Source of the DNA: Hericium rajendrae
Lineage: Eukaryota > Basidiomycota > Agaricomycetes > Russulales > Hericiaceae
NCBI GenBank assembly: GCA_033439255.1
Contig: CM065888.1
Coordinates: 496,001-560,000, forward strand
DNA: 64,000 bases
Direction: 5' to 3'
The notes below the pieces were generated by a model. That model did no database searches, was not told where the DNA came from, and saw only the letters and a program-made list of their open reading frames with translations. Made by a program: the position numbers and the translations under genes. Every line of letters starts with the position of its first letter. Within the stretch, counting starts at the first letter, position 1. This document shows, one piece after another, positions 1-64,000 of this stretch.

Positions 1-1332
1 TTGCCCATCTCCTCGCCGCCCCCGAAATCTGCCAAGACGAAGTTTTTGCAGTCCGTCCCGGAGCGTATCAGCATGAGCCAGAGCATGGGCAAGGAATCAA
101 TGAACTTCGCAGATGAGAGCTTCCTCTTCCCATCGCGCATGCCCCCGAAGTACAGCTTCTTCGACATCTTCCCGTTCTCGCTGCTCGTGCGCTGCCTGAC
201 GAAGCGCGGCAAGGACGTGAAGGGCAAGAAGGGCGCGCGCATGCGGGCGAAGCTCAGGAGCAAGGCGGTCACGCACAACCTGCCCCTGGAGATTTCGCTA
301 TACCTCGTGAGTTCCTCGTATTTGCAACGTGCTGGTGCTCGGCTGACCCTGTTCTAGAGTTCTTACATCGCTGCGCTGCAGGCTCGCAAGGCCATCGACC
401 CACCGACCACGAGTAAGCATCTTTGGCAATATCATCGATTCAGGGTCTGACTACCAACTACTAGCCATGTTGATCACTACCCTAAATCAGCTTGTTGACG
501 CTCTGACCGGCCTGGAGAGGATCTTGACCACTCCCATTCCTTTTTCGTGAGTATCTCTGACATCTCCGGGGAATCGCTGCTCATGCCCCACTAGGTATTC
601 CGTTCATTTGTGGGCCGTCACCGTCGTCTACTGTTTCGCTCTCGTATGCATCTCACAACGGACTTTATTCCCTGTTATATTTGCTGATGCATTTTTTCCA
701 ACCAGCCCTTCCAGCTGTGGTTGACGCTCAAGTGGTTGACCATTCCCGGAACAGTTGTCGCCGTGCGTCCTGCCATCTATTTCGTGATGCTACCGCCGTG
801 TTGACACCGCAGACAGTGTTTCATCTTCTTCGGTTTCCTTGTGGCTGGTGAAGAGATCGAGAGTACGTACCTGTCTTCTCAGCCCGTCGAACCCCGCTGA
901 CCCACCATCAACTCATTAGACCCATTCGGTAAGATTATATTTATATATCCCCGTCCACATACCATATCTCTGACCTCGATTCCTTTTTACTTCTGGAAAG
1001 GCTACGACAAGAACGATCTTGTGAGTCTTCCTGCACCATGCACACGCACCCACAGCTCATCCCGCCTCTAGAACATGGACCACTTCACGAACGTCATCAT
1101 CCGTACGTGCCCCTCCCCACTCACATCCACCCCTTCTGACGCGCGAGGCACAGGCAACGAGCTCCGCGCAATCACCGCGATGCCCGTGCCGAACCCCTCC
1201 GACTGGGCCTTCGCGCCCTCGAACGACCTCATCTTCAACGCGCACAGCAGCGCCGCCGAGCGCGTGCACCCCGACGAGTGGGTCCGCCGCGGACACGCGA
1301 GCATGCTCTCCGCGCTCGCAGGCCAAAGCTAA
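1..1332 (+). CDS. Bestrophin/UPF0187-like anion channel (5' partial)
   Basis: C-terminal part of a fungal bestrophin-type (RFP-TM, UPF0187) membrane protein; the start lies before the window. Seen: a first exon running to the donor near 307, with a basic loop (LTKRGKDVKGKKGARMR), then many short exons that join into ITTLNQLVDALTGLERI, LTTPIPFSYSVHLW, a hydrophobic stretch around FALPFQLWLTLKWLTIP and the family-typical ENPFGYDKNDLNMDHF. The last exon ends at the TAA at 1330-1332 after ALAGQS. The segments LERI..TPIP.SY..HL and E.ENPFG.D.NDL.LD.F are hallmarks of the family. Known role of relatives: chloride or other anion conductance across membranes; the localisation of this protein is not shown by the sequence. 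At least seven exons lie in 1.3 kb, several only 20-60 nt long, so exact junctions are approximate. Family assignment is firm; substrate is unknown. Confidence 0.85.
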
Positions 1333-1843
1333 AATATCAAATACCCGCTGCATTGCATGCGGCACTGTGGTGATAAATGGACGGAGTATAATGGTAGTGT
1401 GCCCGGCACACACGTACATATTTATTAGACGCATACCTGCATTTGACTCATACCCGGTTTGGCGCTGTTGTGTCATCTCGCATGGACTGGAACCTTTGCA
1501 TTGCATTTTGTTAGTACTTCGTAGATAGGTGGATGTTGTGTGGTCGCTTTAATGAGATGGTGCTTTTCTGTGTGATGTCGACTAGCTCGATGGATAATGC
1601 CCAACTATGGCAGGGACCTTTCGATGGCCGTTCGATAATACTGTAGTTCAAACATTTTATACACGTTCTCCTCAACATACACTTCCTCAGCTCATCTAAA
1701 GTCCATCTAGGACAATGTCCGTCGCCAAAACCCAGACGGAAAACCCCAAACGAAAAAACCTGCACCCAAACACACGCATCACACGCTCCTACAACCACCG
1801 CGCATCAGCCAAACGCAACGCGACGCACAACATCACACTCACC
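1333..1843. other. Convergent intergenic region
   Basis: This is the shared 3' space between the bestrophin-like gene (+) and the DUF6534 gene (-). I see no convincing gene; short reading frames here have no recognisable protein features. It presumably holds both transcript ends. Confidence 0.5.
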
Positions 1844-3905
1844 TCATGCGACTGAGCCTGCCCACGCCCCCCGCGTCCGACAGACCCACCGGCTCGCGCA
1901 TCCGCGTCTCAACGACAACCGCAGGCGGCGGCGTCTCGGGCGAGTCGGGCGGGCTACAGTCCATGGAGCCCGACAGGAACTTCGAGACGCTCGAGGGCGA
2001 GGAGCCCTTCGTCGGGGAGGGCGGGCGCGAGACGGGGATCGAGAAGGTCTGGAGGGGGTCCGTTTTGTCGGCGCGTTGGCGGAGGGCTTTGCGGCTGTTG
2101 AGGCTGGGTTGGGCGTGAGCGGCCGTTTGGGAGGAGGGGAGGGGAGGGGGCTTACGAGGCGAGGTAGGCGTTGATGTAGACTGGAGGGTTGTTAGTAGGT
2201 AGGGGCTAGATGCGAGAGGGTAGACGTACGTTTGCCGGCGGAGAGGTAGAATGTTATGAACACGAGGTTCGTGGGCATCGTGATATACTAGGTAGGGTGA
2301 GACTGCATTCGACTATCTCAAGGAGCAAAGACGCACGGTGATCAATCCACAGAATGCATCGATCCTATAGAGGCGTCAGGCTACGTTGGAATCTAGTTTA
2401 CAATTCACGCACGCTGTGAATAAGCCTGTCGGTTCCCATATATGAACACCTCAACGTGAACAGACGTTCTTCGAATATCATACCTGTGTTGATCGCGTAG
2501 AGCATCAAAGTAGTGACAACGGAGTCAGTCGACCTGAACCCGTAATCAGCAACGGAGAAGACCCGTAAACTGTGATGTATACGTATGATAGCCCGTTTGC
2601 GACCGGTAGAGATAAAAGCACAGCACCAGCGCGGTGAACAAGTCGGAAAAGAAAGCCGTCGCAAAGTTGGCGTAGAATAAGGGCTGAGTATTGGATGAGC
2701 ATACAGAAAGGGATGACCATGAAACGGTCACGCACAGCGAGCGGCTTTAATTGTGCCATGGAGTCGAGGCGAAAGCTGAATTTCGAGTAAGTTTTAGAAA
2801 GAGAAACTTTGTTGATTGGAGAAGTCACTTACGCTCTGCCCGTGATCACTGAGATGAACGTGTTTCTCAATAATAATAAATGAGACGATGAAGAAAAGGA
2901 TGCGTACCTAGTCCGATTACTATACAATGTACAGCCACTATATGAATGTCGATATCAGCTAGGAGCGAGGGGAAACCTTACCCAGATCAGCAAGCGAAAA
3001 GACCATCTGCATGAGGACGATGAACACTGTACTGTGTAGAAATGACCCGGACGCACCACTACCCCGGGCAGAAAGACGTTTCTTCCGCTGACTACATGAT
3101 TGTGTTTCAGAAAGACGACTCCAAACAAACGGATGCACGGGAACGCACATTTCCATATCCGGAGGGCAAAGACGCTGAAAGTATTGCGTGATTAGACGGT
3201 CGAAACTGGTCTAGGATATGTTGCTACTCACCTTCGGATTATAAATGTGGTCACCACCTTCAAGTAAGTACGTGAGGATTGGATTCCCATTTTTGAATGG
3301 TAGAAAGCTGCTCACTGTCACCGCGACGTGTATCTGGAGTGAAAGATAAGCCACAAGGAGCATATGAACTATAAATGAGAGCACGAACTACCAGCGACCT
3401 GGAGTGCAAGCCGAATTTTAGTCATGGTGAAATCACAATGAAAATGACGCACCATGTAGGTCTACTTTTAAGGATTAGAGGATTCATGTAATTTGTGACC
3501 AAGTATAGGTAGAGTAGATTGCAGTTGAGAATGAAGTCGAACGTGTCCAAACACCTATCTCGTCCTTGTCAGAAAAACTGCCGTGAATTCAAATCGCCCT
3601 CACCAAAGCACGCAGACCTGATTGTAGCAAGGGGTTAAGATATATTACACAATACGGCAGTCGAAGACTCACCAGAACTTTGAGGGACCAGCGGTCACTT
3701 TGGTACCGACCATAGTACACGTACGTCTGTGCGCAAGTGACGCCATACAGCCTTCATCGCAGCAAGAATATCAGCTAACGGAGCATTGAGTCATAAGAAA
3801 TTATACTGACACCGAACTCAAGAGACCTCCGACGAGCAACGCACCAAAGGTGCTGTTCCATGTTTTGCCTTGAAGGTCTGGGATACTAGGAGGAGACGAC
3901 GCCAT
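1844..3905 (-). CDS. DUF6534 multi-pass membrane protein
   Basis: An integral membrane protein of the DUF6534 family, which is greatly expanded in Agaricomycetes and of unknown function. Reading on the minus strand, the chosen start (CAT at 3903-3905) gives MASSPPSIPDLQ, followed by the usual first helix TFGALLVGGLLSSV. Later exons give LYGVTCAQTYVYYGRYQSDR, then VCVLWCLDTFDFILNCNLLY and a run ending YLVTNY, then LQIHVAVTV, then TDSVVTTLMLYAINTG, then YITMPTNLVFITFYLSAGK and VYINAYLAS, then LNSRKALRQR. All are positions conserved in the family. The C-terminal tail is disordered and Ser/Pro-rich, ending at the TGA at 1844-1846. About ten short exons are needed, so junctions are approximate. 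The upstream in-frame ATG at 4002-4004 would add a non-family N-terminus and was not used. Confidence 0.8.
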
Positions 3906-5365
3906 TTTGCGCACGAAGATGCTTAGCAGTGCACATGCATGTCCGTGGCGGCAAGACGAGACTCGAAGTACTGCAACATTATACCCCAAGAGTTCAAACT
4001 TCATACATTAAGGCCCACCACCCGATGGCCGCGCAGAGCGATCGCAGCTCGGAGTAGTGGTACTGCGAACGGTGCCGACACTCGAGCCACCCTGCGCCCG
4101 GAAGCAAAGCACGCGCCTAGAAAGAAAGAAAATTCCGACCCACCAGTGATCGACGACCGTCAATACTTTCCTTCCGCTTATAGAATAAGCTCAATTGAGT
4201 TGAGCTGGCTATTCTGCGCACGCGAGCTCATAATTGCCGGAGGCAAGCTCGCCGAAGCGGCATCATAATTGCAAGGTTCGCTGAACAACTCAGCGGCCTT
4301 TAGTCCGTTGTAACGAGTCCATCTGGTTCTGGATCTGTGCGAAAAGCGTAACTGAATCTGTCGATGTCGAGTCCTAGGACATAAGCTTGCGGGTTGGTCA
4401 ATGAGAAAGAGGAAATGTTGCGCACAGTAACTGTCGACAGTGTGACTGAAATACCAAAAACCCACGTCGGACCCGTGCCGTTTCTCGATATCGATGTTTC
4501 GCCGAGATTGAGGCCCAATTGAGGCCTCGATATTTGTCGAGCACAGAAATTTTCGACCATCCAGACCACCTGCACTAGTGCTCCAGTTGCCCGTGGACTG
4601 GCGCTTCAATTGAGTTGAGTACTTGACCCACCCGACTTGGAAGGGAGGTGTGATCGAGATATGTGTGTCCATAATGAATTGTTTGCCAACCCCCGGCGGC
4701 TCGAGCAAGCCCGGAGTAACAGTGCCGAACTTGCCGAACTCGCCGACTTCACTGCTACCATGCATCCTGTCTTTGAGCTGTCTTTCTGCTGGATCGCTTG
4801 GTTTTACATGAATTTGTCTCTGCTCCAGACATTTGCAACATCGGAGCGTCCGGGCTGCCAAGTCTCGTTCGTTCCACTCAAGGCGATCAACTTCCCGAGG
4901 ATGCCCGCTTCATGCCCCACCGCTTGCCCCGCCACGCTCGGAGCTAGCCATCATCTGTTCTACTTCTGGGTGTAACAGCTAGATTTCTGGACGGGGGAAA
5001 CGCGACTACCACCCTAACATGCCGGAACTCGCACAGTCAACTCTCATCATCCACCGTACCTATGCCTGTCTGCCTGCATACCGAGTCCATCTTGGTGGAC
5101 GATGGTCTCAGATAGTGCGCGGTTTCACTGGCTGGCGGGAAGCCCGGTCCCCGATGTCCAGTTGACCGTGTACTCGCGAACCTTTGTGTTAATAGTCGTT
5201 GGCGACGCGGTCAGGTGAGCTCTCCATAGTCGTTCGCATGACACGGCAGCAGGGCGCGTAAACGCGTAACGGACCGTCCACGGTCAGCTGCATCTATGCG
5301 ATGCTCTCTGCCGTCTTCCATGCCATATGTATAGACATCACAGGCAACAGCGACTGTCTCTCGAC
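3906..5365. other. Intergenic region, no secure gene
   Basis: About 1.46 kb between the divergent DUF6534 gene (-) and glycosidase-like gene (+), so both promoters should lie here. The only sizeable open frame is at 4178-4861 on the minus strand (listed separately). I see no repeats or tRNA. Confidence 0.45.
4178..4861 (-). CDS. Doubtful hypothetical ORF
   Basis: An uninterrupted 227-codon frame beginning MAARTLRCCKCLEQ. I recognise no family. It has no signal peptide or membrane segment, a mixed composition and a CxxC pair near the N-terminus (CCKC). It lies wholly inside the space between two divergently transcribed genes. Intronless frames of this length are unusual among its neighbours, and the composition looks non-coding, so it may be chance. 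Kept only because of its length. Confidence 0.15.
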   Translation of the reverse strand: MAARTLRCCKCLEQRQIHVKPSDPAERQLKDRMHGSSEVGEFGKFGTVTPGLLEPPGVGKQFIMDTHISITPPFQVGWVKYSTQLKRQSTGNWSTSAGGLDGRKFLCSTNIEASIGPQSRRNIDIEKRHGSDVGFWYFSHTVDSYCAQHFLFLIDQPASLCPRTRHRQIQLRFSHRSRTRWTRYNGLKAAELFSEPCNYDAASASLPPAIMSSRAQNSQLNSIELIL

Positions 5366-7722
5366 ATGCCCGCAGCCATGGCCGTCGCGCGCCTCCCCAG
5401 CCTCTTAGGCGCCCTCATCCTCCTCAGCGCCCTCCTCCCCCACGCCTCCCCCACCGCAATCGACCGCCGCGCCCTCGTCTCGCGCTACAACCCCTCGCGC
5501 ACCGGCACCTTGAACTTCTCAGACTTCACCACGCCCATGCAAGTCGGCAACGGGAACTTCGCCTTCGGCGCCGACCCCACGGGCCTGCAGACCCTCCTGC
5601 CCTTCGCGACCATGGCGTCGTGGGGCTGGAAGAACGACTCGCTGCCCGCGGGCCGGACGTGGGCGGACGTGGCGGATTACCAGGGCGTGAGCTGGGATAA
5701 CCACGGGCGGCCGGTGGAATACGACTTTGGGGGCGATCCGCTGGTTGAGCAGTGGTTGATTGCGAACCCGAACAGGGTGAACCTGGGACGCGTTGGTCTG
5801 GGGTTGGTGTCTAGAAATGGCACGTCTGAGGACGTGCCGGAGAGTGCGCTGAGCGATTTGGAGCAGCGCCTGGACCTGTGGACGGGCAACCTGACGAGCT
5901 CGTTTTTGCTCGACGGGCAGCGCGTCACCGTGCAGACGTTCTGCGCTCAGGACAGCGACGCGATAGGTGTCACGGTCGCGTCTCCGCTCATCCAGCAGGG
6001 CAGGCTCAGCGTCTTCCTCGACTTCCCATGGAACGACGGCACGAACAAGTTCTCCGCGCCCTTCGTCGGCGTCTTCAACCAGACCGCGAACCACACGACA
6101 ACATTGTCCACCAGCGGCGCGCTCGGCCGCGGTGTACAGGCGCAGATCGCGCACACTATGGGCGCCACGACCTTCTTCACGTCGGTCGGCGGGGACGGCT
6201 TCCGCATCTCGCGCGATAGTCCCGATGCCCATCGCTACACCATTCGGCCCAAGAGCCTAGCGCGGTCCACGTTCTCGTTGACTGTCTCGTACGATCCAGC
6301 GCGGCCGCAGTCGATCCCGAGTGCCGGCGAGGTCGTCAGCTCGTCGATCGAAGGATGGGAAGCGTACTGGTCTGAGAGCGGGTTCGTGGATTTGTTGTCG
6401 GGCTCGAGCGATGCGCGCGCAGACGAGCTGCAGAGGCGCATCATCCTGTCGCGGTACTTGATGCGGGTCAACGAAGCGGGCGACTCGCCCCCGCAGGAGG
6501 TGCGCTCACTCTCGCGAACCTATCTCGCCGTGTTCGCTTCTAACGCACATTCACCATGCAGTCGGGCCTGGTCAACGACGGATGGGTCAGTCCCTTCCTT
6601 ACACAGCAGCACTTACTAACCACAACTACCTCCCAGTACGGCAAATTCCACATGGAGATGTTCTTCTGGCACTCCGCGCACTGGGCGCTCTGGAACAACC
6701 AGGACCTCCTCTCGCGCTCAACCCCCATCTACACCCGCTTCCTCCGCACCTCCCTCGCCCGCGCACAGGTGCAGCAGGGCTGGCCCGCCGGCGCGCGCTG
6801 GCCGAAGATGACGGACCCCTCGGGGCGCTCATCCCCGGGCGAGATCAACAACCTGCTCATCTGGGAACAGCCGCACCCGCTCGTCTTCGCGGCCTACGCG
6901 CGGCGCGCCTTCCCGCACGACACTAGCGTACTGACGCAGTGGCGCGACGTCGTGAAGGCGACGGCGGACTGGATGGCCGCGTTCGCGTGGTGGAATGTGA
7001 GTGAGGGGGTGTATGACCTCGGGCCGCCGCTGTACGTCGTCGCGGAGGACACGGCCCCCAACGCGACGCGCAACCCCGCGTTCGAGCTTGCGTACTGGCG
7101 CTTTGGGCTCGGGCTCGCGGAGGAGTGGATGCGCGCGCTGGGGGAGGACGTGCCGCAGACGTGGACGCACGTGAGAGAGAATCTTGCGCCGCTGCCGGTG
7201 GAGGGCGGGCTGTATGCGGTGTATGAAGGTATACCGGGCGACTTCTGGACGGACGCGGCGTTTATTAATGACCATCCCGCGCTGGCGGGGCTGTATGGCT
7301 GGCTGCCCGCCACGCCTGGGCTCGATCTCGGCGTCGCGAATCTGACGACGCGGAAGGTGTACGCGAGCTGGAACATCTCGAATTGTTGGGGGTGCGTCGA
7401 GTCCCTCCACGCCGTGGCTTGAAGTGTGCGGCTGATGTTGTTGTGCAGGTGGGACTTTCCGATGTTGGCGATGTCGGCGGCGCGCCTTGGGGATCCTGAG
7501 AAGGCGATCGAGTGGCTGCTGCACCCGCTTTTCCAGTTCGATGATGTCGGAATGCCTGTCGGTGGTGTCCGCGTGCCGACGCCGTACTTTCCCGGGGCGG
7601 GTGCGCTGTTGTACTCTATTGCCATGATGGCGGAGGGGTGGGACGGGAGCAAAGGGAAAGCACCTGGGTTCCCTACTTCGGGGTGGAACATCAGAGTCGA
7701 GGGGCTGGCTAAATCGCTATAG
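5366..7722 (+). CDS. Secreted six-hairpin glycosidase-like protein
   Basis: A secreted carbohydrate-active protein of the six-hairpin ((alpha/alpha)6) glycosidase superfamily, related to GH65/GH95-like fungal proteins; substrate unknown. Start chosen at 5366 because MPAAMAVARLPSLLGALILL begins a clean signal peptide; an ATG at 5327 would add 13 residues. The first exon carries the N-terminal beta-sandwich-like part (FTTPMQVGNGNFAFGADPTG, WGWKNDSLP). Introns at 6500-6561, 6586-6636 and 7392-7448 join in frame to HMEMFFWHSAHWALWNNQDLL, DPSGRSSPGEINNLLIWEQP, then VYASWNISNCWGWDFPMLAM and the C-terminal TPYFPGAGALLYSIAMM. The rich W/H/E content around HMEMFFWH and the NCWGWDFP segment are what I recognise. 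Several NxT/NxS sequons fit secretion. It probably acts on extracellular or wall polysaccharide, which is inference. Confidence 0.8.
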
Positions 7723-7819
7723 CATCAGACGGATTTGCACGTCAGTCGGGCATGGTATGAATCTGCGATGCTGTACATTTCACGATCTGGGACGGTAGTA
7801 CACACAACATGAGAGTCTA

Positions 7820-8861
<1,042 letters not shown>

Positions 8862-9673
8862 GGCGGACGATGAGGAAGGGTATAGGTCTGGGTGGAGGGG
8901 AGAGGGAAAGCTACTTAAGTGCGGGAGTCGACGGCGCGAATGCTCCAAGTCTTCAATTTTGTCATGTCCGAGTGTGTATCTAATCGATCTCCGGTTGCTC
9001 CATGCCTTCGGGATCATTCCACGAGTTCATAAGCTCGGGCATAACTTTGCAGACGATGTCGAGACTATCAATCCAAAGCAATGATCATATCCTTTGTGTT
9101 CCGGAGTATCTGAATGTTTTTATGCCGTATGTTGCGTGAGCGTCGCCAAAAACTAAGGTCTCCAAGAAGGCCTCGTGATCGGATGTCATGCTCATGTGAT
9201 CGACGCGACGCGCGGGCGCCAATACGCTACCATGTGGAAGACGGTTTCTTTTCTTTTTTATTTTTATTTATATTTAAAATCAAGATATTTATATAGCGCC
9301 GGTCTAAAGGCCAGTGGCGCGATGCGGTACATACAAACAGTACACGAGGAGACGAGGGCCGCGAGAGACCAGTAGCTGGAAACATAAGTACAGTAACCTT
9401 CGTGACACAGGCAAGATGCTTAAGATGGGGTCAAAAGAGAAGTAACCGTCTGCTAGTCGTTAATAGGAAACGAATCCTATAGTAAAAGTCCCCCAGAGGG
9501 GTGTGGAAGACGGTTTCAAGGCGCGTACAATGCAATGACTGGTCATGTTACAAGCAACAGTGTCCAAGGAGACGTACAGTACAGCAGTATGAACACATGG
9601 AAAGATAGCCCAGAAAGACATGGCAGAACTGGCCTGCAGCATGAAGCACATGGGCTGTAAGGATCAAGAACTA
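8862..9673. other. Promoter of tpi gene plus 3' space of exonuclease gene
   Basis: About 810 bp between two minus-strand genes. It contains a markedly AT-rich, T-runs-then-A/T tract at about 9239-9297, unlike the GC-rich surroundings; the rest shows nothing I can interpret. The stretch just above 8861 should carry the strong tpi promoter. Confidence 0.4.
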
Positions 9674-10789
9674 TCAAGAAAGTATCAAGCGGCCGGCACC
9701 CAAGTAACATCCGGCTTGATCCCTTGCTTCAGCAAAACTGCGTTGCATAAGCGGCAGTGCGCCTTCCTCATACGCTCCGCCCTCCGTCCTATCCGAATCT
9801 CGAAGCAATGGGGTGAGCCCAAGCCGGCACCCGATGCAACCCAGGACCGGACCATCCGAGCCCTGCAGAGCGTCGATGAGCAGGAGGCCCTTAGGACGGA
9901 ACGTGTCATTCGCATCAATGCGCAAGTAATTTCCACAGCGGGAGACGTATCGGTCGCACTGCTCGATGAGGCTCGCAAACGCGGTGGCGGCCGACGGGAC
10001 ATAGCCATTCGCGGTGAAGACGCCGAAGAGCTCTGCGATGATGTAGATGTCGTTCGCGGCATACTGGAGGAGATTTTGCGGGAGCGGCCGGCGCAGCCAC
10101 CCCGCACTGCCATTGGCGCGGTGCATGGCCACGACCTCGGCTGCAGAGCGATGAGCGACGCGCCGCACCACAAGCGCACCAGACCACGCACCGTCTTTCT
10201 GCACCTTGCCGTCGAGCCCGAACTGCTCGACGCACCGCTGCATGCCGATGACGACGTGCAGGCCCGCGAGGCGTGCGTGGTGCTCGCGCACGGCGCGGAA
10301 GCCAAAGAGCCCGCGCGCGAGGCGCTCGACGCGCTGCCGCTCGCCCTCGCGCAGGACCGTGCTGCGCGCGCACACCTCTGCGATCTGCAGGTCGAGGACG
10401 CACGCAAGGTGCACGTTCAGCGACGCGAGGATCTCGATCGCGTCCATGCGGCCGTCCCAGACTATCTTCGTGATGTCGCGGCCGGCGAGGAACGCTGTGA
10501 GCACGTGCAGCGCGGACTGGGACGTCGTGATTGCGAGCATGTCGATGACGAAGATGTGCTGGTCGGGCCCGGCGTGTGGTGTGCCCATGCACAGCAGGGA
10601 GAGCACGCCGTCGGTCATGCCCAGCTCCTTGCCCTCGCAGTCGATGACGACGTAGGCGAATTGGGATAGTGTGTGGAGTGCAAGCCTTACATGATCATAG
10701 GTTGTGCACAACGAGAAATTTGGTACCACTGGTAGGTCTGTGAGTGGAGGCATTTCCCATGGGGAGAAAGCAGCAATAGAACTGGACAT
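9674..10789 (-). CDS. 3'-5' exonuclease-domain protein (DEDDy type)
   Basis: An apparently intronless 371-codon gene encoding an RNase D/WRN/EXD1-like 3'-5' exonuclease domain. The three metal-binding motifs can be read: ExoI in YVVIDCEGKELG (Asp-x-Glu), ExoII around KIVWDGRMDAIEI (Asp), and ExoIII in LLQYAANDIYII (Tyr-x3-Asp). The order and spacing fit the fungal cytosolic EXD-like group, which probably trims RNA; the substrate is unknown. The middle (ARGLFGFRAVREHHARLAGL) is a helical insert. The C-terminus (after about residue 250) resembles no domain I know. Start is the ATG at 10787-10789 (MSSSIAAFSPW). Lack of introns is unusual next to its neighbours. Bacterial origin is not indicated, because GC and codon use match the neighbours. 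Confidence 0.7.
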   Translation of the reverse strand: MSSSIAAFSPWEMPPLTDLPVVPNFSLCTTYDHVRLALHTLSQFAYVVIDCEGKELGMTDGVLSLLCMGTPHAGPDQHIFVIDMLAITTSQSALHVLTAFLAGRDITKIVWDGRMDAIEILASLNVHLACVLDLQIAEVCARSTVLREGERQRVERLARGLFGFRAVREHHARLAGLHVVIGMQRCVEQFGLDGKVQKDGAWSGALVVRRVAHRSAAEVVAMHRANGSAGWLRRPLPQNLLQYAANDIYIIAELFGVFTANGYVPSAATAFASLIEQCDRYVSRCGNYLRIDANDTFRPKGLLLIDALQGSDGPVLGCIGCRLGLTPLLRDSDRTEGGAYEEGALPLMQRSFAEARDQAGCYLGAGRLILS

Positions 10790-11072
10790 CCTGCAGTTCA
10801 GCAGTGGACTCGGACATGCGAAGCTCTAGCTCGAGTCTCAACGCACCGGCTGCGGTAGAGACGAAGTTCAGCCCCAAGGTATCAAGCCCTATGCCGACGT
10901 GCTAGAGAGTCGCTGCCGCTGCAGAATCGGACCCGACGAAATTGAGTTCGAGCCCAGAGCCTCCTAAGGAGCGATCGGAGGAGCACTGAGCCTCATCGTC
11001 AGGAGGCAATTCTAGCAACTCACCACGTCCTGCGCAAGTCACTTGTATCGGATTGACACTGCACGACCAACC

Positions 11073-12121
11073 ATGAACGTGCTGAAGAACGCGCTGAAGA
11101 GCGCCGCAAGCCCAAAAGCGCCCGCGGACGTCGAAGACGCGTGGGAATGCAGCGGCCACAGCCGATGTTCTGCGGGGGAGGCGCAGTGCTGCTGCCCGCC
11201 GACGCGAGCGCGCCGCCATGCAGGTATGTTCCTCCCCACCATCCGTGCAGCGGCAGCGCGATATCGCTCAACGAGAGCGGCAGATACGATAGCCGGGACG
11301 GTCGCGACGCACCAGGCCTACATCCTCCTCCACGGAAAGCAGTCGCCGCAGACATTTCCGCCGCGCGTGGTGTCCCCGCTTCAGCAGGCCCTGCAGCGCC
11401 ATGGACGGGCTTGGGGCGCACTCGTGAACTTTGCTTGGACACCGGGCGGTGAGAATGGAGAGCGCAGCGAAACACAAGATCAGGGCGACGCGGAGGAGGT
11501 CTATGACGCAACCGTCTTCGCGGCAGGACGTGCGCCGCTGGACCTGCCCGCCGTCTCGTTATCAAACCTCGAGGATGTGTATCAAACCATTGATACCCAC
11601 CTGAACGCCCCGTTGACGGAAGAAAATGGGATTCAAGGTGATTCCCCCGTGCGGATGTACGTGTGCACACACGGCGCCAGGGACTGTCGGTGCGGGACAT
11701 GGGGTCCGAAGGTGGCTGAGGCTCTCCGAAATGAGGCTGTTCGACGGCAGGAGAACGGCCCTCGTATCACCGTTGGTGAGGTAGGGCATGTAGGTGGGCA
11801 CAAGTACGTATTTTTCTTTGACGCACTTGATGCGCGCAATTACTGATGGCGTCGTCTTCAGATATGCGGCAAACGTACTCATATTTCCTCGTGGAGACTG
11901 GTAAGTTTCGCTCATGATAGCCGCCGCTCATTGAACTGACGTCATGTAGGCTAGGGACCATGCGCCCAGAAGACGCACCGACGGTCATAGACAGCATTAT
12001 TGCGCGCACCGGACCCTTCGCGTTCACGAGTGATGCGCCGCTATGCGTAGATCACTGGCGCGGCCGCATGGGCCTTACAAAAGAGGAGCAAATAGAGCTG
12101 TATAATTCACATAAACCGTGA
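11073..12121 (+). CDS. Apd1/Aim32-type thioredoxin-like [2Fe-2S] protein
   Basis: Member of the sucrase/ferredoxin-like family (yeast Apd1 and Aim32), small redox proteins whose C-terminal thioredoxin-like fold binds a 2Fe-2S cluster through two Cys and two His. Seen: THQAYILLHGKQSPQTFPPR and the conserved MYVCTHGARDCRCGTWGPKV (cluster cysteines), then VGEVGHVGGHKYAANVLIFP (HxGGH histidines), RGDWLGTMRPEDAP and the C-terminal tail ending HKP at the TGA at 12119-12121. Two introns are clear: after GGHK (donor at about 11803) and after PRGDW (donor at about 11900). The N-terminal exon is less certain: a good donor (CAG|GTATGT) at 11221-11227 suggests another intron near 11224-11280. Likely cytosolic or mitochondrial. 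Family firm; N-terminus approximate. Confidence 0.75.
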
Positions 12122-13042
12122 CATTTAGATTCGTGTATCCTTGCGCAAGTCACTCGTCATAATTAATCCACATGTAATCCACATGTTCAGCCTTCTGGTG
12201 GCTTTCATCGGACGTAGGCTCTGATCTCCGTTGAACTTCGAGGAGAACCCGGCTTCTAAGCACTGATCACCCAATCACCGACAGGATAACTGCGCGATTC
12301 AACACTGCTACTGGCCTGCACGATGTGTGAAAGGTACAAGCACGCTGCGATTTCATTTATTGTTCTCCTACCACGGCATTACCTCGAAATGAAGATCGAC
12401 AAGGTCAACCTGCTCCAGGGTGTGAGTCGTCAGGACACCATGTGCATGTCCATAATGAAGATGACGACTTCCGCACAACCATGAGGAAAGAAGCCTAAGT
12501 ACTTATGGAGTGTGCGGGCGCCGATGTTATTTCGACGTCTGGCTGGCCTTCGACACCCGTATCGACCCTAGTTATCACCTGTGTCATGGCAATGGTCACG
12601 CCAGGAAAGTAGGTTAAGCTGAGGACATTGGAGACAATAGCAACCGCACCGGCGACCGGGGCCAAGAGCGCGGACCATCTCAAGGAAATGACGGACTTGT
12701 TTGGCGATAACAAGCCCCATTCAACCCGTCGCTGTTGTCACAGCGAAATATGTGCACTGCAGAGAAATTGAAGGTCGCCGACAGCGGCGACGGGGACAGC
12801 GACGACGACACAACGAGCGCAGCATCCCCGCCTCGTGGGCGCCTGGTCCAGGTACCACACGGTCCAGGCACGAGGCGGGTCCAAGGGTCAGTCCGGGGAC
12901 GTGCCGGTGTTGTCATTGGCTGCTGCAGAGTTGTAGCTAACGGCGAGTGCTGTTTCGCACACATGCCCTCTTTTTCTTTTCTCCTTCCCGTCATTACCGT
13001 CGACCACGTCTCCCGTGATACCCTCTATACCCCCACGTCCTT
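12122..13042. other. Intergenic region, no secure gene
   Basis: About 920 bp between two plus-strand genes. A 72-codon minus-strand frame at 12495-12713 has a hydrophobic stretch (LLAPVAGAVAIVSNVLSL), but no family is recognised and no splice partner was found, so I do not call it. The 3' part must hold the promoter of the next gene. Confidence 0.4.
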
Positions 13043-16000
13043 ATGAAGGCCTTCTTGCGCCGTAAAACGTCAGAAGCGCAGCCGTCGCAGTCTACGCCAA
13101 GCTCACCCCGACCCGCGGAATCCACTGCGACACCTCTTTACTCGCGTTTTGCATCGGCAACAACGACCCCGGTGCGACCGGTTGTGTCGGGGCCAATGGC
13201 GCTTGCACCGCGTCCGAGGCAGGACACGAGCAAACCGGACACGAGCAGGCCGCGACCGCGCACGGCAAGCACTTCCGAGTCCGCGCAGGACCAGCCTGCA
13301 CCTGCTCAAATCCCGCGCAAGGGCTCGCCGATGAAGGCGCTCTCACCTGCCAGTGCGCGACATGCGCTATTGGCGCGAGAGCAGGACCCGTTCGCCAAGA
13401 TGCCTATAGCTATAGTGACGGAGAAGCCGGAAGAGAGAAGCTCTGGGCCTCCACCGGATGCCGGTGCAGGGTCGAACGCGCCTCGCATTCCCTCGTCCGT
13501 GCTCCCCGAGAGCAGCCTCCGCTTCTCGACACCGTTTTTCAATTCTCGTGCGTCATTTTCTGTCTTCGCGTGCGCGATGTTATGCTGAGGCGGAAAGAAG
13601 CTTCCCGACACGACAAACCGCTCCCTCCCGTCACGCCCCCCGAAGTCCAAGCCGGCCTGCCCGAGACTCCACTGAGACGATCCCGCAAGCTGAGCAGAAG
13701 CGATACCCAAATCCCGCCTACGTCCTCGCCATCACGACGTTCTCCGTCTACCTCATCTTCACCCCGCGGCCTGCCATCGGCCCCCTTCTCGCCGCCGTTC
13801 ATGTCATCGCCGCCCCCTCGAATTAGCGATCTTCCGCTGGCATCGCCGTTCGCGCCCTCACTGACGTTACCCCCAGAGGAGAAGCCTGGAAAGCGGGCGT
13901 CCTTCCTCGGGCTTTCGTCTTCCCCGTCGAAAACGCAACGGCTTACGGGGAGCGCGGGTGCCTTCTCGGTTACGACAGTCAATCACCCTGCGAAGGTACG
14001 TCGAAGACAGTTTTAGTTTGGGTTCTTTTTTTTCTTCCGACCTGCGGAGATGAAGAGGATGTCCGGAAGCTCTACTACTCAACACGCGTCGCCATAGGCG
14101 CACACGGAGAGTGTGTAGGCGAAGGATTGGCATGATGCCGCCTATCTTGTCTCTCCGCTTTCAATGTGCCTGATGCTTCTAGTTTTTGGCATTCGACTTG
14201 ATCGTCATTCATACTACCGTTGCCGAAATTGCATGTCATGCAACGATATCCCCCTGCATCGATGGTTTTTCCTCCGCGGATTTCAGATGGTGCAAGATCT
14301 GAGGGGGACAGCGTCATCCACTGCGTTCCGTTCATATTCGCACCGGTCACCAATTGTTTCCGGGGTGTGTGAATACCTTATTGTCCATGGGCGTCATACG
14401 CACTCTACTTTGCCATTGGATTCGCTTTTCTTCTTCCGTAACAATGGCCCAGATCTCTGACCGCTGGTCCTTCTTCATTCCAGGACACGCGCTTGCCCAG
14501 CGCCGCACAACGCCCACCGGCTAGGCAGAAGCAGGTAAGCTGTTCCCACGCAGCATATAACGGAATTCGCGCCCCCAACGTGTCCGCCATGTGTCAAAGT
14601 AGCATTTCGCTCACCTTTTTCGCGTCTATCTTTTCATCGACAGACCGTCGCCCTCAATTCCGAGCCTGCGCGCCGACATGAGCGCCAGCCCGACGGTCCT
14701 GCCGCGGTATATAGTCCCGCGGCCCCCGCCTCTCCTCCGGCTCCTTCTCCGATCCCACCTCCTTCATCTTCCCCGATTCCGCCCCCTCCTTTTAGTGGCT
14801 TCATTCCCTCCCAGCGCCAGCCCCCCGCCACCAGCCCTCCGCCCGCGGCATTCTCTGGAAAACAACCAGATCGCGAACGCAGGAAGCTGCGCAAGCACAA
14901 CTCGATGCTGAAACAAGAACGCCCCGAGCCGCCGCCGCAACAGACGTTCGATCGTGACGAACACGCACGTCATCAGCACTATCACCAGCATGCGGTGCTG
15001 CACAAAAACACGCGTGGGGATTCGCATGCGCCGATCCTCACACCGCCGCAGTCGTCAGACGGACACCCAGTGCCCACGCCCATATCCCCCACTATGCCCT
15101 CTATCATTCCCTCTACCATGTACCAGCAGGCGAGAAACCAAGGCCCTGTGCGAGGCAAGCCGTTAATTTTCGCGACGATGGGTGCGGACGTCAATGAGGT
15201 CGGTATGACGAATAGACAGCAGCAGCAGCAGCAGGCGCCGCCCCCAATACGCAGAGGCCCGCTCATCTTCGAGACGCAAGGCGCAGAAGAGCGGATGTCG
15301 GCGCAAGCTCCTCCAAGCGGCAACGGTCAGATGTCACCGGGGACGCCGGCAGGCTTATCACGGATGGAGATTCCGTCTGTCAGAGACGACATGGATGCAC
15401 ATGGCCAGACAGATATTGCGAGGGATCCGCGGGATGTCGATGCCAATCGTTCAGTCCCGCCGCCTGCTTCGTCGAACGGAAGGCAGATGGTGCCGGATCC
15501 CGTGCGGCCTTCGCTACAGCCGGTCGAATCTCCGCCCATGGCGGCTTTCCGAGCGCTGCCTGAGCCCCGCCCGCAGCCTGTCCAACCGCCTTCCCCGCTG
15601 TCGCCTGAGACGAACGCCCGAGTTCTGCCTGAACTCCGCTCGCAGCCCGTACAGCCGATCTCGCCGTCGTCGCCTCAAAAGGCGCCTCACGTTCTGCCTG
15701 AGTCCCACCTGCAGCCTATGCAGCCGGCCTCGCCTCTATCGCCTCAGACGCCGCAACGCGCGATGTCTGACGCCCGCCCGCGGCACAAGTCGCTTCCGCA
15801 CCAGCTGCACCACCAGCCGTTCCAGCAGTTCCACGCGAAGCCGCAGCCGCCGCTCCCCTCGACACCCGAGGATCGCGAGGATCGCGTCGCACCGAAGCGC
15901 AAGCATCGGCCCATCACGCCCGAGTCGCCCAAGACCCCGCTTGGCCCGCCCATCGAGCTGGAGGCGAAGGAGTTGTCTTCGCCCGCAGAGCACACTACGG

Positions 16001-17727
16001 AGCATGAGGATAGCTATGGGCCCTCGAGGCATAGTATGGCGCAGGAGCTGGACCCGGACGATTTCGAAGCCGTTGAGCAGCCCGACGCTGTGTCTGTATC
16101 AGCGCCATTATCATCCCTTCCTTCGAAGCATCCTACGCGCCCACCGACACCGCCTTCTCCCGAGGAATACTCCCGCGCCCGTGCCCGACGACGCGGCAAC
16201 GCCCTATCGAAGCCCCCGCCCGACGTCACGGAAGCCGCCAAGCCGAAGCCGCCCACATTCTACCCTCTCGCAGCGCACCTGCAAAACCCGGCCCTGCTCG
16301 GCCCCTTACTCGGCTACCTCACCTTCGCAGAGTGGCTCGCGCTCTGGAGCGCCAACAAGGCGCTGCGGCGCACGCTCGACGACGCGCGCGACCTGCGCGA
16401 GGCGGTCCTCGAGCGCTTCCTCGGCGTCGTCGGCTACGCGCGCTGGGCCGCGCGCGAGGAGGAGCCCGCGGTGCGTCTGACGCTCGGCCAGCTCGCCGCG
16501 TACATGCAGGGCGTGTCGCTCCCGCCGCACGCGTACGCGCAGCGCGCGCCCAGCCCCGAGCGCGCGCACGCGCTGCGCCGCGCGACGCGCGCGTACTCGC
16601 GCGTCGTGCTGCGGCTGCGCGCGCAGGCGGAGGCGGAGGAGCCCGCCGGCGCCGCGAAGCCGCGCGCCGCGGGCCCGCCGCCCGCGTGGGCGAACAATAA
16701 CAATTACAGCCAACGCTCGTTCTCGCGCGCGTCGAGCCGCGCGCCGTCGCCGACGGGCACGCTGTCGACGGCGGCGCACGGCGGCGCGCGGCGCTTCCAG
16801 AGCGCGCTGTTCCGCGTGCGGCGCGCGCCGCTGCTGCGCGTGTTCGTGCCGTCGCCCGAGGGCGACTGGCTGAGCGACACGAGCGTGCTCGAGTGCGAGG
16901 CGGAGCTGCGGCGCGCGGGCGTGCTGCCGCTGCTGCGGCCGGGCGACGTCGTGTGGGACACGGCGGTCGGGGACGAGGGGAATGCGGGGCGGATGGTGTG
17001 GGACGGGCGGTATCTCATCGTGCGTGGCTGTTCTTGTGTTGTGGGGCGTGGGCGCTGATGGGTTGCAGGATCTGGACTATACGTATTCGCAGACGGGCGA
17101 CGTGCCGGCGTACTTGCCGTCGCTGGCGTTCCCGCCGTCGTACTTCCACCGGGTCGTGCGGACCGCGGGCGAGCACAAGAACCCGATCGCGCACCTCGAC
17201 ATCAGCCCGTGGGCGGACGAGGTTGCGGCGAATCTGCAGCTGCTGCAAGACCGCGTGAAGACCGAGACGTGCGCCTCCCTCGCTTCTTGCGCTTTTCTTT
17301 CGCTGACGGGGTTGCTGTGCAGCCCGCAGGGGAACTACCACACCGTCGTCCGCTGGACGCACCGCTCGTCGTTCCAGATCGTGCGGCCGGGCTCGCGCCG
17401 CGCGCCGCTCATCGCGATCGTGATGCCGACGAAGGAGCGGCGCACGATCGATCCCGGCTGGGTCGGCACCGTCGTCGTCGAGGCCGAGGGCACGAACGAG
17501 GGTCTCGCGGATCTGCAGCGCCGGTGCGGCACGGCGTTTCCGCCTGCGGTCGGCGGCGGGCTTATGGCCGGGCGGAAGGGCGAGCGCGAGCGGAACGTGT
17601 GGCGCATTTTGAGGGAGCGGAGGTGAGTGCGTTCTGCTGCCTGCGTGTGCGTGGCTGATGTGTGGATAGTCGGCCTGGGGAGATATGGCTGCGTGCGGTG
17701 AGCTATAAGGAGCGGCTCATCGCATAG
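13043..17727 (+). CDS. Large disordered protein with folded C-terminal domain
   Basis: A long basidiomycete protein (roughly 1,100 aa) of unknown function. The N-terminal two thirds are Pro/Ser/Gln-rich and disordered: MKAFLRRKTSEAQPSQ, then many SP sites, a basic HNSMLKQERPEPPP patch, a run of six glutamines (about 15216-15233), two copies of a PLIFxTxGA motif, and three 23-residue tandem units (15553-15759). The last third is folded: a short helical F-box-like segment (LLGYLTFAEWLALWSANKAL), then LRRAGVLPLLRPGDVVWDTAV and, after introns near 17020-17069 and 17271-17327, LDYTYSQTGDVPAYLPSLAF, then SFQIVRP and PLIAIVMPTKERRTIDPGW. It ends SYKERLIA before the TAG. The long non-coding stretch 13996-14483 is treated as intron and may hide an exon. 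The F-box comparison is tentative; possibly a signalling or wall-stress scaffold, but I will not assign a function. Confidence 0.6.
15553..15759 (+). repeat. Three 69-nt tandem repeats coding 23-aa units
   Basis: Three in-frame units at 15553-15621, 15622-15690 and 15691-15759, each coding a variant of (A/V)LPExRxQPVQPxSPxSPQ plus four residues, diverged at the DNA level. They lie in the disordered region of the large protein and keep the frame exactly. Confidence 0.85.
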
Positions 17728-18425
17728 CGGACGCAAAAGCAAGCAATGCGCGGCATCGATGCTGGCGCGCATGAACGGACTGTATAAATGATATCGGAAC
17801 TAATTTAAGACTGATGGACTCACGCTTGATGATACTGACCTGACCTCATGGACCCGATATGATACCGACTTCATGCATGTTGTTCTGGTGCTGGTGTTTG
17901 TTAGATTACAAGATCATGTAGTGTAGTATGTCTCGACATGAACTGCTAGCCAATGATGTATTGCGATACCTGTTTCTTTTTATACCATGCTTTATATATC
18001 ATGTGGGATTCGATCCCGATGCCTTTCCATTCATGATCAAGTTAAATCTGTCGCATTCTGCCGTCAGTCCCGTCGTCCGCTTCGGCGCAAGGTGCGTTCG
18101 CCATAATTTGTATTCAGACAGCAGCTGGCAGCAACCTAACAGAACGACTATCTTCTGTGTAGGTCGCAACCTGTCGCAACGGAGACTAGCAGCAACCTCA
18201 CTTCGCAAAGCCCTGCTCGCTCACATCCGCCCCGGTGCAGCCCGCCTTCATGATGTCGGCCGAAATATGCGATCGCGGGCCGGCGTCAGGAGGCGCCGAA
18301 AGGGATAACTTCTTCAGGTCGTCCTGATTATCGCGCACATACCCCGCACGACTACCCCGCACCCCGCACCCCGCGCCCCTCGTCGGTCCATACACTGACA
18401 TTAAGTACTCTCGTCCGAGAGTACC
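17728..18425. other. Intergenic region
   Basis: About 700 bp between two plus-strand genes; AT-richer than the flanking coding DNA. I see a probable 3' end region and then the promoter of the methyltransferase gene, but no extra gene or repeat. Confidence 0.4.
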
Positions 18426-19480
18426 ATGGCGACGTTTGCCAATGCAACATTCAACACCGCACGGTATGCCGCTGCGCGCCCGACTTACCCGCGCCAGCTC
18501 TTCGACTTTATCTTCCGGTACCACGAGCGCAGTCGCGGGGCGCGTTGGGACACTGCTGTCGACCTGGGATGCGGGACAGGTACGTGCTAGCAGAGCATGT
18601 CAGAAGACATCTAATATTTATCCTTCTCGCCCCACTTTCTCGCCCGTAATTCTCACCGCACGTATGGAATGTATTTCGGGCGCACGCAGGCCAGGCGACC
18701 GTCGAGCTGACGCCCTTCACACACGTCATCGGCGTCGACCCCAGCGCATCCATGGTCTCCCTCGCACGCGAAACCGCCGCCTCCACACGCACCAGCACCA
18801 ACGCCCACACGACCTTCTCCTTCATCCAGTCCCCCGCCGAAGACCTCGCCTTCCTCCCCTCCGCCTCCGTCGACCTCCTCACCGCCGCCCAGGCCGCGCA
18901 CTGGTTCGACTGGCCCCGCTTCTGGCCCGAGGCCGCGCGCGTCCTGCGGCGCGGCGGCACCGCGGCACTCTGGGGCTACTCCGAGTTCCGCCTCCCGCGC
19001 CACCCCGCGCTGACGCCGCTCATCCACGCGTACGCGCAGGGCGCGGACCCCGCGGCGTCGCTCGGCCCGCACTGGCAGCAGCCCGGCCGGCGCATCCTCG
19101 ACGGCCACTTCCGCGACGTGCCGCGCGCGACGGACGTCCTCCCGGAGAAGTTTACGGATTGGGAACATGTGTTCTTTACGGGGGCGCATTACCCCGCGCT
19201 GCCGGCCGAGCAGACGCACCCGGTGATTTTGCGCAGGCGCATGCCGTGGCCCGCGCTCCTGGCGTACCTCCGCACCTTCAGCTCGCTGCACACGTTCCAC
19301 GAGCGCTACCCCGCGGACCGCACGCGTGCTGACGGCGACATTGCGCAGCGGTTCTACACTGCGCTGCGGGAGGGCGTGCGGCGCGACGGCGGCGACGTCG
19401 GGGCGGCGGAGGCACAAGGCGAGGAGGCGGAGGTCGAGGTGGAGTGGCCGATGGCGGTTATACTGGTGAAGAGGGCGTAG
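18426..19480 (+). CDS. SAM-dependent methyltransferase (class I, type 11)
   Basis: A cytosolic class I methyltransferase of the trans-aconitate methyltransferase (Tmt1)/Crg1-like group common in fungi. The start ATG at 18426 gives MATFANATFNTARYAAARPT, the usual opening of this group (F....Y...RP.YP..L). One intron (donor at about 18580, acceptor at about 18690) splits the SAM-binding motif I, which reads DLGCGTGQATVEL when joined. Motif II acidic loop: VIGVDPSASMVSLARET. A following SPAEDLAFLPSASVDLLTAA carries the post-II and IV region, then AAHWFDWPRFWPEAARVLRRGG. The C-terminal half (WRRM-like RRRMPWPALLAYLRTFSSL) is normal for the group. Substrate is probably a small carboxylate or lipid, but this is not shown by the sequence. 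Confidence 0.85.
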
Positions 19481-20912
19481 CGCGCTGTGTAGCTCTGGAT
19501 GGGGCGGTAGGTGCTTGATATGTTGTGATGAGATTGCTGTGTTTATGGTTCTGGCTCTGCAGGATGTATTGCATTCATTGCTTATTGTATAGCATGTCAA
19601 TACCAGGTTAATCTTGCTTGCTTGCTACCACGCGTGACCCAGACCATCTTCTTGCGTGCACCTTTCCGTCCTTCTAAGTGAGTTCTGCACACTCTGTTTG
19701 CTGAACGAGCGCGCCTCGGCTCTGGTTCCATGCCCGTGCGTGCATCTCTCAGTATGCACGGGTTTTCCGCGTATCTTTTTCTCCATACGCACGGCATACC
19801 TACGTACAGTAAGTCGTCCACGCAGCTCGCGCTCTAATTCCCGATAGCCCTCCACCAACACACAGCTTCCAACGCGCTGCGTCACAACCAGCCACCACAG
19901 CGCTGTCTCCCTGCAGGATGCATTCAGGGCCACCACGGCACAAGCCCCGCCGTTCGCCCGAACCCGAACGTCCGCCCCGCCGCGCGTGGACGCGTGCCAG
20001 ACGAGGCGCACAGAGACAGCGTCTTGCATAGTAGCGCACGGCCCGACGCCTGTTCGTCCCGCACGATCGCAGCGCGGACAGGTCGCGATTCACAGCTGTG
20101 CTATGGGCAGCACCCGTCGCACAACCCCGCCCAGGCGAGGGCAGCCACAACCCCGCCCATCCTACGTTCTTTCCGATCCAGGACGCCTTCGCGTGCGATT
20201 GCCTCCTCCGGTTCTGTCACCCAGTCCAGCAGCTCAGAACTACTTACACGTAGTCCGCGGCTGGAAGGGAAAGGAGGGGACGCGGAGAGGAAAGAAAGGA
20301 CGACAGATGCTTCGCGATGCCCCCGCCATCGAGGGAGACGCAAGTTCAGCCAGCGCCGCGGGTCTGATCGGCGACGCAAGGCCAATGATCACGGTGTACT
20401 GGGACATGGCGGGGTACGCATCTCGCGCAGCGCGCCCTGTCTGAGAAGTGGTAGGGATGTACGAAGTAGTGGGGTGCCACAGCAGGGGCTCCCGGTGAGG
20501 TGTTTATGTCCGTTCTGGCGCATGCATACTCTTGTGTTACACTTACATATGTTTGGTTCGTTGGAACGTCGACGTTCTTTTTCTTGAGAGTGATCATTCG
20601 CCTGTTCGTTCGTTTGCGAAGGAGGCTTTACGAGGCAAAGGACCTATCTATCTGCGCCTTTAGGCCTCTGCATCAGCGCGAAAGACACCAATATGGGACC
20701 ATCGCGCGCTAGCATCTGCAGCGCGCATTTAAGTCACAGCAAGCTGCAGATGGTCCCTCGCGGCTCAAAGGAACGAATGAAGACCGATATTAAATTGCAT
20801 GCAAAGGAACGGAAACACGAAACGCCAGTGTACAACAAGGCCCAAATAACTCTGCTCCGCCGCCCTGCGAAACAGCCTGCACCCGCGGGTGCCATGGCAC
20901 AGCGCGAGCTGC
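19481..20912. other. Intergenic region with possible degenerate repeat
   Basis: About 1.4 kb between convergent genes (methyltransferase + and sdhB -). Several overlapping frames of 100-200 codons exist on both strands, but all have arginine/serine-rich, non-conserved composition and I judge them chance. The part at about 20525-20620 resembles 37441-37540 (see repeat entry). Confidence 0.4.
20525..20620 (+). repeat. Possible dispersed repeat, copy 1
   Basis: T-rich segment whose centre (GTCGACGTTCTTTTTCTTGA) resembles GTCGACGCTCTTTGGCTTGA in the segment at 37441-37540. Similarity extends on both sides with small gaps, including TTCGTTCGTTT-like sequence downstream. It may be a fragment of an old mobile element. 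No terminal repeats or coding remnant were seen, and the match is by eye only. Confidence 0.3.
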
Positions 20913-22021
20913 TTACTCGGTGGCGAGCTCGAGCTTGATCTTCGCGATCGCTGCGGCGGGGTTCAGGCCCTTCGGGCATGTGCGCGCGCCTGGAGCGGAG
21001 AATAGATGAGTATAGGATGAGCGGAGAGCAAGGGGACACGAACAGTTGAAGATGGTGTGGCACCGGTAGAGAGATAGCTCGTTCTGGAGCTTCTCCTTCC
21101 GCTGCGCACCGTGTGCGTCCTGCATGACGTCATATAAGCCGCTGCCCAACACATTCCAAGCAAACGGAACGCACTCGTGAATCGGCGATCCACCGGTACG
21201 CCTGCATCAGCGTCGCGGGGCCCAGGTACTCGTCCTGGTTCCACCAGTAGCTGGGGCACGACGTCGAGCAGCACGCGCAGAGAATGCACTCGTACAGGCC
21301 ATCAAGCTTCTTGCGGTCCTCCTGCGACTGGAAGTACTCGCCGTGTTCCGGCGGGTTCGGGTTCTGCAGGTACGGCTCGATGGACTTGTATTGCTTGTAG
21401 AACTGCGTGAGGTCCGGCACGAGGTCCTTCACGACGTACACTGGCAGGGCTCGGGGTAAACCGTGGGTAGGCTGCGAAGTGCGGAGGAGACGTACTGTGC
21501 GGGAGGGGATAGATCTTGGTGTCTTTGGCCGCAGCTCGGTCTATTCTGCAGAGGCAGGCGAGCGTGTTCTGGCCGTTGATGTTCATGGCGCAGGAGCCGC
21601 AGATACCTTCTCTGCACGAGCGGCGGAAGGTAAGCGTGGGATCCATCTCGTTCTTGATCTTGATTAAGGCATCAAGAACCTGGCACGCAAAGATGAATAT
21701 ACGCTTGTATGAGCAACGCAGAACCAGCTATGACGACGACCGCGTACCATGGGACCGCACTCGTTCAGATTGATTTTGTACGCCTGCAGCTGGGGCTTCT
21801 TCTCCGGCTGATCAGGGTCCTACATCGCGACCAGAAATACAAAGCATAAGCACCCGCAGCAGCACAACGCGTAGAGGACATACCCAGCGGTAAATCTTGA
21901 ACTCCTTCACGAGCGCAGGTTTCTCGGTCGGAACCGCCTGGCGCCTGGTCGCAGACGACGCAAAGCCGCGCACCGCAGCGCCTCTGAAGGGACGTGTCGC
22001 GCAGCGTGCTACAAAGCTCAT
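20913..22021 (-). CDS. sdhB: Succinate dehydrogenase iron-sulfur subunit
   Basis: Mitochondrial complex II subunit carrying the [2Fe-2S], [4Fe-4S] and [3Fe-4S] clusters that pass electrons from succinate to ubiquinone. The start CAT at 22019-22021 gives [20 protein letters not shown], an Arg/Ala-rich mitochondrial presequence. Then [26 protein letters not shown] and [20 protein letters not shown] with LACLCRI ([2Fe-2S]), [39 protein letters not shown] ([4Fe-4S]) and [20 protein letters not shown] ([3Fe-4S] and quinone site), ending LELATE before TAA. The histidine in CHTIFNC, the position changed in carboxin-resistant fungi, is the wild-type His. About five short introns. Length and motifs are normal. 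Confidence 0.95.
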
Positions 22022-22413
22022 GGTGGATGTGGAGAAGGAGAGGAGGAGGTCGGGGTCGTCGGGAGGAAAGCTGGAGTTGATGCAGAGGTAGCTGTCGCGT
22101 GAATTCGGGAATGCCTCCCCGGCCCGTTCAAAGTCCGCCTCGCCTGTTCCCGCGCCAATCACAGGTCGAGCTTTGGTGAGATCTCAAGCCGCCCTCGTTA
22201 CGTCATCCCGCCCTTCATCTTCTTGTCGGGCGTCCCCGCCGACGCCTACAGCGACTCGCAGCGTGTTGCGTTCGTCGTCAAAGTCTGCTTCAAATTTTCG
22301 ATAGCTGTACACGACATTTGCTAGTTGTAGACACATATGTTACCAAATGGGCGCCTCACGAAGCGCGACTCATTTCGTACATCGCCTAGCCCAGAGCTGC
22401 CCAGAATCTCCTG
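22022..22413. other. sdhB promoter / 3' space of synthase partner gene
   Basis: About 390 bp between two minus-strand genes. It should contain the sdhB promoter and the transcript end of the ACP-reductase-AT gene. No further gene seen. Confidence 0.4.
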
Positions 22414-24983
22414 TCATACCACCGCAACTTCCGACCTCGGAGCGCCCTCACTCGCTGCATATTCCTCGGGGCCTTTGAGCGTAAGATCAGCCCACCCATA
22501 CTTGCCCACAATCTTCCGCACCATCGGTCCCGGCCCCACATCTACAACCTCGCACCCCGCAAACTGCGCGCGCAGCGTCTCCATGCACCCATAGAACCGC
22601 ACCGGCTCGCGCATATGCCTGAGCCAGTACTTGGCGCCGACGCTACGCGCCGGGAGCACGCCACCCGTGACGCCCGATACGAACGCGCACCGCGCGTCAG
22701 CCGCAGGAACGACCTCAGGGAGCAGCGGCCGCAGCACGCGCACGGCGCCGTCCATCGCGCGGCAGTGGAACGGCAGACCCGTCGCCACCCGCACGCACTT
22801 CACGCCCGCCTCCTGCAGCCGTTCCTGCGCCTGTGCGACCGCCGCCGTGCTCCCACCCAACACGACGTGCGCCGGGCCCGCGTAGATCGCGACGTCCGCC
22901 GCGGGGTGCGCGAGCGCCGCGAGCTGCGCGCGCACGTGCTGCGGCGGCGCGAACACGTTCAGCATGGCGCCGCCGGCGCCGGCAGCGTGCACCGCGGCCG
23001 CGCGCGCGGCGACCAGCTCGGCGGCGCGCGGCTCTGTGAGGATGCCCGCGACGACTGCGGCGGCGAACTCGCCGAAGCTGTAGCCTGCGACGGCGGCGGG
23101 CGCGATGCCGGCGCGGAGCAGGCGGCGGGATGTCGCGAGCTGGTGCGCGAGGGTCTGGAGCTGGAGGTCGATTGCGGAGTGTAGGGCGGGGTCGTGCTTG
23201 TCGCCGAGGCTTGCGAGGATGAGGGACGCGTGGGTGTGTAGTCGGGCGAGGAGCGTCTTCATCTCGTCGTCGTCGGTGTCGGAAGGCACCCGCTCGGACC
23301 ACGGCCCAAAGATGAAGACATAGTGTTTGCTCCCTGCAGGCACGACCGAGGACGGAGAAGACAGCCCGAGACTTGAAACGGTAACGTCCGATGGAAGTGT
23401 ATCAGGCGTGGGCAGCGTCTCCGGGGACGACGCCGCCGACGCGCCAGCCGCCTTGAAAGCACTCATAACACGCTGCATCAAGAACGCAGCGAACGCGCGG
23501 TCGATGGCCGGGCACGCCGCCAGCGCCGCGCTGCGCGCCGTCGCCCTCGACACGTCGAGCGAGCGGAACGCCGCCGGCGACGCGTGGTCCGCGCGCGACC
23601 GCTTGAAGTACGGCAGCAGGCGCGCGACGGGCAGCCCCGCGGCCGCGCGCTCCACCAGCGCGACGTACTCCACGAACGGCACGAGCCGCGGCGCGTCGCA
23701 CCCCGCGGCGTGCGCCGCGTACGCGCAGACGTCGGCCCACGGCGTAATGCGCGGGTTCGCGAGGTTAAACACGTCGACGTCGTCCCGCGCGCCGGCGCCA
23801 TCGAGCGCGAGCTCGCACAGCGCGCGCGCACAGACGTCCGCCGGGATCCACGACACGGCGGGCATCTCGCGCGGCATGGCGCGCAGCGCTGGGAGCGACG
23901 CGAGCAGCATCGGCGCCATCTCGTTCGTCGACCAGCACCCGGCAACCGTGTCCCCGCACAGCTGCCCGACGCGGACGATGCGCAATGCGAACGCGCCGCG
24001 GGCCGCGGCGTGCAGGCGGTAGAGTACGTGCTCCGCGACGAGTTTCGCCTGCGCGTAGCCCTGCCATCCGAGTGTAAGTGCAATTAGCTCGGCGGCGCAT
24101 GCGGTGGGCGCACCTGGTTGAGCGCGTATGTTGCGCGCGGCTCCAGCGGCCGCTCGGGCACGGGCTCGTCGGGCGCGCCGAATGCCGTACTGATGCTGCT
24201 CGTGAACCACAGCGCCGCGCCGCGCGTGCTGGCCGCGCACAGCTGCGCAAGGCGGCGCGCGGCGAGGATGTCGCCCGCGAAGCCCGCGAGCGGGACGTTG
24301 AAGTCGAGCCGCCACGCGCAGTGCAGCACGACGGCCACCATGTCCGCGAGCATCTTATACTCGGCCGGCGTGCAGCCGAGGAAGTCATCCGCGAGCGAGG
24401 TGGTTGAGAGCAGCGTGAGGGCGCCGGTTTGGAGCGCGGGGTCGAGCGGGGTACTGTCAAGTGCGCGCTGCGCGAAGGCGGAGTGCAGGCGCGGGAGGGG
24501 GTCGCCGCGGACGAGGCAGACGACGGAGAGGGAGGGGTAGGATGAGAGAAGGTGCGAGAGGATGTGCGAGCCGAGCGAGCCCGTCGCGCCTGTCAGAAGC
24601 ACCATGGTTGGCGATGAATCCGGCTGCGCATCTTTCCGCTCGCGCTGCGGCCCGACGCTCTCGAAGGGCGCGCTGAAGCGCTCGATCAGCGCGTCCACTT
24701 CGGCTTGTGGGTCAGCGGCGGCGTGGGCCTGCAGCTTCTGCGCCAGGAAGGCGACGATGCCCGCGGGCGTGAGGGCCTGGTAGAGGTCCTCGGACTCGAC
24801 GGGCTGGCCGCAGGCTTTGGCGAGGCGCCAGGCGAGCTCGGTGATGTTGAGGGAGTTGGCGCCGATGTCGAAGATGTTGGTGGTGAGTGAGACGTCGGAG
24901 GGCGGGATGCCGAGGACGGTGCTGATTGTGTCTGAGATTTCGGGGATGGAGGGGGATTTCGAGGTATCGATTCTGGGCAACAT
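22414..24983 (-). CDS. Carrier - thioester reductase - acyltransferase protein
   Basis: A three-domain biosynthetic protein (838 aa in my two-exon model; intron 24061-24113). Residues 1-80: a phosphopantetheine carrier domain, core TNIFDIGANSLNITELAWRL with the attachment serine at about 44 (GANSL, where GxDSL is usual). Residues about 125-420: a thioester reductase / Male-sterility type NAD(P)-binding domain, VLLTGATGSLGSH (131-140), FTSSISTAFG, and GYAQAKLVAEHVL giving Tyr292-x3-Lys296 after splicing. Residues about 530-800: a FabD-like acyltransferase with nucleophile Ser618 in AVAGYSFGEFAAAVVAG and catalytic His722 in TGLPFHCRAMDG, ending GPGPMVRKI. It is transcribed away from the adenylation-KS gene, 1.78 kb distant. 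It probably takes a chain from the partner, loads extender units and releases the product as an aldehyde or alcohol; that is inference. The AT placed after a reductase is unusual. Confidence 0.85.
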
Positions 24984-26761
24984 GGCGTACTCGCTGTGGA
25001 TGAGGAGAGGAATGAACTACCTGTACACATCAAAGGCATCGCAGAAATCCTTGATGGCACCGTTATCTTCACATAGATGCCCGAGGTGCCGACGCACAGG
25101 GTCACCGACTGAAGTCGAGGGCTATCACATTAACCTCGAGATCTCACACGAGAGCATTTGTGACCGAGGAACATTCGGGAAAGAGCAAAGCACGAAAAGC
25201 ACCGCGCTTTCGACCCAGTCGGCAAAGAAGTGACCAGGCAGGGCTGGTCCCATCTCTCGCACGATGATGAACTGTTTATGCGGGGAATTAATGGGAGAAG
25301 ACGTGGGGAAGAACTGGTAGCAGGGTCCTACAAGGCGGTAACGGAAGAGCAGGGCTACATCACCTGGTGTGGCAGGGGAGAGTGCGGGGTTTGACGTTCA
25401 TACCAGCGTGCTCTGTCCTTGTGCTGCGATTGGCGCGATTTTCACAGAGTGGGTCTACGACTCCCATTGAATGGAGGAAAGCAATAAAACTGATGCATGA
25501 TGTTGCATGGTGCGTCGGAGTCGAAGAACATAATGTCGGTGGTGACGGGGTCGGCGGGCCGCCTCTTCCATTTAAATTAGCGCCCGTCGGGCTCGTCGCG
25601 TTCATCCCAAACTTGCTTTTCGACCTCAATGATGGTGACCATCTTTTGTCGACCTGTGGGAGCTTGTTTCAGATCGGACTCTCGCGCTGGCTACGGAGTG
25701 ACGCAAGGCCAGGCAGCATACTTACGCTGGTATCAACATGTTTTGTATTCTTGTTTTAAATCCATATGTACAGGTCGCTCACACTCGACAGCGACCGAGT
25801 CTTCGAAGACGTGGTGGAGCCAAGACACAGCCAGTCAATGTGCCTCGAGAACGGGTGCAATGGCAGTATCTATTCAGTTTGTTTCTCACCTACGTCAGGT
25901 ATAACGGTAGATATGATTCAGTTGCTTCAAACTTTGCAGATTGCATTCCTCGGAACACCGAAGATCAACGTGTGGTGATCTTCTCACAAGGTCAACCGAC
26001 TAGTTTTCCCATTTTTCACCGCCCATTTTGTCCTATCCCTCTCACCAAGGATGTTCCCAGCCGAGTCGTTTCCACGAGGCAAGTCAGAATTTTGTGGTAG
26101 GCCTTCAACCCGAACCTGTGATTCGTGAAGTACGGCCGACTGCCTCTGCCTGATCGAGCTTGGTGCGTTGCATACTTTCTGCTATGTCCAGGATACATAT
26201 CCGGTCTTATATTCCGGGACTGTCTAGGAATATTCAGTTCATCATTGCGACAAACACGTTGAACGTGCGTTCGGACGGAGCCGTTCCTCATCGAACTATT
26301 TCGAGGTCTGCAACCGTGTTGTAACATTCGCTGCTGTCTTGGCGTATCACATTCTTCACGAAGTTCCCAAGGCATCTCCCGCATCTCACCAATATCGCAC
26401 ACTGTCCAAACTGGATATCTTTCCACTGGCCAGCATGCTCACCAACGGTTTCCGCGGAGGTGTCAAAGTGCACCATTGTTAATGCAGATTCATTTCTCCC
26501 CCTCCGATCCGGGATTCACACTCCAATGTCCCTAGAGTCATGTCGATGTCGTCTGCGAGGCCCATTCCCTTTCTCACGAAGGTTTAGGCTATTCAGTCAA
26601 CGCTTCACTCTAGCTCTCAGAGATATCCCAGCTATCAGGGCTTCGGCTCTCAGGAAGTCTCGTGGCTTCATGTCAACGGAGCAATCTACAGATAAGGACA
26701 GAGTTCTTAACTCTGTATCTGACCAATCTGGCTCCAAGCTGCCGCTCGATTGACCGACAAG
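24984..26761. promoter_or_regulatory. Divergent promoter region of the two synthase genes
   Basis: About 1.78 kb between the head-to-head starts at 24983 (-) and 26762 (+); both promoters must lie here. I see no complete gene. A short minus-strand reading at 25580-25632 (MVTIIEVEKQVWDERDEPDG, then stop) follows a plausible acceptor (CCCACAG), but it has no recognised relative; it may be a tiny gene or nothing. No clear operator could be identified by eye. Confidence 0.5.
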
Positions 26762-29700
26762 ATGACTTTCACCATGGACTCTATCATACCCTCCCAGCAG
26801 ACGGTCCTCGATATCTTGGATCATTGGGTACAAGCAACCCCCGACGCTGATTTTCTATCCGTCTCTGCCGATGCAACCCTATCATACAAGTCCGCCCAGC
26901 ATCTCGTCGACCAGTTGATCTCGCGACGTTTGTATGAACTGTGTCCCGGACTTCATGACCGGCCCCCAGCGTTACCTCGCATAGCCGTCATATCGCGCAA
27001 CAGCCCTCTTCTACCGCTCACATATCTGTCGCTTTGGAGGCTCTCGGCAGTATGTATCCCGTTCAGTCACAACGCGGACCCATCGCTCTGGGTGCCTATG
27101 GCTGCTCATGCCAGAATCGACATGTTCCTTGTCTCTGCGTCGCTGTACCCGACGTTGACATCGACATATGCTTCCGTTGGGGCTCAAAAGCCTCGCGCCG
27201 TAATATTGGAGAGTTTAGTCCCTGGTCTAGCCTTCCAGCCCCATGCACCTACCTCCAGCGACATCATCTCAGCGTGTAATCTTTGGCTTGCCACGAGGGA
27301 AAGCTTAGACCTTGGGCCCCTCTCACTGGAGCGGCCGCATTCGAATACCCATGCAGCGACTATGTTCACGAGTTCGGCAGTCGACGCGTCTGGCCTTAAG
27401 AGTGTCCCATATACGCATGCGATGCTCCTGCAAGCGGCGAAGCGAATGCTATCGGGCATGGGAGGAGACGAGTATCTGCGCGAGCCGAAGCGCCACCTGG
27501 GATGGCTGCCCCTCGGACATGCATTTGAGCTTAACGCAGGTCTCCTGTTCGTTTAACAGACGTCTGCATTTATTCGCGTGCTGATGATAATGTCCATCGT
27601 ACACAGGAGCAATGTCATGGGCACAGGCGGCACCTACGTCTTCTTCGATCCCGACGTCAGCTCTCCTGGTCAATCTGCCGACCTGCCCTTGCCCCACCTC
27701 CTCATGTCTGCCCTCGCCTACCACCAACCGATCCACAGCATGGCAGCGGTCCCAGCGATCATGGCCAGCATCGTTGACAACATGACTCCCGATCAGCTCG
27801 ACCTCCTTCGGGCATTGCATTCGCTGACCGTTGGCGGTGCGACGGGATCTACGGCTCTTTTTCACTGGGCACGAGACAAGGGTTTGCGATACTATGACAT
27901 GGTCGGTATGACTGAAGCGGCAGGACCTATTTGTGCACGGAGTGCGCGCAGCACGATCGACGGCATGACTATTTTCAACGTAGGCCTCATGGGCGTGCTT
28001 GTGAAAGATGACGAGGGGGATGAGTATGGCGAGCTGGTCTTGATCGGAAAGGTATGCTGTAGTGCGTGGTCCTATCTTTGCTGTTGCTGACCTACGGCTA
28101 GAATCTCCCTCGCACCTATGAATTTCGTTCCGGGAAAACCTTCTCGTACAATGAAATGACTGGCGTGTCGATATATAGGACTGGCGACTTGTACACGCCC
28201 GGACCTGCTTTTGTTGGAGAGATCCTCATGGCAAACGATCCTTTGCCCGAGTTTAACGAGCGAGCACCACCATTGTCCGGTGCGTCACTTGGAAACATCC
28301 ATTCTGTACTTTCTAATACGTCATTGTAAGACATTTATTTCTTTGGCCGGGTCGACGATATCCTAGCGTTATCATCTGGTATTAAAATCAATGCCGCCGA
28401 CGCAGAGCACCTCTTGAACTCGCAGCCCGAAATCTATCAGTCTGCAATTATCCTGAACAAAACGGGAGACGCGCTGGTCGCTCTTATCCAGCCCGGTCCA
28501 TCTGCGTCTCAAGCAACAATCACCGACGTCGTTCTACGCTTGAACAAGGCGCTTCCATTCGAGAAGAAAATTCAAAGGCACAATATCACATTTGTCGAAT
28601 CTCTACCCATGACGAGTAAGGCGACGCTACATAGAAAGAAGCTGAAGTACATTCTTCATCAAGCTGGCGGACAGTGGCCATCCGTTCTTCCACTAACCCC
28701 AGAACAGCATTCGCCATTAGGCAGCGGTGACCTCGTACCTTCCAATCTATCGTCCTTGCCAGAGATCCCGTCCGACTTCCGTCAGCGCATGGAGAATCTG
28801 GTCACTGATGTTCTTGCTGTGCCTTTGGAGGAGGTACAGGACCCTCGATTCTCTCTCCTGGGCGTGCATATATCCTCTTTGGCCTCCATTCGTCTAGCTT
28901 CTGCTATACAATGCGCATTCGGTCGCCAGCTCAAGAGGTCAGACCTCTTCGCTGCTAGAACTATAGAGGACCTGTGCCGTCTGACCTTCACAGACGCGAC
29001 AAATTCATCTCCGCCCGATCCGCCCTCTGCATCGCCTGTTCCACCAAGAGCGGTGACGAAGCTAGAGTACAGCACACCGAGCACCAGCCTCGTGATATCT
29101 GGTGCCGCGTGCCGGTTCCCGAACGGGATCGACAACCTCGACGATTACTGGACGGCACTCCTCTGTCCGCAGAGCTACGTGGCGCATGTAGCAGGGCCCC
29201 CTCCTCCCTCGCGCTGGGACGCGGCCTCGGCGGGCACCACCCTTCCGATGGGCTGGCTAGATGATGCATCTCTAGACAATATCGCATCCTTCTCGGCTTT
29301 CTTTTCACTTCCTCAGCACGAGGTTGTCGAGATGCCGCCGAACATCCGTTTGTGCATGCAGATGGGCTATCGGGCTTTGGAAGACGCGGGGATCGCGCCT
29401 AGATCCCTATACGGGAAACCTTGGGGGGTGTTTACTTCTGTCAATGGTTCCGGGTGGGGCGAGCGCCGCTTCAGCGAGATGGATCTGGAAGGTACGTTTG
29501 CGAGCCAAACGTCGTTTCATTATTGAGAGAACGTCTTTCCAGATTTCGGCCGATCCCTTGCGGTAATCACTGACGACAATGCTGCTGGCCGCCTTGCTTA
29601 CTTCCTAAATCTGACTGGGCCTGCTGTTGAAATCAAAACAGCATGCTCTAGCAGCGCTGTAGCCATCCACCAGGGTAAGTGCAACTCGACTGCCCTTGAT

Positions 29701-31720
29701 AAATCAACACCTTACGATTTGCGGACTTCTCAGCCTGTCTGTCGATCAAGAACGGCGATTGCGACGGGGCAATAGTCATAGCATCCGCGACTCAGTTCAG
29801 CGCCGCAGGCTCGATCTTCCGTTCAAAGGCCGGTATCGCATCGAAGACCGGGCGATGCGCGACCTTTTCACAGGACGCGAACGGATTTCTCCCTAGCGAG
29901 GGTGCCGCGGCGATCGTCATTCAACGGAAAGATGATGCGCGTTGCCAGTTTTATGCTGAAATTCGTGGGACCGCAGTCGGGCAGGATGGGCGATCTCCGA
30001 ATTTCTTTGCGCCGAACGCGAGTGCGCAAGCTAGAGTTCTGCAGAAGGCGCTCCAGAACGCGTCGTGCCATTCGGACGATATTTCCTACTTAGAAGGTGG
30101 GGCGATGCTTTGATACGTCAGGCTGATCGCTCACTTACGCTTGTATTTGCAGCGCATGGGACAGGAACACCTGTTGGAGATGCGATTGAAGTGTCTGCGC
30201 TCAACAAAACTTTTGGCGGTCAGAGGACAATGCCTCTCATCGTTGGCGCAGCAAAAGCGGTCATCGGCCACACCGAAGAATGTGCTGGCCTTGCAGGCAT
30301 GTGTACTCTGGTTGGTTTCTTTGGAGATTTTGTCTGATATTCCCAACGCACAGGTATCTTGAAGGCGATCCTGTGTTTCAAGCATAATATCATACCACCT
30401 CAACCTCATCTTGGGCGAATTAACCCCGAACTTGATCTTCAACCATCACGGATCGTTATCCCTCGCAAAGCCACAGCCTTCCCCCCTTCTGGAAAGCCCC
30501 GCATCATCGGTGTATCCTCATTTGGTCTGTCTGGTACCCTTAGCCATATCGTGCTTCAGGAGCCAGAACAAATCCAAGCGCCCGCAGAATCAAGCGACTC
30601 CGGACCCAGTATCTTCACGATCTCATCCCATTCCGAAGCAAGTTTCGCATTGCTCTTAGATCAGTACTACGAGTATATCCTCTCACCCGATGCCATGGAT
30701 ACACATCTAGTCGGCATATGCAGGACGTCGCAGCTTGGACGCGACCATTTCACGTTCCGGAGAGCATGGGCCGTTACGTCCTGGAGCGATCTCCATACGT
30801 CACTAGTGTCTGCACTCACCAATCCCACTCCAATCCGGGCGAAGCGTAGGCCGAAAGTCGCCCTGTACTTCACACTGCCGTGTGGCCAAACTGCCCAGCT
30901 GCCCCATCCCATCGATCACCCAGTCTACTCTCAAGTGCTGAAAGCCTGTAGCGCAGCAGGCTGTAGCGAACCGTTCATCCCATTTGCCCACCAACTAGCA
31001 CTATCGAAGACTCTGCAGTCCTTAGGATGCGTCGTCAACGCCGTAGGCGGAGAAGGTGTCGCCGAATACGTCGCCGCAGCATGGGCGGGCGTCTTCGACT
31101 TCACCACCCTCTTCTCCCTTCTCTCCTTTTTAGAGCCATTCGAGGGCGTCTCCCGCGTCGTCAGCTGCCCACGCCAGACCCTCGACGAGCAGCTTATGTC
31201 CTACGGCCCCGACGAAATCCGCGTCGTCGCACAATCCGGTGCCAACGCAACCTGCCTCGCAGGCTCCCCCGACGCGCTGGCGACTCTGCAGACATCCTTG
31301 GCACCAGAGGCCAGCTGGACTGACTGCCCGCTGCTGAACCGCTCAGCGCCGCAGGACTGGCCTCTCCGCCCGCAGCCCACCGACCCCGCGTCCTGCATCG
31401 TCTCGAGCCATATCGGCAGCGTGCTGCCGCCCGAGGTCGCCGCGAGCAAGAGCTACTGGCTTGGGCTGCCGCAGAGGGAGTGGGACGCCGGCGAGGCGGT
31501 CGGCGCGTTGGCGGCGCAGAGCGACGTCGTGGTTGTGCTGGGCGCGTCGCCCTTGGTCGAGGCGCTCGCGGATGCGGGGAAGGCTGTGCAATACGACGGG
31601 GACTGGCTCTCAGTGGTTGCGAGGCTTTATGAGGTTGGGTGCGAGGTGGATTGGGGTGCGATTGGTAGGGAGGGGCCGATGGCGCATTTACCTGTTTATT
31701 GCTGGGATCGCGATGTTTAA
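26762..31720 (+). CDS. Hybrid synthase: adenylation - carrier - ketosynthase - inactive AT
   Basis: Eight exons (26762-27546, 27607-28051, 28102-28279, 28331-29491, 29543-29674, 29734-30096, 30153-30296, 30354-31720) join in frame to 1,524 aa. Residues 1-570: ANL adenylation domain, with a degenerate A3 loop (about 201-220, [18 protein letters not shown]), [19 protein letters not shown] (435), [18 protein letters not shown] and the A10 lysine at 566. About 615-685: carrier with Ser652 ([10 protein letters not shown]). About 715-1110: ketosynthase, with Cys891 (KTACSSSAV), His1023 ([12 protein letters not shown]) and His1061 ([10 protein letters not shown]), all present. About 1190-1500: AT-like region, but GGEGVAEY replaces GHSxGE and the AT histidine motif is absent. 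The A domain probably activates a carboxylic starter for condensation by the KS. The ATG at 26774 is an alternative start. No KR, DH, ER or terminal release domain is present. Confidence 0.88.
30297..30353 (+). other. Probable GC-AG intron in the ketosynthase region
   Basis: Frame continuity (GLA|GILKAIL) requires removal of 57 nt beginning GCATGT after CTTGCAG and ending CACAG. No GT donor nearby gives an open frame to the next exon. All other introns of this gene have GT-AG borders. Confidence 0.65.
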
Positions 31721-32151
31721 ATGTTGCGTTGGTGCTTGGCACGGTGTAATTCGGTGGCGTCGGGAATGGGTTCTAAGTATATGTTCTTTTGTGCGCAGTT
31801 GAAACCGATTCAACCATATATGTTCCAGTGCTGGACGATCGACATGGGGACAGGGTGCTGCACCCTTCCACCCTTGAACTTGACGATGCTTGGACCTGCG
31901 CAATATATCAGGATTCCCGGTGTCTCTCGGGATTCACTTCGCTGATATGACGTCTTTGCAGCGTTCCAGAGTCTCAAGTTTCCCAGCAGTACTATGCAGG
32001 CGTTAAGCTTACGGCCGGCGTAGGTGTTGAATCATCCCAACGATGTAATTTCCATCTACGGGCATCTGAGGACAAGGTGTGGACCCATTGATATTGTACA
32101 CTGAGAACACTGAGCGCGAGAAGAGCAGAAGTATAAAATGGCTGCAGGCGG
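31721..32151. other. Short intergenic region
   Basis: About 430 bp after the synthase stop and before the old yellow enzyme remnant. Presumed terminator and promoter sequence; no gene seen. Confidence 0.4.
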
Positions 32152-33412
32152 TTGGATACGCGCCATCAACATCCCAGATCCCCTCTCTTCCAACAGCTTC
32201 ACACAACGTCCACAGCGAATATATTTCAGCCCTACCAGCTCGGCGCCATCACCCTGCAGCACCGCGTCGTTATGGCGCCGCTCACGCGCTTCCGCACGCA
32301 TGACGACCACGTCCACAGCGACATCGCCGTCGAGCACTACCACCAGCGCGCGCGCGTCCCCATCACGCTTCTCATCACCGAGGGCACCTTCATCGCCGCG
32401 AAAGCAGGCCGCATGGACAACGTCCCCGGCATCTGGTCCGCCGCGCAGATCGCCGCATAGGGGAAGGTGCGTGCAGGGTGTGGGTATGGAGTTCAACTGA
32501 GCTGGATATATTGTATATCGTGGATGCGGTGGATGCGGAAGGCTCGTTCGTCTACCTGCAACTCTGAGCGCTCGGGCGCGGTGCGAGCCTGAGGTGCTGC
32601 AGGAGGAGGACCCGTCCTTCGCGCTCGTCTCCGCGTCGGGCATCGCAGTCACCGGCCAAGCGCGCCCTCATGCGCTCCGCATGGTGAAGATCAGGGAGTA
32701 CGTCCAGCTGTATGCGACGGCCGCACGAAACGCAGTATACGAGGCGGGATTCGATGGTGTCGAGATCCATGCTGCGAATGGGTTGCTGCCGGACCAGCTT
32801 GTACAGGACGTGTCGAATCGGAGGACGGATGAATATGGCGGTTCGATAGAGAATAGGGCGAGGTTTCCGCTGGAGATGCTGGATGCCGTGACGAAGGCGG
32901 TGGGCCAAAATCGCGTCGAGATCCGGATGAGTCCGTGGAACAAGCATGCAGGTGCGTATCTGTCCCCATGAGAGGCCTTACACTCACTCGAGGTGCGGTG
33001 GGACAGACATGCAGATGAAGGATCCAAGGCCAATGTTCGCGTATCTCGTGACGCAGATCCATGATAGGTTCTCTGACCTGGCATACAGTACCTGAACATT
33101 ATAGAGCCGCGGACGTGGGGCGGGACGGACCTGCCGCCGGAGGAGGACGACTCGAATGACTTCATTCGCGAGATTTGGGGCCCCAGGCCGCTGCTTGTTG
33201 CCGGGGGCTATACCCGAGACGAGGCTCTCGCAGCTGCGGAAGATGCGTCTCAAACATGAGTAGCAAATTGATTGCGGGAGGTCTTCCGCTAGCCACTGAT
33301 ACTAGCCCGATCTTTCCTTGAGGCTGAAGAAGAACTTGACGCTGACGCCATATAACCGCGACATCTTATACACCCCAAAGAGTGTAGTTGGCTACACCGA
33401 CTACACTTTTTC
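32152..33412 (+). pseudogene. Old yellow enzyme (NADH:flavin oxidoreductase) pseudogene
   Basis: FMN-dependent ene-reductase of the OYE family, broken. The N-terminus is recognisable (NIFQPYQLGAITLQHRVVMA, PLTRFRTHDDHVHS, LLITEGTFIAAKAGRMDNVP), as is the middle (ASGIAVTGQARPHALRM, GFDGVEIHAANGLLPDQ with SNRRTDEYGGSIENRARF) and the C-terminal end (LKKNLTLTPYNRDILYTPKS from 33324, then GYTDYTF). Breaks seen: a TAG at 32458-32460 where the family has Trp (QIAAW), a TGA at 32565-32567 again at a Trp position (QLWALGR), a one-base loss close to 32588 (SPEV), a stop after EDASQT at about 33257, and loss or decay of about 45 residues between there and 33324, the region of the conserved GR.FI.NPDL phosphate-binding segment. 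The middle keeps plausible introns. No functional product is expected. It probably once tailored a product of the adjacent synthase, which is inference from position only. Confidence 0.85.
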
Positions 33413-34249
33413 AGTGAGGTTTAGAACAAGGGTCATAGAAACCGAGAGTAAGTAATTTCATGTCCTTGGTCGTTCCTCATTGTACGTGCTGGAAGGATTT
33501 TTAAGAGTGTTTACCAAACTCGTGAGTAGTAATAGTTGAGCCAGTTCTGAGATCCATTGGCAACGTTGATAGGCAGCCTGATGATGAGCGCCTTAACTGC
33601 CGCTGCGCCAGATCCTATGTCGTGCGTTTGACGTTGGTACTGACCTAAATACAAGTTGCCGTCAGCGAGAGTAGGGGGCATAAGAATGTCGCAACGTTTT
33701 ATGAATTGCATAAGACAAAGGCTAAACTTGGATATGAAACCCGTCCGGCGCCCCGGACCACCGAGTCAGTGGGGTTGCCTTGCGTCATCCTCGGGCACAA
33801 CTTGTCTATCTCTTTGAAAGGCCTGGTGGTGAGCAGAACATCTGCACATACAGATTATTAGAAATGATGAAGAAAACGACGACGATAGCGGCAGGGACGA
33901 GAGTCGAAAAAAGTCTAGAACGGGTGCACGGGATGACAGGATAGACAAGAAAGGCAAGCCGAAATTTGGGCGGACTTTGAAAGGGAAGTATTAGGCATTG
34001 GGCAGTGTCGCTGCTAGGCCCTCCTCTCCTTCCTCTACCCACCATCCATCCCTCCATTTCTCCTCGTCTACTATGTCTCGCTAACTCGCCTTCGGGTTTA
34101 GCTTTCGCTCCCGCCCGGGCAATGTTTCTTTCTTCCTCCCTGTCTTTCCCACTTCATCATTCAGGCGTTGTATTGTACTGCACTCCATTCACGTCGTCCG
34201 AGTCGCTGTGATCTGTCGTTGTTTCTACCGTCTAGCTGACTGAGCTGAG
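33413..34249. other. Intergenic region
   Basis: About 840 bp between the pseudogene and the C2H2 gene. Pyrimidine-rich toward its right end (about 34010-34240), as is common in fungal promoters. I see no gene. Confidence 0.4.
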
Positions 34250-36103
34250 ATGTCTGGAGAAGTGTCCTCTGCAAACGTGGGTGTATCTTGAAGATGGTTC
34301 TTCTGAGGCTATATCATTACCTTTGCAGCCCGGCGGCGGCGGTTCCAGCCTGTTGTCCTTATCTATCGCCGCCTCCAATGCTGCGCCCATAATCGTACCG
34401 GGTCGTGGAGACCAACCTTCAGAGCATGGAAGCGTGGACGAGATGCACGCTTCCAGCAACAACAGTCACAATGCGGACATCTCCCACAGTATAAGCTCAG
34501 GACCAGCAGTACACAACGCCATGAAGCACCGCCGTCTGTCTTCCCTTGGCCAATCCAAGAGAAGACTCAGTGATGCGCGGGATGCCGCCAGCAGGCCATC
34601 GTAGGTCCAGAATCCTTCGTGATATCGGTGGTACTAAGAGGGTCTTCTTGAAGACCTGCTGGGCTTCAAGCAGCAGCAGCCGCTCTCACAGCCCTCGCAT
34701 CTCTGTCGCTGTCGTCGTCGCCAGCCCAGAACGGCGTTCCTTCTCCATCTGGAGCCGTGTCTCGATCCGCAGCATCTGCCACGTTGACTGTCCCCGTTCC
34801 GATCCCGAACAGAGCGCCGCGCAAGAATTACATGACGCAACTGGGCATGTCAGCGCCCGTAGAAGATGGGTTGAATCTAGACTATTCGCCGTCATCTGCT
34901 CAAGACACGCAAGAGACTAGTCTAGATATGCAGAAGAATGGTACTTCAAACAGTGTGATGAAGAACGGTAAGAAGAGAGGGACAATATTCACGTGTGAGA
35001 GCTGCTCGAAGGTGCGTGCATACATGGAAGGCTGTAACAGTCTTTTTAAATAACGCTGGATCAGGTCTACCGCCACCCTTCGTGCTTGATCAAGCACCGT
35101 TGGGAGCACTCGCCTCACTGGCGAGAGGCATCCAAGTTCTTACTGAGCAAGCATCAGCAAGTTCAGCTGATGGAGGTAAGTGCTGGAACGTAAATTTGGC
35201 TGCGCGTTTGATGGGGTTCGCAATTCTATGCCCGTATATGGGACCAATCTTCTGTTTGAATCTTCTCGTGAGGTGTTCGTGGTAACGCCGCTGCCATGTC
35301 CTTCTACCATGTTCTCTGTCTATATCCATTCGTCCCCCAGCAGCTGACTTCGCATCCTCCAGGCTGCAGCCATCCTGTCGCACATGTCACCCACGGCAGC
35401 AGGCGGCACTTCCCTGCCCGATGATCGCTCCCTCTGGCCTTCATTCTTGTCCGGCGGCACTCTCCCTCCCCCATCCGCGTCTGACCCCGACGCGTCATCT
35501 CCTGGTCAGCAGGCCCGCATGGGAACAGCAGGCTTCCCGGTGCACCCCATCTCCAGCTCTTTCCCTGCACGGTCTGTGCTCTCGTCTCGCGCCACCTCTG
35601 CAGGGCCTCGCCTGCACGACTACTCGATACCATCTGCAACCAATGGTACAGGCAGCATCACGCATCTCCGCCCCGGCGTCCTTGCGGTCCCGAACGGTGG
35701 CGACCGCGGCTCGCCTTCACCCTTCACCCTCTCCGGCAGCAATTCGGGCGTCATGTCGCCCTACGCCCACGAAGACGACGGCTTCGCGTCCTTCAGCATG
35801 CAGACGCCCACCTCACTCCCCAGCGCCCAGTCGTACACGCGTTCGGAAGGCACTGGCGCGTGGTCCTCGAGCTTCAGTGCGTCGTCGCGCTCGCGCTCGT
35901 CGCCGCACAGCGAGGAGAGCGAGCTGCTTGACGTTGATGGTGACGAGTTCGCCGAGCCGACGTATGCCAGCGGCGGGTTCAGCTCGCGCGGGCGCACGAG
36001 CATGGCGCGGTTCGGCGCTGACGATGACGCGGCGCCGTTTAGCCTCAAGGAAGAGGAGGAAGAGGAGGAATGGGACGGGATGGAGATGGAGATGGAGCTC
36101 TAG
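34250..36103 (+). CDS. Single C2H2 zinc-finger regulator
   Basis: A probable nuclear transcription regulator with one C2H2 finger. The start ATG at 34250 gives MSGEVSSAN and a short first exon, followed by PGGGGSSLLSLSIAASNAAP. The finger spans an intron (donor at about 35013): FTCESCSKVYRHPSCLIKHR then WEH, that is C-x2-C-x12-H-x3-H. It is followed by WREASKFLLSKHQQVQLMEA and AILSHMSP, a helical extension I associate with a conserved basidiomycete C2H2 group. The rest is Ser/Pro-rich and disordered, with a basic KHRRLSSLGQSKRRLSD patch before the finger and an acidic C-terminus (six or more Glu in a row, then WDGMEMEMEL). It lies next to the synthase locus but is not clearly part of it; whether it regulates those genes is open. 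Target unknown. Confidence 0.75.
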
Positions 36104-36350
36104 GCCTGCTGAGTCCCGAGCGCGACGGACTCGACTCGTGAAGCAGTTTCAAGCACACCTGTACGGTTTTGTATTATTTATCTCCGGTCACCTTCGATAG
36201 TCGCACGTGCGCGGTACCAGGCTGCCTGGTCGTGTCGTGTGTCATGTACCATATAGTCAACGTTTATCTGTTCGCCGTCTGGCCGTGCGCAGCGGCGGTC
36301 TGTCGCGCGGCCGTAGCATTCCTTGTATGTATTCGTATCGTAGTCAAACA

Positions 36351-36704
36351 TTATGGGGTCCGTGGCCTAGTGTTACCATCTTTGTGTGTGAATATAGCGG
36401 GCGAGCGCTCTTTCTCGACGTGGTCGATCTCGGCCAGTAAGCACTTCGTCTTTCTTCGAGCCACTGGTATCCGGGACAAACGATTGTAAAAGGACAATCG
36501 CTCTTTCAGCCCTCGCATATCGATCCCACCAGACGCTCCGATAGACATCTCCCTTTCATGCCCACTCACTTCAAAAACACGCTGCACGAATGCCCCCATA
36601 AATTCGCACAAAAATAAGACAAAGAAAGCGACGCAAAGGCGTATAAAAGCGCCATTCGCACCACCAAAAGCAAGCATCCAGCCTCCCGCGTCACCCCCTG
36701 CCAT
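36351..36704 (-). CDS. Possible small membrane protein
   Basis: An open frame of 117 codons from a true ATG (36702-36704), MAGGDAGGWMLAFGGANGAF, with one strong hydrophobic helix at about residues 18-40 and a charged C-terminal half. No relative recognised. It overlaps the expected 3' region of the C2H2 gene on the other strand. Could be chance. Confidence 0.2.
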   Translation of the reverse strand: MAGGDAGGWMLAFGGANGAFIRLCVAFFVLFLCEFMGAFVQRVFEVSGHEREMSIGASGGIDMRGLKERLSFYNRLSRIPVARRKTKCLLAEIDHVEKERSPAIFTHKDGNTRPRTP

Positions 36705-37440
36705 TCCTACACACGCGTTGCCTCTCGTTGTCCACCGCCTCCAGTTCGCCGAGCTAGGGACTCGAGCGCCTTCGCCGAATCGCGGGCAGCGCGGTCGGTG
36801 AGGGACTCGACGAGAAGTTCGACGGGGAGTGGGCCGGGCGCATCGGAGACGGACGCTCAGACAGCGAGCTGGTGAGGGGTCGGACGGGGAGATGGATTGG
36901 CATGACGGGGGCGGGCAGGCCGCTTTCCGGGCTGGCTCAATCTAACTCAGCCCAAATCTGTAAGCCACCACATTCATCAGCGCGCGTTTGTTTGTATGGA
37001 CTGATGGACTCACAGTGGCCTGGTACGGACCGTACGCTGATCCTCAGGCTTTTCGCCTGCCGCCAGTTGCAGCTGGCGGCAGCAGCCAACCCGTTGACCA
37101 TCCGATGGCAGACGCCAACCCCGAGCAGCCGGAGGTACGAGTGACGCCTGCAGTCTGTGACCGTGCCCCGCAAGGAGGTGCTTGCTCAACACCAGCTTCG
37201 GGACAAGCTAGAGGAGTGTCGCGGGGATAAGTGGGTGAGCATCCGCAGTTGCTTTGGGTCCAGTTGAGTGCTCACCTCGCACCGCGCACAGAGGCACTAG
37301 CCGTAGCCGGCTTCGCTACCATAATGGTATTGGGCCCGCTATGAGGCGAGCCCGACGGTATGGGTCCAAGATTTTGCAGTGGAGACCCGTTCCGATGCCC
37401 AGGTGCTTATATATGTTTCTTACCTGCGTGCGCGCACGGT

Positions 37441-37540
37441 TACGTTCTTTTGTTTTACTTTCACTAGTATGCTCTTTCGTTTGTTTGAATGTCGACGCTC
37501 TTTGGCTTGATTGTGTCCTTTGGTCCTGCTTGTTCGTTTC
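37441..37540 (+). repeat. Possible dispersed repeat, copy 2
   Basis: Similar by eye to 20525-20620, best in the block GTCGACGCTCTTTGGCTTGA. No target duplication or coding remnant was found; may be a degraded mobile-element fragment. Confidence 0.3.
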
Positions 37541-37822
37541 GAGATGTTGTGAGATGCGGAACATTGGTTTTCGCACATCTTGGTGTTTAGAATGAAGACA
37601 AGGAACACTTAGAAGCATCTTTCGCAGTCTTTCGCAGCGGCAGTGCGGGGTTCGCTGGATTGTGTCCACAAAAGATTTGTATTATGATGCGGAAGAGACT
37701 TTTGTGTCGTGGTCGGTGCGTGGCCTGGTCAATGGATGAATGTCATGTCATCAGATTCAACAGCAGGGGTTCGGATGAGCCAGGACTCGGGGAAACTGTG
37801 CTGGAACTTAGCGTCAAAGGCT

Positions 37823-37883
37823 AATATTCGAGGACCCGGGCCTAGAAAAGAATATATCCGAGGGCCGTGTTTAGAAAGAAAAG
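37823..37883 (+). repeat. Diverged tandem duplication of about 28 bp
   Basis: Copy 1 at 37823-37850 (AATATTCGAGGACCCGGGCC...) is followed directly by copy 2 at 37851-37883 (AATATATCCGAGGGCCGTGT...), with several substitutions and small insertions. No function is apparent. Confidence 0.6.
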
Positions 37884-39489
37884 AAAAAAACCATGCAACT
37901 CTTTCGAGACTGGCGAGGCGTTGGACGGTGACCGCACTGGCAGAGATGCGCGAAGTCACGGCCACACGGTTGTCACAAGTCAGCTGACACCGTCACGTCC
38001 CTCATGCTGGAACTTGAAGTTGCTGGAGTCGGAGCAGGAGCGTTCAGCCAAGTTGCTTTGACAAGAACTTGCATTGGGCCTGAAGCCTAGGGCTGAGATT
38101 TAGGGAGAGAGCTGAAACAAAAGACGTTCCTCGGTCGAAGGGTAAGTGATTGACAAAGGCTCACTGATCTGCTCCGGGTAAATCAGTCAACGAGTATCAT
38201 GACGTCGTGAGGAGTCAAAATGTCCGCGCCATATGCTAGATTATATGCAAGGTCAGATATAAGATGTCGTCGCCGGTATCATGAATGAAAGGCTTACACT
38301 CTTCTGAGGTCGGGCGCGGGGCTTCAAGGCTCTTCGATAACGAGTTACTGCACAAGCTCACCCTACTTCCGTGATGGGGAAACACTGGAGCCGAAGTGTT
38401 TTTGCTCGACGATGAGCAAGGGTACTAGTAGCACGCGCTAACTCAGTAATTGATGGGTCACAATTCTTCTTCGTGCCATGGTGTTCGCTGCATAAGCGTC
38501 CGGACTGCACCAAGGCGAAGCAGACCAGGTGCAGCTCAAAAGCATCCAACAGCGTGTAGAATAAAAGATACTGACCTGTGTGAGATTGACCCGTGTTGAA
38601 TGAACGCGTTTGTGCGCGGAGAACTGGAAACGTAGGACAATAGGCCACGTCTCCCGGTTCTCGTTTGGAAGAATGGCTGTGAAATGTATATAAATGACAA
38701 CGCAGATTGAAGTAATATCACACATGATCTGACATGGCTTTGACACATCAGAACTGCCTGCAGTTGTCCTTGCGGATGAGCAAGGGGGACGTCTAGAGAA
38801 AGCGCTCGCGTACGACTCCCGAGAGGTGAGCTGTTCGGCGGCTCGGGCAAGAGGTGCCATAAAGGCTTTGATTGACCCGAATCCAATCTAAATGAACCAT
38901 AAAAAACCAGCAGATGAGCGTGAGTCGTCATGTCATCGCACAATTGAAGCGACACCTACCGCTTCGTCTGTAAATCTGTTCCAGGACCACCTAGCTGATC
39001 AGTACTGTTCGTTTGGCCAAAGATTTTCAAGAGGGTCGACATATCTGGATCATCATTCTGAGATCGTCCTCACTGACGGTGCCAACAGCAACGAACAAGT
39101 GACCGTGAGCGTTTGAGTTTACCGCCTGTAGTCGACATTCGGAAAACAAGCTTCGACGCTGCCCTCGAATCACGTAAGATCAATTTCATCATCACCTATC
39201 CAGCCTCCCCGACTTCATATCACCCTCCACAAAACCTATGTTCAATTACATACTTACCGGTGACGATGCGATATAGCCGTGCAGAACGGTTTGCGCAACT
39301 GTGAATGCGTGAAACGCCTGTAAAACTCGATGCAGAACAAGCGGTGCAGCGGCGACATATCAGATGGCGATCTCCGGATTCAGACCAGCCCATTTCTTTC
39401 TCTCCGCCACCCTCCTTCCATCTAACTCACACCTTCGAAACCACAACCACACAAACCACTCCTTATCCACACACCACCTGTCGCGAAGA

Positions 39490-40107
39490 ATGTCCTGGCA
39501 AGGTACGTCGCCATCTGCAGCTCGCCAGTCTCCCCTCGTCTTCGCCTCTTGTGATCACGGCGCGGCTGACATCGACTTCACTTTCCCGTACTAGCGTACG
39601 TTGACACCAATCTCATTGGTACTGGGAAGATCAGCAAGGCTGCGATTTTAGGACAGGCTGGCGGTGTATGGGCGGCATCGCCAGGGTACACGGTGAGTCA
39701 AGTCGTGCGGCTGTCCGTGGGTGGCATCGCTGATGGTCGCCTGCGCCATTCTGTTCCGCATTGATCATATCTGTAGCTGTCAGTTGACGAGCAGAAGGCC
39801 GCGGTGAAGGCCTTCTCCGACTCTGCTGCTACTCAGGCGAGCGGCGTTCGCCTCGCCGGCCAGAAATTCTTCGCCCTCCGTGCGGATGATCGGAGTGTTT
39901 ATGGCAAGAAGCAGGTACGTCTCTTGCGTTCCCGAACAATGGAGCGACCGATAATGACGCTGTCGTTTGTGCCAGGCTGATGGTGTGATCCTCGTCAAGA
40001 CCAAGCAGGCGGTCCTGGTCGCGGAGTACGTTGCGCCGACCCAGGCCCCCGAGGCCACGCTCGTCGTAGAGGGCCTTGCAGACTACCTCATCAACGTCGG
40101 GTATTAG
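39490..40107 (+). CDS. Profilin
   Basis: A small actin-monomer-binding protein that promotes filament growth at barbed ends and binds poly-proline and phosphoinositides in the cytosol. Start ATG at 39490: MSWQ, followed at once by an intron, the usual arrangement in basidiomycetes. Joined exons give [80 protein letters not shown] and [20 protein letters not shown], ending LINVGY before TAG. The opening MSWQ.YVD and closing LADYL...GY are family hallmarks. About 126 aa with three introns, normal length. Housekeeping gene; nothing odd. Confidence 0.95.
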
Positions 40108-40686
40108 ACTACTCCTTCCACTCTTGCATCGTTCTGGCTGTCATGCATCTGAGAGGAGGAGTGCTGTATGAATGAGTGAAGATCTACATTTTTCTGTATT
40201 AAATGGCTTGATGACTTGACAATGGAACATGACCATCGTAACTTACTCGAAGAACGTCCAGAAACTTTGTCAAGAGCAAGGGCAAAGTAACAGGATCAAG
40301 GTGAACATCGGGAAAGGAACATCGGCTGCAGGCTGTCAACCATCGTCGACGTCTTCCCACTGCAAGTACGTAAATCAGTGTCTCCCACACGAAGTCTGAG
40401 ATGTCTAGACATCTGCATTGAGTGAACTCTTCGTCCACAAAACGCATTAATGGGGCCCTTTCTTTTGTAAACATCAACGTTCAAGTTTCCAGCAGCCTGA
40501 GCGATGCAGATTGAATACGAAATTGCTCGTTCCAGCATCCGGCCCGGCCACATGCCGTCGGTCCGCTGCGGCTGTCCAGAATCTGAACAATAGCAGCTTG
40601 TGCCATCGTGTCTCTTGAACTTGGAACTTGAACTTGTACATAGCACGACGGTCTTGATCTCTTCCCGGACATTCCGCTGAACCAGT
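40108..40686. other. Intergenic region
   Basis: About 580 bp between profilin and the first coiled-coil gene. Presumed terminator and promoter; opposite-strand frames of 60-150 codons here overlap the next gene and look like chance. Confidence 0.4.
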
Positions 40687-42091
40687 ATGTCCAACAAGAT
40701 CGTTACCTTCATGATGCGTGTCCAATTCACCGGATACCTCGCCGTCGACATCGACGGCACTCCTAATGGTCAGCCGCCCTCCCCGGAAGTCGACAGAGCG
40801 TTTCGCAGCGCAATGGCCAAACTGTACTTGACTAGCGCATTGCCAAAGAAATCACAGGTTTGGGCAGCATCGACGGGCGTGGCGCGCGGGATCATCGAGA
40901 TGCGATGGGAGTCCGCTGCGGACGGGGTGCGTCTTATTGTTGTGGACAAGGCGTGGTCTCGACGATGCTGATGCAGGCAAACGGGCTGGCCAGCACCTCA
41001 TGACGGTGTTCGTGAATGCATTTCAGACGATGCACAAGAGGCCCGAGTCGCTGGACGCACACAGAATGTACGCCTCATTACTTTGTCCTCAATCAAGGAC
41101 ACTCACCCTCGCATCGCGCCGTCTCCCAGCCGGAGTATGCTCCTGTAAGTCTCACCCCCGAGTGTATCTCTATCGTATGTACGATATCGATGATCCTACA
41201 GGTTTAAGTTTAAGTACCCTGGCATCACATCCATCCCACAGTACTATCGTCCGTACTTCGCAGCATACAATAGCGAAGGCGCGCCATCCGACGCCAGAAG
41301 TCCTATGTTTCACACCCCATTCCTTCCTCCGTACGCACCCCCGCCGTCCGATCCACATGCGCTTTCGCCATGGCCGCTTCCGAGCCCAAGCACAGCGCCT
41401 GCGCTCGGAGCGCACAGCATCAGCATCAATTCCGTACCGTCCGAACCCGCCAGTTTAGACGCGCTGCCGGAGGACCAGCTCGCAGACCAGCCGTCGAGCG
41501 CGCTTGCACGGGAGCTTTCACGCTGCAGGATCGCGCGCGACCACTATAAGGACGCGGTGAAGCGGGCGGACGCGCGCTCGCTTGATCTGGCGGCGTCGCT
41601 CGACCGGGTCACGTCGGAGAACAAGCAGCTTGCGGCCGAGAATGCGGCGATGCGGCGCGAGGTGCAGGCGTTGCGGGATCGGCCTGCGCGGAACGAGGGC
41701 GCGTCTGCGCGGAATGAGGATGCGTCTTCGTTGAAGAGGAAGCGGGAGGATGACGAGGTGCTCCAACGGCTGGTCCGCTTGAGGGGCGACGACGCGCAGG
41801 TGAAGAGCGAGCCGGGCAGCGACGCTGACATCTTGCGTATGTACCATCTTTTCCGCCTTTCCTGTTTGACTCAAGTATGCACCGACAGACGCGGTGTCGG
41901 CCGCGGAGTCCTACGTGCGCGGTTTGCGGGTGAATCTTCAAGGCGAGGTCTCCGTTCGCCGGGCGGCGGAGCGCAGGCTGAAGGACGTGGAGCGGGAGTG
42001 CAAGGAGCCGTTCGTCGTGCCGGCGCTGCTGCAGGCTTTCCTGCAGCTGTCCAAGCTGGGGGAGCAAGAGAAGCAGGGCGCGAAGACGTGA
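40687..42091 (+). CDS. Coiled-coil protein, tandem paralogue A
   Basis: An unrecognised protein, paired with the next gene. Start ATG at 40687: MSNKIVTFMMRVQFTGYLAV. The N-terminal domain (about 150 aa) is split by several introns (donors near 40926, 41067 and 41155) and joins to FKFKYPGITSIPQYYRPYFA. Then comes a Pro-rich linker (PPYAPPPSDPHALSPWPLPS) and a coiled coil (RITSENKQL-like register: SLDRVTSENKQLAAENAAMR, REVQALRDRPAR). Next is a basic patch followed by LQRLVRLRGDD, and after an intron near 41836-41890 a C-terminal block with ESYVRGLRVNLQGEVSVRRA and CKEPFVVPALLQAFLQLSKL. The C-terminal block closely matches that of the downstream gene. No catalytic motif. It is likely a scaffold or nuclear protein, but function is unknown. 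The junction near 40927-41010 is uncertain. Confidence 0.6.
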
Positions 42092-42835
42092 TTCTGTTTG
42101 GTGAGGGATGTATGTGGTGCTGTAGCGGGCCTCAGGCGAGTCAGGCGACCAACTTACGTGTTTCGGCTTGAACACAGCAAACGGGAGCGTTGAGAAAGTC
42201 GTCTGGACGGGCTACCCCCCCGTTAGCGTTCTGCAAGTCTGCTCTCGTCGTCTTCCTTTCAGTCTCCCTCCTGCCCTCGTCTCCCGGACTCATGATACCT
42301 AGACACTCATTAGTGACAGCACGAGGATCAATTGCCTATGGACCAGCGATGTCTCCTCGATGACGATGGGGAGAAAATATTGTGGAAGGCGCGGTCGAGG
42401 TGTCGCGTAGTGCGCTTGCGTTTCATGCTCTTGAATGTTGGCATGATTATTGAGAGGTGATACAAGATAGATACATATTCTGTTTGATGTCGTAACCAGA
42501 TCGTGTCAATGTCAATTGGCTCGGAGGGGAGGATTGTCAACGGTTGAGATTGGTTTCACGAGAATTTCCAACGCTTGAAAGAGGGACTAGCCAGGGCTAG
42601 CGATATTAGCAAAGTCAAAGTGCTGTAGAACACTGTATGCTAATGCACGTTCTTGCCAGTCCCAGTGCTCGTTGACAGTCACAATTTTGCTGACCGGAAG
42701 GGGCCGGCCCGGTAAGTAGTGTAGTGGTTCGACGAGTTGTCCGTCGAGCTGCAGTTCGCCGTTACCACGACATACTGAGTTTCTTCCTTCACAAACACCA
42801 CCACCTTTACACACATTTATCTCAGCACATATCCG
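42092..42835. other. Intergenic region between the paralogues
   Basis: About 740 bp with no gene seen. The right-hand part must contain the promoter of paralogue B. Confidence 0.4.
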
Positions 42836-45389
42836 ATGGAAACGACCTTCATCACTCGGATAAGATTCACAGACAAAATCGCGTCCTTAATTGACCAATT
42901 ATCTTTGGACGAAACTCCCACTAATCTCGTCCGCGACGGACTCATTGATCTACTCGTTCAGCTAGATAGTAATATGCGCATGGCACAGCCGAAGAAGAAG
43001 AATTTATGGAGGTCTAAACACATTATTGGGACATTGGAGATGCGACATGATTTTAAAGAAGGAAGCGTGAGTGTTGTCTCGGTCTATCCGTGTTTTTCCT
43101 CATCCGAAGGCGGTGAGGATCTTTGTTAGAGGTCTTGGGCAATTCAGTCTTCGAAAAATGCTGATTTTATGCTTCGTCTCCACAGCCGGTACACAAACAC
43201 CTAGTCGGCTTTACAGACCGTCTTTCTAGAGCAGATGCACTTTTGACTAGTCCAATGTACGTGGCAGAGTCGAATTATTCCAGCATATCGTCTGATACGT
43301 GTATATGAACTAATTTATAACTAGCGTCTTCGTTGAGGTGTACGTGCCCCGCTTTAGTGGCTATAAATCTTATTGGTTAATCTGCACTCGTTTTGTATCT
43401 CAGCTACAAGGTATCTCCTGGCAGCCCGAATTCCGTTCCACTCGACGCGGAACCGATCTTCTTCGTGAGTCGGGGTGGTCATCCCACTCTTTTGACAGGG
43501 CCTGTTATTCCCGCCCATGTATCTCTGCCATCCCAAGCTCATGACACCACTCCATCAACACCATCTATCGACGCACATCCATCTCTCTCCGCCATTCCTC
43601 GACCTCACGGCCTCCCACCCAAGCCCGCCAGTGCTTACTTCCCTGCATCTGCCACCGGTAAGACTTCCGTCATCGGCGGTGGCGTTCCGATATCCACTGT
43701 GAGGACCCGAGTACCTGCGACGTCTGCGAGCGCGGGCGCCCCCTTCACAAAACCCCTTTCACTCAAAATCGAACCTCAGAAGCAAAGTGAAGCATCCTCG
43801 TCAAAAAGACTGGGTGGAAGTGCTCCGGCGGAGGCGGCTTCGGCCATGCAACGCAGCAGCTCGAGTATGTCTATATCGACCAGTGGTTCTGCGACCCCAG
43901 TCCTCGCCTCAGCACAGCTATCGGCCTCGCACCCCCAGCCAGCAAGATCGACTACGGAGCCTTCTGGCATCGGAAAGTTGCCGGAGGCAGACATCTCCGG
44001 TACGGCAGGGATAACACCGACTCATGGAAAGCAGTTGCTCGACCCTTCTGCATTCTCCGCGATCGGGTCATCAGCAGCAGCGAAATTCACTATTCCGCAT
44101 GCCCATACGGTTGCGAGAACGCTATCGGGGGTTCCTGGACGATCAGCATTTGGGCCCCCTCCTACGGCCGTCAGTGCGTTCACGCGGTCCGCGTCTAGCC
44201 AGCCTCGACAGAAACTTAAGGTCCTCTTTCCACATACGCCTGCTCAGGGCTCACCTGGGCCGGGGACCTCTTCGAATCGGGCGAAGACCGCTAAGCGTCA
44301 AGCCGCGAAGAGTGCACCCGGAACCTCCCAGGCGGAGGAGCTTGCGCAATCTAAGAAAATGCTGTCCGACATGGTGAAGACGCTCGATCTCGAGAGGAAG
44401 AAACACGCGGAGGAGCTGGAGGCTGCTGAGAAGCGACATGCTGACGAGTTGGAGGAGGCGCGGATGAAGCATGGGCAGGACTTGGCGGCTGTTAAGACAG
44501 CGCACGAGCAGGTGGTGGTGGAGGTTAGGGCGCAGTGGGCGAAGGACGTTCGCACCATCGCAAGCCGGCAGCTCGAAGTCGATGATGAAGCGAAGAAGAC
44601 CACTGAAGACATAAAGAAAGCGCATGAACAAGAGGTGGCGGGACTGAGAGTTCAGTGGGCGGACGACGTCCGAGCATACGTGGATCGGCGACTCGAGATC
44701 GAAAAGGTAGCGAGGGAGACCGAGGAAGAGCTTAAGCGTGCAAAGGAAGCACATGCACGAGAAGTAGCAGAGGTGAAGGCGCAGTGGGCGGAGGAAACTC
44801 GCAAGTACGAGGCTCAGCAACTTGAAGCTCAAACGTTCCTACGGAAATTCAAGGAAGATATAAAACAACAGGTGGCCATCACTATCAAGCAGGCCGAGAT
44901 GAAAGCGACGGAGCATCTGGAGACGCAAAGGAGAGAGCTGACAGAAGTGATTGAGAAGACGAAGCGGGATTTGGAAAATGTGAGACGTGACGCAGAAGTG
45001 CGAGGAGAGGAGGTAGTGGGCATGAAGAGGAAAAGGGTAGAAATGGTCAGCAGGTTGGTCCGCATACGCGGTGAGAACACGACGAGTCCTCTGCGGACAA
45101 TGGCTGAGGAAGACGAAGGGGAAATCATTAGTAAGTGTTTCTCCGCTTTCGTTTTGACCCAGCGTCTCACCGGCCAATAGGCACCATCGATTCTCTAGAG
45201 TCTTATATTCAGAGCATGCGGTCGACGCTTCAATCCGAGATATCTTCCCGGCAGGCTGCGGAGCATGAGCTACGAGCACTCAAGGACGTCGACAGAGAAA
45301 GCAAAGAACCGTTCGTCGTTCCCGCCATGCTAGAGGCGTTCATGAAACTAGCAAGACTAGGCGACGGGTTGGCCGAAGATTCGAGATGA
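42836..45389 (+). CDS. Coiled-coil protein, tandem paralogue B
   Basis: Larger paralogue of the preceding gene (roughly 740 aa). Start ATG at 42836: METTFITRIRFTDKIASLID. The N-terminal domain (LSLDETPTNLVRDGLIDLLV, HLVGFTDRLSRADALLTSPI) matches paralogue A in layout. A long Ser/Pro/Thr-rich disordered segment follows (from EVYKVSPGSPNSVPL), then a coiled coil of about 300 residues with three tandem units at 44500-44871, a KRKRVEMVSRLVRIRGENTT segment and, after an intron (about 45132-45180), IDSLESYIQSMRSTLQSEIS and KEPFVVPAMLEAFMKLARLG. The block MKRKR...LVRIRGE plus KEPFVVPA.L.AF..L..LG is shared with paralogue A. Introns at about 43069-43183, 43257-43324 and 43338-43404 were placed by frame. 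No known domain; function unknown. Confidence 0.65.
44500..44871 (+). repeat. Three tandem coiled-coil units of 40-43 aa
   Basis: In-frame units starting at 44500, 44620 and 44749. Each begins with AH(E/A)xxVxxxxxQWAxxxR and continues to an (E/Q)LE- or RLE-containing segment and an E(D/E)(I/L)K ending. They keep the charged heptad pattern, which suggests an extended rod built by duplication. Confidence 0.75.
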
Positions 45390-46508
45390 GCCAGCAAGGT
45401 TCGGAGCCTCTTGAACTATTGTCCTGCTTATAATCTCGTCGTAGCGAGAACAACCTGGTACGTCGGTCTGTCCATTCGATCGTCGATGCTTGCTTACTGA
45501 TCGCCATGTAGAGACCCCGTTGCGCTCAGCTGACACTTTTTCTCGGGCTGCGACTGCTTCTAGCCGCTCATTATACCCTGGATGAGTTGTCGCATATTCC
45601 GCACCTTGTGAAAGGACTGTGACAAAATACCACCCGATGGGCAGAATTCTGACGGGACAATGCTGTTGCATGGTGCTTGACAGGGACGAAGAATATCTGG
45701 ACACTGCATGTTCAGTCGTCTACAGAGCTAAAAATTTCATAATATTCAACGCCCTTGCATAACTTTTCTTCTTCAGGGTTGTCTGAATTTGTTTTGTGAT
45801 TGCAGAATTTTGGTTGTATTTGGTTTGTCGGCATGCCAGATTATATATCACATACGCACATTCTTCAGCATGTGCCGTATTCAACACGCTCTTTTTGGCT
45901 TCAGCAGGTTCATGGTATGTTGCTGCATGCCGTGTGTTGCACTGAAGTACCCGACTCATTACCAGCCATAGAACACAGCGCATGCCATCACGTCAGCGGC
46001 AGCGCGTCAGCTTTCTGCCGTTCGAGCCGTGCAAATGGATTTCGGCGATAGGCGGCGGAGATATGGACGTTTAACGCCTGGCCGCCTTTCAGCCCTCCTG
46101 CGCGCCGTTCACTGCCATAGTGTCCTGCCCGAAGCTCCCCCTGCATTTCATATGGATACCAGTAATTCCACCAATAGAAAGCAGTATGTGTATCCATGTT
46201 CGCTTCTTCATGAATCAGCGATCGATGACAAACATCCAGGCCTGCCATGAAAGTGCCCTAGGGCGTGGTTTTGCACCCCTTCACATGGAGTTGAGCCGAT
46301 CCTCCGTACAGGGACAAATGACATCTTTTCTCACCTCGGGAGGCTTATTAAGACACCTGAATTTTTGGGAGACGTCTTGGCGGCATGACGCCATCAAAAT
46401 CCCTGCTAGCATAAAAGCCGGCGTCCCCAGCTTACCTTTCGAATTCACCATCCCTCCCCACATCATTTATCTCGTTGATAATCATTCCAAATCATCTTCA
46501 AGGAAGCC
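45390..46508. other. Intergenic region
   Basis: About 1.1 kb between two plus-strand genes, AT-rich in the middle (about 45730-45900). Overlapping short frames on both strands look like chance. No gene seen; promoter of the next gene lies at the right end. Confidence 0.4.
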
Positions 46509-48075
46509 ATGTCGTTCTTCACCGCCGCTCCGAAGCCTCCGACGCCCTTGGGCTTGTACCGCCCACTGTCTTCCCTGGCCGGCGTCCGCGTCTCGCCGTT
46601 TCAACTCGGTGCGATGTCAATCGGCAATAAATGGAAGAGCATGGGCGCCTTGGATAAGGAGAAGAGCTTCGAGCTCCTCGACGCCTATTTCTCCCTGGGA
46701 GGGAATTTCATCGACACAGCAAGCAGCTAGTGAGTAACCCGTTGCCTGGTACGCTTTCAAAGCACAGATTAACTCTCGCTATTTCATTTTAGCCACGATG
46801 GTGAATCTGAGGAGTTCATTGGGGAATGGCTTGAAAAGCGCGGCATTCGCGACCAGATCGTAGTCGCAACAAAGGTAAGCGATGCGCCCCTCACATTCGG
46901 GCAGCCGAAGCTCAATAGACGTGAAGTACACCCATTTTTACAAAGAAGCCGACCCGTCCATCAAGCAGCGCGCCGCATACGTGGGAAACAACGCAAAGAG
47001 TCTGCACGTTTCTGTGAATGCTTCGCTTGAGAAGCTGCGCACCAGCTATATCGATATCCTCTACGTACATTGGTGGGATTGGGAGACTGGTGTCGAGGAA
47101 ATCATGAATAGCCTGCACAATCTTGTCGTTTCCGGCAAGGTCCTTTACCTGGTGAGCTCAATTATCACTTCTCCTCTTCCCGTTAGTATTGACCGCTGGC
47201 ATTTCATCCAGGGCATCTCAGTTTGTTTCTTTCGTGATGGGAAAGCCTCCGACTACTGATCTATTTCTTTCGTAGGATACCCCTGCCTGGGTCGTCACAA
47301 AGGCCAATCAATACGCGCGTGATCATGGAAAAACGCCGTTCGTCATCTATCAAGGCCAGTGGAATGTCCTCCAACGTTCCTTTGAGCGGGAGATTATCCC
47401 AATGGCGCGTGCAGAAGGTTTGTGACTTCTATCTCGCGCCACTACGTTTCTGAACCTCACCATCTATGATAGGCTTGGCACTTGCGCCTTGGGATGTTCT
47501 CGCTGGCGGAAAATTGCGTACCGATGCGGAAGAACAGCGCAGGCGCGAGGCTGGCGTGGACGAGCGTGGAGGGTCGGGCTGGGCACGCACGGAGGCCGAG
47601 AGGACCATGAGCCTCGCACTGGAGAAGGTGGCCAAGGAGATTGGAGCGAAGAGTATCCAAGCGGGTAAGTTTATCACGTTTTCGTCTTTGTGGTAGCAAT
47701 TCGCTGACTACGTTTCCCAAAGTGGCCATCGCGTATGTCATGCAGAAAACCACCAATGTTTTCCCCGTCATCGGAGGCCGCAAGATAGAGTACCTCAAAG
47801 CGAACATCGAGGCCCTCGAGCTTACACTCACGAAGGAGCACATTGCCTATATTGAGAGCGTTGTGCCTTTCGATCCCGGGTTCCCGTACACTTTGATCGT
47901 TAGTCACACTCCTGGTAATGACATCTGGAGTCGTCAATTTGCTGATTGCCCCATCGCTTTTTCTTGACAGGGAGATGGTGCCTCGCAGGGCTTCCTCATG
48001 AAGATCACCCTAGGCCAGCAGGCTGTCTCGTGGCCTCACAAGCAGGCCATCGTTCCTAACAAGAACAATGCGTAA
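46509..48075 (+). CDS. Aryl-alcohol dehydrogenase, aldo-keto reductase family (AAD type)
   Basis: An NADP(H)-dependent reductase of aromatic aldehydes, of the AAD group expanded in wood-decay fungi. Start ATG at 46509: [20 protein letters not shown]. Then [35 protein letters not shown] (catalytic Asp and Tyr), VVATKYTHFY (catalytic Lys), [20 protein letters not shown] (catalytic His), [40 protein letters not shown] and [20 protein letters not shown]. It closes with [20 protein letters not shown], a typical cofactor-binding C-terminus, and ends NKNNA before TAA. About seven short introns; one exon (GIS, near 47213-47221) is only nine nucleotides long. All four AKR tetrad residues are present and the length is normal. 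Likely cytosolic, used in lignin-derived aromatic metabolism; that is family knowledge. Confidence 0.92.
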
Positions 48076-50342
48076 ACTGCCACTTCGAGACGGGCGTGCT
48101 TGTTCATGGAGATACCGCAGTTCCTGGAACTCAAGCAAAGCATGACCGTCAGTTTCGTAAATCGTGTGACATTTGTATAATACAGATATGCAAGTTTGGC
48201 CTCGGTTTAGCTCGGAAATCTTTGCAGCATGCGGTGCATTAATGCTTTTGAGCCTTTCATCCCCTTTTACGGAAATGCAGGGTAAGCAGCATGGTCTCCG
48301 CTGACAGACAGTCGTCATCTATTTACCACCGGCCTGCGCGCAGGAAGATATCGCGACGTGCCCGTGAGACTGGCTTCGTATCCTGGTCAACGATCTGTAT
48401 CTAGATTGAAGTCATGTTGGACTGATCGCTGAACACTCACAGAAAACCCAGCTATCTTCCACCAAGTGTTCTGATCCGTAGAGTCAGTGGGAAAAGAGCC
48501 GCATGCAGTATCCTGCTTCATAAAAGGCGCCTTGGTCCTACAGCAGGCATTGCTAGCGATGTGAGAACCAGGGAGATGCGCATTTCACTCGATATTCTAT
48601 TGACCGCTCAGCTCTAGGAGCGAGATGATCGCACTAATTCTGAAAGGAGCACGTTGCTCTCAGGCTCAGATCTTGAATGACTGTCGACACATGTCAAGAG
48701 CAGAGCAGGCGTATTGCCTTGATGTACAATCATCGGCCCTTCCGAAGGAGGGCAATCGGCGAAGATAGTCCATGCGTCATTCGGATTCAGCACGGAATAG
48801 AACGGTGAACGATCATACCCATTGTGGAGAAGGCCGCGCTTGATTCGTAGGAGAACCCTTAATCAACTTATAATAATCACACCCTGCAGATGGGAGTAAA
48901 CTGCTGAAAGCATCGTCGCCGCATGGATGATTCCTTAGTGCCCCTTCCGCTATTATTTTTTTCTTGTTACGCACTGATCTGCCAAGCAGTGATCACTGAA
49001 TGAAAACGATGCCCGCTGACCTGTCGAAGGGGAGCCGGCATAAGATCAAGTTCAGTTCAACCTCCGCATGCCATGCATTTGGCGTGCAACAGTGGCAACA
49101 GCACCATTCACCCATTTGTTCTCGTACCTAACTCCGGCAGTCGGCATGCATAACCGTGCAGCAGTTGCAGTCTAAGCTGTTAGGCGTAATACTATAGCCC
49201 GATATCTGGCGAAGATGAGTCTTTCTTGCGATGCTGCCGGATGCATCTGGCGCTGGCATTTTCTCCAGGCTCCATGCATCGCTATTGAGATTTGTACTGC
49301 GCCGCACACGTAGTATGCTGTTACCATCAGCGGAGTCACCGCCGTACCAGCAGTCATCATCAGTGCTTTGCGGGGTCGCTTTCGAGATGGACTGCACAAG
49401 CTCCTTGGTACAGCACCGGGTAACGGGAATGCTCCTCTGTTCTAGGCAACCGGGACGGGACGTACGAAGTAGATCACGTCGGGATCGGTGTTCTGGCTTC
49501 TGATGTACGTCATGTCCATGCGCAGGTAGTCTCGTCGTCGATTTTTAATGATCGATTTTGGACCCCATCAAAGAGTATCTACTGCCCATATTGGCACGCT
49601 CAGCAAGTCGTGTGTATTGCCGGCCGCGGTGCTGAATTCAGGTACTAAAAATTCTTTCAACGTCCGCAGATTTCAAAATGAAATCGCGACTGCCTCGAAG
49701 GCATGCGAAGCTGAGCAGGATCATGCGCTTGTAAGCGATTGGAAAGCAAGTATTTTTGGATACTTACTCACCTCCCAAATCCGGATTATTCCTCCTGCCA
49801 GTGTCGACTCATTGTGCAGAAAAAAAGACGACAAAGAAGGATCCATAGCGCTCTTATCTTTCACATACAAACCAGCGAGAAGATTTGTTCTCATGAAGCC
49901 TTTGAAAGCCGTCTTTATACCGCTAACCGAGATGCGGGGACGGTGCACATTGAACATCTGCTGTGTAAGAAGCACGGCGCCGATGGGTGGGCCACGACGT
50001 CTACCACATCTGAAAAGTCGCATTCGGTTGCCCCCCTCCCCTTTCTGCGTCACTATGGGATGAACACGCAGTTTCGTCGATGCATAGCACCGGATTCGAT
50101 ACTTCGATTTTCCGGAAGTTTCATCGCTTTTCAATGGAGCCCCACATGGACACTATCCTCGTCTGTACGATTTAGGACGCTGTGATTCGGAAAAGCAGTT
50201 CGTACCATTTTCCGCGCTTGCCAGCGTTGGCCATGATAAAGCCCCGTCTGAGCCAAGGGTACTATAACGAACTCCTGCACACGCCACGCAATCCATCCCG
50301 ACGAAAGACCTATCTCTCGGCGTTTCGACCTTGACAGCCAAA
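48076..50342. other. 2.3-kb region without a recognised gene
   Basis: Between the aryl-alcohol dehydrogenase gene and the next plus-strand gene. Reading frames of 75-170 codons exist (for example 49548-50063 +), but they lack a recognised family and clear splice partners. No repeat structure was noticed. Confidence 0.4.
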
Positions 50343-51509
50343 ATGAAGGATAATTGTGTCGCCGCGTTTCGTAAGTTCTACACACATGTATCTCCAATTA
50401 GCCGAAGACTAATCATTGATACGGCATGAGATTATCCAGGACATGTTTGGCACAGCGGGCCGCCGGACAGCGATAACCGCCCACCAATTGTCTGGGGCTC
50501 TCAAGTAGAGACAGACTCATCAGTATCATTTGACTCCAATTTTTCTCAGAACGATATGCCAACTACACAAGGGTTCGGTGAGTATGATATCTATATATAC
50601 AGCTCCAATACGGACTGACAAACCCTCCCCGATCGCACGCACAAGGACGCCAGCACCATCCGGGATACGACCTACTCGAGTCCAGCCCCGCTGGCTGGCC
50701 ATTTATGCCATCCGACGGTCCAGATGGATATCCTATGGAGATAGACGGACACCCGGACCAACTCGGCGATGAAATGGCATGGGATAACGTAGACCAACAC
50801 CCGATGTTTGCCGTTGAAATGGCCGCGGAGTCGTCCGCATCACGGGAGTTGTGGGAGCATGAACCGGCGGGAACACACTCACCGTCTTCACCGTCCGTCA
50901 CATCTACTGAAACAGCCGATGAGACGCCCCGCGGCAAGCGAAGACGAGTTTCAGCCCCTCCGGACGAGAAGGTTCGATCCAAGTCTTCCCGACAGCCCCT
51001 AGAAGCATACAAATTCGTCCAAAATCGTCGGTTCCACAATGTAGTCGATGGGTCCCAGTCCACGATGTTGGGCTCCGGTAGCATGTTCATCACTTTCCCT
51101 GTCGAAAAAGTGACATCTCTGCCGCGAGCAACCATCGCCGATCCTGTAAGGGTTGAATCCTGTCCGCCTACGTTCGAGCATGGTCCCACTCAGCTACCGC
51201 CGCGCCCGTATCGTGTCAACAGCGGAAGCCAGAAATTTGAGAAGAGCGCTATTGCATCTTCAAAGCAGGAGAAACCAAAAAGAAATCTTCCCAACAATGT
51301 AATGGACCATGTAAGCCTCGAGTCCCCTTTAAAATATGCGATTTATTGACGTTGTCTCGAAGCTGCCAACATTGGAGGGTCGCCTGTGCAGGATTGAGAT
51401 TGCCGCACACGACTATCTCGAGACCAGGAATCGTAGAGCCTTGGAGAAATCTCTGCTTCCTGTACCTCATTCGGCGGCAAGAGAGTGGAGGGAACCAGAT
51501 ACGAGATGA
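50343..51509 (+). CDS. Hypothetical protein, likely nuclear
   Basis: Four exons (50343-50370, 50440-50577, 50646-51310, 51363-51509) join in frame to 325 aa; all borders are GT-AG and the introns are 52-69 nt. No family recognised. Start MKDNCVAAFRHVWHSGPPDS. The first two thirds are acidic, Ser/Pro-rich and disordered (PSDGPDGYPMEIDGHPDQLG), with a basic cluster RGKRRRVSAP that could be a nuclear localisation signal. After it comes LEAYKFVQNRRFHNVVDGSQ, and the C-terminus LPTLEGRLCRIEIAAHDYLE, TRNRRALEKSLLPVP looks helical and folded. An earlier 5' exon cannot be excluded. The next gene starts 0.4 kb downstream on the same strand. The consistent exon structure is the main evidence that it is real. 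Confidence 0.55.
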
Positions 51510-51915
51510 AGCCGAGGGGCCTGAGGATTGCTGCAATGTTTATCTAGCGCCTGGACGGTGGCATGATATGTTATCTTAACGTACCTTCAACGATACCCAA
51601 GTATCGGAATTTAGTCGTTCTTGGATTATATGAGTAGTTTTCTGGGAGAAGGCTTTATAATGGGATATTTATCTGGAAACGATTTCACATCGGGCGTGAG
51701 GAAGAGGAAGAGAAAGGGAAAATTTGCATTAGATCAATTAATAGACGGATTGATTATATTATTCCGGCACATGCCGGGCATTCCAGCGCTTCTCGGTGCC
51801 GTCACGACTGTAATAGCGCGCGCTGCTTTGCACAGTCGGAACACCCTGAACACGCGCCCAATGTCAACGGCGTACTTGATCCCAGAGTTTGACAGTCTGC
51901 ATAGCTAGGGAGATC
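51510..51915. other. Promoter region of the BEACH gene
   Basis: About 400 bp between two plus-strand genes. A frame at 51621-51908 is AT-rich with no recognised features and is not called. Confidence 0.35.
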
Positions 51916-59716
<7,801 letters not shown>

Positions 59717-61794
59717 TCTGCTGCACCGCCTGCATCTGGACTTGTATAATTACAATTTTTTCTCGAGATACCTATCTATCACAATCTCTGCCATCAGGAA
59801 CATACTACTTTGTACATCGTGTAATTTATGCTCTACATTCTTCTACAGTGTCAACGGATCTTTCTTCAGGCTGTAGACTTCGTTCAGCCTAATTGTCAAC
59901 ATCATATGGTGGCTGTCTGGTTACGGTTCATTTTCGTGAAAACTCCGCCATCTCGGATCAAAATATTCTCGGCCCGCACGTTGAGTCAAAGTATCGGGTA
60001 AGCACCCTCTGTCACCCTTAAACTTGTGTTTAAGCTTGAGCTGAGAGTTATATCCTTAAGGGCGCAACATCAGCTGTATCCTCTGAGTCTCACTACCCGG
60101 TACCCAGTGTCTCGATGCAACATGACATGCCAATATATGGCTGGTTTGTGTCCAAAGTGCGAGTATATCCCTCCAGGAAGGGCTGTCTTTCGAACTTGAT
60201 TTCACAAGCCATAATTAAAATGAATCAAGTTTCATTACGATTCACGAAGGTACAGGAAGTGATTGACGAGTCCTAGCAGCTCGCGGTGTGCGCTCTCTGC
60301 ACCCCATACCCATTACGTGCCTGTCGTCTGCGCCTGCATGTTACCCGCACACCCACTCCCGTACCTAGACACGGCCGGTTCATGCTGACGCTCACGCCGC
60401 GCGCTCCTGCATGCCGCTGCCCACCACGCTCCCGTACCTGCGCCTGCACGCCGCCTGCTCGCTCGCTCGCCCATCCCAATGCACCGCCGTCCACGCTCGT
60501 CACCACACATCCACCGTTCGCCCCTGTATTGGCGAGGCACGCGCCACGCTCCACACGCACCCTCACTGCCTGCCCGCCGTCTCTGCCCATCCGCGCCGCT
60601 GTCTACGCACTGCAGCTCACCTGTCCTGCATCGCTCCCCACTGTACGCTACCAATTTCTGACACGGGTAGTCACGCATTGGGATGGAGTGCTACCGCGAA
60701 CGTAGGCACTGCGGGCGCACGCATACGGGATCATGAAGGTGCAGATGCCCGCACAGCACATGAGTGCGGTCATGCAGGCACCGATGCCGTCGTTACACCG
60801 GGTAGCACATGGAATGTGGCGGTGGGCACGATATCAAGCGAGAGGGTCGAGAGGGTGGCTAGGATGATCTGTCGCATTGATCGCGACGATCAGGCTTAGG
60901 GCGTATGAGTGACCCGCGGTGCGATCGTACGGGACGCACCTACAGCCACGAAGAGCACTTCGCCGCCCGCGACGCTCCATGGTCGTCTAACCCAATCCCT
61001 CCCCCACGTTGGCCAACACTTCTATTATCGTGACGTGCATCTATCCGTCTCCGCCGCTCGCTTTTCCTTCCTCAGCTAGGAAGGGAGTGGGCGTGCGGAA
61101 CAGCGAAAGATGGTCGGGGAAGAGGGCTGGTGGATGCTGGGCATGCACGTGGAGTGGTGAGAGCGTGGTTCCCGGCAATGATGCATAATCCGAGAAGTAC
61201 GAGTTGACGTGGATGGGGGGTTGAAGTCACCTCAAATTTTAGAGTAAGGCTCACTCACCAGGCGAACTGAACATCGCAGCATCTGACTTTTGAGGGTGTA
61301 GCCATCGTTGGCCAGCGACGTAGGTTTTCCCTGATGCACGCCGTTGTGCTGGAGGTAAGTATGCGACGACGGGCCTGCCCTGGCAGTCATCAGTCATCTG
61401 GCAGTCATTGAGTTCGAACTCGACGGAGTCGCGTCGCAGCAAGCGCCCATTAAGCGCCTGCCGCGCCAGATTCGAGCACCCTTCCAAACGTTTGCTGTAG
61501 AATGTTCAAATGTGCTTTAAATTAGCTGAAATCTGGTAGACAGGTACTTTCGATATATGTCTCCCATAATATCACGTTGGAATCTCTTAGACAATTCTCG
61601 CACTGTCGATAATCGGTAGTTCGTGAGCAGGTATGGGCGGCCTAATATGATTATGTAATCACGTTGAACACAGAACGCGACGCGACTTCGAGGCGCTTTG
61701 GACGCGACTTTGGACCTGTTCTCTTCTTGTTCTTGTTCTCGATTTCATTCCTTCGCCTCTCAGTCCTTACTGGATATCACATTATATATCTATT
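59717..61794. other. 2.1-kb region with a C-rich tract
   Basis: Between the BEACH gene and the last gene. About 60280-60640 is strongly C-rich on the plus strand, with repeated CACG/CTCGCTCG-like words and two copies of CTCCCGTACCT (near 60355 and 60430). Frames through it are low-complexity Arg/Pro/Thr and are not called. The rest shows nothing recognisable. Confidence 0.4.
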
Positions 61795-64000
61795 ATGCCA
61801 GAATATCGCGAGGTTCTGGCTAGTACTCACACAATTTCTCGCTGGTTCGAGAGCCTTTCTCCTGGTCAGAAGGAGCAACTACGACTGCAAGCCATATGGA
61901 CCGATGCAACTGGTCCTGAACAGGCACAGATGAAGAACTGCCCTGCGAAGAGGGGTATGCCTTATGTTCTTAACCACTTCTCGAAGGTCCGGCGCGGTAG
62001 CAAGGATGCTCAACAGCCCATCTATCCGCCGGGCTGCAGTTCCTTGAGCGGCCTTCACTTCAAAGGTGCCCATTTTTCACCCAGAAGTGTCATTCTGGAT
62101 CTAGACAAGAAGTGGTTGCAAGTAAGTACATCTCTATGCCCTACCATTCATTACAGTGGTCTCATTCTTGCAACTATCAGGTCCAGCTACATACACACAC
62201 CATGACCCAGGTGTACACCCGCTCGCAATGGCATAAATCTGTGTGCCAAGTGCCTTCCGGAGTGAGTAACACCTTAATATTCTGACTCTTAAGTGACTGA
62301 GTTGTTCTAAGGAACGAGGCTTTCGCGTCGGTATCGGGTTAGACTTCGGCGAGTATGTTGTCGCCTTTATTACAGCTGACAATATCTTCACGGTATGTTC
62401 TTATCTTATCTCGAGTCTTTAATATCTAGCTCGCTCACTTGCAGCGGTTGCACAGCCTCACTGGGCCGACACTATGAAGGACCTTCCGGTTCGTCACGTT
62501 GATGTATGGGGTGACTGGAAAGGCTTCCTCAAGAGCGTCGCAGAGTGGATGCATATGCGACGTCAAACGACTCGGCATCGCAATGGCTATGCTGTCACGA
62601 TTATCCGAACTGATGGTGGAAAGGTGTTTGGTGGGGTCGGTGTATACACCATCCTCGAACTTTTCTTCTTGGCTGGTAAGCGTTTTGGTATAACCGAATC
62701 TATCATCTAATAACCTGGAGTAGGACTTTCTGTTCATCTGACAGAGAGTGAAGTCTTTGACTGCCCGTCTCGTGTGGCCAGGCTCTGTTGTGCTTTCTGG
62801 ACATGGGCTAATCTTGCTCATACAACATTCGAGTAAGTCGTGATATTTGCTCTTAGTGATTTGATAGTCTGAGCATTTGCTCTATATAGAACGTTTCTGC
62901 AACCTTGCTACAAGGGATATGTCCTTACCGCGACTACAGAGCAACGTTTGCGATATGCTCAAAAACTATCAGTATTTGGAAAGGAGAGGGTTCTCGTCTC
63001 TGCCCGAATGCATAAGATGAGTAAGGAATACGAGGTAAGTGTCTCCTGGTTGTCAATGCTTCCTTTAATCTATTCATACTTTCCAGAATGTATTAGCACA
63101 TCATGGGACTAAGGATGGCACATTCGTCCGTAATCATTCTACCGGTTTGTATGATGTCTTTGAACCGACATTGATCGAGCCTGCGCTGATGCAACGAGAG
63201 CTCAACCTTGGCCATCTGATCTTTGGAGCAGCAGTTTGGCATGACATACGCAATCAGATTCCAATTCTGATGGTTGCTGCTACTACAGAAGACCCGTTAA
63301 CTGCAGCATTTCGATCAATTGGTGTGTTTCTTGCTGCATCTTCACGTTTACTAGCTTCAATGAGCATCATAATTGTATAGATCTGCTTGACTCGTCGACA
63401 AATCTCAACATGCCTTTATACCAACCAGGACTCTTTCTGCCTGAGAAGGAGCGGATTCGCAAAGTACTCTACATTCGTTTATTTCAGGCCAACAAGGCGC
63501 TCTGGACTATAGCTCCTGCCTTTCCAGAGAATGCAATTCCACCTGTGTCGAGCAAAGCGTAGGTGCCATGAATTGCTTAGTTGACATATCATTTGACTAA
63601 GTTATCTACAGGTCTTCTCGTGCAGCCACATGTTGTGCGACTGCATCTGCCACCGAAATTGATGCCATAAAGCGCAAGAAGAGGACTTGGAATTACGTGG
63701 TTAAATCCACACTAGGCCCGATGATGGAGTATTGCGGGATCGCCCATATGATAAAGCCACAAGGTGGTGTAAAGAAGAAGCCCAAGAAGCCTAAGAAGGA
63801 CGATGTGGATCGCTCATCGGAGGATGACCCACCACCATCGCTTGTAAGTGCCTTGCGATGTCGAGGCTTTAAGGTCAAACTAATGAAATGATGTAGTTAG
63901 CGATTTGTCGCAATGACCCTCAACTTCCATCCTCATACCGCCATAGGCAGATCGCTGGACGTTTGTATATCAAGGAAGGTGGATATGGCCGTGGCAATAA
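61795..64000 (+). CDS. Hypothetical multi-exon protein (3' partial)
   Basis: A gene I do not recognise, cut by the window end. Start ATG at 61795: MPEYREVLASTHTISRWFES. Exon 1 ends at about 62121; the next reads VQLHTHTMTQVYTRSQWHKS, then ERGFRVGIGLDFGEYVVAFI, then ALAASLAVAQPHWADTMKDL, VWGDWKGFLKSVAEWMHMRR and RNGYAVTIIRTDGGKVFGGV. Later: LTESEVFDCPSRVARLCCAF, WTWANLAHTTFETFLQPCYK, GLYDVFEPTLIEPALMQREL and NLGHLIFGAAVWHDIRNQIP, and a lysine-rich KPQGGVKKKPKKPKKDD before the last visible exon (QLPSSYRHRQIAGRLYIKEG). At least nine exons with GT-AG borders support a real gene. No signal peptide, membrane helix, transposase triad or integrase motif is evident. Could be a lineage-specific expanded family. 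Confidence 0.5.

What the first reader, a model, noticed from the sequence alone, without database searches (positions are those of the whole stretch)
22414..31720. Two divergent genes look like one split polyketide synthase with acyltransferase supplied in trans
Seen: the plus-strand protein has adenylation, carrier and ketosynthase domains with an intact Cys-His-His triad, and no working AT or release domain. The minus-strand protein has carrier, thioester reductase (TGATGSLG, YxxxK) and AT with intact Ser618/His722. What each lacks, the other has, and they sit head to head 1.78 kb apart. Known: KS-based chain extension needs an AT to load extender units, and terminal reductases release thioesters as aldehydes or alcohols. 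Inference: the two act as subunits of one synthase that activates a carboxylic starter, extends it and releases it reductively. Fungal iterative PKSs normally carry the AT in cis, so a trans-AT two-subunit arrangement would be noteworthy. I cannot tell from here whether it has been described.
Basis: partly seen in the sequence, partly recalled or inferred. Interest (0 to 1): 0.85.

Follow-up and report, generated by a model that had tools for sequence, protein, structure and literature searches.

The report
Fungal polyketide synthase in two genes
A fungus seems to make one small-molecule-building enzyme from two neighbouring genes: the usual internal loading domain has died in one protein, and a working-looking loading domain, with a carrier and a release domain, sits in the other.

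Summary
My spliced models give a plus protein (26762-31720, 1524 aa) A-ACP-KS with a Cys891-His1023-His1061 triad, and a minus protein (24983-22414, 838 aa) ACP-reductase-AT, head to head, 1778 bp apart. New here: the plus protein carries a full-length but dead AT. It lost four residues (Ser, Arg, His, Gln) that are the same in 63 of 63 bacterial KS-linked ATs (Ser by selection); the minus AT keeps all four. AT searches hit three loci in this genome: the pair, a non-reducing PKS and a presumed fatty acid synthase. The pair is best read as one split synthase. Two corrections. It is not a trans-AT PKS in the bacterial sense: the AT shares its chain with an ACP and the reductase, so the step made in trans is KS meeting ACP2. 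And the order looks known: Inonotus IgPKS3 is printed as KS-ACP-TE-AT in one protein, and A-ACP-KS-AT-ACP is the hispidin-synthase plan. The A-domain P-loop and ACP1 motif are non-canonical, so the starter step is uncertain and decay is possible. No fungal relative could be compared by sequence. New variant of a known kind; function inferred.

The parts
26762..31720 (+). Plus gene, 8 exons (26762-27546, 27607-28051, 28102-28279, 28331-29491, 29543-29674, 29734-30096, 30153-30296, 30354-31720), 1524 aa: A-ACP1-KS-psiAT
26819..28644 (+). Adenylation (AMP-binding) domain; A10 Lys566 kept, P-loop non-canonical
28789..28983 (+). ACP1; Ser652 kept in an atypical HISSL motif
29089..30412 (+). Ketosynthase, C891-H1023-H1061
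30422..30694 (+). KS C-terminal extension / KS-AT linker region (PF16197)
30854..31645 (+). psiAT: degenerate AT. Ser position is G1304, catalytic His position is D1404; conserved Arg and Gln positions are Leu and Glu (boundaries approximate)
31646..31717 (+). Post-AT linker motif (LPVYCWDRD) ending the protein (boundary approximate)
   Evidence: the phmmer stretch here was not significant
22414..24983 (-). Minus gene, exons 24983-24114 and 24060-22414, 838 aa: ACP2-R-AT
24744..24938 (-). ACP2, GANS44L
23467..24602 (-). Thioester reductase (TGATGSLG, Y292, K296); best solved match 8aep
22498..23325 (-). AT with Q590, S618, R643, H722; no KS-AT or post-AT linker
24984..26761 (.). 1778-bp divergent intergenic region; no domain remnant found

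Best explanation
The two genes encode two subunits of one unimodular polyketide synthase related in plan to A-ACP-KS-AT-ACP NRPS-PKS hybrids (hispidin-synthase plan), with a terminal reductase added and the live AT at the C terminus. Proposed cycle: A activates a carboxylic acid, probably an aryl or acyl acid, and loads ACP1; KS takes it; the minus-strand AT loads malonyl onto ACP2 of its own chain; KS condenses with malonyl-ACP2 across the two proteins; R reduces the chain off ACP2 as an aldehyde or alcohol. No KR, DH or ER was found on either protein, so a beta-keto aldehyde or alcohol (or its aldol or enol product) is expected. The psiAT is kept as a structural brace of the KS. Shown by sequence: domain content, lost and kept catalytic residues, gene arrangement, AT inventory. 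Inferred: subunit interaction, malonyl specificity, starter class, product, role of psiAT, and origin by fission of one gene.
For: Complementary domains with one KS and one live-looking AT between the pair. psiAT aligns with bacterial KS-linked ATs over about 332 residues (best 1.9e-12) and with the partner AT (28.6% over 217 aa, E 1.9e-5, or 2.8e-4 with the roles swapped), but has G/L/D/E where 63 of 63 bacterial rows and the partner AT have S/R/H/Q. psiAT models as the tail of a KS-AT didomain (pLDDT 86.1; TMq 0.73 to CurL). The minus AT models as an AT/MCAT fold (pLDDT 76.9; TMt 0.75 to 3im8) and carries neither the KS-AT nor the post-AT linker. In one NCBIfam profile (NF045894, both scores below its cut-off) the best stretch of the plus protein matches positions 3-542 and that of the minus protein 576-811. 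Genome: AT hits at the pair, the NR-PKS and a presumed FAS locus; KS hits at the same three. The same order is printed as one protein, KS-ACP-TE-AT, for I. glomeratus and as similar in I. hispidus and I. obliquus; A-ACP-KS-AT-ACP is the HispS plan.
Against: The A P-loop and ACP1 motif are non-canonical, so the starter branch may be dead or differently fed. The minus AT lacks GQGSQ. GC3 differs strongly (0.62 plus, 0.87 minus); GC3 varies widely among genes here, so this neither supports nor refutes. No scar or remnant of a split was found. IgPKS3 is printed without A-ACP, its TE is not stated to be a reductase, and no sequence was compared. No expression data. An SDHB-like gene lies on one side, so cluster context is weak.
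Confidence: 0.6

Rival explanations
1. Same pair, but the A-ACP1 loading module is vestigial: KS takes acyl groups from CoA esters or from another carrier, and the working unit is KS plus ACP2-R-AT.
For: Altered P-loop and HISSL motif. The six PDB sequences matched at E up to 0.1 have their best stretch in the small C-terminal part of A (from about 471 to 576); N-part stretches, where shown, are below threshold. IgPKS3 is printed without an A-ACP.
Against: AMP-binding (1.1e-20) and PP-binding (1.5e-7) both score over their Pfam cut-offs; Lys566 and Ser652 are kept.
Confidence: 0.2
2. The plus gene is decaying and the pair no longer makes anything; the minus protein may still act as a stand-alone ACP-R-AT.
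For: Three non-canonical domains in the plus protein: P-loop, ACP1, AT.
Against: Open over 8 exons and 1524 codons, intact KS triad; psiAT model is well ordered (pLDDT 86.1), though it leans on an alignment of live ATs. Without relatives no selection test was possible.
Confidence: 0.15
3. TAS1-like enzyme: KS does not extend but cyclises, and the neighbour is unrelated.
For: A-ACP-KS without a live AT resembles C-A-PCP-KS of TAS1.
Against: TAS1 KS has Cys-His-Asn, this KS has Cys-His-His; no C domain found; a KS-AT tail is present.
Confidence: 0.05

Closest known systems
Hispidin synthase (HispS) and orthologues, A-ACP-KS-AT-(KR, DH)-ACP
   Same: N-terminal A-ACP-KS order, single module, KS followed by an AT-shaped domain
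   Different: Here the cis AT is dead and the second ACP is on another protein with a reductase and a live-looking AT; no DH or KR. HispS itself was not available for sequence comparison
Inonotus IgPKS3, KS-ACP-TE-AT (PMC12634532, section 3.9 seen)
   Same: KS, then ACP, then a release domain, then C-terminal AT, with no AT listed after KS
   Different: One protein, A-ACP not listed, release domain called TE; no sequence available to me
Bacterial and algal trans-AT PKSs
   Same: KS without live cis AT, KS-AT linker kept, AT elsewhere without linkers (bacterial features partly recalled)
   Different: AT is fused to ACP2-R rather than free-standing; unimodular
SwnK (swainsonine), recalled as A-T-KS-AT-KR-T-R
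   Same: NRPS-PKS hybrid ending in a reductase
   Different: One protein, KR present, AT in cis (architecture recalled, not from a call)
Adenylate-forming reductases (A-T-R)
   Same: T-R pair; an A-T-R ORF of this genome matches residues 79-485 at 31%
   Different: Minus protein has no A domain and has a C-terminal AT

Membership tests
HispS-type NRPS-PKS hybrid | N-terminal A-ACP-KS | tested here: met
   but P-loop and ACP1 motif atypical
HispS-type NRPS-PKS hybrid | Active AT after KS in the same protein | tested here: not met
   four of four conserved residues lost
HispS-type NRPS-PKS hybrid | C-terminal ACP in the same protein | tested here: not met
   plus protein ends at the post-AT linker; no ACP found in it by Pfam and no significant tblastn hit downstream
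trans-AT PKS | KS module without live cis AT | tested here: met
trans-AT PKS | Discrete, free-standing AT | tested here: not met
   AT lacks KS-AT and post-AT linkers but is fused to ACP2-R
trans-AT PKS | AT acts on an ACP of another polypeptide | not testable with these tools
   needs biochemistry; the only other ACP of the pair is ACP1
SwnK-type | KR between AT and terminal T-R in one protein (recalled) | tested here: not met
   no KR hit in either protein, two genes
TAS1-type | KS triad Cys-His-Asn | tested here: not met
   Cys891-His1023-His1061
A-T-R adenylate-forming reductase | A, T and R in one chain | tested here: not met
   minus protein has no A domain
IgPKS3-like KS-ACP-TE-AT | Sequence homology to IgPKS3 | not testable with these tools
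   no fungal sequence collection; architecture only

The most novel reading that the evidence does not exclude
A fungal type I PKS that works as two obligatory polypeptides with its AT displaced from the KS: a unimodular, AT-displaced synthase of the intermediate kind for which the algal PKS study found little convincing evidence (passage seen), caught with the dead AT still in place.
Probability: 0.4. Interest if true: 0.75.

Novelty: new variant of a known kind. Interest (0 to 1): 0.55.

Why it matters
Fungal type I PKSs are usually described as single chains with the AT in cis. A natural split into a condensing half and an extender/release half, with a fossil AT still attached to the KS, would show how AT displacement can begin in a single-module enzyme and would offer a compact two-part system for engineering. 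It also predicts reductive release of an unreduced beta-keto chain, which one co-expression experiment could check. If it is only a gene fission of the KS-ACP-TE-AT plan printed for Inonotus, it still points to an uncharacterised family with a relocated AT.

Tried and rejected
GC3 continuity as evidence of a former joint: plus codons 1401-1500 reach 0.88 and the minus gene starts at 0.88, but other genes here swing as widely and the last codons of the plus gene fall to 0.48, so I dropped it. (My notebook entry gives the 0.88 stretch as the last 124 codons; 1401-1500 is right.) Scar or remnant search: tblastn of the intergenic and both downstream stretches gave 124 rows at E up to 1, none better than 0.018; the repeat finder on 20000-34000 gave 0 direct families and 3 inverted pairs, each with both arms inside one gene. 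The sigma-70/terminator scan does not suit a fungus and is not used. Viral-contig scans matched 3 and 8 pattern stretches, none confirmed as a relative. Tree distances of the ATs were long and no grouping is claimed. The A domain had no blastp hit at E up to 0.01 among ORFs of 80 bacterial loci. Literature: in the listings of searches I saw no fungal trans-AT PKS; several listings were cut (5 of 14,255, 20 of 74, 15 of 46, 15 of 22) and only open-licence PMC papers are held, so this is not proof of absence. Papers opened, 12: PMC12634532 (passages and section 36), PMC9606254 (passages and section 6), PMC9866795 (part 1 of 4 of the text, and passages); passages only of PMC11186289, PMC8582187, PMC6158276, PMC4661987, PMC6540522, PMC11856377, PMC9787987, PMC4640141, PMC10923510.
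Full report
What is there. I rebuilt both genes from the sequence. The plus gene spans 26762-31720 with eight exons and gives 1524 residues without a stop; the seven introns are 50-60 bp, six GT-AG and one GC-AG. The minus gene spans 24983-22414 with two exons and 838 residues (the first minus model, was out of frame). They are divergent, with 1778 bp between start codons. Pfam gives A-ACP-KS for the plus protein and ACP-thioester reductase-AT for the minus protein.

The dead AT. Pfam finds no AT in the plus protein, yet residues from about 1190 to the end align with ATs of bacterial KS-AT proteins over about 332 residues (best E 1.9e-12), weakly with the CurL AT by phmmer (E 0.044), and with the partner AT (28.6% over 217 residues, E 1.9e-5, or 2.8e-4 with the roles swapped). 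I aligned it with 63 of the 80 bacterial loci (17 dropped: no GHSxGE within 480 residues of the KS, or too short). Four positions are Ser, Arg, His and Gln in 63 of 63 rows (the Ser by selection on GHSxGE). The minus AT and the genome's NR-PKS AT keep all four; the plus protein has Gly, Leu, Asp and Glu. The plus protein keeps the KS-AT linker and ends at the post-AT linker motif; the minus AT has neither. Modelled with 40 of the 63 bacterial rows, the tail folds as the tail of a KS-AT didomain (pLDDT 86.1; TM 0.73 to CurL, normalised by the model). The minus AT, modelled with 39 rows, gives pLDDT 76.9, with low confidence at both ends, and matches PKS ATs first and stand-alone malonyltransferases next (TM 0.75 to 3im8, normalised by the target). 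Both alignments consist of ATs, so these matches are not independent of them.

Other soft spots. The A-domain P-loop is [12 protein letters not shown] against HTSGSTGLPK in this genome's A-T-R enzyme, and ACP1 has HISSL in place of GMDSL; Lys566 and Ser652 remain. The minus AT has FGPWSER in place of GQGSQ. These lower confidence in the starter branch and slightly in the AT.

Genome context. In the genome of the window (46.8 Mb, 19 contigs) Pfam finds KS at three loci (the pair; an NR-PKS on C3; a locus on C16 that I take for the fatty acid synthase) and AT at the same three. These are exon-by-exon searches and lower bounds; no separate mitochondrial KS or AT gene appeared, so some may be missed. 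Neither protein has a full paralogue. A gene placed at random falls within 1778 bp of the KS gene with a fraction of about 8e-5. Neighbours are an OYE-like flavin oxidoreductase shortly after the plus gene and a methyltransferase at 18.7 kb, with an SDHB-like gene next to the minus gene (read by eye).

How it most likely works. A loads an acid on ACP1; KS takes it; AT loads malonyl on ACP2 of its own chain; KS and ACP2 meet across the two proteins; R releases an aldehyde or alcohol. Malonyl is inferred from the LPFH motif and the retained Arg (the motif rule is recalled). An aryl or acyl starter is inferred because the best solved A match is a 4-coumarate-CoA ligase (weak, E 3.3e-5) and HispS uses caffeic acid. 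No KR, DH or ER was found.

Relation to the literature. Hispidin synthases are A-ACP-KS-AT-ACP, and orthologues add DH and KR (PMC9866795); three A-T-KS-AT-DH-KR-ACP enzymes are printed for Cyathus olla (PMC11186289). The FnsA paper counts 502 fungal NRPS-PKS hybrids, five with known function at that time (PMC9606254). An Inonotus genome paper lists IgPKS3 as KS-ACP-TE-AT, similar in I. hispidus and I. obliquus (PMC12634532). That order equals KS of the plus gene followed by the whole minus gene, if the printed TE is a reductase, which the paper does not say. So the AT at the C terminus may be a family trait, and what is special here is the split. An algal study describes AT displacement in eukaryotes and notes little convincing evidence for iterative trans-AT PKSs (PMC4661987, passages).

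Origin. A single inversion of the promoter plus the A-ACP-KS-psiAT part of a one-chain gene would give exactly this head-to-head pair. This is a hypothesis; I found no scar, and GC3 was not diagnostic.

Verdict. 'AT in trans' should be restated as KS and extension ACP in trans, with the AT in cis to that ACP. It is a new variant of a known kind, function untested.

Noticed in passing
window 32501-32968 (+), first exon by eye from about 32.1 kb: OYE-like NADH:flavin oxidoreductase exon (PF00724, 4.9e-36) shortly after the plus gene; a possible tailoring ene-reductase. Gene ends not modelled.
   Followed up: partly
window 18650-19477 (+): Class I methyltransferase (PF08241, 7.8e-14), another possible tailoring gene.
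   Followed up: no
window 21130-22183 (-): Exons that read like the succinate dehydrogenase iron-sulphur subunit, directly downstream of the minus gene (by eye, no family search made).
   Followed up: no
G000 C3:2011218-2029251: A non-reducing PKS with an A-T-R adenylate-forming reductase about 8.5 kb away on the other strand; an NR-PKS next to an NRPS-like gene is also described in Phlebia radiata (passages).
   Followed up: partly
window 14539-17055 (+): A long ORF without a Pfam hit whose GC3 climbs to 0.97-0.99 at its 3' end; strong GC3 swings within ORFs are common here.
   Followed up: no
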